Source: Selenomonas sp. AE3005
GTDB taxonomy: Bacteria > Bacillota > Negativicutes > Selenomonadales > Selenomonadaceae
NCBI RefSeq assembly: GCF_000686945.1
Contig: NZ_JMME01000001.1
Coordinates: forward strand, 62,001 to 126,000
Length of the DNA stretch: 64,000 nucleotides
Direction: 5' to 3'
Shown: in pieces, positions 1-64,000 of the stretch
How the letters are laid out: each line of letters begins with the position of its first letter
Numbering within the stretch: the first letter of the stretch is position 1
Position numbers and translations under genes: made by a program
Notes under the pieces: model-generated
The model's input: the letters and a program-made list of their open reading frames with translations, nothing else
The model's database searches: none
Told to the model about the DNA's origin: nothing

Positions 1-1
1 T

Positions 2-973
2 TATATGGAGGCGGCGCTGGCTTATGGCGATATAGCGCTCGTCGGCGTGTTTATGACAACACTGGCCACAATTCTGCAGGCCGTGCAGCTCGGCTACGGA
101 CATACCAAGCAGGTAATGAGTGCCAATGTGCAGGGCAATGTGGTCAACATCATCGCCAATGCCCTGCTTATCTTCGGACTGGGGCCCTTCCCGGAGTTGG
201 GTGTAGTTGGGGCGGCTGTGGGAACGGTCATCGGTACCAGCTGGACACTTATTGTTACGGGATATCAGCTGAAAAACAGCGAGTGGTCAGGCTGGGGCAG
301 TTTTTGGCCGAACCAGGCATATTTTCGGGAATTTTTGCCGGTCTTTGCCGGTGTGTTCAGTGAGCAGGGCTTTGAGCGTATCGGTATGGTGCTCTACACA
401 CGTATGGTGGCCGAGCTCGGCACAGCAGCCTATGCCGTACATGCTATCTGCATGAACTTTTGTGATTTTTATTACTGTTTTGCCGGCGGTCTGGGCAAGG
501 CCAACATGGTGCTGGCAGGTCATGCCCATGGTGCCGGGGATTGGAATTACTGGCAGCGGCAGCTGCGGGCCGGGCTCAAGTGGAGTTTTGTTTTCTCCCT
601 GCTGGCCTTCCTGCTGACTTATGGCCTGCGCTATGAAATCTTTGGCATTTATTCCCATGAGGCAGAACTTTTGCCCTTGGGCGCTTTGATAATGATTTTT
701 GTGGCGGCGGTGAGTTTCCCCGAGGCCCATGCCATGGTCTGTGCCGGCGTCCTCAGGGGCAGCGGCAAGACCAGTCAGGTGGCGGCCTATTCCTTCGTGA
801 GCATTGCCTTCCTGCGCCCCATCATAACGGCGGTTTTCCTGCAGTGGTTCCACTGGGGGCTCGCAGGGGCCTGGCTGGCACTGGCGATTGACCAGTCACT
901 AAGAGCGTCCTGTGCGTCGTTTCTGCTCTGGCGCCTGTGGAGGAACAGGCCGCAAATTGTCTGTGACTCTTGA
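2..973 (+). CDS. MATE family multidrug/Na+ exporter, C-terminal part (5' end outside window)
   Basis: Only the last ~323 codons are present; the frame is open to the window edge, so the N-terminal third of a ~450-residue protein lies outside. The visible part has about eight hydrophobic segments and the second-bundle layout of MATE exporters, with a Gly/Ala-rich helix early on and a late stretch ending in a Leu/Trp-rich helix (WLALAIDQSL). MATE proteins export cationic drugs or metabolites using Na+ or H+ gradients across the inner membrane. The stop codon overlaps the -35 box of the next promoter. A second MATE gene lies at 46143-47543. Substrate unknown. Confidence 0.85.
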   Translation, partial: YMEAALAYGDIALVGVFMTTLATILQAVQLGYGHTKQVMSANVQGNVVNIIANALLIFGLGPFPELGVVGAAVGTVIGTSWTLIVTGYQLKNSEWSGWGSFWPNQAYFREFLPVFAGVFSEQGFERIGMVLYTRMVAELGTAAYAVHAICMNFCDFYYCFAGGLGKANMVLAGHAHGAGDWNYWQRQLRAGLKWSFVFSLLAFLLTYGLRYEIFGIYSHEAELLPLGALIMIFVAAVSFPEAHAMVCAGVLRGSGKTSQVAAYSFVSIAFLRPIITAVFLQWFHWGLAGAWLALAIDQSLRASCASFLLWRLWRNRPQIVCDS

Positions 974-999
974 CACAGACAGGGCGGTAATGGTAAAAT
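970..999 (+). promoter_or_regulatory. Sigma-A type promoter for the cobalamin-riboswitch transcript
   Basis: TTGACA at 970-975 and TAAAAT at 994-999 are 18 bases apart. The -35 box overlaps the stop codon of the MATE gene. It sits about 60 bases before the riboswitch aptamer. Confidence 0.6.
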
Positions 1000-1057
1000 T
1001 TTTTCTATCCTAATGTGTATTGAGAGTAATTTTTAATAAGGAATTATTCATAAAGAT

Positions 1058-1280
1058 TGAATCAGGTGTCGGAAGACTTAATAGAGAATCCGGTATATGC
1101 CGGAGCGGTCCCGCCACTGTAACAGGGAATTGTATTGCAAGTAAGTCACTGAAGAGGGGAAAGCCTCTTTGGGAAGGCGCGATATGATGATGAACTGGAG
1201 CCAGGAGAACTGCCTGATTGACAATCACCGCAAGAAACTGTTGGCAGTTTCTTACACCCGCGAGCGATGGGGATGGGGAT
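1058..1280 (+). promoter_or_regulatory. Cobalamin (B12) riboswitch upstream of ABC importer
   Basis: The conserved B12-box elements are present: GCCACTGTAAC near 1113 and GCCAGGAGAACTGCCTG near 1200, with the 5' arm ATCAGGTGTC near 1061. A terminator hairpin follows at 1303-1333. The expected mode is transcription termination of the downstream importer when adenosylcobalamin is plentiful. The family is certain; exact ends are approximate. Confidence 0.93.
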
Positions 1281-1302
1281 TTTACTGAGTTTGTTACGGT
1301 GA

Positions 1303-1333
1303 GCCTGTCTGCCTTTTTGCGGACAGGCTTTTT
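1303..1333 (+). terminator. Rho-independent terminator, probable expression platform of the riboswitch
   Basis: Stem GCCTGTC (1303-1309) pairs with GACAGGC (1322-1328), followed by a run of T. It lies between the aptamer and the importer start codon, as expected for ligand-controlled attenuation. Confidence 0.8.
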
Positions 1334-1370
1334 GTATATTTTTATTTAATTAAATAGGGAGTGGACGATT

Positions 1371-2306
1371 TTGCAAAAACTTGTAAGCAAATTGTCGCAA
1401 ATGCTGATAACCCTGGTCGGAGTCAGCTTTCTGACTTTTTGTTTGACCTATCTGGCACCGGGCGACCCGGCGGCCATGCTGCTGGAGGCCGGCGACACGA
1501 TTGTTTCGCAGGAAACTCTGGACAAGACACGGGCGGAACTGGGACTCGACAAGCCGTTTCTCGTGCAGTATGTCAACTGGGCCGGCGGCGTTCTGCATGG
1601 GGATATGGGCATGTCTTACTCAGCGAAGAAACCGGTAACAGATAAGCTGCTCGAAGGCTTTGCCGGGACGCTGACGCTGGCGGCCGTGACGATTGTGTTT
1701 GTGCTGCTGATATCCCTGCCACTGGGTATCTGGTCGGCGGTGCACCGCAATGGCTGGCAGGACTATCTGGTACGGACGATATCCTTTATCGGTGTGTCCA
1801 TGCCGACCTTTTGGCTCGGTCTTATCTTTTTGTATGTGTTTGGTCTGAAACTGGGCTGGTTCCCCATTGCTAAATCCACAGTTACGGCACAGGGCATTGT
1901 TCTGCCAGCGCTTACGCTGGCGCTCTACATGTCGTCGAAGTACATCAGGCAGGTGCGTACGGTATTCCTGGAGGAACTGCAGCAGGATTATGTGGTGGGC
2001 GCCAGAGCACGCGGCCTGTCGGAACGGGCTATCCTTTGGAAACATGTTCTGCCCAATGCCGTGCTGCCGCTGATTACGCTTTTGGGTATGTCCATCGGCT
2101 GGCTGCTCGGCGGCGTGGCTGTCATCGAGATGGTGTTTTCCTGGCCGGGCATCGGCAATATGGCCGTACGGGCGATTGCCATGCGTGATTATCCGCTGAT
2201 TGAGGGCTTTGTACTCTGGATTTCCATCGTCTATATGGCCATTAACGCCTTGGTGGATTTGTCCTATGTCTACCTTGACCCGCGGCTGAAAAAGGAGGCC
2301 CATTGA
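1371..2306 (+). CDS. ABC importer permease 1 (DppB/NikB/OppB type)
   Basis: This is a 311-residue inner-membrane permease of the peptide/nickel importer family, with six predicted membrane segments. The usual N-terminal helix and first extracytoplasmic loop (TYLAPGDPAAMLL) are present, and the cytoplasmic EAA loop is seen as VVGARARGLSERAILWKHVLPNA around residues 205-228. The start is TTG at 1371, with AGGGAG eight bases upstream. It is the first gene of a five-gene operon under a cobalamin riboswitch. It overlaps the next gene by one base (TGATG). The riboswitch makes cobalt/nickel or a corrinoid-related solute likelier than peptides, but sequence alone does not settle the substrate. Confidence 0.9.
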   Translation: MQKLVSKLSQMLITLVGVSFLTFCLTYLAPGDPAAMLLEAGDTIVSQETLDKTRAELGLDKPFLVQYVNWAGGVLHGDMGMSYSAKKPVTDKLLEGFAGTLTLAAVTIVFVLLISLPLGIWSAVHRNGWQDYLVRTISFIGVSMPTFWLGLIFLYVFGLKLGWFPIAKSTVTAQGIVLPALTLALYMSSKYIRQVRTVFLEELQQDYVVGARARGLSERAILWKHVLPNAVLPLITLLGMSIGWLLGGVAVIEMVFSWPGIGNMAVRAIAMRDYPLIEGFVLWISIVYMAINALVDLSYVYLDPRLKKEAH

Positions 2307-3121
2307 TGACGGTTTTTCGGGAAAATAAATTATTTGCCTTTTATACGGGGCTGGTCGTGCTGATAGTTTTGTTGGCCATTTTTGCCCCTTATCTTGCGCC
2401 ACAGGACCCCATGGCCGGGAATATGAAATTTGTTTTGCAGACACCGTCGGCAGAACATTTCATGGGCACGGATAAGCTCGGACGGGATATTTTCTCCCGG
2501 ATTCTCTGCGGCACGCAGATTTCTCTCTTTATGGCGCTGTGCCTTGTGGCCATGATTGCCATGGTAGGGACTTTGGTAGGCGTGCTGGCCGGCTTTTTTG
2601 GCGGCTGGCTGGAAAATATTCTCATGCGGTTTGCGGATATGATGCTCGCTTTCCCCGGTATCGTACTGGCCATTGCCATTGCCGGTATCCTGGGGGGCAG
2701 CGTGGTCAATACGATTCTGGCGCTGCTCGTTGTCAGCTGGGCTAAATATGCCCGGCTGGTGCGCAGTCTGGTGCTGCGCCTGCGCAATCAGGATTTTATT
2801 CAGGCAGCCAAAATTCAGGGGGCTAAGAACAGCAGTATTCTGTGGCGTCATATCCTGCCCAATGTCATGCCGATGGTGGTCATCACCGGGGCTATGGACA
2901 TTGGGACGATGATGATGGAAATTGCGGGGCTCTCCTTCTTGGGCTTTGGTGCCCAGCCACCGACGCCGGAATGGGGCTTGATGCTCAATGAAGGCCGCCA
3001 GTATATCCAGACAGCCCCCTGGCTGATGATTTATCCTGGTCTGGCTATCTTTATTGTCGTTGCGATATTCAATCTGTGGGGAGACAGCCTCCGGGACGTT
3101 CTCGACCCACGGCAGGAATAA
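2306..3121 (+). CDS. ABC importer permease 2 (DppC/NikC/OppC type)
   Basis: This second permease has about 271 residues and six membrane segments. It has the N-terminal motif typical of DppC proteins (ending in HFMGTDKLGRDIFSRIL, residues ~49-65) and the EAA loop QAAKIQGAKNSSILWRHILPN. ATG at 2306 is preferred over TTG at 2303 because AAAGGAGG ends seven bases before it. It pairs with the upstream permease to form the channel. Confidence 0.9.
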   Translation: MTVFRENKLFAFYTGLVVLIVLLAIFAPYLAPQDPMAGNMKFVLQTPSAEHFMGTDKLGRDIFSRILCGTQISLFMALCLVAMIAMVGTLVGVLAGFFGGWLENILMRFADMMLAFPGIVLAIAIAGILGGSVVNTILALLVVSWAKYARLVRSLVLRLRNQDFIQAAKIQGAKNSSILWRHILPNVMPMVVITGAMDIGTMMMEIAGLSFLGFGAQPPTPEWGLMLNEGRQYIQTAPWLMIYPGLAIFIVVAIFNLWGDSLRDVLDPRQE

Positions 3122-3152
3122 AATATTTTTAGTAAAGGGGAAGATTTGAGAC

Positions 3153-4733
3153 ATGAAAATTTTTAACACGAAGAAATTATGGAAAGCCGTCAGCCTCGGC
3201 TTGTGCGGTGCAGCCCTGACCGTTATGCTGGCCGGCTGTGGTGCGGATAACAGCAGTGCCGACAAGGGTGTGCTGAAAGTCGGCGTGACGAACTTTGCCG
3301 ATACGCTCGAACCGACGCAGAATTTCTTTGGCTGGGTGGTTATGCGCTACGGCCTCGGCGAATGCCTGACGAAGTTCGATGACAAGATGAACGTACAGCC
3401 CTGGCTGGCCGAAAGCTGGAGCATCAGCGATGACCATACGACCTGGACGTTCAAAATCCGTGAGGGTGTGAAGTTCTCCAACGGCAATCCGCTGACGGCA
3501 GAGGCTGTCAAGGCGTCCATTGAACGCGCTTTTGCCAAGAACAACCGCGCGGCGACATTCTTCAAGTACAAGGAAATCAAGGCTGAGGGGCAGACGCTGA
3601 CCATCGTGACGGAAAAGCCCATGCCGAATATGCCGGGATTCCTGGCTGACCCCCTGTTCATCATCGTGGACACGAGCGCCGAAGGCAGCCGTGACTTCGC
3701 GAAGGAAGGCCCCATCTGCACCGGCCCGTACATGGTGGAATCCTTCGTGAAGGAAAAGGCCGTCATGAAGAAGAACCCCAACTACTGGGATGGCGAAGTG
3801 CCCTTTGAAAAGGTAGAAATTCCGTCCATCGATGACCCGAACACGCGTGCTATGGCCCTGCAGTCCGGTGAAGTGGACATGGCTGTAAACATCGCTGCCG
3901 GCGATATGGATACCTTCCGCGGCAATGACAAGTTCTTCGTAGATGAGATTTCTTCCCTGCGCACGGTGCTGGCCCGTCTGAACCACAAGGGAATTCTGAA
4001 AGACGATAAAGTGCGTGCCGCCCTTATCTGCGGCTGTGACCGTGAAACCTATAACAAGGTTCTCCTGAAAGGCACCTTCCTGCCGGGCAAGGCTCCTGTA
4101 CCGCCCTCCATGGATTATGGTTTTGACCAGCTGACTGACCCCAATGCCTACAACCCGGAAAGAGCTGCCAAACTCCTCGATGAGGCAGGCTGGAAAGATA
4201 CCAACGGCGACGGCATTCGCGACAAGAATGGCCAGCCGCTGAAACTCGACTTCGTTGTTTACAACAGCCGTGCTGAACTGCCGCTTTACGCTGAGGCCGT
4301 ACAGGCTGACCTTAAAAAGCTCGGTTTTGACATCAATATCAAGACCGTTGACTACAACCTCGTTGACCAGATGGGTATCAAGGGTGAATATGACCTCCTG
4401 ATTTCCAACATCACCACGGCTAATACCGGTGACCCGGAAATCTTCCTCACCTGGTACTGGAAGACCAACAACAACGGTGACAATCCGCAGAATGGTTCCG
4501 GCTACAGCAACCCGGCACTCGACGCTAAGTTCAACGAACTGGCTGCCGAATTCGACAAGAGCAAACGCCGTCAGCTGATTATTGATATCCAGCAGATTCT
4601 CTTAAATGATGGTGCAGCTCTGTTCCTGGGTTATCCGCAGACCAATATCATCAGCAACAAGGTTCTCGCTGGCGTGAAGATGTATCCGTCTGATTATTAC
4701 TGGATTACGAACCTTATTAAACCGGCTAAATAA
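3153..4733 (+). CDS. Family 5 extracellular solute-binding lipoprotein (NikA/DppA-like)
   Basis: This 526-residue binding protein has a lipoprotein signal peptide with lipobox LAGC (Cys29), so it is expected to be anchored in the periplasm. It shows the family 5 pattern: an early LTKFD/PWLAESW motif and TWTFKIREGVKFSNG around residues 91-105, then NPNYWDG, and a C-terminal region ending near YYWITNLIKP. NikA-type nickel binders and peptide binders share this fold. Its place between permeases and ATPases is unusual only in order. The ligand is not identifiable by eye; the riboswitch suggests cobalt, nickel or a metallophore complex. Confidence 0.88.
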   Translation: MKIFNTKKLWKAVSLGLCGAALTVMLAGCGADNSSADKGVLKVGVTNFADTLEPTQNFFGWVVMRYGLGECLTKFDDKMNVQPWLAESWSISDDHTTWTFKIREGVKFSNGNPLTAEAVKASIERAFAKNNRAATFFKYKEIKAEGQTLTIVTEKPMPNMPGFLADPLFIIVDTSAEGSRDFAKEGPICTGPYMVESFVKEKAVMKKNPNYWDGEVPFEKVEIPSIDDPNTRAMALQSGEVDMAVNIAAGDMDTFRGNDKFFVDEISSLRTVLARLNHKGILKDDKVRAALICGCDRETYNKVLLKGTFLPGKAPVPPSMDYGFDQLTDPNAYNPERAAKLLDEAGWKDTNGDGIRDKNGQPLKLDFVVYNSRAELPLYAEAVQADLKKLGFDINIKTVDYNLVDQMGIKGEYDLLISNITTANTGDPEIFLTWYWKTNNNGDNPQNGSGYSNPALDAKFNELAAEFDKSKRRQLIIDIQQILLNDGAALFLGYPQTNIISNKVLAGVKMYPSDYYWITNLIKPAK

Positions 4734-4748
4734 GTAAAGGAAGCAAAC

Positions 4749-5537
4749 ATGCTTTTAGACGTAAAAAAATTATCTATTGAATATCAGGGCAAGCCAACGG
4801 TGTCAGACGTCAATTTTGACTTGTCAACAGGGGAGATTATGGCCATTGTCGGTGAATCCGGCAGTGGCAAGACCTCTGTTATCCGTGCCGTGCTGGGCTG
4901 TTTGTCCGGTAACGGACAGGTGGCAGGCGGACAGATAAATTTTGATGGCCGCGATATTGCCCATTTAAGCAACAAGGACTGGCTCGCTATCCGCGGCAAG
5001 GATATTGCGATGATTTTTCAGGACAGCGGCAATATGCTCAATCCTGTGCAGACCATTGGCAAGCAGTTTGTGGAGTATCTGCAGCTGCATAGCTCGCTGA
5101 GCAAAAGCGAGGCCGTGGACAAAGCCTGCTCGCTGCTTACCCGTATGAACCTGCCTGACCCGCAGCGCGTGATGGAATCCCATGCCTTTGAACTCAGCGG
5201 CGGCATGCGCCAGCGTGTCGGTATCGCCATGGCCCTGGCCTTTGCGCCAAAACTGCTGCTCGCTGACGAGCCGACGTCGGCCCTCGACGTAACCACGCAG
5301 GCCCAGATTGTGGACGAGCTCATGCAGGTCGTCCATGAGGCCGGCTCGGCCATGATTATCGTCACCCATAATATCGGCGTGGCGGCGCACATGGCGGACA
5401 AAATCATGGTTATGGCCGGGGGAAAGGTAGTAGAGTATGGCAATACGGCTGACGTCATTGGCAGTCCCAAGGCCGCTTACACCCAGACGCTCTTAAAGGC
5501 CGTGCCGGAGATTGGAGGCACACGCTATGTCGGATAA
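4749..5537 (+). CDS. ABC importer ATPase 1 (DppD/NikD/OppD type)
   Basis: This 262-residue ATPase has Walker A GESGSGKTS (~residues 35-43), signature LSGGMRQRVGIAMAL and Walker B LLLADEPTSALD. It energises the two permeases from the cytoplasm. It lacks the long C-terminal oligopeptide extension seen in many OppD proteins, so it is nearer NikD in size. Codons for N-F-D-L-S-T at 4814-4830 contain an exact TTGACTTGTCAA palindrome (see findings). Confidence 0.9.
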   Translation: MLLDVKKLSIEYQGKPTVSDVNFDLSTGEIMAIVGESGSGKTSVIRAVLGCLSGNGQVAGGQINFDGRDIAHLSNKDWLAIRGKDIAMIFQDSGNMLNPVQTIGKQFVEYLQLHSSLSKSEAVDKACSLLTRMNLPDPQRVMESHAFELSGGMRQRVGIAMALAFAPKLLLADEPTSALDVTTQAQIVDELMQVVHEAGSAMIIVTHNIGVAAHMADKIMVMAGGKVVEYGNTADVIGSPKAAYTQTLLKAVPEIGGTRYVG

Positions 5538-6312
5538 GGAAATTTTGCTGTCCACAGATAAAATCTGTAAGGTCTTTACCAAGAATGACGGCACAAAGTT
5601 TACAGGCTGCAAAGATGTGAGCCTGCAGCTTTACCGCGGCGAAACCCTGGGGCTCGTCGGTGAGTCCGGCTGCGGCAAGTCCACCTTTGTCCGCACGATT
5701 ATGGGGCTGCATCCGGCCACCAGCGGTCATATCTATTTCAAGGGTGAGGAAATAACTACGCTTGCTGGGGAAAAACGCCGGCAGATGGCCAAGCATATCC
5801 AGATGATTTTTCAGGACCCGGCGACGGCCTTTAATCCGAAAATGCGGATTCGCGATATTATCTGTGAACCTTTGCGTAATTTTGCCAAGGTCAGCGACAA
5901 GGAGGCCGAGGCCAGAGCCGTAGACCTGCTGCAGCAGGTGGAACTGGCACCGGAAATCGCCCTGCGTTATCCGCATGAGCTTTCGGGCGGTCAGCGCCAG
6001 CGCGTCGGCATTGCCAGAGCCCTTATCTTAGAGCCGGAAATCATCATTTGCGATGAGGCCACTAGTGCGCTGGACGTATCCGTACAGGACAGCATTGCCA
6101 AACTTTTGGCGCGCATTCAGAAGGAACGGGGCGTCAGCTATATTTTCATCTGCCATGACCTGGCCCTGGTAAGTCTTATCAGCCACAGGGTGGCGGTAAT
6201 GCAAAATGGCAGTATAGTGGAGGAGCTGGCCGGTGACAAGATAATGTCAGCTAAGCACCCTTACACGCGCAAACTCTTAGACTCTGTGTTTACCGTACAG
6301 GGAAATAAATAA
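5527..6312 (+). CDS. ABC importer ATPase 2 (DppF/NikE/OppF type)
   Basis: About 261 residues, with Walker A GESGCGKST, signature LSGGQRQRVGIARAL and Walker B IIICDEATSALDVS. ATG at 5527 is chosen because TGGAGG lies eight bases upstream; a TTG at 5512 is in frame but has no ribosome site. It overlaps the upstream ATPase by 11 bases, indicating translational coupling. It is the last gene of the riboswitch-controlled importer operon. Confidence 0.9.
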   Translation: MSDKEILLSTDKICKVFTKNDGTKFTGCKDVSLQLYRGETLGLVGESGCGKSTFVRTIMGLHPATSGHIYFKGEEITTLAGEKRRQMAKHIQMIFQDPATAFNPKMRIRDIICEPLRNFAKVSDKEAEARAVDLLQQVELAPEIALRYPHELSGGQRQRVGIARALILEPEIIICDEATSALDVSVQDSIAKLLARIQKERGVSYIFICHDLALVSLISHRVAVMQNGSIVEELAGDKIMSAKHPYTRKLLDSVFTVQGNK

Positions 6313-6334
6313 CAAAAAATATTTTTCCAAGGTA

Positions 6335-6363
6335 TTGCTGGCCTTTAGCTTTTATGGTAAACT
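6335..6363 (+). promoter_or_regulatory. Probable promoter of rplS
   Basis: TTGCTG (6335-6340) and TAAACT (6358-6363) are separated by 17 bases. The leader that follows (6370-6430) can fold a small GGCA/TGCC hairpin inside a GACG/CGTC pairing. This could be an L19 autoregulatory leader, but I cannot match it firmly to the known family. Confidence 0.5.
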
Positions 6364-6435
6364 AACTAGGTATGTGGACGGTCCTCTGAGCAGGCATGAG
6401 CTTGCCACGAACGTCTGGTTAAGGAGGAAAAATAA

Positions 6436-6777
6436 ATGAACATCATCGAGACTCTGGAGAAAGAACAGCTCCGCAGCGACATTCCTGTTTTTGCACCTGG
6501 CGACAAAGTTCGCGTACATGCAAAAATCGTCGAAGGCAACCGTGAGCGTATTCAGGTATTCGAAGGCCGCGTAATCGCTCGTCAGGGCGTTGGCGTTCGT
6601 GAAACCTTCACCGTTCGTCGTATTTCCTACGGCATCGGCGTAGAGCGCCTGTTCCCGGTTCATTCTCCGCGTATTGCTAAGATTGAAGTTGTTAGCCGCG
6701 GTGTTGTCCGTCGTGCAAAACTTTACTATCTGCGCAACCTTACGGGTAAAGCTGCTCGTATCAAAGAAAAACGCTAA
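6436..6777 (+). CDS. rplS: 50S ribosomal protein L19
   Basis: The 113-residue protein matches L19 throughout: N-terminal [13 protein letters not shown], then the SH3-like core with [10 protein letters not shown] and [13 protein letters not shown], and C-terminal [20 protein letters not shown]19 sits at the 30S-50S interface. AAGGAGG lies ten bases before the ATG. A strong terminator follows, so it is probably monocistronic; trmD and rimM, often upstream in other bacteria, are absent here. Confidence 0.97.
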
Positions 6778-6789
6778 TCTGCGTACCGA

Positions 6790-6818
6790 TAGGGACTGCT
6801 TTCGAGCAGTCCCTATTT
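6790..6818 (+). terminator. Rho-independent terminator after rplS
   Basis: An 11-bp perfect stem, TAGGGACTGCT (6790-6800) with its complement (6805-6815), has a TTCG tetraloop and a T tail. Confidence 0.9.
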
Positions 6819-6864
6819 TCATTAGCGTAATACAGCTAAAACACAGCAAGAGGAGGAACCCTTT

Positions 6865-7386
6865 ATGAGTTCATTAGGCGAAGAAGCAAAGGACTGGCTT
6901 ATATCCATCGTCATTGCGGTGGTACTGGCCTTTTTCATTCGCGAGTTTATCGTAGAGCTATACATTGTTGACGGCCCGTCCATGCGGCCCACCCTGCAGT
7001 CGCAGGAACGGCTGGTGGTCAATAAGTTCATCTATAACTTCCGCGAGCCGCAGAAAAATGAGATTCTGGTCTTTGAATATCCGCGTGACCGCAGCCGCGA
7101 CTTTATCAAACGCGTTATCGCTACGGCCGGTGACACGGTGGAAATCAAAGCCGGCAAGGTTTTTGTCAACGACCAGCTGCTCAACGAAGATTATATTTTG
7201 GAACCCACGCGCAGCGAATATCCTAAATCCACGGTACCGAAGGGAACCGTCTTTGTGATGGGAGATAACCGCAATAATTCCGAGGACAGCCGCTTTGCTG
7301 ATGTAGGCTTTGTGCCTTTTAACCTCATCAAGGGCAAGGCTATGCTCGTGTTCTGGCCGTTAGCTCAGTTCAAGACGCTGCCGTAA
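6865..7386 (+). CDS. lepB: Signal peptidase I
   Basis: This 173-residue membrane protease has one N-terminal membrane segment (~residues 11-30). The catalytic Ser39 is in GPSMRPTL, the general base Lys82 in [11 protein letters not shown], and the box E motif in [12 protein letters not shown]. It cleaves signal peptides from exported proteins on the outer face of the inner membrane. The short length is like the Bacillus SipS type rather than E. coli LepB. AGAGGAGG precedes the start; the exonuclease gene follows closely and is probably cotranscribed. Confidence 0.95.
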
Positions 7387-7402
7387 TAAGGGAGGCATGA
7401 CG

Positions 7403-8155
7403 ATGAAGTTAATTTCCTGGAATGTCAATGGCCTGCGGGCTTGCCTGAAAAAGGGATTTATGGAGTCATTCTGCAAGCTCGACGCCGATGTGTTCTGCCT
7501 GCAGGAAACGAAAATGCAGCCGGACCAGGCAATTCTTGACTTGCCCGGCTACAAACAGTATTGGAACAGCGCGGAAAAGAAGGGCTATTCCGGTACGGCG
7601 GTGTTTTCCCGTATTGAGCCGCTGAACGTCACCTATGGTCTGGGCATTGAAGAACATGACCATGAGGGCCGGGTAATCACTCTGGAATTTCCGGACATGT
7701 TCCTGGTGACGGTTTACACGCCGAACTCTAAACGGGAATTGGAGCGCCTCAGTTATCGCATGGAATGGGAGGACGCTTTCCGCGAGTATTTGTGCAAATT
7801 GGACGCGCAAAAAACGGTGGTGGTCTGTGGGGACCTCAATGTGGCCCATCAGGAAATTGACCTCAAGAATCCGAAGACCAACCATCATAACGCCGGTTTT
7901 ACCGACGAGGAGCGGGCTAAATTCACGGAACTGCTGGCGGCCGGCTTTATCGATACCTTCCGTACCCTGTACCCCGAGCGTACCGGGATTTATACCTGGT
8001 GGTCCTACCTCAGAAAGGCCCGGGACAACAACGCCGGGTGGCGCATAGATTACTTTGTCGCCTCCGAGCGCCTGCAGGCAAAGATTAAGGACGCCACCAT
8101 TCACAACGAGATTTTCGGCAGCGACCACTGCCCCGTAGGACTCGTAATTGCATAA
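7403..8155 (+). CDS. xth: Exodeoxyribonuclease III (AP endonuclease family)
   Basis: About 250 residues of the exonuclease-endonuclease-phosphatase fold. Motifs are [10 protein letters not shown] (start), [10 protein letters not shown] (metal-binding Glu), [32 protein letters not shown] and a C-terminal [11 protein letters not shown] with the catalytic His. It repairs abasic sites in DNA. ATG 7403 is favoured over ATG 7397 because GGGAGG ends seven bases before it and only one base before the other. A terminator follows. Confidence 0.95.
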
Positions 8156-8160
8156 AAGCA

Positions 8161-8207
8161 ACGGCATTACAAAGGGAAAAACTTTCCCTGGTAATGCCGT
8201 TTTTTTT
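8161..8207 (+). terminator. Rho-independent terminator after xth
   Basis: Stem ACGGCATTAC (8161-8170) pairs with GTAATGCCGT (8191-8200). An inner AGGGAAA/TTTCCCT pairing and an eight-T tail complete it. Confidence 0.92.
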
Positions 8208-8278
8208 GCTTATACTATTGCAAGAATATTCGATATACAAGATAGGAAGGTTGTGGCATTCACAAGGAGGGAATGGAA

Positions 8279-9274
8279 ATGGCCATGATAGCCCGCGTAG
8301 AAGGAAATGACCAAACGCTTTTCCACAAGACTAATTCTTTACAGCCGGAAACTGTCTGGCAGAAAATGCAAAAGGGCACATCACTGCAAAAAGATGATGA
8401 TGATACCGTAATCGGCAAAGCGGCAGAGGTTTTTATCAGTAAGGAAGGGCGGAAACTTTATGCTGATTCCCAAGAACCGCTGCAAAAACTTACGCAGACA
8501 GATTTTATGACCGAAGGTGAAAAGAAACTCAATGAATTGTTAGCTAAGAAAGCCGAACGGGAAGAATGCAACAAACGCGCTGATGAATTGGAAGAACGGC
8601 TCAACAGCGAAACAGATACCCTTACGGATAAGGAAAAAGAAGATCTGCAGGCCGAAATAGACGAGCTGCGGGAAAAAGGCAAGTCGCCTGACCAAAAACT
8701 GCATGAAATGTATCAGAAAAAATTTGCCATAGAGGACGAAATGGCCGCCGAGCACCCGGAATTTACGCCCAGTGATGAGCTGGCCTGGCTGATGTATATG
8801 CAAACACAGCTCAATCAGGCCGTGGCAGGTATTGAAAAAGCCAAAGATGAAATCAGTGCCGAGGGCATGTTGCAGGAGGCCTATACGATGCAGATTCTCC
8901 TGGAACGAGGCGAACTGGCCGTGGCTAAAAATCGCGCAGATTACCTGGGCGCCGAAATTGATTTCCGCAGCAGCGAACTATCCATGTCGGTACGGACAGA
9001 CGAGCAAATAAAGGACCAGGCTGAAGAAAAAGGCAAGCGCCAGCCGACCGCTGCCGATGTGGTACAAGCAGCTGTAGAAGAAGGCAAAGCCAAGGCCGAA
9101 AAGGCTGACACGCCCATAGGAAAACTTGCCAACAGCGAACGCGATACTGCGCTAACTTTGCAAGAGAAAATCTCCCCCATAACTGACAACAATCTGACCG
9201 GTGAGGATACCAAAAAGATTATCAAGCAGGCGGAGAAAATAAAAAAGATAAGCCTGGAAGATGTACTGACGTAA
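8279..9274 (+). CDS. Unrecognised acidic coiled-coil protein
   Basis: I do not recognise this ~331-residue protein. It has no signal peptide or membrane segment and is very rich in Glu, Lys and Ala. Long heptad-like stretches (residues ~85-150, 185-225 and 250-330) predict coiled coils. The N-terminal ~50 residues carry a DDDD run (~residues 41-44). ATG 8279 is preferred over ATG 8273 because AAGGAGG ends eight bases before it. A terminator lies upstream and a 33-bp hairpin repeat starts ten bases after the stop, so it is a single-gene unit. A cytoskeletal, secreted-effector or phage-derived structural role are all possible; none is supported by a motif. Confidence 0.75.
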   Translation: MAMIARVEGNDQTLFHKTNSLQPETVWQKMQKGTSLQKDDDDTVIGKAAEVFISKEGRKLYADSQEPLQKLTQTDFMTEGEKKLNELLAKKAEREECNKRADELEERLNSETDTLTDKEKEDLQAEIDELREKGKSPDQKLHEMYQKKFAIEDEMAAEHPEFTPSDELAWLMYMQTQLNQAVAGIEKAKDEISAEGMLQEAYTMQILLERGELAVAKNRADYLGAEIDFRSSELSMSVRTDEQIKDQAEEKGKRQPTAADVVQAAVEEGKAKAEKADTPIGKLANSERDTALTLQEKISPITDNNLTGEDTKKIIKQAEKIKKISLEDVLT

Positions 9275-9283
9275 ACTAGAGTG

Positions 9284-9316
9284 AGCGGCTGACATTTGAC
9301 TTGTCAGCCGCGATTT
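9284..9316 (+). repeat. 33-bp hairpin direct repeat, copy 1
   Basis: Identical over 33 bp to 9987-10019. The unit is itself a hairpin, GCGGCTGAC pairing with GTCAGCCGC, with TTGACTTGTCA inside it. Together the copies bracket the toxin-antitoxin pair. It may double as the terminator of the upstream gene, but its T tract is short. Confidence 0.9.
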
Positions 9317-9366
9317 GTATTTAATGATGTTTGTGAAAAAATGTCTAATATATAGAGAAAGTAAAG

Positions 9367-9412
9367 CGTATATATTGAATTATTCTATATATATGATAAA
9401 ATATAAGTAGAA
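9367..9412 (+). promoter_or_regulatory. Probable autoregulated promoter/operator of the toxin-antitoxin pair
   Basis: An AT-rich imperfect dyad (two TATATA arms around TTGAATTATTC) is followed by a -10-like TATGATAAAAT. RelB-type antitoxins usually bind such dyads to repress their own operon. The exact promoter is inferred. Confidence 0.45.
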
Positions 9413-9433
9413 ATACAGAAAGAGGTGGTTCGT

Positions 9434-9697
9434 ATGGCACAGGCAGTAAGTGTGAACTTTAAGTTGGATGCAGATGTTAAAAAGAGTATGGAACAGGCTT
9501 GTGCAGACATGGGCCTTTCTATGAGTGCCGCATTTACTATTTTCGCTAAGACAGTTGGCCGGGAAAGAAGAATCCCCTTTGAAGTGTCTGCTGATCCTTT
9601 CTATTCGGCATCGAATATCAGATATCTGGAAAAGAAGATGGATGATTATAAGGCTGGACGTTTGCAGGTAGCCGAACATAGTTTGATTGAGGACTGA
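9434..9697 (+). CDS. RelB/DinJ family antitoxin
   Basis: About 87 residues with the ribbon-helix-helix N terminus of RelB/DinJ antitoxins: VSVNFKLDADVKKSMEQAC, then MGLSMSAAFTIFAKTVGRERRIPFEV. The C-terminal half would wrap the toxin. ATG 9434 is chosen because AGAGGTGG ends five bases upstream; GTG 9425 lies within the ribosome site. It lies two bases upstream of the toxin gene, so the pair is coexpressed. Base composition is more AT-rich than its neighbours, a sign of acquisition. Confidence 0.88.
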   Translation: MAQAVSVNFKLDADVKKSMEQACADMGLSMSAAFTIFAKTVGRERRIPFEVSADPFYSASNIRYLEKKMDDYKAGRLQVAEHSLIED

Positions 9698-9699
9698 CC

Positions 9700-9969
9700 A
9701 TGCAGCTTAAACAAATATCTTGGGATGTTGATGCCTGGGACGACTATATGTACTGGCATACTCAGGATAAAAAGACTATGAAACGCATAAATGGCTTGAT
9801 AAAGGATATTTTAAGACATCCCTTTACGGGTATAGGCAAGCCGGAACCTTTGAAACAAAATTTACAAGGATTTTGGAGTCGTAGGATTGATGAAACAAAT
9901 AGAATCGTATATGCAGTTGAAGATGATAAAGTTATCATCATTGCCTGTCGTAATCATTATGATGCTTGA
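9700..9969 (+). CDS. Txe/YoeB family mRNA interferase toxin
   Basis: This 89-residue protein is of typical YoeB length. It keeps the features of the family: a WDxxAWDDYMYW-like N terminus, KPEPLK with the acidic catalytic residue, FWSRRIDETNRIVYAV with the catalytic Arg, and the C-terminal HY pair in CRNHYDA. YoeB toxins cleave mRNA in the ribosomal A site. The partner is a RelB/DinJ-type antitoxin rather than YefM. Confidence 0.9.
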   Translation: MQLKQISWDVDAWDDYMYWHTQDKKTMKRINGLIKDILRHPFTGIGKPEPLKQNLQGFWSRRIDETNRIVYAVEDDKVIIIACRNHYDA

Positions 9970-9986
9970 AAAATCCATATATATAA

Positions 9987-10019
9987 AGCGGCTGACATTT
10001 GACTTGTCAGCCGCGATTT
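9987..10019 (+). repeat. 33-bp hairpin direct repeat, copy 2
   Basis: Identical to 9284-9316 and starting 18 bases after the toxin stop codon. It again contains the TTGACTTGTCA word inside a GCGGCTGAC/GTCAGCCGC hairpin. Confidence 0.9.
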
Positions 10020-10036
10020 ATTTCAGATATAAAAAC

Positions 10037-10070
10037 TGACAGGTCAAAAAGCACATTGACCTGTCAATTT
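10037..10070. terminator. Bidirectional hairpin terminator between toxin and glgB
   Basis: TGACAGGTCA (10037-10046) and TGACCTGTCA (10057-10066) form a perfect 10-bp stem with A-rich and T-rich flanks on both sides. It can end transcripts of the convergent toxin and glgB genes. Each arm is itself a TGAC-NN-GTCA palindrome. Confidence 0.8.
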
Positions 10071-10082
10071 TAATGTCTGATA

Positions 10083-12101
10083 TTATTTTTTCTTCAACAC
10101 TACGGCGCTGCGGGCTGGGATGTAGATTTTCAGCCATTCTTTGCCGTCTTTTTCGTAAAGCGGGTCGAAGTTGGTTTTGTGGATGACGCTGTCGTCAGCC
10201 AGGCCATTGCCGCCGAATTCTTTGGCATCGGTATTGAGTACCACCTTGTAACTGCCTTTTGGTACGAGGAAACCGTAATCCGGGAAGGACTGGGTGGGGG
10301 AGAAGTTGAACACGAATATCAAATCGCCACGGCTGTAGGCCAGTACCTGGTCGCCGTCGTTGTGCCAGATTTCCACCACCGGCTGTTTCTGGATATTCTT
10401 CACGGTTTTGAGGGTGGCGAGCATTTCCCTGTCGAAGTCGCCCAAGAAGTGATAGCAGAGGTTTTTATCATCTACCAGATGCCACTGACGGCGAGCATAT
10501 TTGTAGCCCCAGCCGTTGCCTTCACGGGGGAAGTCAATCCATTCGGGGTGGCCGAATTCGTTGCCCATGAAGTTCAGGTAACCGCCGTTGATGGTGGAGG
10601 CCGTGACCAGCCGAATCATCTTATGCAGGGCAATGCCGCGGTCAACCATGAAGTTGCGGTTATCCTTGGAGAAATGCCAGTACATATCAGCGTCAATGAG
10701 GCGGAAAATGATGGTCTTGTCGCCCACAAGCGCCTGGTCATGGCTTTCGGCATAGGAGATGGTCTTTTCATCGGCACGGCGGTTGGTCATTTCCCAGAAA
10801 ATGCTGGAGGGGTGCCAATCTTCGTCCTTCTTTTCTTTGATGGTCTTAATCCAGTAATCCGGCACGTTCATGGCGAGGCGATAGTCAAAGCCAAAGCCGC
10901 CGTCTTCAAATTTGGTAGCCAGGCCCGGCATGCCGCTGACATCTTCAGCGATGGTGATGGCATGGGGCTTGATTTCGTGAATCAGTTTGTTGGCCAGCGT
11001 CAGATAGCAGATGGCGTTGTCGTCCTGATGGCCGTTGAAGTAGTCGCCGTAGTTCATAAAGGCCTCGCCTAAGCCATGGCTGTAGTAAAGCATGGAGGTG
11101 ATGCCGTCGAAACGGAAACCATCGAAATGGAATTCTTCCAGCCAGTATTTGCAGTTGGACAGCAGGAAGTGGAGTACATCGTCCTTGCCGTAGTCAAAGC
11201 AGAGGCTGTCCCAGGCCGGGTGTTCGTGACGGTCACCGGGATAGAAGAACTGGTTGGGGTCACCGCAGAGATTGCCCAGACCTTCTACTTCATTTTTAAC
11301 TGCATGGCTGTGAACGATATCCATGATGACGGCCAGGCCCATCTTATGGGCGGTGTCAATGAGTTCTTTGAGGTCCTCCGGGGTGCCGCAGCGGCTGCTG
11401 GCAGCAAAGAAGGAGCTGACATGGTAGCCGAAACTGCCGTAGTAGGGGTGTTCCTGAATGGCCATAATCTGAATGCAGTTATAGCCGTCAGCCTTTACGC
11501 GCGGCAGGATATTTTTGGTGAATTCCTTATAGGAGCCGACTTTTTCTGCGTCCTGTGCCATGCCGACATGGCATTCATAAATGAGCAGCGGTGCAGTGTC
11601 AGGCTTGAATTTTTCATCATGCCAGGTGTGTTTGGTCCGGGGATTCCAAACCTGTGCCGAGAAAATTTTCGTTTCTTCGTCCTGTACAACCCGGGTGGCC
11701 CAGGCAGGAATGCGTTCCCCTTCGCCACCGCGCCAATGGACTTTCATTTTGTACAGGTCTTTGTGCTTGATTTTGCCGGCCGGAATGACAAGTTCCCAGT
11801 CACCGGTGCCGGGAATGTGACGGCATTTAAATTCCTCTTTTTCCTGCCAGTCACTGAAATCGCCAATAAGGTAAATGGCCAGGGCATTTGGCGCCCATTC
11901 ACGGAATACCCAGCCGCGTCCCTGCTTGTGCAGGCCGTAGTACAGATGGCCCGTAGCAAAGTCGCTTAAGGTACGCTTGCCGTTCTGGGTGAGCTGATTG
12001 ATTTTCCATACAGCGTGGTCGTGGCGTCCTTTGATGGCCTCCTCGTAGGGAGCCAGCCATTCATCATTGGCAATTATGCCCAGTTTTTTTTGTTTAGTCA
12101 T
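10083..12101 (-). CDS. glgB: 1,4-alpha-glucan branching enzyme (GH13, eukaryote-like subfamily)
   Basis: This 672-residue enzyme introduces alpha-1,6 branches in glycogen. An N-terminal CBM48-like region (WVFREWAPNA, LIGDFSDW) precedes a GH13 barrel. The catalytic residues are the nucleophile Asp332 in GFRFDGITSM, Glu386 in TIAEDVSG and Asp455 in AESHDQALVG. The motif pattern (MDIVHSHAVKN, GFRFDGITSMLY) is that of the eukaryote/GH13_8 group rather than E. coli GlgB. No other glycogen gene is in the window. The ribosome site lies 37 bases before the ATG, with a hairpin between them (see findings). Confidence 0.95.
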   Translation of the reverse strand: MTKQKKLGIIANDEWLAPYEEAIKGRHDHAVWKINQLTQNGKRTLSDFATGHLYYGLHKQGRGWVFREWAPNALAIYLIGDFSDWQEKEEFKCRHIPGTGDWELVIPAGKIKHKDLYKMKVHWRGGEGERIPAWATRVVQDEETKIFSAQVWNPRTKHTWHDEKFKPDTAPLLIYECHVGMAQDAEKVGSYKEFTKNILPRVKADGYNCIQIMAIQEHPYYGSFGYHVSSFFAASSRCGTPEDLKELIDTAHKMGLAVIMDIVHSHAVKNEVEGLGNLCGDPNQFFYPGDRHEHPAWDSLCFDYGKDDVLHFLLSNCKYWLEEFHFDGFRFDGITSMLYYSHGLGEAFMNYGDYFNGHQDDNAICYLTLANKLIHEIKPHAITIAEDVSGMPGLATKFEDGGFGFDYRLAMNVPDYWIKTIKEKKDEDWHPSSIFWEMTNRRADEKTISYAESHDQALVGDKTIIFRLIDADMYWHFSKDNRNFMVDRGIALHKMIRLVTASTINGGYLNFMGNEFGHPEWIDFPREGNGWGYKYARRQWHLVDDKNLCYHFLGDFDREMLATLKTVKNIQKQPVVEIWHNDGDQVLAYSRGDLIFVFNFSPTQSFPDYGFLVPKGSYKVVLNTDAKEFGGNGLADDSVIHKTNFDPLYEKDGKEWLKIYIPARSAVVLKKK

Positions 12102-12109
12102 AAATACAT

Positions 12110-12145
12110 ATCACTGCTTTTGGGGAAACAGTGATGTACCTCCCC
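12110..12145 (-). promoter_or_regulatory. Shine-Dalgarno separated from glgB start by a hairpin
   Basis: On the minus strand GGGGAGG (12145-12139) precedes a hairpin whose stem CAGTGAT/ATCACTG pairs 12129-12135 with 12110-12116. The glgB ATG is at 12101-12099. No other ribosome site is nearer. Folding the hairpin reduces the effective spacing to about 11 bases. Confidence 0.5.
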
Positions 12146-12273
12146 TCTAAATAATGAAGATAAAACTGCATTAAAAAGTCCCCACGTAACATTATAACAA
12201 AATTTTCGTAAAAATGATTGAAAAACTAATATTTTTAGCAAAAGGATTTTTTTGGCGCGGCCGCAACATTTGC

Positions 12274-12302
12274 TTGACAGGCGGGGCTCCTTACGCTAAT
12301 AT
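12274..12302 (+). promoter_or_regulatory. Strong promoter of typA
   Basis: TTGACA (12274-12279) and TAATAT (12297-12302) have the ideal 17-base spacing. On the opposite strand a TATAAT at 12196-12191 may serve glgB. Confidence 0.8.
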
Positions 12303-12383
12303 TTATATGTTATGTTGAGTTGAAGGGGATACAGTTATTTGTATCCTTTCTTGTTTTATAAATTAGGAGGCATATTACAAAGA

Positions 12384-14210
12384 ATGAGTATGACGACCAA
12401 TGAAAAGCTGAGAAACATTGCAATTATCGCCCACGTTGACCATGGTAAGACGACGCTGGTAGATGCAATGCTCAAGCAGAGTCATGTATTCCGTTCCAAT
12501 GAACAGGTAGCTGAGCGCGTGATGGACTCCGGCGATATCGAGCGTGAACGCGGTATCACCATTTTGTCCAAGAACACGGCTGTTATGTACAATGATGTAA
12601 AAATCAACATCGTTGACACCCCGGGCCATGCTGACTTCGGCGGCGAAGTTGAACGTGTTCTCAACATGGTTGACGGCGTTGTCCTGCTCGTTGATGCCTT
12701 TGAAGGTCCGATGCCCCAGACGAAGTACGTGCTGCGCAAGGCTTTGGAGCAGAAACTGAAACCTATCGTTGTTATCAACAAGATTGATAAGCCGAACCAG
12801 CGTGTAGATGATGTTTATGATGAAGTTCTCGAACTCTTCATGGAACTCGACGCTGACGATGACCAGCTTGACTTCCCGGTTATCTACGCTACGGCACGTG
12901 ATGGTGTAGCTAAGTACAGCATGGATGATGACAATGACAATCTCCAGCCGCTGATGGAAACCATCGTCAAGGAAATCCCGGCTCCGCATGGTGACCCGGA
13001 CGCACCGCTGCAGATGATGGTAACGACGCTCGAATCTGATTCTTTCGTCGGCCGTGTAGCTATCGGCCGTATCATTCGCGGTACGGCTAAGCCGAACCAG
13101 AATGTAGCCATCATCAATGGCGACCAGGAAACGAAGGCTAAAATTGGTAAGGTATTCACTTATCAGGGCCTGCAGCGCGTGGAGAGCGAGGCTGCCGGCA
13201 TGGGTGAAATAGTTGCCCTGACGGGCCTCGGTGATGTGTCCATCGGTTACACCGTAGCTGACGCTGAAAATCCGGAGGCTCTGCCGACCATCAATATCGA
13301 TGAGCCGACGCTGTCCATGACTTTTGGTGTTAACACCAGCCCGTTTGCCGGCCGTGAAGGTCAGTTCGTAACTTCCCGTCACCTCCGTGACCGTCTCTAC
13401 AAGGAAATCGAGACTAACGTAGCCATGAAGGTCGAAGAAACGGATTCTGCCGATGTGTTCAAGGTTTCCGGCCGTGGTGAACTTCATCTGTCCATTCTTA
13501 TCGAAACCATGCGCCGTGAAGGTTATGAGCTGCAGGTTGGTAAGCCGGAAGTAGTTTACAAGACCATCAATGGCCAGCTCTGTGAACCTATCGAAAACCT
13601 GACCATCGAAGTGCCGCAGGAATACATGGGCGCTGTTATGGAAGGTCTGGGCACGCGTAAGGCTGAGCTCACGAACATGACGGAGACGGCAGGTTACATG
13701 CGCCTCGAATTCACCATTCCGGCCCGCGGCCTGATTGGTTTCCGTTCTGAACTCCTGACCAGCACGAAGGGTAACGGTATCATGAACCATGTGTTCCATG
13801 GCTATGCTCCGTATAAGGGCGATATCCCGGGCCGTACGCGCGGTTCTCTCGTTGCCTTCGAACAGGGTGAAACCACCGGTTATGGTATCTTCTCCCTGCA
13901 GGACCGTGGTGTAATGTTCATCGAGCCGGGCGAACAGGTTTATGAAGGTATGATTGTGGGCGAAAATTCCCGCGATAACGATATCGACATCAACCCCTGC
14001 AAGAAGAAGAACGTATCCAACATGCGTACGTCTTCCTCTGATGAGGCTATCCGCCTGACGCCGCCGCGGATTCTGTCCCTGGAACAGGCTATCGAATATA
14101 TCAACAATGATGAAATGGTAGAAGTAACGCCGGAACATATCCGCCTGCGCAAGACTATCCTTGACCGCACCGTTCGCGGCCGTAACGCTAAGAATGCTCG
14201 TAAGGGCTGA
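12384..14210 (+). CDS. typA: Ribosome-associated translational GTPase TypA/BipA
   Basis: About 608 residues, the family length. The G domain has G1 [11 protein letters not shown]2 with RGITI, G3 [12 protein letters not shown] and G4 NKID. EF-G-like domains III and V follow, then the BipA-specific C-terminal domain with [16 protein letters not shown]. TypA binds ribosomes and helps 50S assembly and stress adaptation. ATG 12384 is chosen because it fits the N terminus of the family; TAGGAGG lies 13 bases upstream. The gene is isolated between its own promoter and a perfect terminator. Confidence 0.96.
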
Positions 14211-14222
14211 TAAATAAGCAAT

Positions 14223-14264
14223 AAAAAGACCTTGACCGGTCAGTGACCGGTCAAGGTCTTTTTG
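14223..14264 (+). terminator. Perfect-stem terminator after typA
   Basis: An 18-bp perfect stem contains two TGACCGGTCA palindromes (14233-14242 and 14244-14253) separated by one base, ends in AAGGTCTTTTT, and has A-rich sequence on the other side. Confidence 0.92.
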
Positions 14265-14267
14265 ATA

Positions 14268-14294
14268 TACCAGCTTGACTTGTCAAGCTGGTAT
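14268..14294 (-). terminator. Perfect-stem hairpin after the aminotransferase gene
   Basis: ATACCAGCTTGAC pairs perfectly with GTCAAGCTGGTAT across a TT spacer. The stem contains an exact TTGACTTGTCAA (14275-14286). It lies just downstream of the minus-strand aminotransferase stop codon. The T tract is poor, so termination is likely but not certain. Confidence 0.7.
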
Positions 14295-14299
14295 TAACA

Positions 14300-15598
14300 T
14301 TAGAGTTTCTTTTCTGTCAGCACCAAATCCAAGGCATTGAGGACGTCGTTGACATTTTCCTCGGTGATGACGAGGGGCGGCTGGAAAGCCATTACATTGC
14401 GGTCTACGCCGTTCTTGCCGATGATAAAGCCGCGGTCCTTGAGCGTTTCGAGTACATCATCGAGGATTTCCGGTGCCGGGCTGCCGTCAGTGTGAATGAA
14501 CTCTGCGCCGTCCATGAGGCCGAGGCCGCGCACATCACCGATAACGGGATGTTTCTGCTGCAGCTCACGCAGGCCGTTTCTGAGCTGTTCACCGCGGGCC
14601 TGGGCGTTTTCCATGAGTTTGTGTTCGGCGATATAGTCGAGCACCGCCATGGCCGTGGTGGAGGATACCGGGTTGCCGCCGAGCGTCGAGGCCCCGGGAC
14701 GGGTGTAGGTATCGGCAATCTTGGCCGTGGAGATAAAGGCGGAAATCGGCGCGCCATTGCCCAAGGCCTTGGCCATGCACATGATATCGGGCACGACATC
14801 ATAATTTTCTATGGCAAACATCCTGCCGGAGCGGGCAAAGCCCGTCTGCACTTCGTCGATAATCAGCAGGGTGTTGTACTGGTTGAGGATTTCTTTGACG
14901 CGTTTGAAGTAACCCTGGGGCGGCACAACGCAGCCGGCATTGCCCTGAATGGTTTCAGCGATAAAGGCGCCGGGGTGGCCGGAGGTGGAGGATTTAATCA
15001 AATCCTCGATGGCATTGGCGCAGGCGTAATCGCATTCCGGGAACTTTTTGTTCATGGGGCAGCGGTAGCAGTTCGGGTTGGGGGCAAAGTGAATGCCGCC
15101 AACAGGATTGGGGTCCGTGCGCCACATGGTAAGACCGGTGACGCTCATGCCCAGTTTGGTGCGGCCGTGCAGGCCGTGGCGCAGGGCGATGATTTCGCTG
15201 TTGCCCGTATAGACGGAGGCCAGCAGGAAGGCACCTTCCGTGGCCTCAGAACCCGTGGAGCAGAAGAAGGATTTCTGCAGGTCACCCGGGGTGACTTCTG
15301 CCAGTTTTTCCGCGAGGTTCACGAAGTTTTCCGTCAGGTAGATATTGCAGACATGCTGCAGTTCGTCAATCTGGGCTTTCATTTTTTCAAGGATTTCCGG
15401 ATTGCAGTGGCCGCAGTTCATGACGGACACGCCGGCGTACATATCAAGATATTTCTTGCCCGTGCTGTCCCAAAGGTACTGCATGGAACCTTTGACCATC
15501 TGGGCCGGTTCCTTGTAGAAATGACCTAAGCAGGGCATGATGTATTTTTTCTTTTTGGCGATAATGGCCTCAGGGCCGATAAATTTTTTGCTTTCCAT
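14300..15598 (-). CDS. Class III PLP-dependent aminotransferase (alanine-glyoxylate / beta-amino acid type)
   Basis: 432 residues with the class III fold: the cofactor phosphate-binding loop STGSEATEGA, the Asp of LLIIDEVQTGFARSG, and the Schiff-base Lys in CMAKALGNGAPISA. A four-cysteine stretch (NCYRCPMNKKFPECDYAC, ~residues 175-192) is an insert seen in the alanine-glyoxylate/(R)-3-amino-2-methylpropionate aminotransferase group. The likely reaction is transfer of an amino group to pyruvate or glyoxylate; the donor is unclear. GGAGAGGG precedes the ATG. The upstream U32 gene ends 27 bases away on the same strand. Confidence 0.88.
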   Translation of the reverse strand: MESKKFIGPEAIIAKKKKYIMPCLGHFYKEPAQMVKGSMQYLWDSTGKKYLDMYAGVSVMNCGHCNPEILEKMKAQIDELQHVCNIYLTENFVNLAEKLAEVTPGDLQKSFFCSTGSEATEGAFLLASVYTGNSEIIALRHGLHGRTKLGMSVTGLTMWRTDPNPVGGIHFAPNPNCYRCPMNKKFPECDYACANAIEDLIKSSTSGHPGAFIAETIQGNAGCVVPPQGYFKRVKEILNQYNTLLIIDEVQTGFARSGRMFAIENYDVVPDIMCMAKALGNGAPISAFISTAKIADTYTRPGASTLGGNPVSSTTAMAVLDYIAEHKLMENAQARGEQLRNGLRELQQKHPVIGDVRGLGLMDGAEFIHTDGSPAPEILDDVLETLKDRGFIIGKNGVDRNVMAFQPPLVITEENVNDVLNALDLVLTEKKL

Positions 15599-15625
15599 AT
15601 TTCCCTCTCCTCAAAAATAATTAGG

Positions 15626-17575
15626 TTAGATGGAGTTGCGGCTGCGGCGGAAACGGTAGGTGCCAAGCCCCAGTTCGCGTGGGCCTTTTTTGAGCGTTTC
15701 GAGGTCGTCAGCGTGGAAGGCCTCTTTGCCGGCCGCGAGGTTATCGAGAGCTGTGCGGTAAATACGGGTGACCATGCCGGCAAATTCGGGCGCGTAGTCC
15801 TGCGCCTCAATGCGGTAAGCGCCTAAGCCGTTAAACTTGGAAAGGTACGGATAGAGGCAGAGGTCCTTGGCAAAGTAGATATGGTTGCGGCCGAACTGGT
15901 CAATGCGCAGGGAGTGTTTTTCGCCGGCCTTGTCGAGCAGGGCATAGCGGCGGTCGAGCACTTCGGGATTGTTGAGTTCATTGAAGAACGGCAGACTCAT
16001 GCCTGGGATATTGTGGTCACAAATCATGGACTCATAGGAGCCATGGACGACAACTTCGATGGGCAGTTCGGAGCTTTCCACGATTTCGCGCAGCTGTTCG
16101 AAGGAGAGCTCGTAGGAGGCCGTTCCCATGGTCAGGCCGTTTTCCTTCAAGAACTTGGCGGCCAGATGGTTGAAAAGGTTAAAGGATACGTCAGCCTGTA
16201 CGGGCAGGTTTGTCAGGCGCTTGGCCAGTTTCAGGGAACCCAGGTTGCTGACCATCAGGCCGTCAGCTTTAAGTTCGTTCTGTCGCAGGGCCGTGAAGAA
16301 CTGTTCGAGTTCGCCACATTCGCGGCGCATGGTCGTGCGCGGGGTATTGATGACTACTTTGGCCTTGCCCTTGGCATAAGCGATGATGTCAGCGAAGTCT
16401 TTGAGGCTCCAGGGCTTGTTGGGGCGGAACGTTTCACCGCCGACATAGACGATATCAGCACCGTTATCAATAACGGCCTTGGCAGCAGCCACGGTGTTGA
16501 CGCGGACGCTGAGGGTGCGATGGTCATCATTTGACTTGTCAATATCGCGTTCCTGCTTTAAGATTTCGTCCTGGAAACCGGCCTCCTTCACGGCGTCGCT
16601 GAAGAAACGCGGTTCACGCGTGCCGTCAAAGCCAATGTCCTTCTTATCCGGGGAACCGAAGGCAAAGGTGGTCGTAAAGTCGCGGGCGCGGTTCTCATAG
16701 AGGATCTTCCAGCCTTCTTCGTCCGGCTGCCAGCCCGTCGGGTCAGCGATATAGGCGTCAATGGCCTGGCGGTAGGTGCTGACAATACGGCGGATAAACG
16801 GCGCGGGGCGCATACGGCCTTCGATTTTAAACGAGAACACACCGGCCTGAATCAGCTGGGGAATATGGCGGTACATGCACATATCCTTGAGCGCCAGTTT
16901 GTAGGCACCGTCGCTGTCCTTGTCGAGCACTTCGCCCGTCTTTTCATCGATTAACTGATATGCCCAGCGGCAGGGTTTCAGGCAGCGGCCACGGTTGCCG
17001 CTCTGGCCAAAGACCACGCCGGAGTGAATGCACTGGCCGCTTTCGCTGATACACATATCGCCGTGCATGAAGTATTCCACCTCAATGACTGTGCGTTCGC
17101 GGAACAGGGAAAGTTCGGACAGCGTCATTTCGCGGCCGACAACGACACGCGTAATGCCGTATTCCTTGAGCTTTTCAATGGCGTGCTCGTTGTGCGTGTT
17201 CATCATGACGGAGGTGTGCACGGGAATTTTAATGCCCATTTCATGAATGAGTTCGAGTACCGCAAAGTCCTGCACCAAAATAGCGTCCGGACGGATTTCA
17301 TTGAGATAGGCCAGGTACTCACGCAGGGCCGGGATTTCTTCGTCACTGATGAGGTTGTTAAGCGTGATGTAGAGTTTTACACCATGCTCATGCGTGTAGG
17401 CAATCGCTTTTTTGAGCATTTCATCATCGAAGTTGAAGTCCCCTTCATGCATGCGCATATTGAAGTGCTTGCCGCCTAAGTAGCAGGCATCAGCGCCGGA
17501 TTCCACACCGGCCACCAGCGCGTCCCAAGTACCGGCCGGAGCCAAAAGTTCAACAGATTTACGATTTAATATCAT
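15626..17575 (-). CDS. Peptidase U32 family protein (RlhA/YrrO-like)
   Basis: 649 residues beginning with the U32 signature LLAPAGTWDALVAGVESGAD and carrying the Cys-rich core CISESGQCIHSGVVFGQSGNRGRCLKPCRW. U32 members were first called collagenases, but characterised relatives (RlhA, TrhP) hydroxylate 23S rRNA or tRNA; this role is by family analogy. It differs from the longer paralogue at 41255-43759. An exact TTGACTTGTCAA lies at 16531-16542 within codons for I-D-K-S-N. GGAGTTTG lies before the start. It is probably cotranscribed with the aminotransferase. Confidence 0.88.
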   Translation of the reverse strand: MILNRKSVELLAPAGTWDALVAGVESGADACYLGGKHFNMRMHEGDFNFDDEMLKKAIAYTHEHGVKLYITLNNLISDEEIPALREYLAYLNEIRPDAILVQDFAVLELIHEMGIKIPVHTSVMMNTHNEHAIEKLKEYGITRVVVGREMTLSELSLFRERTVIEVEYFMHGDMCISESGQCIHSGVVFGQSGNRGRCLKPCRWAYQLIDEKTGEVLDKDSDGAYKLALKDMCMYRHIPQLIQAGVFSFKIEGRMRPAPFIRRIVSTYRQAIDAYIADPTGWQPDEEGWKILYENRARDFTTTFAFGSPDKKDIGFDGTREPRFFSDAVKEAGFQDEILKQERDIDKSNDDHRTLSVRVNTVAAAKAVIDNGADIVYVGGETFRPNKPWSLKDFADIIAYAKGKAKVVINTPRTTMRRECGELEQFFTALRQNELKADGLMVSNLGSLKLAKRLTNLPVQADVSFNLFNHLAAKFLKENGLTMGTASYELSFEQLREIVESSELPIEVVVHGSYESMICDHNIPGMSLPFFNELNNPEVLDRRYALLDKAGEKHSLRIDQFGRNHIYFAKDLCLYPYLSKFNGLGAYRIEAQDYAPEFAGMVTRIYRTALDNLAAGKEAFHADDLETLKKGPRELGLGTYRFRRSRNSI

Positions 17576-17816
17576 CTAAAAACAAACTCCTTTTGGATAT
17601 GATTTTCTATTATATAGTCCCAATCTATAAGTATAACAGAGAATGGGGCGGCTATCAATGTTACGGAAAAAAGTCCAGGGACAAATAAGCATAACAGGTC
17701 AGGCCGTCAGGATTAGCTAAAGGAATTTTGGGCATTATGACGAAATAATATTTTGGTAAGCTTTAAATGAAAAGCTGTTTTATGGTGTTACGTGTGCAAG
17801 GGAGGTTGTATAACGT

Positions 17817-18788
17817 ATGTTTAGACATAAGTATCTTAGGGAGAAAAAACTGGGCAGTATCCTAGTGGCGGTTTGCTGCCTGCTGGTCACGCTGCTGGCT
17901 GCAGCGCAGGCGGCGGAAAAACAGACGGAGCCGCAGTGGCGGCTGGATGCCAAAACAGGCGCGGTTCTGCCGCGCAGCTGGCGCTTTATGACCGATGAGT
18001 TTACCAATAAGCCGCAGACAGTGCCGTCGCGGCAGGGGCTTGATAAACTCAGGTGTTCTGCCAGTGCGGAGTTTTCCGGTACAGGGCTGGCTCTGGTAAA
18101 AGACAAAATCTGCAGTAAAGCGGGCAAAGATGCCGTCATTTACGTGGTGGATTTACGCAGGGAATCCCATGGTTTTGTCAATGGTGACCTGCCGGTAAGC
18201 AGTTACGTAAAAGGGAACAGGGGAAATCTTAATCTCAGCACCAAGGCGGTAGAACAGGCCGAGAAAAAACTGCTGCAGTCTATCGTCGGCCAGCAGGTAA
18301 AATTTGTTCCCTTGGGGAAAACGGATACCAAGCTGTTTGGTGAATGTACGGTGCAGGTAAAAACTGTAGAGACGGAAAAAGATATTGCCGCCAAGCAGGG
18401 AATGCGCTACAAGCGTATCGCCATTACCGACCAGGCGGCCCCGGCAGACACTGACATAGACGACTTTATGGCGTTTTATGCCAGCCTGCCCCGTAATGCG
18501 TGGCTGCATTTCCATTGCCACGCCGGACACGGCCGCACGACGACCTTTGCCGTGTTCTATGACATTTTATGCAATCCCGATGTGGCTCTCGCAGATATCG
18601 CAGCCCGTCAGTATGCCTTAGGGGGAACAAATCTGTTTCAAATAGGCAAAAAAGACAGCTGGAAGAATCGTGAAAAAAAGAAACGGGCGCAGAAGATACG
18701 CAGTTTCTACGCTTATGTGCAGGCTAACCGCAGCACGAACTTTGCGAAGAAATACTCACAATGGGTGAAAGAGCAGCCGGCACAGTAA
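17817..18788 (+). CDS. Exported PTP-like cysteine phytase (inositol polyphosphate phosphatase)
   Basis: 323 residues with an N-terminal signal peptide (hydrophobic residues ~13-31, cleavage near AQAAE). The P-loop HCHAGHGRTT (Cys234, Arg240) matches the HCxAGxGR(T/S) signature of the PTP-like phytases first described in Selenomonas ruminantium. The upstream general acid region (TDIDDFMAFY) and a C-terminal alpha-helical cap also fit. It would release phosphate from phytate or other inositol phosphates outside the inner membrane. AGGGAGG lies about ten bases before the ATG. It stands alone before a T-box promoter. Confidence 0.88.
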   Translation: MFRHKYLREKKLGSILVAVCCLLVTLLAAAQAAEKQTEPQWRLDAKTGAVLPRSWRFMTDEFTNKPQTVPSRQGLDKLRCSASAEFSGTGLALVKDKICSKAGKDAVIYVVDLRRESHGFVNGDLPVSSYVKGNRGNLNLSTKAVEQAEKKLLQSIVGQQVKFVPLGKTDTKLFGECTVQVKTVETEKDIAAKQGMRYKRIAITDQAAPADTDIDDFMAFYASLPRNAWLHFHCHAGHGRTTTFAVFYDILCNPDVALADIAARQYALGGTNLFQIGKKDSWKNREKKKRAQKIRSFYAYVQANRSTNFAKKYSQWVKEQPAQ

Positions 18789-18806
18789 TTCAGGTGCATA
18801 TTTTCG

Positions 18807-18835
18807 TTGCATTCCGCTGGTCTTTATGCTACAAT
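18807..18835 (+). promoter_or_regulatory. Promoter of the pheST transcript
   Basis: TTGCAT (18807-18812) and TACAAT (18830-18835) are 17 bases apart, just before the T-box leader. Confidence 0.65.
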
Positions 18836-18849
18836 CTAATGTATTGTGG

Positions 18850-19076
18850 CGATGAACAAGAAGAGTAAATCCTGCAGGCATTTATAGAGAGTCTCCGTAG
18901 CTGGGAAGGAGATAATGCCGGGGGCTGAAAGTTCGCTTGGGAGTCCTTCGGAGGAAATGCCGGACGTGTACTTCGCGTTAAGAAGTTTTTAAGTGATAAA
19001 TCAGGGTGGTACCGCGAAAGTAATTCCTTAGCCTTCGCCCCTCGTGCACAGCTTGTGCAGGGGCGAGGGCTTTTTT
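18850..19076 (+). promoter_or_regulatory. T-box leader (tRNA-Phe responsive) with terminator
   Basis: The T-box sequence AGGGTGGTACCGCG is at 19003-19016, and a terminator stem follows (GCCTTCGCCCC near 19031 with GGGGCGAGGGC near 19059, then TTTTTT). A TTC triplet at 18932-18934 is a plausible phenylalanine specifier. Uncharged tRNA would favour read-through into pheS. Confidence 0.93.
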
Positions 19077-19108
19077 GATTATGCGTAAAAGATTAGCAGG
19101 AGGTAAAT

Positions 19109-20134
19109 ATGGAAGAAAAGATTGCTGAGCTAAAGGCAGCTGCCGTAGCTGAAGTCAAAGCCGCCGGAGATATGACGGCACTTAACGATATCCGCGTAAA
19201 ATACTTAGGCAAGAAGGGTGAATTCACAGCTATTCTGCGTGGCATGGGCAGCCTGTCGGCTGAGGAACGTCCGAAAGTCGGCAAGATTGTCAACATTGCC
19301 AAAGCAGAAGTGGAAGAGGCTGTCAATGCCCAGGCTGGCGAACTCAAAGCCAAGGAAATGGCGGCAAGACTGGCCAGTGAAAAGATTGATGTTACGCTGC
19401 CGGGGCGCACGGTGCCGCAGGGCCATCTGCACCCGTTGACGCTGACCATGCAGCGTATTAAGGATATTTTTGTCCACATGGGCTTTAGCGTGGAAGAAGG
19501 TCCGGAAATTGAGCGCGATTACTTCAACTTTGAGGCGCTGAACCTGCCCAAGGACCATCCGGCGCGTGATATGCAGGATTCTTTCTATATTACTGACGAA
19601 ATTCTCATGCGTTCCCAGACTTCGCCGGTACAGGCGCGTACCATGCAGGCTAACGAACCCAATAAGCCGATTCGCATGATTGCCCCGGGCCGTGTTTACC
19701 GCCGCGATGAGTACGATGCCACGCATTCCCCGATGTTCACGCAGGTGGAAGGCCTCGTCATCGACAAGGGTATCAGCTTTGCTGACCTCAAGGGCACGCT
19801 GGAACTCTTCCTGCATCAGATTTTCAACGAAAACGTAGGCGTGCGTTTCCGTCCAAGCTTTTTCCCGTTCACGGAACCGTCGGCCGAAGTTGATATTTCC
19901 TGTGTGATGTGTCACGGTGAAGGCTGCAAGGTCTGCAAGGGCACGGGCTGGCTGGAAATCCTGGGCGCCGGCATGGTTCATCCCCATGTGCTGGAAATGA
20001 GCGGTTATGACCCGAAGGTGGTCAGCGGCTTTGCTTTCGGTCTGGGTGTAGAGCGTATCGCCATGCTGTCCTACGGCATTGATGACTTGCGTCTGTTCTA
20101 TGATAACGACGTACGTTTCCTGAGCCAGTTCTAA
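19109..20134 (+). CDS. pheS: Phenylalanine-tRNA ligase alpha subunit
   Basis: 341 residues with an N-terminal coiled coil (~residues 1-90) and a class II catalytic core: motif 1 [19 protein letters not shown], motif 2 [23 protein letters not shown] and motif 3 [14 protein letters not shown]. It charges tRNA-Phe as an alpha2beta2 enzyme with PheT. A four-cysteine cluster [17 protein letters not shown] resembles the metal-binding insert of some PheS proteins. AGGAGG lies before the ATG; pheT follows after 18 bases. Confidence 0.97.
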
Positions 20135-20152
20135 GTATAGGGAGGTTACAAC

Positions 20153-22582
20153 ATGCAGGTTTCCATTAAATGGCTTAACGATTATATAAAGTTTAACGAA
20201 ACGGCCGAAGAACTGGCCGATAAATATACGATGGCCGGTGTTCCCGTGGAAAATGTTATCCGCGCGGACGAAGGTCTCGACAAAGTGGTGACGGGGCGCA
20301 TTGAAAAACTCGAGGCGCATCCTGATTCTGACCATCTGCAGATTTGCCAGATGAATGTAGGCGAGCAGGAACTCATTCAGATTATCACCGGGGCACAGAA
20401 TGTGGCCGCAGGCCAGATTGTACCGGTCGCTATGGTCGGGGCACACCTGCCGAACGGCCTGCACATTAAGAAAGGCAAGCTGCGCGGCCTGCCGTCTAAC
20501 GGTATGCTGTGCTCCGCTGAAGAACTTAAGATGGACCTCAGCAAGCTGACGGAAGAGGAAAAGAACGGCATTTACATTCTGCCGGCAGATACGCCGGTGG
20601 GTGTGCCGGCCAAAGACGTGCTCGGCCTTGATGATGTTGTCCTGGAATTTGAACTGACGGCTAACCGTGCTGACTGTTTCAGTGTTTTCGGACTGGTGCG
20701 TGAGGCGGCCATTTTGACGGGCAACGAACCCCATTACCCGGAAATCACGGTTAAGGAAGATGACGAGGCTAGTGCTGCTGATATGATTAAGATTGGCATT
20801 GACAGCGACCTGTGTGACCGTTTCGCGGCCCGTGTCATCAAAAACGTAAAAATCGGCCCGTCCCCGGAATGGATGCAGCAGCGCCTGGAGGCTGCCGGTA
20901 TCCGCGCTATCAACAACGTGGTCGATGTGACCAACTTTGTCATGGTAGAGCTCGGCCAGCCCATGCATGCCTACGACTATGATGAAATTGCCGGTCACAG
21001 CCTGACCGCACGTCTGGCCAAAGAGGGCGAAAATCTCCATACACTTGATGACAGTTCCCGTATTGCCAAGGGCACGGAACTGGTCATTGCCGACAGTGAA
21101 AAGCCGGCTGGCCTGGCCGGTGTCATGGGCGGTCTGGAATCCGAAGTCACGGAAAAGACCACGACCATCGTCCTCGAGGCCGCATCGTTCAACGGGGCCA
21201 GCATTCGCCGTACTTCCCGTGCCTGCGGCCTGCATTCGGAGGCCTCGGGACGTTTTGAGCGTGGTGTCGATGTGACGGCTATTCCCCGGGCTCTGGACCG
21301 TGCCTGCCAGCTGCTGCAGGACATGGGTGCCTGCACGGTAACGCAGGGCATGGTTGATGTATATCCGACGCCGAAGGCGCAGACGGAAATCAGCTACACG
21401 GCTGAGCAGATTAACGCCCGTCTGGGCACGCAGCTGCCGGCTGAGAAAATGACGGAAATTCTTACCAGCCTGGGCTTTGACGTGCGCGCAGAAGGTGCCG
21501 GGTTTGTGGCCAAGGTTCCTTCCTGGCGTAATGACTGCACCTGCATGGAAGACCTGTCCGAAGAAGTATCCCGTATCTACGGCTTTGACAATATTGCCCC
21601 GTCCCTGCCCTGGGGGGCAGTAATGCAGGGACAGCAGAGCCCACGTCAGGATTTTATTGACAAGATAAAAAATATTATGGTATCGTTGGGAATGACAGAA
21701 GAACTTTCCTTCAGCTTTACCAATACGGATTTACTGGACAAACTGCTGGTGCCGGCTGACAGCGAATTGCGCAAGGCTGTGCCCATTATGAATCCGCTGA
21801 CGGATGATTATCCGCTGGTACGCACGAGCCTCCTGACCAGCATTATGGAAAATGCGGCCCGCAACTTCTCCCGTAAGAATATGGATTTGCGCCTTTTTGA
21901 CGTAGCTCCTGTATTCTTCCCGAAACAGCTGCCGGTAACCGAGCAGCCGGAAGAAGTTGTAAAACTTGTGGGCCTGATGACTGGCCGCCGCAACGCTGTA
22001 GGCTGGAATCAGACTAACGAGATGATTGACTTCTACGATATGAAGGGCCTGGTGGAAGAACTGCTGGCGAGCCTCTCTATCTCCAAGTATACGATAGAGG
22101 CCGGTGAGCATTTTGCCCTGCATCCGGGCAAGACGGCACTCTTTAAGAAAGGCCGTGAAGTCATTGCCACCATCGGCGAACTGCATCCGCAGGCTGCCGA
22201 AAACTTTGGGATTAAACAGAAGGTTTACCTGTTTGAAATGGACGTGGCAGTGCTCATGAAGTACACGGCCAAGAACTTCCATTTTGACAGCCTGCCCAAG
22301 TTCCCGGCTACGGCGCGTGACCTGGCCATTGTGGTGGACAAGGACGCTGAGGCCGGTGCTATTGAACAGGTTATTGCCAAAAACGGCGGCAAGTTCTTTA
22401 AGGGCGTAACGCTCTTTGATGTGTACACCGGTGAACATGTAGAAGAAGGCAAGAAGAGCCTCGCTTTCAACCTGCAGTTCCAGTCCAAGGATAAGACCTT
22501 GACCGATGAAGAGGCTGATGCTGCATTCAATAATATTCTTAAAGCTGTGGAAAAACATTTTGACGCCAAGTTGCGTGCATAA
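20153..22582 (+). CDS. pheT: Phenylalanine-tRNA ligase beta subunit
   Basis: 809 residues, full family length. Domains in order: the tRNA-binding EMAP-like domain (~residues 40-150, HPDSDHLQICQMNVG), B3/B4 editing region with NVVDVTNFVMVELGQPMHAYD, B5 domain, the catalytic-like core (~residues 470-680) and a C-terminal FDX-ACB anticodon-binding domain starting near SLPKFPATARDLAIVVD. It completes the PheRS heterotetramer. It lies in the T-box controlled pheS-pheT-zapA unit. Confidence 0.97.
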   Translation: MQVSIKWLNDYIKFNETAEELADKYTMAGVPVENVIRADEGLDKVVTGRIEKLEAHPDSDHLQICQMNVGEQELIQIITGAQNVAAGQIVPVAMVGAHLPNGLHIKKGKLRGLPSNGMLCSAEELKMDLSKLTEEEKNGIYILPADTPVGVPAKDVLGLDDVVLEFELTANRADCFSVFGLVREAAILTGNEPHYPEITVKEDDEASAADMIKIGIDSDLCDRFAARVIKNVKIGPSPEWMQQRLEAAGIRAINNVVDVTNFVMVELGQPMHAYDYDEIAGHSLTARLAKEGENLHTLDDSSRIAKGTELVIADSEKPAGLAGVMGGLESEVTEKTTTIVLEAASFNGASIRRTSRACGLHSEASGRFERGVDVTAIPRALDRACQLLQDMGACTVTQGMVDVYPTPKAQTEISYTAEQINARLGTQLPAEKMTEILTSLGFDVRAEGAGFVAKVPSWRNDCTCMEDLSEEVSRIYGFDNIAPSLPWGAVMQGQQSPRQDFIDKIKNIMVSLGMTEELSFSFTNTDLLDKLLVPADSELRKAVPIMNPLTDDYPLVRTSLLTSIMENAARNFSRKNMDLRLFDVAPVFFPKQLPVTEQPEEVVKLVGLMTGRRNAVGWNQTNEMIDFYDMKGLVEELLASLSISKYTIEAGEHFALHPGKTALFKKGREVIATIGELHPQAAENFGIKQKVYLFEMDVAVLMKYTAKNFHFDSLPKFPATARDLAIVVDKDAEAGAIEQVIAKNGGKFFKGVTLFDVYTGEHVEEGKKSLAFNLQFQSKDKTLTDEEADAAFNNILKAVEKHFDAKLRA

Positions 22583-22594
22583 GGGTGAGGAAAA

Positions 22595-22855
22595 ATGGCA
22601 GATAAGAATGTGCAGTCCGCAGAGCGGGTGGTAGTGGAAATCTATGGCAACAGTTATCCTCTTAAAACCGATGACCCACGACATATCAAAATGATTGCCG
22701 CTGCCGTAGATAAAAAGATGAAAATCATGTCTCGTGCCGTGCGTAGCTTTGATGACCGCAAAATTGCAGTATTGACAGCTTTGCAAATCGCCGAGGAGTA
22801 CTATCAGTTGAAAAAAGACTACGATGAACTCGTGGATCTTTTGGACGAAAAATAA
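22595..22855 (+). CDS. zapA: Cell division protein ZapA
   Basis: This 86-residue protein has the ZapA N-terminal strand pattern (RVVVEIYGNSYPLKTDDP), a central helix AAAVDKKMKIMSRAV and the C-terminal coiled coil LTALQIAEEYYQLKKDYDELVDLLDEK. ZapA bundles FtsZ filaments at the division site. It follows pheT by 12 bases, a common Firmicute arrangement. A 16-bp perfect hairpin follows. Confidence 0.9.
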   Translation: MADKNVQSAERVVVEIYGNSYPLKTDDPRHIKMIAAAVDKKMKIMSRAVRSFDDRKIAVLTALQIAEEYYQLKKDYDELVDLLDEK

Positions 22856-22899
22856 TTAAATAATAACGACATATAGCAGGAGAAATACGGTCTCTCACG

Positions 22900-22944
22900 A
22901 ATATAATCCATAAAGCGTAATAACTTTATGGATTATATTTTTTT
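22900..22944 (+). terminator. 16-bp perfect hairpin with T run after zapA
   Basis: AATATAATCCATAAAG (22900-22915) pairs with CTTTATGGATTATATT (22924-22939), followed by TTTTT. It is a good terminator for the pheST-zapA unit. It ends only 16-22 bases before the next gene's start codon, so no room remains for a separate promoter downstream of it. Confidence 0.8.
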
Positions 22945-22960
22945 AAAGGAGAGAGGAGAC

Positions 22961-24682
22961 ATGGGATTTGTAAAAAACTTGCGAGTGGCCTACAAATTGC
23001 TGATTCTGTCAGTCGTCGCCGTAATTGGTATGCTGATAATCGGCTATTCTGGCTATTCGGCCATTAAGAAGGCTCAGGTAGACATGGAGGTTATGTACAG
23101 CCAGTCAGTAAAATCCTTGGGATATCTGAGTGACATGCGGTACGGTACGCGTTATTCGCAGGCCATGATGATTATCATGACCACGGTACAGGATGACCCC
23201 AATCGTATGCAGAATCTGGAGAAAAAATTCCAGGACGGCGTTAAATTCGTCGAAGATGGTATCAGCCAGTATGAAAAGACACCGGGCAAAACGCCGGAGA
23301 TGAAACAGGAACTTGACACTTATAAAGCTGGCTGGGAAAAGGCGAAAAAGAATTTTACAGATATCGTAGCGATGTGTAAAAAAGGCGATACCGAGGCTGG
23401 CAGAGCTTTGTATAACAAAGAAGGTTCCAAACTTCTGGATGCTATCGGCCCGCATATCAATAAACTGGCAGAACTGGAAAATACCCGCGCTGAGGCGCTC
23501 AATGCCGAAAATGACGCTGATACGGAAGCTACCGTCCGTAATATGATTATTCAGCTGCTGGTAGGCTTGATTATCATGGTAGGCGTAGCTTTGTGGATTA
23601 CCAAGGAAGTAACGGACCCCGTACAGGCTATGATGCGTTCCCTGGAACGGCTGCGCAGTGGTGATTTCAGTGAACATCCGCGAACCATTGTTCGTGGCGA
23701 CGAATTCGGTGAAATGGCCGATAAGGTTTATGCCGTACGGACGACACTCAATGCTCTTATGAAGACCACCAGTACGACCGCAGAACAGCTGGCAGCGTCG
23801 TCTGAGGAGCTGACCGCCAGCTCGCATCAGTCGGCACAGGCATCTGAGCAGGTAGCCCAGTCCGTAACCAATGCTGCGGGTGCTGTAGCTGAGCAGCAGC
23901 AGGATGTAGCAGATGCGATGGATTCCATCGAAAATGCTGTGACCTCGATTGAGAAACTGAGCCGGACGGCAGATATGGTTTCTGAACATGCCAGGACCAG
24001 CAACACGGCAGCAGTGGAAGGTAATGAGGCTGTCCAGCTGGCTGTAAATCAGATTAACAGCGTAGCCCAGATAGTAAACAGCTCCGCAGAAACCGTTGAC
24101 AAGCTGGGGCAGAGCTCCCAGGAAATCGGTCAGATTGTGGAAACTATTTCGTCCATTGCCGAGCAGACCAATCTGCTGGCCTTGAACGCCGCTATCGAGG
24201 CTGCCAGAGCCGGTGAACATGGCCGTGGCTTTGCCGTAGTAGCTGACGAGGTAAGAAAACTGGCAGAGGCCTCACAGGATGCCGCCCAGCAGATTACCGG
24301 CCTTATCAGTGGTATTCAGTCGGAAACGGCAGATGCGGTGGCCTCCATGCAGAAAGGCAGTGCTGCCGTAAAAGAGGGTACCGCCTCGGTAGAACAGCTT
24401 AGGGATACCTTTAAGAGCATTTACGATGCCGCTACGGGCGTAGCTCATCAGGCAGAGGTAATGACAACGGAACTCCGTGCTGTTGAGCAGGATACCCAGA
24501 ATATCAAGACCAAGTCCGGCGGCATTATGCAAAAGGGCGGCTTGGTGGCTACAGAAATGGAAAGCGTTTCGGCAGCGTCCGAAGAGCAGTCCGCATCGGC
24601 CTCGGAAATTGCTGATGCCAGCACGGCTTTGGCAGAACTGGCCCAGAGTCTGCAAAACTCCCTGCAGAAATTCAAATTCTAA
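22961..24682 (+). CDS. Membrane methyl-accepting chemotaxis protein
   Basis: About 573 residues. An N-terminal membrane helix (~residues 9-33) is followed by a four-helix-bundle sensor (~35-185), a second membrane helix (~190-210), a HAMP domain and the cytoplasmic signalling coiled coil. The hairpin tip contains [39 protein letters not shown], the binding site for CheA/CheW. ATG 22961 is chosen because GGAGAGAGGAG lies just upstream; the longer frame from 22928 runs through the hairpin. Ligand unknown. Confidence 0.93.
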
Positions 24683-24696
24683 AAGACATAAAACAA

Positions 24697-24723
24697 TCCC
24701 CCCGGCAGCTGCCGGGGGGATTT
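24697..24723 (+). terminator. Rho-independent terminator after the chemoreceptor gene
   Basis: TCCCCCCGGC (24697-24706) and GCCGGGGGGA (24711-24720) form a perfect stem with an AGCT loop. The IS256-family element begins in the T tract that followed it. Confidence 0.85.
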
Positions 24724-24724
24724 A

Positions 24725-26164
24725 GAGTTTGTCAAGATAAGTGTGTAAGTTTTTTTGCCATAAGAAAAGCGGTCCGAAAGGGCCGCCTTTTCTATGGGAA
24801 AAAGCTTAAAATTGCTCGTACTTTAGCATTCTTGCCTGAATTTTTTCATCAATAGCTAATTGGTTCCGTACCATAGACCACCGCATAATGGGATGCCCCT
24901 GCCATTTTTTGTACAGCTCCAGAATTCGCAGATAAAGAATCTTGCGAACAGCATTTTCATGAGGGAAAGCCCCTTTTCTCGTTACCTTGCGAAAGCTGGA
25001 ATTAACGCTCTCTATGGCGTTGGTAGTATACATCACACGACGTACGGCACTGCCATAATTGAAAAGCTGTTCCACATGTATCCAGTTTCTCTCCCATACG
25101 GCCACTGCTCCAGGATAATGTTTCCAAGTTTCCTTAAAACGGTCAAATTCGGCTATAGCCGTTTTGAGATTAACAGCACCATAAATCTTCTTAAGCTGGG
25201 CTGTAAATCCTTTGTAATCCTTGGATGGGATATACTTAATAGAATTGCGGATAAGGTGCACAATGCAGCGTTGTACCACCACCTGTGGAAAAATTGCTTT
25301 TGCCCCTTCTTCCAGCCCGGAAACACCGTCCATGCTGATGAAAGCCACGTCTTCAACACCGCGTGTCTTAATTTCGTCAAAAATCTGCATCCAGTTATGC
25401 TTGCCTTCGGTGTCGCTAATCCATAAGCCTAGGATATCCTTGATACCATCCAAATCATAGCCGAGAATTACATAGATGGCACAGTTTTTCGTCTCGTACT
25501 CCTGCCGTATAGGGACGTAAAGACAGTCTACAAATATAAAGGGATAAAAGGGCTTGAGGGGCCGATTCTGCCAGACTTCAGCTTCCTCCAGCACACGGTC
25601 GGTGATGTTTGAGATACTTTCCGCTGACAGGCTGAAGCCATAAATGTCTTCAATGGTCGAGGATATATCACGCTGGCTCATACCACGTCCATACATGGAC
25701 AAGACTTTATCCTCAATACCCGTAATATCCTTTGACCGTTTAGGAATAGCCTGCGGCTCAAAGGAACCATCCCTGTCGCGAGGAACGCTGACGGGAATTT
25801 CACCAAAACTGCTTCGAACGGTCTTGTCGATATAGCCATTGCGGCGATTGTCTGTATCCTTGCTGCCGTGGTCGTTAGATGTATAGCCCAGGTGGTTGTC
25901 CATTTCTCCCTGCAACATAGCTTCCAGCATGGGGCCAAATACATCTTTTATAGCATCCTGCATTTCCTCCTTATTCTGGGGGTGATATTGCTCCATGATA
26001 AGTTTGGCGATAGCCTGTCCTTTTTCATTGCCTCTGTTTTTTCGTCTTGCCATAAGTGCTGTACTCCGTTTCTGTCATTATGATGATACTGTACCGCACT
26101 TTCGAATAAAAAGAAAGTGCGTAAGTTTGTTACCGGTAACTTACACACTTAATTTTACACTCTC
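24725..26164 (-). mobile_element. Complete IS256-family insertion sequence (1440 bp)
   Basis: The ends are imperfect 27-bp terminal inverted repeats (24725-24751 and 26138-26164), matching at 22 of 27 positions with AAGTGTGTAAGTT identical at the inner end. They are flanked by perfect 8-bp duplications GGGATTTA (24717-24724 and 26165-26172). One intact transposase gene lies inside. The perfect duplication shows a simple transposition that has not been rearranged. Confidence 0.93.
24806..26053 (-). CDS. IS256-family (Mutator-type) transposase
   Basis: This 415-residue intact transposase has the DDE acidic residues in their usual contexts: the first Asp in FIFVDCLYVPI, the second in ISMDGVSGLEEG and the Glu in YTTNAIESVNSSFRK. 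The C(2)H-like VQRCIVHLIRNS motif of the family is also present. The N-terminal third holds the DNA-binding region. It appears functional, with no frameshift or stop. Confidence 0.96.
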   Translation of the reverse strand: MARRKNRGNEKGQAIAKLIMEQYHPQNKEEMQDAIKDVFGPMLEAMLQGEMDNHLGYTSNDHGSKDTDNRRNGYIDKTVRSSFGEIPVSVPRDRDGSFEPQAIPKRSKDITGIEDKVLSMYGRGMSQRDISSTIEDIYGFSLSAESISNITDRVLEEAEVWQNRPLKPFYPFIFVDCLYVPIRQEYETKNCAIYVILGYDLDGIKDILGLWISDTEGKHNWMQIFDEIKTRGVEDVAFISMDGVSGLEEGAKAIFPQVVVQRCIVHLIRNSIKYIPSKDYKGFTAQLKKIYGAVNLKTAIAEFDRFKETWKHYPGAVAVWERNWIHVEQLFNYGSAVRRVMYTTNAIESVNSSFRKVTRKGAFPHENAVRKILYLRILELYKKWQGHPIMRWSMVRNQLAIDEKIQARMLKYEQF

Positions 26165-26183
26165 GGGATTTAATTTGTTTGTT

Positions 26184-28232
26184 TTAAATACCCATCTCGA
26201 TGTTGTGAATGATGGTGGTAAGTTTTTCCATTTCCTCACTGGTACGTTCGTTGATGGTTTCCAGAGCTTTGATGGACTGCGTCGATTTCTGAATGTGGGC
26301 AAAGCCTTCGTTCAGGTTCTTATGCAGTTCCTTCATCTGTCTGGCGAAGTTTTCATCGAAGTCATTGATTTGCTGCTCGAAGTCCTTGTTGTCAACCAGA
26401 ATCTTTTCGATTTCGCTGACATCGTGGAGGAGGGCGCTGATGGCCTCATCAGATACATGCAGGTTGGTCTGCGTATTTTCGGAGAGCTTGCGGACTTCCT
26501 GCGCAACTACGGAGAACCCACGGCCAGCCTCACCTGCGCGGGCAGCCTCGATAGCGGCATTGAGAGCCAGCAGGTTTATCTGCGCGGCAATTTCGTTAAT
26601 CATCTTCATGACGTCATCGATTTTCTGGGTGCTCTGGGAGAGCATATCCAGTTTCGGGGTGATTTCCCGGTTGCGGTCGGTCAGTTGATTGAACAGGCCA
26701 TTCTGTTCATCAATACCGCCGGACAGTTTTTGAATAGCTGCTTGAATCTGGTCAACGTCATTGGACATACGCATGATGGTTTTGACGATATCAGGCATTT
26801 TGGCCTGATAGTCCTGGAACATCTTGATAAGGTTGTCCTTAAGGGCTTCCGTATGTTTCTGCCTGTCGATAATGCGGTTGTAGAAGAACGCGCTGCAGTT
26901 GGCGTAGATACGGGGGAAGTTGTCAATGTAAGCATCGGCAAAAGTTGTTCCTTCCGGAACGTGATAGAAGAAGATAGCCGTGATGGTTTCATTGACATGC
27001 AGGCCGGCGATTTCACCGAAACTGGAGAAACCGGCTACGGGAATATCCCTGAACTGGTCGATATGTTTGATTTCATCAGGATACCCCAGACGGCGCAGAA
27101 TACAGTCGTTAAGTATACCGCCGATGGGCTGCGGCTTATTGGCTGCATAAGTCTTAAGGTCACGGCTCAGCGTCTGGGACAGGGAAATACGTTTTAACAG
27201 GTATAGTTTTTCGCCGGTAACCACATCGCAGAAGAAGTTAATCCGGTAATTTTCTTCATCATAGCCGGATGGCGTACGGATGAAATCTTCACCGTTGATA
27301 TCCGTAGCGAAGGTGTAACCCTGCATTTTGGCCTGTACTTCCGCAACGGTCTGTACGTGGAAATAATCTTTCAGGGCATCTAAGAAGGGAACTTCCGTGC
27401 CGCCGGATTCGACGCTTTCTACATAGCGCAGGGCGCTATTGGCAGTACCGACAGTAAAGTCAGTGCCGGTGCGCTCTACAGCCTGTGATTTAAAGATGCC
27501 GTAGCGGTATTCCTTCTTCAGGCGGAAGATGGAAATGACGGCGTGGTTTTCGAGACACTGACCATCGTCATAAATATAGGTGTGTGCGAAGTCCAGATTA
27601 CCGGCAGAGCTGCCGCCGATAAACGGAATCGGGAATTTGTTGGAAGAGAATAGCGCCTGCGAAACGAAGGTTTCACAGCTGGATACGCCGTCGATGTAGA
27701 CCATAGCGAAGGTGTGGCCAACGCTGAGGCGGAAGGGCGGCCGATGTTTTTCGATTTCCCTTTGGATGGCCTCTACACGGTCATTGACAGACATTTCCAC
27801 GGTACCGCTGCGCAAATCGGCATCCGGCAGGGGAATATGCATGGTGTAAATATCGTCAATCATGCGTTTGGAGAATGACTGCAGGAGGATTTTGCCACGG
27901 TGTTCGCCAGCCTCGCAATAGAGGGTAGAACTGCCCGGAGCGCGGCACAACTCACCGGAGGTGGTCATCAGGGTTAATTTGGTGCTGCTGGGAATTTCCT
28001 GCTTAATCAGGCGGGCAATTTCCGGTACGTCCAAATCCGGCGATAAAAAGCCGATGACAAAAGCACAGCCTTCCGCTACGTCCACCAATTCTTTGAGGCG
28101 CAGTGCGGTAAGCTCGCTTTTGCTGAAGTAGCCCGTCTTGATGTCGGGGAGATTCACCGCAGCCGGGGTAACAGGGGGCGGCGTCTGGGGCGCAGCCTCG
28201 GCCTTACGGCCGCCATCAAAAATACTAAACAT
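26184..28232 (-). CDS. Soluble FIST-domain chemoreceptor (MCP signalling domain)
   Basis: About 682 residues with no membrane segment. An N-terminal FIST domain (~residues 45-230) and FIST-C domain (~240-400) form a predicted small-ligand sensor; the chemoreceptor signalling region follows, with [40 protein letters not shown]. This predicts cytoplasmic sensing, perhaps of amino acids or related metabolites, as proposed for FIST domains. ATG 28232 is chosen because GAGAGGTG lies eight bases upstream. It converges on the membrane receptor gene, with the IS element between them. Confidence 0.9.
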
Positions 28233-28654
28233 AATCTCAACACCTCTCAAGTTTTTTCAGTATCCCTAGTTTATCCTATTTTTATAACGCAGTTTCTCAA
28301 CTGTTGTTTATATTCTCGCTTGCCGGCCTAATTCCTGCTGTAAAACAAAGATTTAAGTCTATAAATAGGAAAATTTATAATTATTTTAAAATAGTAACAA
28401 GAAAAACTTTTAGACCGCAGAGGGAGAACAAAAGTATCAATGACATACGCGCGTTGGGGGCTGGTGTTCTTTTTAGGCGGAATAATATTTATAAAATACG
28501 AGATTTTACCTGCAAAAGTTACATAATCATGTTGACAAAAAAGTTAATTCGCGCAATAATGTATACATATTTACAACATTACATATTGAATTGCGGTACA
28601 TAAACGTGTTATTATGTTTGTGTATGATGTACGATTCCAGAGGGGGATTGCAGG
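28233..28654. other. AT-rich intergenic region between the FIST receptor and ilvH
   Basis: This ~420-bp stretch holds no convincing gene. It contains the ilv promoter region near its right end and a 10-bp palindrome ATGTATACAT (28559-28568) over the -10 site. I looked for a T-box or leader peptide before ilvH and saw neither. Confidence 0.6.
28532..28560 (+). promoter_or_regulatory. Candidate promoter of the ilv-leu operon
   Basis: TTGACA (28532-28537) and AATAAT (28555-28560) have 17-base spacing. The palindrome ATGTATACAT overlaps the -10 box and could be a repressor site. An alternative is TTGAAT (28586) with TATTAT (28610). Confidence 0.5.
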
Positions 28655-30182
<1,528 letters not shown>

Positions 30183-30250
30183 GTTGTAACCTTCTGCAAA
30201 AGCAGGAATATGTCCATTTAAGTCGAATGTTTTAATTAAACAGTTGTGAG

Positions 30251-30285
30251 AAGCCTTCCCCTTCCACCTAACGGGAAGGCTTTTC
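30251..30285 (+). terminator. Hairpin between ilvC and leuC (partial terminator or processing site)
   Basis: AAGCCTTCCC (30251-30260) pairs with GGGAAGGCTT (30273-30282), followed by TTCTT. It lies inside an otherwise continuous biosynthetic gene set, so it may reduce rather than stop expression of the leu genes. Confidence 0.7.
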
Positions 30286-30310
30286 TTGTAGATAACGGGA
30301 GAGTGAGAGC

Positions 30311-31573
30311 ATGGGTATGACGATGAGCGAGAAGATTCTCGCCAAACATGCCGGGCTGGAACGCGTGGAAGCGGGCCAGCTGGTGACCTGCAAATTGGAT
30401 ATGGTGCTGGCCAACGATATTACGGCACCGCCGTCTATCAAAATTTTTGAAAGCATTGGCCGTCCGGTCTTTGATAAGGAAAAAATTGCTTTGGTTCCTG
30501 ACCATTTTCAGCCGGCCAAAGATATTAAATCCGCTGAACTTGCCAAAATCGTGCGTGACTTTGCCGTCAAGCACGAGATTGTGCATTATTTTGAGCAGGG
30601 CCGTGTCGGTATTGAACATGTTATCCTGCCGGAGCAGGGTATTGTAGCGCCGGGTATGCTGACCATCGGTGCTGATTCCCATACCTGTACCTATGGTGCG
30701 GTCAATGGTTTTGCTACGGGCGTAGGTTCTACGGATTTGGGTGCGGCCATGGCCACGGGCGAGGCTTGGTTTAAGGTGCCGCAGGCCATCAAGGTCGAAC
30801 TGACTGGCACAAAACCTGCCGGTATCAGCGGCAAGGATGTTATCCTGACGCTGATTGGCCAGATTGGCGTTGATGGTGCGCTCTATAAGTCCTTGGAATT
30901 TGCAGGTGTTGGTGTGAAGTCGCTGACTATGACGGACCGCCTGACCATTTCCAATATGGCCATCGAGGCTGGCGGCAAGGCAGGTATCTTCCCTTATGAT
31001 GAAATCACGGCCGCATATGTCAAAGATCGGGTGAAAAAGCCTTTTGAGCCGGTGGCAGCCGATGATGACGCTGTTTACTGCCAGGTTGTGAAAATTGACT
31101 TGTCAACCTTGAAACCGGTAGTGGCATTCCCTCATCTGCCGGGCAATACCAAACGGGTAGAGGATATAGAAGAACCCATTGCCATTCAGCAGGTAATTAT
31201 CGGTTCCTGCACCAATGGCCGTCTGGAGGATTTGCAGATTGCCGCGGAAGTATTCAAGGGACATAAGGTGGCTGACGGTGTACGCTGCATTGTCATTCCC
31301 GGCAGCCCGGCCGTATATAAGGAGGCCATGAAACGCGGTTATATTGATATTTTCCTTGATGCGGACTGTGCAGTGTCCACGCCGACCTGCGGCCCGTGCC
31401 TGGGCGGTTATATGGGCATTATGGCGGCCGGTGAGAAATGCGTTTCGACCACCAACCGCAATTTCCGCGGCCGTATGGGACACGTGGATAGTGAAGTTTA
31501 CTTAGCTGGCCCTCATGTGGCGGCGGCAAGTGCAATTTTAGGCAGAATTGCCACGGCAGAGGAGGTACAGTAA
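30311..31573 (+). CDS. leuC: 3-isopropylmalate dehydratase large subunit
   Basis: 420 residues of the archaeal/Firmicute-type LeuC (shorter than the ~466-residue E. coli form). The [4Fe-4S] ligands are the Cys of IIGSCTNGR and the two of PTCGPCLGG; the aconitase motif [21 protein letters not shown] is intact. It isomerises isopropylmalate with LeuD. ATG 30311 has GGGAGAG seven bases upstream. An exact TTGACTTGTCAA lies at 31095-31106. Confidence 0.95.
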
Positions 31574-31574
31574 T

Positions 31575-32063
31575 ATGAAACTGGAAGGAAAAGTTTGGCG
31601 TTATGGCGATAATATCGATACGGATGTAATTATTCCGGCCAGATATTTAAATACGTTTGACCCGAAGGAACTGGCCAGCCATTGTATGGTGGATATCGAT
31701 GAAAGTTTTGCGCAGAACGTGCAGGAGGGCGATATCATGGTGGGCGGCCGCAATTTTGGCTGTGGTTCTTCCCGTGAACATGCGCCGGTAGCCATTAAGG
31801 CCAGCGGCATTCCCGTGGTCATTGCCGCAAGCTTTGCGCGGATATTCTACCGCAATGGTATTAACATTGGCCTGCCCCTGCTGGAAATCGGTGATGACGT
31901 GGAAAAAATCAACGCCGATGATAAACTCCGCGTTGATGTGTCCACAGGTGTTATCGAGGACCTGACCACCGGTGATGTGTTCCACGCACATCCGCTGCCG
32001 GGCTTTGTGCAGGAAATTGCAGCCTCCGGCGGTCTTATTGAATACATCAAGAAGAATAAGTGA
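31575..32063 (+). CDS. leuD: 3-isopropylmalate dehydratase small subunit
   Basis: 162 residues of the short LeuD type, with [16 protein letters not shown] near the N terminus and [19 protein letters not shown], the swivelling-domain signature. It completes the LeuCD enzyme. The start lies two bases after the leuC stop. Confidence 0.95.
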
Positions 32064-32073
32064 GGAAAATCCT

Positions 32074-33141
32074 ATGGCATATAAAATTACAGTTATTCCC
32101 GGTGATGGTATTGGCAAGGAAATCACGGATTCTGCGGTAGAAGTGTTACAGGCAGCTGACAAGAAATTCGGCTTAGGGTTAAATTTTGCGTATCATGACG
32201 CCGGCGGCACGGCTTATGACAAGTTCGGTACACCCCTGCCACAGGAAACAATTGCTGCCTGCAAGGCTGCGGATGGTGTGCTGTTCGGAGCTGTGGGTGG
32301 CGATAAATGGGATAAGGTAGACCCGGCCAAGCGTCCGGAAAAAGCCATTTTGGGCCTGCGCAAGGAACTCGGGCTTTATGCCAACCTGCGCCCGGTTAAA
32401 GTTGCAGACGCTTTGGTGGAATATTCTCCGCTCAAACCGGAACTGGTAAGGGGCGTGGACCTCGTCATTGTCCGCGAGCTTATCGGCGGCATTTACTTTG
32501 GGGAAAAATGCGAGTCTGAGCAGCATAATGGCGTGGAACGGGCCTGGGATTTGGAAAACTATTCCGTACCCGAAGTGGAACGCATTGCCAAACTCGCTTT
32601 TGACACGGCCAAACTGCGCCGCGGCAAGGTGACGTCTGTTGACAAGTCAAATGTGCTGGCTACGTCCCGTCTCTGGCGCAGAACGGTCGAAAAAGTAGCC
32701 AAGGATTATCCGGAAGTGGAGTATGGCAATCTCTATGTGGATAACTGTGCCATGCAGATTGCCGTAAAGCCTACGCAGTTTGATGTTATCGTGACGGGCA
32801 ACCTCTTTGGTGATATTCTCTCTGATGAGGCGGCTGTGGTGGGCGGTTCCATCGGTATGCTGCCGTCGGCGTCCATTGGCACGAGTACGAGCCTGTACGA
32901 GCCGATTCACGGCAGTGCACCGGATATTGCCGGCAAGGGTATTGCCAACCCGATTGGTACGATTTTGTCCGCGGCTATGCTGCTGAGATATTCCCTGCAT
33001 GAGGAGGCGGCAGCTGATGCCATTGAGGCGGCTGTGGACAAGGCTTTGGCTGAAGGTTACCGCACGCCGGATTTGTGGAAGGACGGCTTTACCAAGGTCA
33101 ATACCAGTGAAATGACCAAAATAATCAGCGAGAGGGTGTAA
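32074..33141 (+). CDS. leuB: 3-isopropylmalate dehydrogenase
   Basis: 355 residues with the beta-decarboxylating dehydrogenase signature: ITVIPGDGIGKEI, RENIGGIYFG-like RELIGGIYFGE, the catalytic VDKSNVLATSRLWR and the NAD-binding GSAPDIAGKGIANP. It oxidises 3-isopropylmalate to 2-oxoisocaproate. The D-K-S-N codons carry TTGACAAGTCAA (32639-32650), the complement of the recurrent palindrome. Confidence 0.96.
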   Translation: MAYKITVIPGDGIGKEITDSAVEVLQAADKKFGLGLNFAYHDAGGTAYDKFGTPLPQETIAACKAADGVLFGAVGGDKWDKVDPAKRPEKAILGLRKELGLYANLRPVKVADALVEYSPLKPELVRGVDLVIVRELIGGIYFGEKCESEQHNGVERAWDLENYSVPEVERIAKLAFDTAKLRRGKVTSVDKSNVLATSRLWRRTVEKVAKDYPEVEYGNLYVDNCAMQIAVKPTQFDVIVTGNLFGDILSDEAAVVGGSIGMLPSASIGTSTSLYEPIHGSAPDIAGKGIANPIGTILSAAMLLRYSLHEEAAADAIEAAVDKALAEGYRTPDLWKDGFTKVNTSEMTKIISERV

Positions 33142-33144
33142 TAT

Positions 33145-34809
33145 ATGAATGGAGCACAGGCAGTCGTTGCATGTTTAAAAGAACAGGGCGTCGATACGGT
33201 GTTTGGCTATCCCGGGGGGATGATACTGCCCTTGTATGACGCTTTATATGATAGCAAGGAGATACAGCAGGTTCTGGTAACCCACGAGCAGAATGCCGCC
33301 CACGCAGCTGATGGCTATGCCCGTGCTTCAGGCAAGGTGGGCGTTTGTATTGCAACGTCCGGGCCGGGGGCCACTAATCTGGTGACGGGCATTGCCACGG
33401 CCTTTATGGATTCAATTCCCGTGGTAGCCATTACCGGACAGGTGGATACTTCCCTGTTGGGCAGGGACGCTTTTCAGGAAACAGATATTCTTGATGTGAC
33501 CATGCCCATTACCAAACATAACTACAAGGTTAAGGACGCCAAGCTGCTGGTCAGTACCATCAGGGAGGCTTTTGCCCTGGCAAAAAAAGGCCGTCCCGGT
33601 CCGGTACTCGTCGATGTTCCCCGGGATTTGTTCTTTGAGGAAGTGCCTTTTGCCGCAGCGGCGGAGAACACGAGGACAGCCGGCAAGCCGGACGCTGATT
33701 TCCTCATTTGTGCCGCAGAGGCAGCGCAGGAAATCGTCAAGGCCCAGCGCCCCGTGGTTATCGTAGGCGGCGGTGTCATTTCTGCAGGTGCAACGGCTGA
33801 GGTAGAGGCGTTTGTGGAAAAGTATAATCTGCCAGTGGCCCATACGTTAATGGGGCTGGGGGCTATTTCCCGTGAACATCCGCAGTCCCTTGGCTTTGCC
33901 GGCATGCATGGCGAAAAAGCCGCCAATCATGCCATTGCAGCTGCTGACCTGATAATTGCCATTGGCAGCCGTTTTGGTGACCGTCAGACCGGCAATGTCA
34001 AAAAGTACACCCAGGATACAAAGTTTATTCATATTGATATTGACCCGGCAGAGATTGACAAGAACATCGGCAACAGTCTGGGACTGGCTGGCGATATGAA
34101 GGTTATCTTAAACCTGCTGATGAAACAGGACGCCACGGGCAATCTGGACGAGTGGTGGCAGCAGATTCAGGGCTGGCAGGAAACTTACGACTACGACTAT
34201 CATGTCAACCGGCTGACTGTGCCCTGGGCTTTGCACCAGGTGGCGCAAAATACCAAGGGTAAGCCCTATGCTTTTGCCACGGACGTTGGCCAGCACCAGA
34301 TGTGGGCTGCCCTGCACCTGCGTATCGAAGAACCGCGCACCTGGCTGACCTCGGGCGGCCTCGGTACGATGGGCTTTGGCCTGCCGGCAGCCATGGGGGC
34401 GCAGATGTACTACGGCGGCAGCCGCCGGGTTATCCATGTGGCCGGTGATGGCGGCATAAAGATGACAGGCAATGAGTTTTATACCATTGCCCGCCTGCAG
34501 CTGCCGATTATTTCCCTGATTGTCAACAACACGAGTCTGGGCATGATTCGTCAGCTGCAAAAGGTCATGTACAAGGAACGTTACATTGCCTGTGAATTTG
34601 ACTATCAGATGGATTACGCCGCCTATGCCGGCAGTTTTGGCATTAAGGCCGAAACGGTTTCCACGCAGGAGGAATTTGCCGAGGCCCTGAACCGGGCCCT
34701 GGCGGATACTGACCATCCCCGGGTGATTGTTCTCAATGTATGGCGCAGTTTTGTTGAGCCCATGATAAAGGGCGGCGCCCGGATTGATGAATTCGTAGAA
34801 TTTAAATAA
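33145..34809 (+). CDS. ilvB: Acetolactate synthase large (catalytic) subunit
   Basis: 554 residues of a ThDP-dependent synthase. The catalytic Glu is in THEQNAAHAADGYARA, and the cofactor motif is GDGGIKMTGNEFYTIARLQ...NNTSLGM. It condenses pyruvate to acetolactate. ATG 33145 lies three bases after leuB. leuA and ilvD are not in the window. It closes the six-gene operon; a weak terminator follows. Confidence 0.95.
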   Translation: MNGAQAVVACLKEQGVDTVFGYPGGMILPLYDALYDSKEIQQVLVTHEQNAAHAADGYARASGKVGVCIATSGPGATNLVTGIATAFMDSIPVVAITGQVDTSLLGRDAFQETDILDVTMPITKHNYKVKDAKLLVSTIREAFALAKKGRPGPVLVDVPRDLFFEEVPFAAAAENTRTAGKPDADFLICAAEAAQEIVKAQRPVVIVGGGVISAGATAEVEAFVEKYNLPVAHTLMGLGAISREHPQSLGFAGMHGEKAANHAIAAADLIIAIGSRFGDRQTGNVKKYTQDTKFIHIDIDPAEIDKNIGNSLGLAGDMKVILNLLMKQDATGNLDEWWQQIQGWQETYDYDYHVNRLTVPWALHQVAQNTKGKPYAFATDVGQHQMWAALHLRIEEPRTWLTSGGLGTMGFGLPAAMGAQMYYGGSRRVIHVAGDGGIKMTGNEFYTIARLQLPIISLIVNNTSLGMIRQLQKVMYKERYIACEFDYQMDYAAYAGSFGIKAETVSTQEEFAEALNRALADTDHPRVIVLNVWRSFVEPMIKGGARIDEFVEFK

Positions 34810-34818
34810 GCAAAAATC

Positions 34819-34850
34819 GCAGCTTGTCAGAGGATGGGCTGCTTTTTTGT
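34819..34850 (+). terminator. Terminator after ilvB
   Basis: GCAGC (34819-34823) pairs with GCTGC (34838-34842), followed by six T. The stem is short. Confidence 0.6.
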
Positions 34851-34949
34851 TTTGTGCGACTTTGTTAAAGTTAGCAGGAAATATCAGACCTTGTGGAGAA
34901 TAAAAGAATAAAGATTTTGGGTTGGGGAATGTTTAAGGGGTGCTGAGGG

Positions 34950-36239
34950 ATGTATATCTGCAATCTATTGATATATTTAATCGGCTTTTGGGAAAAAGAC
35001 TGGCAGGTGGTGGAGGACATAACTTTGCCTGCCAATGGCCGTATCAAGATAAGAACAGCTGCAAACCTGGCGGAAGTGACTCTGGCACCCAAGGAAAAAT
35101 GTTCTGCGGTAATCATGCACAGTCATGATGTGGGTGAGCTGGCCTCCATAAATGACAAGGTGGGAGAGAATGCCTGCCTGGTTATCTGCACTGATGAGCC
35201 GGATAAACTGACGGCTGCACAGCTTACACGGGCGCATAATGTCTGGCCTGACAGTTTTACGCCTGAGCTATGGCATTTTTATGTGCAGCGGCTGGCTGAT
35301 GATTTATACCGGCAGCGGGAATTGTGGGATACGGAAAATTGCCTGCAGACCATAGTGGATACCATGCCGGGATTCTTGTGGTTTAAGGATATGGAAGGCC
35401 ATCATTTGAAAGTCAATCAGGGCTTTTGCGAGATGGTTGGCAAGCAGATGCCTGATATTGTCGGCAAGCAGCATTATGAGATTTGGGGGATTACTCCCGA
35501 GCAGTATGCCGAAGGTGAGTATGTATGTCTGGAAACAGACGTGGCTATTGCCAAGCTGCAAAAGCCGACGATGTTTAAAGAGGAGGTTCTGCACTCCAAG
35601 CTGGGAGTGCGGAATTTGGAAACCTATAAATGTCCTATCTTTGATGAGGATGGCGATATGATTGGCAATATCGGTGTGGCCTATGATGTTACCGATGAAT
35701 ATGCCAATCGGGAACAGATTTTGCAAATGTCACGCACAGATGGGCTGACCCACCTGGCCAACCGCCGGTATTTTTACCAATATGTGGAGGAGAACCGTAA
35801 AAAAGGTGATTTAACCTTGTTTTACATTGACCTTGACCATTTTAAACAGCTTAATGATACGTATGGCCATCAGGCCGGCGATGCGGCGTTAATGATGGTA
35901 GGTGAACTGCTCAAAAGAGCTTTTCCTGAACAAATGGTCAGCCGTCTTGGCGGTGATGAGTTCGCAGTGGTTATTTTCTCGGTACCGGAACGGGCGGCTA
36001 TTCAGCAGCGGCTGGACGCGCTGTGTGATGAGGCGGAAGAATTCTTCCAGATTGATAAGGCTCTGAAAGGGCTGACGATGAGTATTGGCATTGCGTCGAC
36101 CAAAGACATGAAAGTGTCCCTTGATACATTGCTGAAACGCGGCGATGAGGCTCTTTATTACAGCAAGGCTTATTGCCGCGGCAGCTATACGTTTTATGAT
36201 GATATACAGGAAGAATTACATTTCGAGGAAAAATATTGA
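34950..36239 (+). CDS. PAS-GGDEF diguanylate cyclase
   Basis: 429 residues. An N-terminal region of unclear fold (~1-115) is followed by a PAS domain (~125-255, MPGFLWFKDMEGHHLKVNQGFC ... GVAYDVTDE) and a GGDEF domain with intact RLGGDEFAV (~residues 332-340). It should make c-di-GMP from GTP. The RxxD inhibitory site is not visible five residues before the motif. AAGGGG lies nine bases before the ATG. Confidence 0.92.
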   Translation: MYICNLLIYLIGFWEKDWQVVEDITLPANGRIKIRTAANLAEVTLAPKEKCSAVIMHSHDVGELASINDKVGENACLVICTDEPDKLTAAQLTRAHNVWPDSFTPELWHFYVQRLADDLYRQRELWDTENCLQTIVDTMPGFLWFKDMEGHHLKVNQGFCEMVGKQMPDIVGKQHYEIWGITPEQYAEGEYVCLETDVAIAKLQKPTMFKEEVLHSKLGVRNLETYKCPIFDEDGDMIGNIGVAYDVTDEYANREQILQMSRTDGLTHLANRRYFYQYVEENRKKGDLTLFYIDLDHFKQLNDTYGHQAGDAALMMVGELLKRAFPEQMVSRLGGDEFAVVIFSVPERAAIQQRLDALCDEAEEFFQIDKALKGLTMSIGIASTKDMKVSLDTLLKRGDEALYYSKAYCRGSYTFYDDIQEELHFEEKY

Positions 36240-36248
36240 TGATATGGA

Positions 36249-36305
36249 AACAGGCTGCTGCACGGCGGTGGAGTTAACGCCAGCTGTGCAGCAGCCTGTT
36301 TTATG
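36249..36305. terminator. Bidirectional terminator between the GGDEF and acyltransferase genes
   Basis: A 15-bp perfect stem (36249-36263 with 36286-36300) starts with AACAGGCTGCTGCAC and serves the convergent genes. Short T-rich tracts follow on the plus side. Confidence 0.8.
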
Positions 36306-36310
36306 CTTAT

Positions 36311-37450
36311 TTATTTTTTCGGATAGACACCGATGGTCAGTTTGTTGAGGAGAGGAACGGCAGTGCCGAGCCGGCGGCAGGCTGTGGCAGCCAGCAGGGA
36401 GAGCAGCAGTGCGCCCCAGTAAAAGCCGATAATCAGCGGTGCCGTCATTACCAGCCCCTTATGCTGAATCATCAGCCCGATATAGGTGATGAACAGGGGA
36501 TGGGCCAGATAGGCAAAATAAGAATGTTTGCCCAGCAGGTGCAGAGCCTGGCTGAGGGCCGGGGGGAACTTTACATAGGTAAAGACCGCAAAGAAGAACA
36601 GGGAGGCGGCTATGGTGTACATTATGCCCCACGGACACAGCTGATGGGCGGTGTTGATAGCCTCCATGGGCGTGTAGCCGTCAAAAAAGATTTTTTCGTA
36701 GTAGTAGGTCAGCAGACCGCCGAGGGTGAAGAAGAAGAAACACGTCAGTCCCCGGAGGCGGGCCTTCATAAAGGCCATGAACTGCTGGCTGTGTACGGAC
36801 AGATAGCCGCCCAGCAGGAAGATAAAGAAATAATGCAGCACCCAGTAATTGAGGCGGTACATTAAAAACGGTTTTAACAGGCTGCTATCCGGCAGGCTGT
36901 AGACATAGAGGTTAAAGCCGGTGCTGAAACTCGACCAGTAGTCAAAGGCAATCTGCAGGGCCAAAAGGACGGCCAGTTTTGGCATGGTCAGCCGCCGGAC
37001 GATGGCAATCCACAAGGGCATAAGCAGGTAGAACCAGAGCAGAATCACCATGAAATACAGCTGGTACTTGGCATTGCCAAAAAAGAGAATGGACAACAGG
37101 TGCAGCGGATCGGGGAAACCGACGCCGTAGAGCAGGCCGTCGTGCAGAAGATAAAATAATGACCAGGCCAGATAGGGAATGAGTACGGTTTTGAGCCGCC
37201 GCTTGGTGAAAGATTTAAAGTCGAAGGGCTCATTGATATTAAGATTATAAAAGAGACCGAAAGCGGAAATGAAAAAGAAGATGGGGACACTGAAACGGGT
37301 TACGGTCTCTAAAAGTGCCACCAGGTGAATGTTGGCTGCCGGGTTCATGATGTACTGGGAACCGATGTGAATGCCGATAACTCCCATCATGGATATGCCA
37401 CGGATATACTCGATGGCTGCCAGGCGTGGCTTGCGCGTAGTAGATTGCAT
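36311..37450 (-). CDS. Acyltransferase family 3 membrane protein
   Basis: 379 residues with about ten membrane segments. The early active-site-like region YIRGISMMGVIGIHIGSQY carries the family His (in IGIHIG), followed by RFSVPIFFFISAFGLF. Such enzymes O-acetylate or succinylate cell-surface polysaccharides and related molecules at the inner membrane. No partner genes for a polysaccharide are nearby, so the target is unknown. Confidence 0.85.
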   Translation of the reverse strand: MQSTTRKPRLAAIEYIRGISMMGVIGIHIGSQYIMNPAANIHLVALLETVTRFSVPIFFFISAFGLFYNLNINEPFDFKSFTKRRLKTVLIPYLAWSLFYLLHDGLLYGVGFPDPLHLLSILFFGNAKYQLYFMVILLWFYLLMPLWIAIVRRLTMPKLAVLLALQIAFDYWSSFSTGFNLYVYSLPDSSLLKPFLMYRLNYWVLHYFFIFLLGGYLSVHSQQFMAFMKARLRGLTCFFFFTLGGLLTYYYEKIFFDGYTPMEAINTAHQLCPWGIMYTIAASLFFFAVFTYVKFPPALSQALHLLGKHSYFAYLAHPLFITYIGLMIQHKGLVMTAPLIIGFYWGALLLSLLAATACRRLGTAVPLLNKLTIGVYPKK

Positions 37451-37554
37451 GAAGAGAAAAACACCTCGATTAAAAATATTTCTCTACAATTTTAGCAAAA
37501 TTTGTAAGGAAATGCTATACTATTATGGTCAGAATGATTAAGGCGGAGGTAGAC

Positions 37555-38031
37555 ATGGATAAGCGAAAAATTGCTTTTGGTTTGTTACTGGCGGTTTTGG
37601 CAGGCACAGGCCTGTACTGGCAGCAGAGCAAGGCTGATATAGACAGCACTCAGGCTGTTATAGTGGCCAGCAGAAAGGCGGAAAAGACTGCCCCGGTGCT
37701 GCCAGAGGCAGAAAAACAGCAGGACAAAGCCGTAAAAACACAAAAACAGTGTCCGGCCAAGGATGAATTTGTATATACCTTCGAAGGTGATAAGGTGTAT
37801 ATTACTGCAGGTTCGGTATCGGCAGATAAAAAGAATCATCAGTGGCAGGCACAGGTCAAGCATATCGATAAACAGGGTGCCGTGCAGCTGCAGCAGGTGG
37901 TGTTCTTTAAACAGGAGGGCAGCCGGATTCTCACGCGCTCGGCAAACGATGGGGCGGATAAATGGCGTGCTGTTGATGAAATGGACCGTTCCGTGTATAA
38001 AAAAGTTACGGATATTTCCGGCGTTTTCTAA
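37555..38031 (+). CDS. Small exported or membrane-anchored protein, unrecognised
   Basis: 158 residues starting MDKRKIAFGLLLAVLAGTGLYW, an uncleaved signal anchor or signal peptide, then a Lys/Gln/Glu-rich linker and a small beta-rich region (FVYTFEGDKVYITAGSV). No family recognised. ATG 37555 is chosen because GGCGGAGG lies seven bases upstream; a GTG-like start at 37525 has no site. A TATACT -10-like box is at 37516. Confidence 0.75.
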   Translation: MDKRKIAFGLLLAVLAGTGLYWQQSKADIDSTQAVIVASRKAEKTAPVLPEAEKQQDKAVKTQKQCPAKDEFVYTFEGDKVYITAGSVSADKKNHQWQAQVKHIDKQGAVQLQQVVFFKQEGSRILTRSANDGADKWRAVDEMDRSVYKKVTDISGVF

Positions 38032-38081
38032 AATAAATGCTTAAAATTTTCCTGTTTATGCAAAAATGATAATTTTAGGTG

Positions 38082-38110
38082 TTGACAAGCAGGGGACTCC
38101 TTCGTATAAT
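38082..38110 (+). promoter_or_regulatory. Consensus promoter of the tRNA cluster
   Basis: TTGACA (38082-38087) and TATAAT (38105-38110) with exactly 17 bases between: a perfect sigma-A promoter. Confidence 0.9.
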
Positions 38111-38147
38111 AATACATGTCGCTGAACGACAGCGGCGAAAAAAAGAC

Positions 38148-38224
38148 GGCCCGGTAGTTTAGTTGGTTAGAATGCCGCCCTGTCACGGCGGAGGTCAGGG
38201 GTTCAAGTCCCCTTCGGGTCGCCA
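38148..38224 (+). tRNA. tRNA-Asp (GTC)
   Basis: 77 bases with encoded CCA. The anticodon GTC sits in CCGCCCTGTCACGGCGG and the T-arm is GGTTCAAGTCC. The acceptor stem pairs with two G-U wobbles. Confidence 0.95.
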
Positions 38225-38227
38225 TTT

Positions 38228-38303
38228 GCGGAAATAGCTCAGTTGGTAGAGCATCACCTTGCCAAGGTGGGGGTCGCGAGTTCGAGTCTCGTTTTCCGCT
38301 CCA
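38228..38303 (+). tRNA. tRNA-Gly (GCC), copy 1
   Basis: 76 bases with encoded CCA. Anticodon GCC in CACCTTGCCAAGGTG. It is identical to copy 2 at 38400-38475. Confidence 0.96.
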
Positions 38304-38311
38304 TTTATTAC

Positions 38312-38385
<74 letters not shown>

Positions 38386-38399
38386 ATTTTATATTTTAT

Positions 38400-38475
38400 G
38401 CGGAAATAGCTCAGTTGGTAGAGCATCACCTTGCCAAGGTGGGGGTCGCGAGTTCGAGTCTCGTTTTCCGCTCCA
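38400..38475 (+). tRNA. tRNA-Gly (GCC), copy 2
   Basis: Identical to 38228-38303. The Gly-Cys pair is tandemly duplicated, 172 bases apart. Confidence 0.96.
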
Positions 38476-38484
38476 TTTTATTTT

Positions 38485-38558
<74 letters not shown>

Positions 38559-38569
38559 AAATGAAATTC

Positions 38570-38598
38570 AAGCCTTCTCCGATGGGAGAAGGCTTTTG
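38570..38598 (+). terminator. Terminator of the tRNA cluster
   Basis: AAGCCTTCTCC (38570-38580) pairs with GGAGAAGGCTT (38585-38595) around GATG; TTG follows. Confidence 0.85.
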
Positions 38599-38602
38599 TG
38601 TG

Positions 38603-38631
38603 TTGAAGTTGCAGGCTAAATATTGTAAAAT
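38603..38631 (+). promoter_or_regulatory. Candidate promoter of the nudix-scpAB-mutS2 run
   Basis: TTGAAG (38603-38608) and TAAAAT (38626-38631) with 17-base spacing, just before AAGGAGG and the nudix ATG. Confidence 0.6.
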
Positions 38632-38663
38632 ATGAGATATGTGAATTTGAAGGAGGCTTTTAT

Positions 38664-39230
38664 ATGCCCTTGCAGGATAAAGATTTAGACAAAGATTTAA
38701 TAGAAGAAAAAATCGGCAGTGAACAGGTATTTGATGGCAATCTGCTCAAAGTATACCGTGATACGGTTAAGCTGCCCACGGGCAATGAGGCAACCAGGGA
38801 GTGGATTAAACACCCGGGCGCGTCGGCTGTACTGCCGGTGCTGGCTGACGGGCAGGTTATTCTGGTAAAGCAGTATCGCTATCCTATCGGCCGCGTTACG
38901 CTGGAAATCCCGGCTGGCAAGCTTGACGCGCCTGATGAGGACCCGCAGCTGTGTGCTGTCCGCGAGTTGTCCGAGGAAACCGGTTATACAGCGGAGAAAA
39001 TCGAAAAGCTCACGACTATTGCCACGACGGTTGGTTTTTCCAATGAGTACATTCATATTTATGCCGCTACGGGACTTAAAGCCGGTCAGCAGCATACGGA
39101 CGAGGACGAGTTCATCAATGTGGTGAAAATGCCGCTGGCAAAAGCTGTGGAAATGGTACTGTCCGGGGAGATTTATGATTGTAAATCGGTGGCAGCGATT
39201 CTGCTCGTGGAACGTGCGCTTAAAAAATGA
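38664..39230 (+). CDS. NUDIX hydrolase, ADP-ribose pyrophosphatase type
   Basis: 188 residues. The Nudix box is GKLDAPDEDPQLCAVRELSE followed by ETGYT, with one extra residue in the first loop relative to the consensus. The preceding VKQYRYPIGRVTLEIPAG is typical of ADP-ribose pyrophosphatases. It likely hydrolyses ADP-ribose to AMP and ribose 5-phosphate in the cytoplasm. It is the first gene of the compact run ending with mutS2 and MATE. Confidence 0.9.
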   Translation: MPLQDKDLDKDLIEEKIGSEQVFDGNLLKVYRDTVKLPTGNEATREWIKHPGASAVLPVLADGQVILVKQYRYPIGRVTLEIPAGKLDAPDEDPQLCAVRELSEETGYTAEKIEKLTTIATTVGFSNEYIHIYAATGLKAGQQHTDEDEFINVVKMPLAKAVEMVLSGEIYDCKSVAAILLVERALKK

Positions 39231-39233
39231 CTT

Positions 39234-39268
39234 TGACCTGTCAGCTGACCTGTCAAGTTGACAGGTCA
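39234..39268 (+). repeat. Three tandem TGAC-NN-GTCA palindromes in the nudix-M50 gap
   Basis: Copies at 39234-39243, 39246-39255 and 39259-39268 (TGACCTGTCA twice, TGACAGGTCA once). The last two fold into a perfect hairpin just ahead of the next gene's ribosome site. Confidence 0.8.
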
Positions 39269-39284
39269 ATAACGGAGGATAAAT

Positions 39285-39911
39285 ATGTTTGATTTTAATT
39301 TGATGAGCATTGTGGCCGGCCTGCCGGGCTTAATCATTGCCATGGTGGTGCATGAATACGCCCATGCCCAGGTGGCAGTATGGCTGGGGGATTTTACACC
39401 GCGTCTGATGGGGCGGCTGACCTTGAATCCTAAAGCCCATATTGACCCCATTGGTATGCTGATGCTCTTTTTGGTGCATTTTGGCTGGGCTAAGCCGGTA
39501 CAGATAAATCCGCGCAATTTCAAGAACCCGTCCCGTGATGATATCATGGTGTCACTGGCTGGCCCAGCGGCGAACTTTATAACGGCCTTCCTGGCCCTGT
39601 TTGCTTTGCTGGCATACAGCCGCATGGGCGGAGAAATGACTGCCGGTGTTTACTGGGTATTGAAGATGATTATTGAGTATAATATCGGCTTTGGTATCTT
39701 CAATCTGATTCCCCTGCCGCCGCTCGATGGTTCGCATGTGCTGATGCAGCTGCTGCCACGTGATATGGCGTATAAGCTGGCCGATTTGGAGCGCTACAGC
39801 TTTTTGATTTTGATTGTCCTGCTGATGACGCCGGTACTCAGTATGATTCTGATTCCGTGCCGGGCTATGATTCTGCAGCTTTTCTCGCTGTTATTAAGTC
39901 CTTTTTTCTAA
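39285..39911 (+). CDS. Site-2 protease family (M50) membrane metalloprotease
   Basis: 208 residues with about five membrane segments. The zinc motif HEYAH (in MVVHEYAHAQVA, residues ~21-25) and the third-ligand motif NLIPLPPLDGSHVL (~residues 145-158) are intact. Short proteins of this type (YwhC/Rip-like) are common before scpA in Firmicutes. The substrate is unknown. It ends one base before scpA starts. Confidence 0.9.
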   Translation: MFDFNLMSIVAGLPGLIIAMVVHEYAHAQVAVWLGDFTPRLMGRLTLNPKAHIDPIGMLMLFLVHFGWAKPVQINPRNFKNPSRDDIMVSLAGPAANFITAFLALFALLAYSRMGGEMTAGVYWVLKMIIEYNIGFGIFNLIPLPPLDGSHVLMQLLPRDMAYKLADLERYSFLILIVLLMTPVLSMILIPCRAMILQLFSLLLSPFF

Positions 39912-40637
39912 ATGGAAGATTACAAGTTTAAACTTGATGCCTTTGAAGGTCCGATGGACCTGCTTATGCATCTGATTGAGAAGAACAAGATTGATATTTA
40001 CGATATCCCCATTGCGGAGCTTACGCGGCAGTATTTGGACTACCTGGACAAATTCCGGGAGTTCAATATGGAAATCGCCAGCTCCTTTTTGGTGATGGCG
40101 GCTACGCTTTTGCAGATTAAGTCCCGTATGATGCTGCCAAAGACCAAACAGGAGGAAACGGCAGAAGAAGAGGACCCGCGCCTGGAACTGGTGCAGCGGA
40201 TTTTGGAATACCGCAAGTTCAAACAGGTCAGCCAGGTGCTCGGTGATATGGCCGGGGTGCAGGAAAGATTTGTCGCCCGGGAGCCCATGGACCTGCCGGT
40301 ACATCACCTGCCGCCGGGGAATCTGTCCCTGCAGCAGTTGGTTGAGGCTTTCCGCACGGTACTGTCCGTCAAAGCGGAAATCTCCATACCCAAGGCACTG
40401 GTGGAGCCCGAGGCCTTTAATATCAAGGATAAGATGGAAGATATCATTCTGCTGTTGGGGCGCAGCCGGGGACGGCTGCTCTTTTCGGAGGCGTTTCGCA
40501 GCGGCACGCGCAGCGAGCTTATCGTGACGTTTTTGGCGCTGCTGGAACTTATGAAATTGCGGACGGTAACCGTAAAACAGCAGCGGTCGTTTGCGGAGAT
40601 TTATATTTGTGTCCGGGAGGAGGGACAGGATGCCTGA
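39912..40637 (+). CDS. scpA: Segregation and condensation protein A
   Basis: 241 residues starting with the kleisin N-terminal helix KFKLDAFEGPMDLLMHLIEKNKIDIYDIPI split over ~20-residue blocks, with a winged-helix C terminus (LLFSEAFRSGTRSELIVTFLALLELMK). It bridges SMC heads in the condensin complex with ScpB. It overlaps scpB by eight bases. Confidence 0.95.
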   Translation: MEDYKFKLDAFEGPMDLLMHLIEKNKIDIYDIPIAELTRQYLDYLDKFREFNMEIASSFLVMAATLLQIKSRMMLPKTKQEETAEEEDPRLELVQRILEYRKFKQVSQVLGDMAGVQERFVAREPMDLPVHHLPPGNLSLQQLVEAFRTVLSVKAEISIPKALVEPEAFNIKDKMEDIILLLGRSRGRLLFSEAFRSGTRSELIVTFLALLELMKLRTVTVKQQRSFAEIYICVREEGQDA

Positions 40638-41262
40638 GACAACACGGGCGGAAATTGCCGACACGGGACTCGTGGAGGCGGTGCTCTTTGCGGCGGGGAA
40701 TCCCGTGCCCGTAAAGGAACTGGCAGCCATTTTGGAGCTGGACGTACTGGGCACGCAAAATATTTTGACCAGGCTGCAGCAGGAGCTCGACGAGCGTCAT
40801 AGCGGCCTGACCTTGCGGCAGGTAGCTGGCGGTTATCAGCTGGCCACGCGGCCGGAGGCCTTTGCAACGGTGGAACGGCTCAGCCAGGTCGTAGACCGGA
40901 AGATTTCGGCACCGACCATGGAAACACTGTCCATTATTGCTTTTAAACAGCCGATTACCAAAGCGGAAATCGAGCAGATTCGCGGTGTGCGGATTGAGCG
41001 CGCCCTGCAAAAGCTGATTGAGTTGGAACTGATTGCGGAAGTGGGGCGCAAGCAGGTATTAGGACGGCCGATACTTTACGGCACCACGGATACCTTTTTG
41101 CGCTGTTTTGGCATTAACACGCTGGACGAACTGCCGGAACTGCCGACTACGGAAGAGGCCGTGGCGGCACTCGATAACGAGCAAATGCTTCTGTTCCAGG
41201 AAGTCCAGCAGCTGCAGGCCGGAGAAGAAACGGCTGCCGCGGAAGAAGAAACTGATGAGTAA
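40630..41262 (+). CDS. scpB: Segregation and condensation protein B
   Basis: 210 residues with two winged-helix domains (VEAVLFAAGNPVPVKELA, then TMETLSIIAFKQPITKAEIE with IRGVRIERALQKLIELELI). It binds ScpA in the SMC condensin. ATG 40630 is chosen for family fit and its GGGAGGAGGGACAG upstream. The C terminus is a Glu-rich tail. Confidence 0.95.
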   Translation: MPETTRAEIADTGLVEAVLFAAGNPVPVKELAAILELDVLGTQNILTRLQQELDERHSGLTLRQVAGGYQLATRPEAFATVERLSQVVDRKISAPTMETLSIIAFKQPITKAEIEQIRGVRIERALQKLIELELIAEVGRKQVLGRPILYGTTDTFLRCFGINTLDELPELPTTEEAVAALDNEQMLLFQEVQQLQAGEETAAAEEETDE

Positions 41263-43759
41263 TTTGGAGGAAATAGATTTGGTAGAGTTATTAGCTCCTG
41301 CCGGGAGCCGTGAGGCGCTGATTGCTGCGGTAGAAAGCGGCGCCAATGCCGTTTATTTGGCGGGGAGCCAGTTTGGCGCCCGTGCTTATGCGAATAACTT
41401 TGATGAGGATGGCCTGCGTGAGGCCATCCATTTTGCGCATTTACGTGATGTGCTGATAAACGTCACGGTGAACACGATTGTTGACGATACGGAGATTCCG
41501 GCGCTTAAGGAGTATTTGCGCTTTCTGCGCGATGCCGGCGCAGACGCCCTGCTGGTGCAGGACTTAGGCGTGGCCCGTATAGCGCGCGAGATAATTCCGG
41601 ATATGCCGCTGCATGCGAGCACGCAGATGACCGTACACAGCCTGGAAGGCGTGCTGGCTTTGCAGGAAATGGGCTTTACCCGGGTGGTTTTATCGCGTGA
41701 ATTATCCCTGAAGGAAATCAAATATATCTGCGCTAATTCTGACGTGGAAATCGAAGTCTTTATGCATGGCGCCCTGTGCGTCTGCTACTCGGGACAATGC
41801 CTGATGAGCAGTATGATTGGCGGCCGCAGCGGCAACCGCGGCCGCTGTGCCCAGCCCTGCCGTCTGCCGTATACGCTGGTGGACGAACAGGGACAGGATG
41901 TGCTCGGCGATAAGGCTGGCAGCTATCTGCTGTCACCGCGCGATATAAATACTATCGACGTCATTCCTGACTTAATCGGGGCAGGCGTGGCCTCCCTCAA
42001 AATTGAGGGCCGTATGAAACGTCCGGAGTATGTGGCCACTGTGGTCAGCACCTATCGGGCTGCCATTGATATGTATTTGTCTGGTCAGGACTACCGCGTT
42101 GACCAGTCAGCCCGGGACAATCTGGCGCAGATTTTCAACCGTGATTTCACAACGGCGTATCTGGTGAACCGTCCCGGCAAAAATATGATGAGCGACCGGC
42201 GTCCTAATAACCGCGGCCTGCTGATTGGCCGGGTAACGGCCTACGACTGGGATAAACGGCTCGTGACGGTCAAGCTGTCCGGCCGTCTGGCCCTGGGTGA
42301 CCAGGTGGATTTCTGGGTGAAAGTCGGCGGCCGGGTGACGGCCACGCTAAGTGACATGTCAAATGTCAAAGGTCAAAAACTGAACGTGGCTGAGGCTGGC
42401 GATACGGTACGGTTTGCCATTCCGTCAGCAGTGCGTGACCATGACCGGGTGTTTAAAGTCTATGACGCCCGGCTGATGGAGCAGGCCAAGGAAAAATACT
42501 CTAGTGGGGCGCCGGTACGGCGTATTCCCATAACGGCAGAGGTGAAAGCTGCAATTGGCGAACCGTTGACGGTAGTTCTGCATGACCAGCATGGCCACTG
42601 TGGAACCGGCCGTACGGCGTTTATTGGGGAGACTGCCCAGAAACGCCCCCTGTCCGAGGAAGTCATCCGCAAACAGGTGGACAGGCTCGGAACGTCAGTG
42701 TATGAGCTGCAGGAACTCACGACTGATATTCAGGGCGCGGTGATGGTGCCGATGAGTGAAATCAACGAGGCCCGGCGGCAGGCCGTTGAAGAACTGGACA
42801 ATCAGCGGCTGGCTCATTATCCCCTGCGCGTACAGGGGCTGAAACCTTTTAAGTCGGAGCCTTGTCCGCAGACAGCCACCATGCCTAAGCTGTTTGTCGC
42901 TGTGGACACGCTGGCGAAAATGCAGGCCGCCATTGCCGGTGGTGCCGATGGCATTATCTTTGGCGGCGAGTCTTACGAACACGAGGCCATTACGGTTATG
43001 GACTACGAAAAGGCCTGGCATTTAGCACAAAAAGCCAACGTGCGCCTGGACTTCAATCTGCCGCGGATTATGAAGGACGATGCACAGCCTTTCTTTGAGA
43101 AAATCCTTACGGCAGCAAAAAAATTCCCCCCGGCAGCAGTGCATGTGCATAACATCGCGCAGGCGGCCCTGGTAAAACGGCTGACGGATTTTGCCGTTCA
43201 TGCGGATTATTCCCTGATTGCCTACAATAAGAGCACGTTGTCCTTCTTTAAGGATTACGGCATGGCCTCGGCCACCTTGTCGCCGGAGCTTAAGTGGCAG
43301 CAGATGGAAGGGCTGGCCAAACACAGTCCCCTGCCGTTAAGTGCTATTGTGCATGGCCGGCTGGAATTGATGGTGTCCGAATACTGCGTGACAGGCAGTT
43401 TCCTGGGAAATGTGGACAAAGGCGCCTGCAGCCATCCCTGCACGCAGGGACGCTATGCGCTGAAGGACCGCAAGGAGGCTGTATTCCCCCTGCGGATGGA
43501 CCAGTTCTGCCACATGCACGTTCTGAACAGCAAGACGCTTTCCATGCTGCCGCATGCCATGAAATTCAAGGCGGCGGGGGTAGATACTTTGCAGATTGAG
43601 GCCAAGGCTATGACCGAAAAAGAAATAACAGCCATAGTCAGGGCTTATGTGCAGGCTATGAAACTGCCGGCTGACCTGGATGAAGTACAGGAGGCAGCTT
43701 TAAAGACACAGGAAGGCAGCGACATTACCAGAGGTCATTATTTCCGAGGAGTTTTATAA
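41255..43759 (+). CDS. Large U32 peptidase-family protein with DUF3656-like region (RlhA-type)
   Basis: About 834 residues. N-terminal U32 domain (LLAPAGSREALIAAVESGAN) with Cys-rich GALCVCYSGQCLMSSMIGG and RSGNRGRCAQPCRLPY; the middle holds a DUF3656-like segment, and the C-terminal part is a second barrel with another Cys pair near KGACSHPCTQGRY. RlhA hydroxylates 23S rRNA C2501; this role is by homology. Start is uncertain: ATG 41255 overlaps the scpB stop but has a weak site, whereas TTG 41279 has GGAGG nine bases before it. It contains two TGAC-NN-GTCA copies (42100 and 42352). Confidence 0.88.
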   Translation: MSNLEEIDLVELLAPAGSREALIAAVESGANAVYLAGSQFGARAYANNFDEDGLREAIHFAHLRDVLINVTVNTIVDDTEIPALKEYLRFLRDAGADALLVQDLGVARIAREIIPDMPLHASTQMTVHSLEGVLALQEMGFTRVVLSRELSLKEIKYICANSDVEIEVFMHGALCVCYSGQCLMSSMIGGRSGNRGRCAQPCRLPYTLVDEQGQDVLGDKAGSYLLSPRDINTIDVIPDLIGAGVASLKIEGRMKRPEYVATVVSTYRAAIDMYLSGQDYRVDQSARDNLAQIFNRDFTTAYLVNRPGKNMMSDRRPNNRGLLIGRVTAYDWDKRLVTVKLSGRLALGDQVDFWVKVGGRVTATLSDMSNVKGQKLNVAEAGDTVRFAIPSAVRDHDRVFKVYDARLMEQAKEKYSSGAPVRRIPITAEVKAAIGEPLTVVLHDQHGHCGTGRTAFIGETAQKRPLSEEVIRKQVDRLGTSVYELQELTTDIQGAVMVPMSEINEARRQAVEELDNQRLAHYPLRVQGLKPFKSEPCPQTATMPKLFVAVDTLAKMQAAIAGGADGIIFGGESYEHEAITVMDYEKAWHLAQKANVRLDFNLPRIMKDDAQPFFEKILTAAKKFPPAAVHVHNIAQAALVKRLTDFAVHADYSLIAYNKSTLSFFKDYGMASATLSPELKWQQMEGLAKHSPLPLSAIVHGRLELMVSEYCVTGSFLGNVDKGACSHPCTQGRYALKDRKEAVFPLRMDQFCHMHVLNSKTLSMLPHAMKFKAAGVDTLQIEAKAMTEKEITAIVRAYVQAMKLPADLDEVQEAALKTQEGSDITRGHYFRGVL

Positions 43760-43763
43760 ACAA

Positions 43764-46142
43764 ATGGAACAAACATCCTTTAAGATACTAGAATATGAAA
43801 AGATTACCGCCATGCTGGCCGAACAGGCAAGCTCCACCCTGGGCAAGGAAAAGGCCCGGAAACTCTGCCCGAGTGCTGACTTTGATGAAGTCAGCCAGTG
43901 GCAGGAGGAAACAGGGGAGGCCCTGAAGGTAAGCTCGTTTGCCGCGCCGCCGCTGGGCGGCATTCGCGATATCCGCCTGATTTTGAAAAAGGCCGGCAAG
44001 GGGGCGGTACTGGAACTGGAAGAATTGCAGAATGTCATGAGCATTATGTATGCCATGCGCACAGTAAAGTATTTCTTCCGTGACTTGGAAATTGAGGCGC
44101 CCATTTTAAAGGAATGGGCCCGCGGCATTGAAATTTTGGGCCAGCTCGAGCGCAATCTTAATAATGTCATTGATGAACATGGCAATATGCGTGAAGATGC
44201 CAGCGTGGAGCTGCGCCGTATCCGCCGCGAGCTCAAATCCTCGCAGGTGCGCATTAAGGATAAGATAAATAACATTCTCCACGATGGTGCGTACCAGAAA
44301 ATGTTTCAGGACGCGATTGTCACGGTTCGTGATGAGCGTTATGTTATTCCGATAAAAGCGGAGTACAGGGCCCATTTCCCAGGCCTGATTCATGACCAGT
44401 CGGCCAGCGGTTCCACCCTGTTTATCGAGCCTATGGCCGTGGTGGAATTAAATAACGATGTGAAACAGCTGACCTTGGCTGAGGAGCAGGAAATCCAGCG
44501 GATTTTGCGGCAGCTGTCCGGGGAAGTAAGCCGTGAACGCGAAACCTTGGCCGCAAATAGCGAAATTCTGGGCGGCCTGGACTTTGCCTTTGCCAAAGCC
44601 CGGCTGGCCGGCAAAATGAAGGCTGTGCGTCCGCAGGTCAATGAGGAAGGCCGCACGGTGCTCACCGGGGCGCGCCATCCGCTGATAGATAAGGACAAGG
44701 TTGTGCCGACCAATATCACCATTGGCACGGATTACCGCATGCTGCTGATTACCGGTCCGAACACCGGCGGTAAGACTGTCACCATGAAGACGTTGGGCCT
44801 CATGGTGCTTATGGCGCAGTCCGGCCTCTATCTGCCTGTGGAACAGGGTTCGGAAATCGCCCTGTACCAGAATATATATGCCGATATTGGGGACGAGCAG
44901 AGCATTGAGCAGAGCCTGTCCACCTTCTCGGCTCACATGACACATATTGTGCGGATTTTGGACAGGGTGGAAAGCGATGACCTGCTGCTGCTCGATGAGC
45001 TGGGGGCCGGCACGGACCCCGAAGAGGGCGCGGCCCTGGCCATGGCTATTTTGGAAAAACTGTTGGCCGTCAAGGCCACGACGGTGGCCACAACGCATTA
45101 TTCCGAATTAAAGACCTTTGCCTATACCCGGGAGGGGATTGAAAATGCCTGCGTGGAATTTGATATCGAAACCCTGCGGCCGACGTACCGCCTGCTGATT
45201 GGCATTCCGGGTGCCAGCAATGCCTTTGCCATCAGCCGCCGCCTGGGACTGGCCGATTCCTTAATCCTCCGGGCACAGCAGCTAGTGAAGGCTGACCATG
45301 CACAGTTTGAGCACGTCATAAATCAGCTGGAAAACGAAAAGATGATGTATGAACAGCGTAATGCCGATATTGCCGAACGGCAGGCGCAGGTGAAGAAACT
45401 GGAAGAAAAACTGCTGAAGGCCAAGGAGGAGCTCAATCAGAAGAAGGGCGATATCCTGCGCAAGGCCAAGGACAAGAGTGCGGCGCTTATCCGTCAGACC
45501 AGGCGTGAATCAGAAGAGGTTATCAGCCAGCTGAAAGAACAGTTTGATGACCTGGGTATCAAGGCCCGTCAGCAGGCTATTGCCGAGGCACGCAGCCGCC
45601 TCAATGAGGCCTCAGCCAAGGCTAATCCTGGCATTATGGCGCAAAAGGGCGTAGGCCAGCGCATAGACCTGAGTAAAATCCGCGTGGGTGATACCGTCTA
45701 TGTGAAAAAACTTGACCAAAAGGGCACGGTCATGGAAATTCAGGGCAAAGACCTGACAGTACAGGTCGGCGCCCTGCGTACCAAAATCAAGGCCAATGCC
45801 TGCACCTTTATCGCGCATAAGGTGGAGGAGAAAAAGCCGGCAGCCTCTGGCAGCCGCAAAAATTCCCAGTCGTCGAGTTTCCTGCAGAAAACGCAGAACA
45901 TCGGCCGCGATATCGACATTCGCGGCATGATGGTGGACGAGGCTGAAATGGTGCTGGGCAAGTTCATTGATGACGCCATCATCGCCGGACTTTCCCAGGT
46001 GCTGATTATCCACGGCAAGGGCACGGGGGCCCTGCGCAAGGGTGTGCATGCTTACCTCAAAAGCCATCGCAATGTCCTGAGTTTCCAGTTTGCTGATATA
46101 AACGAAGGTGGCACAGGTGCCACGGTGGTGGAATTAAAATAA
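43764..46142 (+). CDS. mutS2: MutS2 endonuclease / ribosome-rescue ATPase
   Basis: 792 residues, the family length. Walker A is ITGPNTGGKTVTMKT (~residues 330-345) and Walker B is LLLLDELGAGTDPEEGAALA; a long coiled coil follows (~530-630), then a KOW-like stretch and the C-terminal Smr nuclease domain (DIRGMMVDEAEMVL, LIIHGKGTGALRKGVHAYL). MutS2 suppresses recombination or splits collided ribosomes, depending on the species. It lies four bases after the U32 gene, and the MATE gene starts directly after its stop. Confidence 0.95.
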   Translation: MEQTSFKILEYEKITAMLAEQASSTLGKEKARKLCPSADFDEVSQWQEETGEALKVSSFAAPPLGGIRDIRLILKKAGKGAVLELEELQNVMSIMYAMRTVKYFFRDLEIEAPILKEWARGIEILGQLERNLNNVIDEHGNMREDASVELRRIRRELKSSQVRIKDKINNILHDGAYQKMFQDAIVTVRDERYVIPIKAEYRAHFPGLIHDQSASGSTLFIEPMAVVELNNDVKQLTLAEEQEIQRILRQLSGEVSRERETLAANSEILGGLDFAFAKARLAGKMKAVRPQVNEEGRTVLTGARHPLIDKDKVVPTNITIGTDYRMLLITGPNTGGKTVTMKTLGLMVLMAQSGLYLPVEQGSEIALYQNIYADIGDEQSIEQSLSTFSAHMTHIVRILDRVESDDLLLLDELGAGTDPEEGAALAMAILEKLLAVKATTVATTHYSELKTFAYTREGIENACVEFDIETLRPTYRLLIGIPGASNAFAISRRLGLADSLILRAQQLVKADHAQFEHVINQLENEKMMYEQRNADIAERQAQVKKLEEKLLKAKEELNQKKGDILRKAKDKSAALIRQTRRESEEVISQLKEQFDDLGIKARQQAIAEARSRLNEASAKANPGIMAQKGVGQRIDLSKIRVGDTVYVKKLDQKGTVMEIQGKDLTVQVGALRTKIKANACTFIAHKVEEKKPAASGSRKNSQSSSFLQKTQNIGRDIDIRGMMVDEAEMVLGKFIDDAIIAGLSQVLIIHGKGTGALRKGVHAYLKSHRNVLSFQFADINEGGTGATVVELK

Positions 46143-47543
46143 ATGCGTAAGAATCTTTTAGGGCGGATTAGAAAAAATCAGCCCTTTACTTTTTGGGAAC
46201 TGGTAACGCTGACCTGGCAGCTCAGTGTACCGGCTATCATGGCGAAAATCACCACGGTGATGATGCAGTATATTGATGCCTCCATGGTAGGTATGATTGG
46301 CGCCGGCGCGGCCGCGGCCATCGGTCTGGTAAATTCCACGACCTGGCTTATCGGCGGCGTGGCCTTTGCCATGTCTATGGGGTACACTATTCAGCTGGCG
46401 CAGGCCATTGGTGCCGGTGAGGATGTAAAAGCCCGGAGCCTGGTGCGTCATGGCCTGTGGGCGGTATTCTTTTTCAGTCTGACACTGGGTCTGGGCTGTG
46501 CGGCGCTCAGCGGCCGGCTGCCGTTCTTACTGGGCGGTACAGCTGATATTGCAGCTGATGCCTCGCTGTATCTGGGGATATATTCCCTCGGCCTGCCTTT
46601 TCTGGCGGTGAACTTTGCTGCCGCGTCCATGCTGCAGGCCAGCGGCAGTATGAAAATTCCCAGCCTGCTCAGTGTGCTCATGTGTCTGCTCGATGTTATC
46701 TTTAACGCCCTGCTGATTTTCCCGGCCCGTACGGTCGAGGTGTTTGGCTGGTGTATCTGGATTCCTGGCGGCGATATGGGCGCCGCCGGTGTGGCCTTAG
46801 GCTCAGTTCTGGCAGAATTATGCTGCATGACAGCTATGCTGTACGTGTTGCTGCGCAGGTCACGGCTGCTCCGTTATCGTAAAGAACAGCTGCTGTGCTG
46901 GCAAAAGGAATTGCGTAAAGCCACGATACTGGGCATTCCCATGGCTTTGGAACAGATTGTCATGGGAAGTGCCTATGTGGCCTTTACCTGCATTGTCGCC
47001 CCGTTGGGCACGGTTGCCCTGGCAGCTAATTCCTTTGCTATCACGGCCGAAAGTCTTTGCTATATGCCGGGAATCGGGGTGGCTACGGCGGCCCAGACGC
47101 TGGTAGGGCAAAGTGTTGGCGCCGGGCGTCCGGAACTGGCCAGCCGCTTTGGCTGGGTTAGTGCCGGCCTCGGCATGTTCGTCATGTTCGTGATGGGCAT
47201 TGTTATGTATATTTTTGCGCCGCAGATGATGGCGCTCCTGTCCGGTGACGCGGCGGTCATTGCTGCTGGCACGCAAATCCTGCGCATTGAGGCCTGGGCT
47301 GAACCGCTCTTCGCTGCCGGGATTGTCGTCACTAGTGTTTTCCGCGGTGCCGGGGAAACAAAAATGCCCACCGTTTTAAATTTGGTTGCCATGTGGGGCA
47401 TCCGCATTCCGTTGGCTGTTTATCTGGCACAGGCTTATGGCCTGGCCGGTGTATGGGCAGCCATGTGTGTAGAACTCTGTGCCCGTGGTTTGCTTTCTTT
47501 AGGCGCATTGTACTATCGGGGACAGGGACTTTATCAGAAGTAA
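46143..47543 (+). CDS. MATE family efflux transporter
   Basis: 466 residues with twelve membrane segments in two bundles. N-terminal Glu/Gln-rich helix 1 (LSVPAIMAKITTVMMQYIDASMVGMIG) and the repeat in the second half (LGIPMALEQIVMGSAYVAF) fit the family. It should export cations or drugs with H+ or Na+ antiport. Its ATG follows the mutS2 stop codon directly; translation is likely coupled. Confidence 0.9.
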   Translation: MRKNLLGRIRKNQPFTFWELVTLTWQLSVPAIMAKITTVMMQYIDASMVGMIGAGAAAAIGLVNSTTWLIGGVAFAMSMGYTIQLAQAIGAGEDVKARSLVRHGLWAVFFFSLTLGLGCAALSGRLPFLLGGTADIAADASLYLGIYSLGLPFLAVNFAAASMLQASGSMKIPSLLSVLMCLLDVIFNALLIFPARTVEVFGWCIWIPGGDMGAAGVALGSVLAELCCMTAMLYVLLRRSRLLRYRKEQLLCWQKELRKATILGIPMALEQIVMGSAYVAFTCIVAPLGTVALAANSFAITAESLCYMPGIGVATAAQTLVGQSVGAGRPELASRFGWVSAGLGMFVMFVMGIVMYIFAPQMMALLSGDAAVIAAGTQILRIEAWAEPLFAAGIVVTSVFRGAGETKMPTVLNLVAMWGIRIPLAVYLAQAYGLAGVWAAMCVELCARGLLSLGALYYRGQGLYQK

Positions 47544-47563
47544 TAGAGAATTTAAGACCAAAT

Positions 47564-47593
47564 TTGACATATACGTAATAAATATGTTATACT
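47564..47593 (+). promoter_or_regulatory. Promoter of RNase P RNA
   Basis: TTGACA (47564-47569) and TATACT (47588-47593) with 18-base spacing, ending about 18 bases before the RNA. Confidence 0.7.
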
Positions 47594-47610
47594 TTCAACT
47601 GTTGATATAA

Positions 47611-47970
47611 GTTGTCAAGACAATCGCGGCTGATGCTTTGACATCAGATGAGGAAAGTCCGGGCTCCATAGGGCAGTGTGCTGGATAACGTCCAGCGAGG
47701 GTGACCTTAGGGATAGTGCCATAGAGATTTAGACCGCCAGATTTATCTGGTAAGGGTGGAAAGGTGCGGTAAGAGCGCACCAGCAGTCAGGTGACTGGCT
47801 GGCTTGGGTAAACCCCACACGGAGCAAGACCAAATAGGGAAGGGATGATGCGGCCCGCGGAACCTTCCGGGTTGAGTCGCTTGAGCTGACGGGTAACCGT
47901 TATGCCTAGATAAATGATTGTCGCCGCCTTTGGCGGAACAAAACTCGGCTTATTGATTGCTTATACAACA
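47611..47970 (+). ncRNA. rnpB: RNase P RNA (class A)
   Basis: The conserved 5' core GAGGAAAGTCCGGGCTCC is at about 47650. The central region has the J-type GAACCTTCCGGGTTGAGTC and 3' end has AACAAAACTCGGCTTATTG. Helix P1 is formed by 47611-47625 with 47956-47970. It processes the 5' ends of tRNAs. Confidence 0.95.
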
Positions 47971-48124
47971 TAATGTAAATAGGTTGGCTGTCAGTGATGA
48001 CAGCCACTTTTCATGCCGGAATGAATTCTGAAAACAAACTGAAAATTGTTTAAAGATATACAAAAAGCAATTTCGGCAAACACAGGCAGGTCTACGGCAA
48101 ATTTTGCCGTATCTGTATATATGG

Positions 48125-48297
48125 GTAAAAAAGAACATAGGATTAAGCTGAATCCAGCCCAGGAGCGGGGGAACCAAACTTTTGGGGCGAACTTCACGAT
48201 TGCACAGCGCTTTGTCGACTGTGTGAATAATGCAGCGGGTGGTCTTCTCTACCCGAGCCCGGCAGCTAACCTCGTAAGCGAACAGAGAGAGGAGTTG
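48125..48297 (+). promoter_or_regulatory. c-di-AMP riboswitch (ydaO-yuaA type)
   Basis: Conserved blocks are AGCGGGGGAACCAAAC near 48161, TTGGGGCGAA near 48181, and CCCGAGCCCGGCAGCTAACCTCGTAAGCG near 48254 (given here in position only beyond this). It is followed directly by a ribosome site and an NlpC/P60 hydrolase gene, a classical target of this class. An 86-codon open frame at 48046-48306 is inside the RNA and is not taken as a gene. Confidence 0.85.
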
Positions 48298-48302
48298 GCT
48301 TT

Positions 48303-48962
48303 TTGAGTAAAGCAACTAAGCGCGTGTTTGCGCTGTCCATGATCCTTATGTGCTGGTTTTCCCTTTGCAGTGCTTCGGCATTTCGTGTGGGGGACCAAGG
48401 CACAGATGTAGCTGAGATACAGGGACAATTGGTCCGTCTTGGCTATGACGTATCGGCAGATGGGGATTTCGGTCCTGCAACAGCTGAGGCGGTAAAGGCA
48501 TTTCAGGCATCCCATGGTATGGATGTCGATGGACAGGTAGGTTCGTCTACTTATGCAGCACTGCTCGGCAAATCCATGCCGGTAGTATCGCATGGCAGCA
48601 ACTACATCAACCGTACCATTATTTCCGAATCCATGCAGTACCTCGGTGTTCCGTATGTATTTGGTGGTACCAGCCCGAGCGGTTTTGACTGCTCCGGTTA
48701 TGTCCAGTATGTCTTTGCAAATGCAGGTATTTCCCTGCCGCGTACAGCTGATGTGCAGTACGATTACGGTTCACCCACTGGGGAACTGATGCCGGGGGAT
48801 CTGGTATTCTTTTCGACGTATGCACCGGGAGTGTCCCATGTGGGCATTTACCTTGGCGACCGTCAGTTTATTCATGCGTCTTCCAGTCGCGGTGTTAGTG
48901 TAGCATCTTTAGACAGCTCCTATTGGGGCGGCTGCTACGTTGGCGCTCGTCGGGTGATGTGA
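48303..48962 (+). CDS. Exported NlpC/P60 endopeptidase with peptidoglycan-binding domain
   Basis: 219 residues: signal peptide (to ~SASA, residue 26), a peptidoglycan-binding domain (~28-88, TDVAEIQGQLVRLGYD) and a C-terminal NlpC/P60 domain with the catalytic Cys in FDCSGYVQYVF, His in SHVGIYLGD and the third polar residue in IHASSS. It cuts stem peptides of the cell wall. The start is TTG at 48303, with GAGAGAGGAG upstream. Control by c-di-AMP links it to wall and turgor homeostasis. Confidence 0.93.
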   Translation: MSKATKRVFALSMILMCWFSLCSASAFRVGDQGTDVAEIQGQLVRLGYDVSADGDFGPATAEAVKAFQASHGMDVDGQVGSSTYAALLGKSMPVVSHGSNYINRTIISESMQYLGVPYVFGGTSPSGFDCSGYVQYVFANAGISLPRTADVQYDYGSPTGELMPGDLVFFSTYAPGVSHVGIYLGDRQFIHASSSRGVSVASLDSSYWGGCYVGARRVM

Positions 48963-48973
48963 TGACGTTGTAG

Positions 48974-49003
48974 GGAGAGGCGCCTGCCTCTCCTGTTTTT
49001 TTC
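48974..49003 (+). terminator. Terminator after the NlpC/P60 gene
   Basis: GGAGAGGC (48974-48981) pairs with GCCTCTCC (48986-48993) around GCCT; TGTTTTTTT follows. Confidence 0.9.
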
Positions 49004-49026
49004 TATTTGCCAAAGGAGTAAGAGCT

Positions 49027-49104
49027 ATGGGAGATTTATTTATTGTCTTGCTGTGCTTTTTGATTTCCTCTTATGCTGCCTGGGATAAAATGTTTACAGA
49101 ATAA
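49027..49104 (+). CDS. Possible 25-residue hydrophobic small protein
   Basis: An ATG with AAAGGAG nine bases before it opens a 25-codon frame. The encoded peptide is MGDLFIVLLCFLISSYAAW followed by DKMFTE: one membrane-spanning helix with a charged tail. It sits between a terminator and folB. No known family is recognised; a small membrane protein or leader are both possible. Confidence 0.45.
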   Translation: MGDLFIVLLCFLISSYAAWDKMFTE

Positions 49105-49204
49105 TTTATTGATGTGGCAGGATTTTTCATAACTATCACGAAATAGACAAAGTATAAGAACCTTGTGATAACAGGTGTATTTATTAGTGATAGGAGTGAC
49201 CACA

Positions 49205-49567
49205 ATGGCAAAGATTAGAATCCACAACATGATGTTTTACGGTTTTCATGGCGTTTATGAATACGAACGCGAACAGGGACAGAAATTCTATGTGGACATC
49301 GAGGTCGAAACCAAGGACGACAGAATGGCCGACACTGATGAACTCAAAGACGGCGTAGACCCGGCAGCTGTTTATGACATTGTCAAAGATATCACGGAAA
49401 ATAAGCGTTATCAGATGCTCGGCGCTTTAGCAGCGCACATGGGTGACAGACTGCTGGCTAAGTATCCGCACTTTAAGTCTGTTACGGCTAAGGTTCGCAA
49501 ACCGTCGGTACCTATTTCCGGTCCTATTGACTATGTGGAAGTAGAAGTTGTCCGCACTCAGCAATAA
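49205..49567 (+). CDS. folB: Dihydroneopterin aldolase
   Basis: 120 residues of the FolB tunnel fold: IHNMMFYGFHGVYEYEREQGQKF with the substrate-binding Glu, and the C-terminal VRKPSVPISGPIDYVEVEV with the catalytic Lys. It cleaves dihydroneopterin to 6-hydroxymethyl-dihydropterin in folate synthesis. ATG 49205 follows AGGAGTG. It is a single-gene unit; other folate genes are not in the window. Confidence 0.94.
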   Translation: MAKIRIHNMMFYGFHGVYEYEREQGQKFYVDIEVETKDDRMADTDELKDGVDPAAVYDIVKDITENKRYQMLGALAAHMGDRLLAKYPHFKSVTAKVRKPSVPISGPIDYVEVEVVRTQQ

Positions 49568-49573
49568 CACAGC

Positions 49574-49606
49574 AGACCGTCGCCGGGATTCCGGTGATGG
49601 TCTTTT
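49574..49606 (+). terminator. Terminator after folB
   Basis: GACCGTCGCCGG pairs, with a few G-U pairs, with CCGGTGATGGTC; TTTTT follows. Confidence 0.8.
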
Positions 49607-49636
49607 TAGGTTTTCCGAGAAAAATATTTTATTGCA

Positions 49637-49665
49637 TTGACAATAAAAATAATTTATGCTAATAT
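49637..49665 (+). promoter_or_regulatory. Promoter of the second cobalamin-riboswitch transcript
   Basis: TTGACA (49637-49642) and TAATAT (49660-49665) with 17-base spacing. Confidence 0.8.
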
Positions 49666-49699
49666 ACATACTGTAAACGAAAAGACCAATAGAATATGG

Positions 49700-49925
49700 A
49701 TTGGATCAGGTGTCTGAGACTTAATAGGGAAGCCGGTATAAGCCGGCGCGGTCCCGCCACTGTAACAGGGAGTGAGCCTGCATAGTTATGTCACTGGAGA
49801 TTTATCTCTGGGAAGGCGTAGGTGAGCAAAGATCTGGAGCCAGGAGAACTGCCTGATTGACAATCGCCGCTAGGAGCCGTGCTGGTTCCTTGGACCTGCG
49901 AGTGATGGGGATGGAGATTTATCGG
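49700..49925 (+). promoter_or_regulatory. Cobalamin riboswitch upstream of GntP-type permease
   Basis: B12-box elements are present: GATCAGGTGTCTGAGAC near 49703, GCCACTGTAACAGGGAG near 49754 and GCCAGGAGAACTGCCTG near 49840. Two tandem terminators lie between it and the permease gene. Exact ends are approximate. Confidence 0.92.
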
Positions 49926-49980
49926 TACTGAGAAGATTTAGGACCTGAGTTAGTGTGGGTATTTTCGAGTAGCGTAAGAT

Positions 49981-50012
49981 AGCTCTTCCCTGCGCGGGAG
50001 GAGCTTTTATTT
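49981..50012 (+). terminator. First terminator after cobalamin riboswitch 2
   Basis: AGCTCTTCCC (49981-49990) pairs with GGGAGGAGCT (49996-50005), with one G-T pair; TTTATTTT follows. Confidence 0.8.
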
Positions 50013-50110
50013 TGCCTATTTGTCGAAAAGTTTTTCCCGTCGATATTTTCGGCGGGGAGAAATGCTCATACATTTCATTCAGTTCTATGGATTAGTTGCT
50101 TTTTAGCAGC

Positions 50111-50142
50111 AGCTCCGATGAGTATCGGAGCTTATTTTTTTC
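50111..50142 (+). terminator. Second terminator before the permease gene
   Basis: AGCTCCGAT (50111-50119) pairs perfectly with ATCGGAGCT (50124-50132) around GAGT, and TATTTTTTTT follows. A second stop after the riboswitch terminator is unusual. Confidence 0.8.
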
Positions 50143-50201
50143 CATTTATATACGACTATCGGGGATAGCATATTTCTTATTGAGGGGAGTCTTTGGACAC
50201 C

Positions 50202-51620
50202 ATGGAAGCACTTTGTATAGGATTAGCACTTTTAGGACTTATGTATTTTGCCTACCGCGGCTGGTCAATTATTCTGATTGCGCCGTTTTTTGCCGGTCTG
50301 GCAGCTCTGGCGAGTATGTTTGATATCTTGCCGGTATACAGTGAGCTCTATATGACCCGCCTGGCTGAATATGTAAAGACATATTATCCAGTATTTTTAT
50401 TTGGTGCGGTGTTCGCAAAATTGATGGAAAAAGGCGGTCTGGCATCGGCCATTGCCGGTAAGATTGTGGACGTTTTAGGGGAAAAGCGGGCCATCTTAGC
50501 GGTGCTCATGGGCTGTGGCGCTTTGACTTACGGCGGCCTGTCGGTGTTTGTCGTGGCCTTTGTCATGTATCCTTTCGGCGCGGTGGTATTTAAGAAAGCA
50601 GATATACCGAAGAGACTGCTGCCGGCGGCTTTGTGGGTAGGTATCTTTTCCTTTGCGATGGTTTCTCTTCCCGGAACTCCGCAAATTCAGAATATTATTC
50701 CGTCCTCATATTTTCAGACAAGCACCTGGGCTGCTCCGGGTATCGGCCTGTTTGCCTCGATTTTATTCCTGCTTATCGGCTGGGGCTGGATTGGCCGCCG
50801 GGCTAAACAGCTGCAGGCACAGGGGGAAGGCTATGGTGAACACGGCAGTGACGGCCGCAAAAAGCGTAACCCAAAAATTAACATTCCATGGTACTGGGCG
50901 ATGGTGCCCCTGCTGATGGTTATTGTCATCAACGTGGTGCTGTCCAATCCCTTCGGCTGGGAGTGGGGCTTTCACTGGAACGAGGACAGCTTAGCAGCTT
51001 TTGGGCCGCTTAAACTCTCCCTGCTGGCCTCGCAGGTAGGTAAGGTGTCTGCTATCTGGTCCATCAGCGTGGCCTTGATTCTCAGCAGTATTGCCGCTGC
51101 TATCATCGGCCGCAAGCGGCTTAAGGTTACGGATGGTTTCCTGCCTACGGTAAACTACGCAGCCCTGTCCTCCGGTTCGGCAGCATTGAATGTTGCCTCG
51201 GGCTATGCTTTCGGTTGCGTTATCACCGCTATGCCGGGCTTTGCTCCGGTGACGGAATGGCTCGTGGGTATTGCGGCCTCCTTTGGACCGCTGCTGTCAG
51301 CCGTTATCACCACTAACATCATGTGTGGTATCACAGGTTCGGCCTCCGGTGGTCTGACCATCGCCTTGTCGGCTCTGGGTGACCAGTGGGCAGCGATGGC
51401 TATTGCCGCCGGGATTCCCTTGGAGGTACTGCACCGTATTGTCGCCGTGGCGTCTGTCGGCATCGACCCCGTACCGCATTGCGGCGCGTTGGTTACGTTG
51501 CTGGCCATCTGCGGTCTGACGCATAACGAATCGTATTTTGACATTGCTGTAATCATGGGGCTGAAATTCCTCGTGCCCTTCCTTTGTATTCTCTTCTATA
51601 TGTTGACAGGAATCTGCTAA
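50202..51620 (+). CDS. GntP-family permease (gluconate/organic-acid symporter type)
   Basis: About 472 residues with ~12 membrane segments. It shows the GntP layout: PVFLFGAVFAKLMEKGGLA, LTYGGLSVFVVAFVMYPF, LPGTPQIQN and the C-terminal ITGSASGGLTIALSALG. Relatives bring in gluconate and similar acids by H+ symport. ATG 50202 and TTG 50193 are both possible; GAGGGGAG is 12 and 3 bases before them respectively, favouring ATG. It is a single-gene unit under a cobalamin riboswitch. The substrate is unknown. Confidence 0.85.
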   Translation: MEALCIGLALLGLMYFAYRGWSIILIAPFFAGLAALASMFDILPVYSELYMTRLAEYVKTYYPVFLFGAVFAKLMEKGGLASAIAGKIVDVLGEKRAILAVLMGCGALTYGGLSVFVVAFVMYPFGAVVFKKADIPKRLLPAALWVGIFSFAMVSLPGTPQIQNIIPSSYFQTSTWAAPGIGLFASILFLLIGWGWIGRRAKQLQAQGEGYGEHGSDGRKKRNPKINIPWYWAMVPLLMVIVINVVLSNPFGWEWGFHWNEDSLAAFGPLKLSLLASQVGKVSAIWSISVALILSSIAAAIIGRKRLKVTDGFLPTVNYAALSSGSAALNVASGYAFGCVITAMPGFAPVTEWLVGIAASFGPLLSAVITTNIMCGITGSASGGLTIALSALGDQWAAMAIAAGIPLEVLHRIVAVASVGIDPVPHCGALVTLLAICGLTHNESYFDIAVIMGLKFLVPFLCILFYMLTGIC

Positions 51621-51634
51621 ACTTAAGATATTAT

Positions 51635-51767
51635 AACGAGGCAAGAAAATGTCCCCCACCTCAGCAGGTGGGGGCACGAATACCAAAACAGGCGGCGAGC
51701 ATATCTCCCGCCTCGTTGAAACGCCAAGAGGAAGTTTTGCCTATGGCAAAACTGGAACAACGGCGTT
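51635..51767 (+). other. Structured RNA-like region between the permease and vanW genes
   Basis: Several stems can be read: AACGAGGC (51635-51642) with GCCTCGTT (51710-51717), hairpin CCCCCACCT/AGGTGGGGG (51653-51674), AACGCC (51720) with GGCGTT (51762), and inner GTTTTGCC/GGCAAAAC (51734-51752). A GGCG...CGCC hairpin (51691-51712) competes with the first stem. It also holds a short frame from ATG 51743 with a ribosome site. It could be a noncoding RNA, a switch or a remnant of a mobile-element end. Confidence 0.55.
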
Positions 51768-51771
51768 ATAA

Positions 51772-51820
51772 AAGCCAGCACGCTCATTTTGAAAGGTGCT
51801 GGCTTAATTTTATTTATTTT
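51772..51820. terminator. Bidirectional terminator between the permease and vanW genes
   Basis: AAGCCAGCAC (51772-51781) pairs perfectly with GTGCTGGCTT (51796-51805). T-rich sequence follows on the plus strand, and the minus strand has TTTTATAA. Confidence 0.8.
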
Positions 51821-51826
51821 TATTTA

Positions 51827-53080
51827 TCAGGCCTGAGGTTTGGGGGGATTATAGCTGTCTGTATGAAGATACTCTTTATCAATGATTTCGCCGTTCTGAC
51901 GCCAGAGGCGGTAAAGGGACGGTTTCAAGGCGGCACCTTCGGTAATCAGGGAAATGGTTTGTCCTTTTAAATCGGCTTTGGTTCCCAGTACAAATACTGT
52001 CAGGCGGGTGCCTGTATTGCCCACGGTCAGATATACAGGATGGGGCAGGGGATTGCGGAAAACAAAATCAATGAGGTCATCGGCAACGGTGGCGTCACGG
52101 CCAGCCGGTACGTAGCTTGACGGAATAAAATGCCCTGTGCGTTCCACGGGCGTAAGACCGGCCAGTAAAATGGCATTATATAGCGTGGAGCTGACCTGAC
52201 ATACACCGCCGCCCACGTCGACGGCCGGTTCGCCGTTGACAATGACACCGGCGTTTTTATAACCGGCCTCACGGGTGCGTTTGCCAACCAGCGTGTTGAA
52301 GGATAGGGAGGCACCGGGCTTTATCAAAGCGCCTTCCAATTTGTCGGCGGCCAGGCCGATGTTATCGCCACGGTCACCGGGATAAAAGCTGGTAGTGTAG
52401 CAGCTGAGCACAGTGTCCATAGCGGCTAAATCTGCGTCTTGGATAAAGGGGGGCTGTTCGGCCGGCTCTAACGGGAGCTTGATAGTCAGATTCATCTGCT
52501 GCAATTCAGGCGTCATGGCCGTGATAAGCGGCTGAATATCCAGTGTCAGCCCTGTGACAGCCGGTGTTTTTTTGATAGTGCCGTCTGCCTGCAGCATTGC
52601 TGTGGCATTGACAGGCGGCGTGTCCAGTGACTGTTTTATCTGCAGCAGCTTGTCGCTTAGCAGCTGTTCGTCAAAGCTCGCGTCCATGGTGACAGACCTG
52701 CCAAACATGGCGTAGTACATCTGCATGATTATGTTCTGGGCAGCAGAGCCGTCACGCCCGATGTTATAGGCCTCGTTTACGGCCTTGTCAATATTGCCCT
52801 GCAGCTTGATATCGGCCGGGTTAATGGTAAAACTGCGGTCCTTATAGCTTAAAACAGCTGCCTTGCGGTTCAGCCGGTTATTGGCCACCCCGGTGAAGAA
52901 CTGCCGGGCCTCCTCGCGGCTCATGCCGGCCAGACTGGTGCCATGGGCCTGTACACCCATAATCACCTTGTTCTGGTTGGTGAGGGAAACGGAAATACTG
53001 CCGACAGCCGCTACGCCAACAACGATGCTGACAGACGCCAGCGCTGCTATTTTACTTAAAGCGGATACAGAAAGATTCAT
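51827..53080 (-). CDS. VanW family cell-envelope protein (YoaR-like)
   Basis: About 417 residues: one N-terminal membrane segment, a peptidoglycan-binding-4-like region (GVQAHGTSLAGMSREEARQFF and its repeat), and a C-terminal VanW domain (SFYPGDRGDNIGLAADKLEG, GVCQVSSTLYNAILLAGL). VanW proteins occur in vancomycin-resistance clusters, but this lone form is a chromosomal envelope protein of unknown biochemical role. ATG 53080 is chosen over GTG 53092, which abuts GAGGAG. Confidence 0.85.
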   Translation of the reverse strand: MNLSVSALSKIAALASVSIVVGVAAVGSISVSLTNQNKVIMGVQAHGTSLAGMSREEARQFFTGVANNRLNRKAAVLSYKDRSFTINPADIKLQGNIDKAVNEAYNIGRDGSAAQNIIMQMYYAMFGRSVTMDASFDEQLLSDKLLQIKQSLDTPPVNATAMLQADGTIKKTPAVTGLTLDIQPLITAMTPELQQMNLTIKLPLEPAEQPPFIQDADLAAMDTVLSCYTTSFYPGDRGDNIGLAADKLEGALIKPGASLSFNTLVGKRTREAGYKNAGVIVNGEPAVDVGGGVCQVSSTLYNAILLAGLTPVERTGHFIPSSYVPAGRDATVADDLIDFVFRNPLPHPVYLTVGNTGTRLTVFVLGTKADLKGQTISLITEGAALKPSLYRLWRQNGEIIDKEYLHTDSYNPPKPQA

Positions 53081-53188
53081 AATTAGAGACACTCCTCTAA
53101 GCGAATTTCTATATTATTATACGTTTTTTTCAGCCGGCAGGCAATGATAAGCCTGTTTTTGTTTTTTTGACTTTTTGCTGAATAGATA

Positions 53189-53217
53189 TTGACATTTTGA
53201 CTAAAAAATATTACTAT
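53189..53217 (+). promoter_or_regulatory. Promoter of groES-groEL
   Basis: TTGACA (53189-53194) and TACTAT (53212-53217) with 17 bases between. The CIRCE operator follows at once. Confidence 0.65.
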
Positions 53218-53228
53218 AAGAACTGTGC

Positions 53229-53255
53229 TTAGCACTCAGACTTAACGAGTGCTAA
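53229..53255 (+). promoter_or_regulatory. CIRCE operator (HrcA binding site)
   Basis: A perfect TTAGCACTC-N9-GAGTGCTAA lies just downstream of the promoter. HrcA should repress groESL until heat shock. Confidence 0.98.
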
Positions 53256-53296
53256 CAATTTAACAACGTATTTCATGATATAGGAGGAAGATACCT

Positions 53297-53578
53297 ATGA
53301 TTAAGCCATTGGGCGAAAGAGTTGTCATTGAAGTTGCTGAGGGCGATGTAAAGACCGCCAGCGGTATTGTACTGCCGGATACGGCTAAGGAAAAACCCCA
53401 GAAGGGCACGGTTGTAGCTGTGGGTACGGGCAAGCTCCTGGAAAACGGCGAACGCGCTGCTATGGAGGTTAAAGCCGGCGATACGGTTGTTTTCTCCAAA
53501 TACTCTGGTTCTGAAGTCAAAGTTGACGATAAAGAGTATCTGATTGTCCGTGAAAGCGACATTCTGGCAATTCTCTAA
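53297..53578 (+). CDS. groES: Co-chaperonin GroES
   Basis: 93 residues with the GroES pattern: [12 protein letters not shown], the mobile loop [21 protein letters not shown] and [17 protein letters not shown]. It caps the GroEL chamber. AGGAGG precedes the ATG; groEL follows after 28 bases. Confidence 0.98.
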
Positions 53579-53606
53579 TTAAGTGTATTTTCTGGAGGTA
53601 ATATAA

Positions 53607-55235
<1,629 letters not shown>

Positions 55236-55257
55236 TAAAAAAGCCGTAATCAGGCTG

Positions 55258-55292
55258 AAAAAGGCAACTTTCTAATTGAGGGTTGCCTTTTT
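55258..55292 (+). terminator. Terminator after groEL
   Basis: AAAAAGGCAAC (55258-55268) pairs with GTTGCCTTTTT (55282-55292) across a 13-base loop. Confidence 0.85.
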
Positions 55293-55330
55293 CTATAGGC
55301 CTGCAAGTGATATTTTAAGGGGATGTTTAG

Positions 55331-56230
55331 ATGAAATTCTTAGGTAAGAAACATAGCTTATTGCTGGCAGTGACTATGGGTGTGTCTGTGTTGGCAACGC
55401 CGCTGTCCACCAGCTATGCTGCCGATGTACCGGCAAACTACACTCAGGAACAGCTGAACAATGAAATGGGCATGGCTGTGGCATGGTTCCAGAACTCCGC
55501 GGAATATCGTGAACTTTGCTATCAGGCTTACAACACAGCCCTTGACCGTGTAAAAGCAGCGGTGGCTAATCATAAAAAAGGCGACAAGCCGCTGGCTATT
55601 GTTCTGGACGCTGATGAAACCGTTTTGGACAACAGCGCTTTTGAGGCTGGTTTGATTGGTACAGGCAATGCCTACAGCAATGCTACCTGGGATGAATGGT
55701 GCGCAGCTGCTAAAGCAACGGCTATGCCGGGGGCAACGGAATACCTGCAGGCAGTTGACAAGCTGGGTGTGGAAATCTTCTATGTCACTAACCGCAGCAT
55801 GAAAACCCAGTACGAAGGTTCTGTTAAGAATATGAAAGCTCTCGGTTTTCCGCAGGTTGATAAAAAGCACATGCTTTTGAAGACTGACAAGAGCGATAAG
55901 ATGGAACGTTTCCAGCAGGTTATGAAGGACTATGATGTGGTAGTATTCATGGGTGACAACACGGGTGATTTGCCGATTGGCTCCTACCATAAGAGCCAGA
56001 AGGAACGCAACGCTCTCGTAGATGCTCATAAGAGTGAATTTGGCAAGCGTTTCATCGTTTTGCCGAATCCGACCTATGGTGACTGGGAACCGGCGCTTGA
56101 CAAGAGCGGCAACTACTGGAAACAGACGCCGGCAGGCAAGAGTGAAATCCGCCGTAAATCCCTCCGTACCTGGAGACCGCTGAAGAGTGCTCAGGATAAA
56201 GCCAATACCAAACCGGGCACGGAACAATAA
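55331..56230 (+). CDS. Exported e(P4)-like acid phosphatase (HAD, class C)
   Basis: 299 residues with a cleavable signal peptide (hydrophobic ~9-25, cleavage near SYAAD); no lipobox Cys is seen, so it is not a typical e(P4) lipoprotein. The class C acid phosphatase motifs DADETVLDNS and MGDNTGDLP are intact, with the aspartate nucleophile in the first. It would release phosphate from nucleotides in the periplasm. With the phytase at 17817 it suggests external phosphate scavenging. Confidence 0.9.
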   Translation: MKFLGKKHSLLLAVTMGVSVLATPLSTSYAADVPANYTQEQLNNEMGMAVAWFQNSAEYRELCYQAYNTALDRVKAAVANHKKGDKPLAIVLDADETVLDNSAFEAGLIGTGNAYSNATWDEWCAAAKATAMPGATEYLQAVDKLGVEIFYVTNRSMKTQYEGSVKNMKALGFPQVDKKHMLLKTDKSDKMERFQQVMKDYDVVVFMGDNTGDLPIGSYHKSQKERNALVDAHKSEFGKRFIVLPNPTYGDWEPALDKSGNYWKQTPAGKSEIRRKSLRTWRPLKSAQDKANTKPGTEQ

Positions 56231-56243
56231 TATCTCTGTAAGT

Positions 56244-56280
56244 AAAAAATACGTTGGCGTTTTTCGCCAACGTATTTTTT
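56244..56280. terminator. Bidirectional terminator between the phosphatase and recQ genes
   Basis: A 16-bp perfect stem (56244-56259 with 56265-56280) has ATACGTTGGCG/CGCCAACGTAT at its core and A/T runs at the base on both strands. Confidence 0.93.
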
Positions 56281-56285
56281 GTTGT

Positions 56286-58067
56286 TTATTTGTTTTTCTG
56301 AAGGCACTCCAGAAATTCCTGACCGTATTTGCGCAGTTTCTGTTCACCGATACCTTTGACTGTGAGCATTTCGTCCAGGCTTTGCGGCTGGACGCGGCAC
56401 ATATCACGCAGGGTGGCGTCGGAAAAGACCACATACGGTGGTACATGTTCCCGGGTGGCAATTTCTTTGCGCAGATGGCGCAGATGGTCAAAGAGCTCCG
56501 GCGCGGCGGGCTCTTTTTCCCTTTCGGGCTGGGGTACGGCCTGATAGACTTTTTCCTGCCCTTTGAGGACGGGATAAGCAGACGGCCGCAGGGTGACTAC
56601 GGGATATTTGCTTTCCGTCAATGCCAGGTAATCCGTGGCGATAAAGCGCTGAATGAGCAGTTTGATATCGGCCAGCGTCCGTTCCTTAAATAAGCCGAAG
56701 GTGGAGAGCTTATCAAAATGCAGCTCCCTGACGCGCTTGTCTTTAGAGCCTTTTAGTACCTGCGCCACCAGCGTCAGGCCGAAGGATTCATGCATGCGGT
56801 AGACGCAGGAGAATACTTTTTGGGCGTCGATGGTAACGTCAATCCGTTCCAGCCCGGCTTTGCAGTTGCCGCAGTTGTCACAGGTGACGTCCGTGCTGGC
56901 ACCGCCGAAGTAATGAATGATAAAATGACGCAGGCATTCCGGGGTGTGGCAGTAGTCCACCATCTTTTGCAGGGTGCCCAAATTATGGGCCTTGCGCTCC
57001 TCGTTTTCAATTGACACGTCAATGAGATATTTCTGTGTCATAACGTCCTGCGGGGAGAACAGGAGAATACAGCTGCCCGGTTCGCCATCACGGCCGGCGC
57101 GGCCGGCCTCCTGATAATAAGCCTCGATATTCTTGGGCATATTATAATGGATAACATAGCGGACATTTGACTTGTCAATGCCCATGCCGAACGCATTAGT
57201 GGCGACAATGACCTGGACATTATCGTAGAGAAAATCTTCCTGCGCTTGATTGCGGGCTTTGTCTGACATGCCGGCATGATAGCGTCCTACGGCGAATTTC
57301 TTCTTCTTTAAGTACTCATAAAGGCTGTCCACTTCTTTGCGTGTGGCAGCATAGATAATGCCTGATTCTTCGGGGTGTTTTTTTATGAAACCGGTGATAT
57401 ATTTTTTCTTGTCCTCGCCGCGGCGCACTTCAAAGTAGAGGTTGGGGCGGTCAAAACCGGTAACATGGATACGCGGCTGGCGCAGGTGCAGGAGAGTTAC
57501 GATATCTTCTTTGACTTCGGGCGTGGCCGTAGCGGTAAAAGCACTGACCAACGGCCGCTGGGGGAGACTGGCGATAAAGGGGGCAATCTGCCGGTAGCTG
57601 GGGCGGAAATCGTGCCCCCATTGGGACAGGCAGTGAGCCTCGTCCACTGCGACCATAGAAATTTCCTGTTGTTCGATAATATACCGGAAATAATCGGTGT
57701 CGAGCCGTTCCGGTGCCACATAAATGAGTTTGTACCGGCCGGCGGCAATGGCGGCCAGCCGCTGCTGTGATTCATCAAGGGAAAGCTGGCTGTTGATATA
57801 AGTGGCAGGCACTCCCTGTTCGAGCAGGGAGTCCACCTGGTCCTTCATCAGGGATATCAGGGGCGATATAACCAGCGTTATACCGGGAAAAACCAACGCC
57901 GGCAGCTGAAAGCAAATGGATTTGCCGGCACCGGTGGGCATGATGGCCACCGTATCCTGCCCGGATAAAAGGCTTTCGACCACAGGGCGCTGCGCCGGAC
58001 GAAAGTCCTGATAGCCGTAGAATTTGCGCAAGAGCTCCCGGGCCTGGTCAAGATATGGATTATCCAC
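56286..58067 (-). CDS. recQ: ATP-dependent DNA helicase RecQ
   Basis: About 593 residues: a superfamily 2 helicase core with Walker A MPTGAGKS, DEAH box VDEAHCLSQWGHDFRPSY and motif VI EAGRAGRDG, then the RQC zinc-binding region (four Cys around VTCDNCGNCK) and a C-terminal HRDC domain. It unwinds DNA in recombination repair. GTG 58067 is preferred to GTG 58109, as ACAGGTG lies upstream and it matches the family N terminus. It contains exact TTGACTTGTCAA (57167) and TGACACGTCA (57012). Confidence 0.93.
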   Translation of the reverse strand: MDNPYLDQARELLRKFYGYQDFRPAQRPVVESLLSGQDTVAIMPTGAGKSICFQLPALVFPGITLVISPLISLMKDQVDSLLEQGVPATYINSQLSLDESQQRLAAIAAGRYKLIYVAPERLDTDYFRYIIEQQEISMVAVDEAHCLSQWGHDFRPSYRQIAPFIASLPQRPLVSAFTATATPEVKEDIVTLLHLRQPRIHVTGFDRPNLYFEVRRGEDKKKYITGFIKKHPEESGIIYAATRKEVDSLYEYLKKKKFAVGRYHAGMSDKARNQAQEDFLYDNVQVIVATNAFGMGIDKSNVRYVIHYNMPKNIEAYYQEAGRAGRDGEPGSCILLFSPQDVMTQKYLIDVSIENEERKAHNLGTLQKMVDYCHTPECLRHFIIHYFGGASTDVTCDNCGNCKAGLERIDVTIDAQKVFSCVYRMHESFGLTLVAQVLKGSKDKRVRELHFDKLSTFGLFKERTLADIKLLIQRFIATDYLALTESKYPVVTLRPSAYPVLKGQEKVYQAVPQPEREKEPAAPELFDHLRHLRKEIATREHVPPYVVFSDATLRDMCRVQPQSLDEMLTVKGIGEQKLRKYGQEFLECLQKNK

Positions 58068-58224
58068 GAAAAAAACACCTGTTTCTAAGCAAAATTTAAT
58101 AGTTTTCACATAAAATTACAACGTCCTTATCTTATCATATATCATACATTTTACTCCACCCCAAAATAAAAATATGGTAAAATATGATAATGTATGGATA
58201 TAACATAATTGAGGAGGAATCTTC

Positions 58225-59637
58225 GTGAAATTGGCACGTTGGATAAAGGCAGGCGGCACGTTTACGGCTTTGCTGCTGACCATGCCCGGGGCGCAGGCCG
58301 CGGATTTGAGTTTGCAGGACGCCATCAATATGGCCCTGTCACAAAATACCAGTCTGAAAATAACCCAAAAAGGGGAGGACACCGCGAAATATGCTTTGGA
58401 CGAGGCCAAAGGCAATAACGGTTTCAGTGTGACGGCCACTGACAGCCTCAGTACGAGCAAAAGCAAGGACACCCAGCGCCGTGACAGCAATAGTATCGGG
58501 GTAACGGGGAAATTGCCTCTGTACAGCGGTGGCAGGAATCAGGCCAATATCAAAAAGGCGGAACTCGGTATGGAGGCAGCTGACCTGACAACACAGCGCG
58601 CGCAGGAGAATTTGAAACTCAGCGTTATCGAGGCCTATTATGACGCTTTGGAGGCCAGGAAAACCGTGGCTGTGCGTCAGGAAACAGTGGATAAATATCA
58701 GGAGCATTTTACGAATGTCAGCCAGCTTTATGCGGCCGGTTCCAAAGCCCGTATTGATGTTATCCGCTCACAGGTGGAACTGAGTGACGCGCGGCAGAAT
58801 CTGATTAAAGCGGAAAACAGCTATGAGGTGAGTCTGGCCTCGCTGCGCAATTATATCAATATCAACCGTAGTGAACCCTTGAATCTTACCACGGATTTCA
58901 GTTATGTGGGCTTTGATAAGGAACTGGGCGGCTGTATTGATTACGCGTATAACAACCGCAAAGACCTGCTTATCGATAAAAACAAGCTGGCCCAGCAGGA
59001 GCAGACGGTCAAAGCAGCCAAGGCCGGCTATCTGCCGAGCCTTAACCTGTCGCTGGGAGTAAATCAGTCCAATCAGTTCAATCCGTCCAGCACTAATGAT
59101 TATGGTGCCTCGGCAACTGTGGGGCTGTCATGGAATATTTTTGACAGCGGTGTCACCAGCGCGCAGGTAAAAGCGGCACAGACGGCGCTGGACGTAGCGA
59201 AACTGACCTTGCTGAAAGACCAGGAAACGGTTGATTATAATTTGCGGCAGGCCTATTACAATATGCGCGAGGCGGAAAAACGTCTTAATTCCACGCAGGA
59301 CGCTGTTCATCAGGCGGAAGAAGATGCCTTTATCGCCAGGGAAAAATACCGGGCCGGTGAAGGGCTGATGCTCGATATCATCGACGCTCAGGAGGCCTTG
59401 TCAAAGGCACGTCTTAACTATATCAGCGCCCAGTATGACTATGCACGCTACAAGGCAGCTGTGGAAAATGCCATGGGAATGGAGCTGACCGCAGAGGAAA
59501 AAGCGGCAGCTGCCCAGCTTGAAACAAATGTCGATAAGGTTATGGCTGTACCACAGACAGGGACGGCGCCGGAGGCGTCTGCAGCCAGTACCCGTAAGGT
59601 AGCAGAAGAACTGGCAGGAAATGAGGTAGCTAAATGA
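58225..59637 (+). CDS. TolC-family outer-membrane efflux channel
   Basis: 470 residues with a signal peptide (cleavage near GAQA-AD, residue 25) and the duplicated helical repeat of outer membrane factors (LSLQDAINMALSQN; AAKAGYLPSLNLSLG; NSTQDAVHQAEEDAFIAREK). It forms the channel of a tripartite exporter with the next genes. The start is GTG at 58225, with GAGGAGG upstream. An outer-membrane protein in a Firmicute gene setting is diagnostic of Negativicutes. Confidence 0.92.
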   Translation: MKLARWIKAGGTFTALLLTMPGAQAADLSLQDAINMALSQNTSLKITQKGEDTAKYALDEAKGNNGFSVTATDSLSTSKSKDTQRRDSNSIGVTGKLPLYSGGRNQANIKKAELGMEAADLTTQRAQENLKLSVIEAYYDALEARKTVAVRQETVDKYQEHFTNVSQLYAAGSKARIDVIRSQVELSDARQNLIKAENSYEVSLASLRNYININRSEPLNLTTDFSYVGFDKELGGCIDYAYNNRKDLLIDKNKLAQQEQTVKAAKAGYLPSLNLSLGVNQSNQFNPSSTNDYGASATVGLSWNIFDSGVTSAQVKAAQTALDVAKLTLLKDQETVDYNLRQAYYNMREAEKRLNSTQDAVHQAEEDAFIAREKYRAGEGLMLDIIDAQEALSKARLNYISAQYDYARYKAAVENAMGMELTAEEKAAAAQLETNVDKVMAVPQTGTAPEASAASTRKVAEELAGNEVAK

Positions 59638-60770
59638 AACTTAATTGGAAGATAAAAGCCGCCATTGCCGTGGTGCTGGTGGCAGCCTGTGCCGCTGGCG
59701 GCTATAACTACTACACGCAACAACAGGCTGCAAAACAGGCGGCTGCCGTGGAAACCACGCCCGTCACCAGAATGAATCTAAAATCCACCGTTTCGGCTAC
59801 CGGGACGATTCGCCCAGTGAATTCCGTCGAGGTAAGCTCCAAGGTAACGGCCCGGATAAAAAATGTGCTGGTCAAGGAAAATGATACCGTGACCGCCGGT
59901 CAGATTGTCGCTACACTGGACGCTACGGATTATGAAGAAAAACGTAATCAGGCCCAGTATAAGGTTAACAATACCAAATCCAAGTATGAACGGGCTCAAT
60001 ACCTGTACAGCATTGGCGCTGACACCCAGGAGCAGCTGGAAGACGCCAAAATGAGCTATGATACAGCGGTTTCCTCGCTGGCTGAATCCCAGTCCAATAT
60101 GAACGAAATGACCATTGTGGCACCGATGTCCGGCGTGGTAGTAGGCGAGCCGCAGACTCCCGGTACCATGGCCGTACAGGGCAACAGCAGCCCCACGGTC
60201 ATCATGCGTATTGCTGACTTGTCAAGCAAGCGTATACTGGCCAAGGTCGATGAAACGGATATCGGTAATGTGAAGGTGGGGCAGTCCGCAACCTTCACTG
60301 TGGACAGCTATACCGGTAAAACCTTTACCGCCCGGGTATCGAAGATTTCCCAGACGGATACCAGCAACTCCTGGAACATCAACACGTCCAGCAGTTCCTC
60401 CAGCAGCAGTTCTTCGTCGGCCAGCGTTATTTACTATTATGTGACACTGGATGTAGATGACCCGAATAACGAGCTGCTGCCGTCCATGACCGCCCGCGTG
60501 GAAATCAACACGGCGGAAAAGACGGACGCTTTGGTAGTGCCGATTTCTACTTTGAAAACAGATGCTAACGGTTCCTATGTTATCGTGAAAAATGCGGACG
60601 GCAGTCAGGAAAACCGTTATGTGTCTACGGGTATCTACAGCGACGAGTATGTGGAAATCCTGGATGGTGTGTCCGAAGGGGAAAACGTGGTCAGCACCTA
60701 TGTGGCTAAGACCACTGCGTCGAGCGCAAAAAAAAACAGCAGCAATCGGGGGGGGCCACCTCCAATGTGA
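59634..60770 (+). CDS. macA: MacA-type periplasmic adaptor of tripartite exporter
   Basis: 378 residues: N-terminal membrane anchor (~6-22), lipoyl/hairpin region (SSKVTARIKNVLVKEND ... EMTIVAPMSGVVVGEPQTPG) and a membrane-proximal beta barrel. A run of about eleven serines (residues ~252-262, mixed codons) splits the barrel region. It links the MacB pump to the TolC channel. It overlaps the tolC stop by four bases. Gene name by family, not by proven function. Confidence 0.88.
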   Translation: MKLNWKIKAAIAVVLVAACAAGGYNYYTQQQAAKQAAAVETTPVTRMNLKSTVSATGTIRPVNSVEVSSKVTARIKNVLVKENDTVTAGQIVATLDATDYEEKRNQAQYKVNNTKSKYERAQYLYSIGADTQEQLEDAKMSYDTAVSSLAESQSNMNEMTIVAPMSGVVVGEPQTPGTMAVQGNSSPTVIMRIADLSSKRILAKVDETDIGNVKVGQSATFTVDSYTGKTFTARVSKISQTDTSNSWNINTSSSSSSSSSSSASVIYYYVTLDVDDPNNELLPSMTARVEINTAEKTDALVVPISTLKTDANGSYVIVKNADGSQENRYVSTGIYSDEYVEILDGVSEGENVVSTYVAKTTASSAKKNSSNRGGPPPM

Positions 60771-60789
60771 GAAGGGCGGTAAAAATGCG

Positions 60790-61512
60790 ATGACAAATAA
60801 AGAAACACGCACTGCCACCATTCAGCTGAAGGATATAAAGAAACTTTATAAAATCGGCGGTGAAACCGTGGCGGCCTTGGATGGCATTACCACCAACATC
60901 TATCAGGGCGAATTTGCCGCCCTGATGGGGCCCTCCGGTTCAGGTAAGTCCACGCTGATGAATATTTTGGGCTGCCTGGACAGGCCGACTGTCGGTTCGT
61001 ATAAACTTGACGGTCAGGAAGTGGCCGGCCTCAGTGATGACCAGCTGGCCATCACGCGTAATAAAAAAATCGGCTTTGTCTTTCAGAACTTTAACCTGCT
61101 CTCGCGTATTTCCGCCCTGGAAAACGTGGCTTTGCCCTTGGTATACTCAGGTGTAGGGCGTAAGGAAAGGCTCGAAAAGGCCATGCATTTTTTGGAGGCT
61201 GTCGGCCTGGGGGACCGAGCCGGTCACCAGCCTAATGAGCTGTCGGGCGGTCAGCGTCAGCGCGTGGCCATTGCCAGGGCACTGGTCAATGACCCGCATA
61301 TCATCATGGCCGATGAACCGACAGGTAATCTCGATACGAAATCTACCAAGGAAATCATGGAGATATTCCAGAAGATGCATGCCATGGGGCGCACAATTAT
61401 TCTCGTCACCCACGAGCCGGAAATTGCCGCTTGTGCCAGCCGTCAGCTGCTGGTGCGTGATGGCAAAATAACTCGTGACGAAGGAAGGGGCGTGGTGATG
61501 GATGTTATTTAG
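60790..61512 (+). CDS. MacB-type ABC exporter ATPase
   Basis: 240 residues with Walker A GPSGSGKST, signature LSGGQRQRVAIARALV and Walker B IIMADEPTGNLD, the LolD/MacB ATPase pattern. ATG 60790 is chosen because the frame upstream runs through the macA end; GAAGGGCGG lies about 12 bases before it. It overlaps the permease gene by 11 bases. Here ATPase and permease are separate, unlike fused E. coli MacB. Confidence 0.92.
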   Translation: MTNKETRTATIQLKDIKKLYKIGGETVAALDGITTNIYQGEFAALMGPSGSGKSTLMNILGCLDRPTVGSYKLDGQEVAGLSDDQLAITRNKKIGFVFQNFNLLSRISALENVALPLVYSGVGRKERLEKAMHFLEAVGLGDRAGHQPNELSGGQRQRVAIARALVNDPHIIMADEPTGNLDTKSTKEIMEIFQKMHAMGRTIILVTHEPEIAACASRQLLVRDGKITRDEGRGVVMDVI

Positions 61513-62719
61513 AGAAAGTTTTCAGATGGCATTGACGTCCCTCTACGCCAACAAAATGCGCAGCCTTTTGACCATGCTGGGCATCATCATTGGTGTAGGA
61601 GCGGTAATCGCTCTCGTATCCGTAGGCATGGGTGTACGCAGCAACGTTACCAATTCCATCGCCAGCCTGGGCTCCAATATGCTGATTGTTTCCCCTGGTT
61701 CTTCCAACCGCGGCGGTGTCCGCGGCGCGGCCGGTTCCATGCAGACGCTCAAATATGACGATGCCAAGGCGATTAAGGACAAAATCAAGAACATTGATTA
61801 TGTATCCCCGTCAGTGTCGTCGTCTTATCAGGTTGTCTATGGAAACAACAACTGGAAAACGAGCGTGCAGGGGGTAACGCCGGAATTCATGTCCATCCGC
61901 GCCCTGACTATTGGCTACGGTTCGTTCGTGTCCACGGATGATATGAATAAACGTAACCGTGTGGCGGTAATCGGTACTACGGTGGCGTCCAATCTTTTTG
62001 CCAAGGAAAATCCTGTGGGCAAAAATATCCGTATCAATAACCAGCCTTACAAGGTAATCGGCCTGTTGGAGTCGAAAGGTCAGTCCTCCGTGGGGCAGGA
62101 CCAGGACGATGTGATTTACGTGCCGCTGACCACAGCACAGGAACGTATGCTTGGTATTACATACGTGCAGTCCATCAACATTCAGGTGACTAATCAGGAA
62201 AAAATGGATCAGGTGCAGGCCGAAGTGGAAACGCTCCTGCGCAGCCGTCATCATATCCTGGCCGGCAAAGATGATGACTTTAATGTCAGAAATCTGACCA
62301 GCTTGATGGAAACAGTCAATCAGTCCACCGCCATGCTGACATTGCTCCTGGGAGCTATTGCCGGCATATCGCTGATAGTAGGCGGCATTGGCATTATGAA
62401 CATCATGATGGTGTCCGTTACGGAACGCACCCGGGAAATTGGTATTCGCAAGGCCTTGGGCGCGACCTTTATGAACATCATGACGCAGTTTTTGATAGAG
62501 TCCATGGTTATCGGCATAATCGGTGGTATTATCGGTATCGGTATGGGCTGTATAGCCTCCAAGGTTATTGCCCAGCTGGGGGATTTTACTACGGTTATAA
62601 CCATCACACCGATTGTGGTGTCCTTTATGTTTGCCGTGGGGATTGGTTTGTTTTTCGGCATTTACCCGGCCAGGAAAGCAGCCAAGCTCGACCCCATCGA
62701 GGCATTGCGTTACGAATAA
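61502..62719 (+). CDS. MacB-type ABC exporter permease
   Basis: 405 residues with the four-helix FtsX/MacB layout: N-terminal MALTSLYANKMRSLLTMLGIIIGVGAVIAL, a large periplasmic domain (~40-270), and the C-terminal FtsX domain with GIGIMNIMMVSVTERTREIG and RKALGA. It powers export across the inner membrane with the ATPase, passing substrate to MacA and TolC. The substrate is unknown; macrolides and heat-stable enterotoxin are substrates of relatives. Confidence 0.92.
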   Translation: MLFRESFQMALTSLYANKMRSLLTMLGIIIGVGAVIALVSVGMGVRSNVTNSIASLGSNMLIVSPGSSNRGGVRGAAGSMQTLKYDDAKAIKDKIKNIDYVSPSVSSSYQVVYGNNNWKTSVQGVTPEFMSIRALTIGYGSFVSTDDMNKRNRVAVIGTTVASNLFAKENPVGKNIRINNQPYKVIGLLESKGQSSVGQDQDDVIYVPLTTAQERMLGITYVQSINIQVTNQEKMDQVQAEVETLLRSRHHILAGKDDDFNVRNLTSLMETVNQSTAMLTLLLGAIAGISLIVGGIGIMNIMMVSVTERTREIGIRKALGATFMNIMTQFLIESMVIGIIGGIIGIGMGCIASKVIAQLGDFTTVITITPIVVSFMFAVGIGLFFGIYPARKAAKLDPIEALRYE

Positions 62720-62746
62720 ACAAGGGAGAGTTCCCTTATTACAGGA

Positions 62747-62785
62747 AAAGGCCGTTGACTTTTTGGTCAACGGCCTTTGGGTTTT
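62747..62785 (+). terminator. Terminator after the macB permease
   Basis: AAAGGCCGTTGAC (62747-62759) pairs perfectly with GTCAACGGCCTTT (62766-62778); GGGTTTTT follows. Confidence 0.9.
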
Positions 62786-62838
62786 TATTGTAGTTTGACA
62801 GTCAATGCCTGCTTTGTTTTATTTGTTACAGCGCAGTC

Positions 62839-63328
62839 GGGTGGAGGTGGTAATACTTTTCGCTGTTTCACTAAATGTCCCACCAGCAAACGACTGGGCT
62901 TTTTAGCGACTTTGCGCCGGGCAGGCCAGCGGCGCGATTATTCATCAAAGTATCCAGGAACTGTTGTTTGTGGGCCAGTCCTCACTGCGTTCGGACAGTC
63001 GTTCCACTGCGAAAAGCATCACCACCTCCGCCCTAAGTGACGTCCGTGTAAAATGATTATTTCGCAGTGACAGGTAACAAGCACATCGATGTTCTTGTAA
63101 CGGGAGCAACGGGATCGTGGCAATTGAATAGACTGTTGCTGGGGGCGAACGGGGGAGTGATTTTTATGCGGGGAGCGACCGCCTGAGCGCAGCGAAGGCC
63201 GGCACACTGTAGGCACTCACTAAGCAACTACGCTGAAAGGAGCGCCGTTGGCCTGCCCGGCGCAGGTAACTGGACAGTGCTATTTTCCGAAGTGTGTCGT
63301 TTAGCGGAGGCAGAAAAATTACTCCCCC
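62839..63328. repeat. Gene-free region of nested inverted repeats
   Basis: Three arm pairs: A 62839-62866 with 63006-63033 (24/28 match), B 62913-62935 with 63242-63264 (22/23), C 63151-63165 with 63314-63328 (14/15). A short CACTGCGAAA/TTTCGCAGTG pair (63005 and 63060) is also present. Small open frames here share LRRAGQRR only because arm B is inverted. No gene is credible; it looks like a dispersed or decayed repeat element. Confidence 0.8.
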
Positions 63329-63397
63329 GTGAACCCTGTGCACAGATTGACGGGATAATTTTAAGAACTCTTTTACTGTCAAAAAGCAATTTAATAT

Positions 63398-64000
63398 TTA
63401 ATTTACTTTTTCAAAATCTGAGGCCGGGTGTTTGCAGAGGGGGCAGATAAAGTCAGCCGGCAGTTCATCTCCTTCATATTCGTAGCCGCAGATTGTGCAG
63501 CGCCAGATGGTTTTGCCGGAGGTGTTTTGCACGGGCTGCGGTTTCGGTTTGATATTCTGATGATAGTAACTATAAGTGGCAGCCGGCGTGCTGCTCAGTA
63601 CATCCATATCCGTGACACTGGCAATAAAGAGGCTATGGGTGCCCAGGTCGATTTCCTGTGTAACATAAGCCGCGATATAGGCATTGGTGCCCTCTGTGAT
63701 GATACGGCAGCCATTAGCACCGCGCTGGGTGTCAAAAAAACCGGCAAATTTGTCAGTATCGCGCCCTGACTGGAATCCGAAACGTTTAAACAGTTCAAAA
63801 TTGGCCTCCTGACTGATGATGGAGGCGGTAAATTTTTTGCTGGCGGCAATCATATCCCTAGTGTAGTTGCTTTTGTTGACAGCAATGGTAATCTGATTGG
63901 GGTCGGAGGTAACCTGGGTGACAGTGTTAATGATACAGCCATTGTCCTTGCCATCGAGATTGGCTGTGAGGACGTAAAGACCGTAGGAAATATTAAACAT
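63398..64000 (-). CDS. Flavin reductase-like domain fused to rubredoxin (high-molecular-weight rubredoxin); 5' end at window edge
   Basis: 200 residues visible: an FMN-binding flavin reductase-like domain (~1-150, SYGLYVLTANLDGKDNGCIINT) and a C-terminal rubredoxin with the iron ligands in CTICGYEY and CPLCKHP. An ATG lies exactly at the edge, but family members begin a few residues earlier, so the true start may lie outside. Such fusions pass electrons to flavodiiron proteins for oxygen or NO reduction in anaerobes. A probable role in oxidative defence is by family analogy. Confidence 0.9.
   Translation of the reverse strand: MFNISYGLYVLTANLDGKDNGCIINTVTQVTSDPNQITIAVNKSNYTRDMIAASKKFTASIISQEANFELFKRFGFQSGRDTDKFAGFFDTQRGANGCRIITEGTNAYIAAYVTQEIDLGTHSLFIASVTDMDVLSSTPAATYSYYHQNIKPKPQPVQNTSGKTIWRCTICGYEYEGDELPADFICPLCKHPASDFEKVN

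Follow-up and report, generated by a model that had tools for sequence, protein, structure and literature searches.

Between the end of a gene that, from its protein sequence, we take to be permease-like (51620) and the end of a presumably VanW-like gene on the opposite strand (51827), the ORF list of the window, i.e., of the whole 64,000-nt stretch analysed here, leaves a gap (51621-51826) filled by a compact and highly structured sequence. What is this sequence? The preliminary description listed in it several stems, an alternative pairing, an ATG and a terminator, and proposed either a novel regulatory RNA or a remnant end of an IS200/IS605-like element. All the listed parts were found in their places, and the folding of 51626-51780 gave -58.9 kcal/mol, whereas 200 dinucleotide shuffles averaged -37.9 (sd 3.5; z -6.06) and never reached this stability. 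No Rfam 15 model reached its gathering score over 51600-51850, where the best sub-threshold match (E 0.045) lay mostly outside the element described below. Elsewhere in the window, Rfam models located RNase P class A (47608-47967), two cobalamin riboswitches (49691-49870 and 1047-1231) and a c-di-AMP riboswitch (48136-48296), the latter before a gene that is presumably NlpC/P60-like.

A dispersed repeat in the gap

BLAST with 51600-51840 against the host genome gave at least 43 matches (the best 40 of 68 candidates being scored) and delimited the repeated part as 51633-51771. This boundary and 38 copies delimited at the same ends define a complete copy of a dispersed element on the plus strand, 139 bp long, running from ATAACG to CGTTATAA. 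At least 43 host matches, together with the lack of an Rfam match at the gathering score, rule out a riboswitch or attenuator confined to a single locus. The proposal of a novel regulatory RNA was not upheld either: the sequence is a dispersed repeat lying beside many different genes, and none of the 19 same-genus relatives displayed showed an element within 260 bp 3′ of its permease orthologue (a weak match, L191, was left out).

At the window locus, the element sits between the stop codon of the permease-like gene and the intrinsic terminator of that gene (51772-51805, plus strand), in which AAGCCAGCAC (51772-51781) pairs with GTGCTGGCTT (51796-51805). The terminator had been described as the end of the module; it is indeed present but, since it lies beyond the repeat boundary, it is host sequence, and we discarded it as a part of the module. 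A terminator-like hairpin was seen by eye 3′ of the same gene in several relatives where the element is absent.

All the stems considered here are on the plus strand. The outer stem of the preliminary description, P1, pairs AACGAGGC (51635-51642) with GCCTCGTT (51710-51717). On the 3′ side of its first arm lie the P2 hairpin, CCCCCACCT-CAGC-AGGTGGGGG (51653-51674, arms 51653-51661 and 51666-51674), which resembles the IS605-type end hairpins of relatives, and the P3 hairpin (51691-51712), where GGCGG.GAG (51691-51699) faces CTCCCGCC (51705-51712). P3 is the alternative pairing that had been thought to compete with the outer stem: it is real and overlaps P1, but only in the inner part of the latter, such that a 6-bp outer stem could coexist with P3. 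The right-hand domain (51720-51767), supported by covariation in 49 sequences, comprises P4 around P5; its 3′ side contains a conserved GAACAA. On reading the sequence, P4 is formed by AACGCC (51720-51725) and GGCGTT (51762-51767), and P5 by GTTTTGCC (51734-51741) and GGCAAAAC (51745-51752). The ATG at the P5 loop (51743-51745) is preceded by AAGAGGAAG (51726-51734), just as reported for a short frame, but the start codon is present in 16 of the 49 sequences and hence is not conserved, which rules out a short gene starting there.

Among the copies in the host genome, represented by 44 BLAST rows in 38 loci, four short rows were dropped and two copies could not be delimited (L138 at a contig end and the diverged L141), so that 38 delimited copies remain. 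Nine of them, counting that of the window, are identical, 22 have the same length with at most three substitutions, and eight make up a subtype of 163-164 bp, in which a 24-nt insert separates the two halves. The neighbours of the host copies are many different, unrelated genes. The insert, GCGAAGCGAAGCTAGTCCTTTAGG or close variants of it, was found at L122, L131-L135, L139, L144, L013, L202, L205 and L308, and it recurs in the host and in genomes G003, G020 and G027. Two host contigs bear the same 25-nt flank beside the element (G000:C6:1-95 and G000:C8:21383-21522), which means that the assembly is broken or duplicated at this repeat.

Conservation of the fold

The preliminary description had suggested a covariance-model search for covarying homologues, whose absence it regarded as a refutation, and such covariation was indeed found. 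For the right-hand domain, 49 sequences were aligned out of 57 found. The eight excluded were six mis-anchored or incomplete ones, the near-identical L126 and the palindromised L139, and L010 was exchanged for the window's own copy. In P4/P5, 95.3% of the cells are paired and 38 cells are changed on both sides vs. 8.1 in shuffles, none of the 500 shuffles reaching this level; no slid register comes near, and RNAalifold unaided gave the same structure. The left-hand stems were assessed on 25 full elements out of the 38, after leaving out the copies with the 24-nt insert, near-duplicates and those with doubtful left ends. P3 showed 93.2% of paired cells, with five of its eight pairs changed on both sides, a result reached by 3 of 500 shuffles. 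For P2, 79.2% of the cells are paired, and its count of double-changed pairs was reached by 25 of 500 shuffles. As to P1, two of its pairs vary, and these fail to form in 12 of the 24 sequences having letters there; the stem is kept in about half of the families. Covariation thus gives strong support to P4/P5 on the right-hand side and support to P3, with the controls for P2 and P3 being weaker than those for P4/P5.

The element thus bears conserved hairpins near both ends, 16-20 nt away from them: a strongly conserved one on the right, and on the left the supported P3 with the weaker and variable P2. The terminal inverted match is limited to 6-8 bp. On the strand shown, G-T cells outnumber A-C cells (29 vs. 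9; a single pair contributes 16 of the 29, and we are dealing with related sequences), and because of this excess the shown strand is favoured as the one that folds, either as RNA or as single-stranded DNA.

Variants of both halves were seen as well. In the short relatives L206, L262, L264, L274 and L275, the left half is, by eye, replaced by quite different hairpins. At L139:1001-1055 and in the centre of L204 (both on the minus strand), the right domain forms a near or complete palindrome that extends past P5, as though one arm were a copy of the other.

Mobility, target and genomic setting

The results show that the element is mobile, and its dispersal, target, boundaries and conserved fold are documented as well. 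A copy in G011 is identical over 140 bp, and the same site in its close relative G010 is empty, with the flanks being 98% and 96% identical. The junction reads as a single TATAA in G010 vs. TATAA-[element]-TATAA in G011. A second locus also differs between genomes: G008 has a single hairpin unit there, and G003 has one more, which begins just after TTATAA. As the intergenic regions of the other relatives have diverged, the exact junction comes from the G010/G011 pair only. At another locus compared among relatives, that of a gene that we take to be lysyl-tRNA-synthetase-like, no element was found 3′ of the gene in the eight relatives with a visible gene end among 17 displayed; in the other nine, the reading runs on past the displayed stretch.

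In the window, the left TATAA (51632-51636, plus strand) represents the target sequence, as judged by the empty-site comparison of G010 and G011. The right TATAA (51767-51771, plus strand) is either the element end or the target; it is visible at the junction of the same comparison, and GTTATAA was a condition for delimiting the 38 copies. Although ATAA on both sides of all 38 copies was likewise a condition of delimitation, the preceding T was not, and T stands ahead of ATAA in 34 of 38 copies. An A or T follows ATAA in 31 of 38, and on the opposite strand the target reads TTTAT in 16 copies and ATTAT in 15, i.e., 31 of 38. The available text of PMC4227781 gives three targets for IS200/IS605-type IStrons, and both TTTAT and ATTAT are among them. 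A fixed short target with no further duplication is therefore what we observe, at one clean empty site. Tandem elements exist in which the TATAA is common to adjacent units, and solo right domains and tandem arrays were also seen.

In 18 of 38 copies, the element overlaps, or lies at most 23 nt from, the stop codon of a gene located upstream and read in the same direction, vs. 1 of 41 control intergenic TATAA sites of the window (Fisher p 2e-6). A strong downstream hairpin accompanies 12 of 38 copies vs. 5 of 41 control sites (p 0.054, not significant); both contrasts are rough, given an ORF limit of 100 aa for the controls and about 67 aa for the copies. A host terminator directly 3′ of the element was seen in several cases, the window copy among them. 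We read the location near stop codons as a matter of target sequence plus tolerance, not of terminator targeting, and we take any effect on the host transcript, such as a longer and more structured 3′ end, to be a by-product. As to orientation, all 12 chromosomal matches counted in G052 and G017, two of them adjacent, point the same way relative to the replichore as judged by sampled GC skew, a bias that genes may share; two plasmid matches of G017 and five matches of G010 were left out of this count.

The DNA query matched 24 of 60 genomes at E 0.001, the host included. When 200 genomes of the class were searched with the right-domain covariance model under stricter filters, by which weak matches were lost, 18 gave matches; 17 of the 18 are from the host's family (host included) and one from another. 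We take this class to be Negativicutes, given that the best hit of the host's GroEL was in a Selenomonas ruminantium MAG (91% identity). The high-copy genomes were the host, G023, G093 and G102 with at least 28 matches each, G194 with 27 and G027 with 21. At E 0.01 the model gave at least 54 matches (the best 150 of 1235 candidates being scored). One plasmid record carries the element, Selenomonas ruminantium TAM6421 pSRC1, while a search of phage records gave no match; in the viral contigs scanned with a right-end pattern, the single match had an upstream sequence without such a hairpin. The right-domain model may be used to mask false regulatory-RNA candidates, and one class of signals that look like "structured intergenic RNA" here finds its explanation as mobile DNA.

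The mobilising enzyme and known systems

What moves the element in genomes without a recognisable Y1 transposase? In the host, the only match to the Y1 transposase (PF01797) is a broken fragment (25.4 bits, with a stop inside). No match was obtained in eight element-bearing relatives (G001, G002, G005, G009, G010, G011, G017, G018), nor in three of the five high-copy relatives (G102, G194, G027), the other two, G023 and G093, having one; except for G010 and the large contigs of G017, the genomes searched are drafts, where missing genes are weak evidence. The IS91-type Y2_Tnp (PF04986) gave 0 of 10 genomes, with the controls silent too.

A match to a known insertion-sequence end, which the preliminary description held would count against its own reading, was not found in strict form: in the 46 Y1 loci, many of which stop at contig ends, no autonomous Y1 (TnpA) element sharing ends with our element was seen. 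Twenty-nine of these loci gave no BLAST match to the window element, and four of the other 17 matched it at E below 0.001. At L309, a degenerate right end adjoins an IS605-type copy whose left end is truncated. The element at L319 is cut off at the start of an IS200-like hairpin, that at L318 is short and lies close to an IS200-like end, and that at L323 is full and stands about 1 kb away from the Y1 fragment. In G093, IS200-like ends occur inside or next to element copies (L319:1230-1300, L318:240-390), and the contigs often end in Y1 fragments. When P2 of four elements was compared with the left end of the relatives' IS605-type element, 0, 0, 0 and 3 of 300 shuffles scored as high, and with the right end, less evenly, 6, 3, 0 and 1 of 300, the significance being overstated in both cases as the shuffles did not preserve hairpins. 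Unlike the TATAA element, this IS605-type element seems to be preceded by TTAAC and to have its other end close to TTCAC, as read without an empty site. A guide tetranucleotide 5′ of the hairpins, following the rule given in the available part of PMC6006769, was not evident by eye on either strand.

On balance, we lean, with slightly better than even confidence, to the view that 51633-51771 represents, in full, a short transposable element that is non-coding and non-autonomous and has two structured ends, and that a HUH-like transposase acting in trans recognises its folded strand. The element inserts at TATAA, or at least at ATAA, so that a TATAA flanks it on either side, and at the window locus it landed between the stop codon of the permease-like gene and its terminator. 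The transposase supplied in trans would recognise the folded single strand, P2/P3 on the left and P4/P5 on the right, and may join the ends to TATAA in the manner of IS200/IS605-type HUH transposases, which work with end hairpins and a short 5′ target. The earlier guess of a remnant IS200/IS605-like end was thus right about the kind, given the hairpins near both ends, the fixed target and the likeness of P2, but the sequence is a complete and recently moved unit.

A quite conceivable alternative, to which we give less credence, is that a non-autonomous element is moved by another, unrecognised enzyme, which may be a site-specific recombinase, a DDE transposase or a HUH enzyme not covered by Pfam Y1. 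ATAA would then serve as a shared crossover or as a fixed target. The recent copy in G011 and the high copy number in G102, G194 and G027, all without a Y1_Tnp match, fit this, and ATAA on both sides would also suit a shared core. Moreover, ORFs that from their sequence we take to be tyrosine-recombinase- or integrase-like lie near elements at loci of G006, G003 and G020 (L011, L012/L298 and L013, respectively), and a tyrosine-recombinase-like ORF is annotated about 1.2 kb from the pSRC1 copy. However, among the 25 largest clusters of neighbouring ORFs (436 ORFs), the mobile-gene neighbours seen amount to the integrase-like cluster and one presumably IS1182-like ORF, neither of them general, the latter being at an orthologous site in four genomes (L016-L019); besides, most double-strand transposases need no conserved paired hairpins. 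In G020 (L013:1668-2851), an element directly follows the integrase-like ORF and a second AACGGCGTTATAA precedes it, which may reflect an integrated element using the repeat end as an attachment site. More tentatively still, and on the improbable side, the repeat could be a family of miniature mobile elements, at home in Selenomonas and related bacteria, that integrates precisely at TATAA in hosts lacking a Y1 transposase; its folded strand would be recognised by enzymes of a class that has so far had no connection with hairpin elements.

The two other readings are much less probable. A true REPIN/REP population moved by RAYT transposases would account for the hairpins at both ends, the tandem arrays and the right domains occurring solo (compare the accessible parts of PMC3116915 and PMC3733652), but we consider it very unlikely: the ends, ATAACG.../...CGTTATAA, lack a GTAG or CGTC tag, the two halves differ and form no inverted REP doublet, several carrier genomes have no Y1_Tnp match, and no Y1 (RAYT) gene with these repeats on both sides was found within the limits set by contig ends. 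Least credible of all is a 3′-end RNA element selected for an RNA function that merely happens to be repeated. The covariation, the better tolerance of G-T on the shown strand and the excess of copies at stop codons (18/38 vs. 1/41) speak for it; on the other side, near-identical recent copies adjoin unrelated genes, the empty site in G010 is precise, Rfam gives no match at the gathering score, and the location is explicable by target sequence plus tolerance.

Irrespective of the enzyme, the repeat is a young, hairpin-rich, non-autonomous mobile family of a known general kind. Our literature and library search, including the available portions of PMC8632094 and PMC11109978, yielded no description of it. 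For tests, the family provides a target that is defined, an empty site, and hosts in whose genomes recent copies are numerous.

How does it compare with known systems? Bacterial MITEs (QMITE2, BOX, RUP, SPRITE), as presented in the accessible sections of PMC10969869, are similarly about 140 bp long, non-coding and structured, and QMITE2 is reported there mainly in 3′ untranslated regions. In contrast to them, our element has a terminal inverted match of only 6-8 bp and a target of ATAA without a variable duplication; the longer terminal inverted repeats and variable target duplication of DDE-type MITEs were not seen, ATAA being present in all delimited copies. The CGTC-tagged palindromic repeats are, judging by the available text of PMC3733652, also hairpin repeats without a dedicated transposase, but they differ in the tag, size and host phyla. 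With REP/REPIN sequences and their RAYTs, the element shares its small size, wealth of hairpins, multiple copies in mostly intergenic positions, tandem arrays and solo halves, and it departs from their definition (PMC3733652 and PMC3116915, as far as accessible) in having no GTAG/CGTC tag, inverted doublet or associated RAYT.

The closest parallel is provided by the IS200/IS605 group (IS608, ISDra2, group A IStrons) and its miniature derivatives, for which the available part of PMC6006769 describes single-strand transposition with end hairpins and a short target. The differences are that no transposase gene sharing the element's ends was found, that several carrier genomes lack a Y1 match, and that the relatives' IS605-type element appears to use TTAAC/TTCAC. 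Common to both are the hairpins near both ends and a short fixed target kept on the flank with no other duplication; the targets of the element on one strand, TTTAT/ATTAT (31/38), are among the IStron targets (PMC4227781, the text available), and its P2 is like the end hairpins of the relatives' IS605-type element, most clearly the left one. We claim no family membership, and suggest that the element works most like a non-autonomous element of the IS200/IS605 type.
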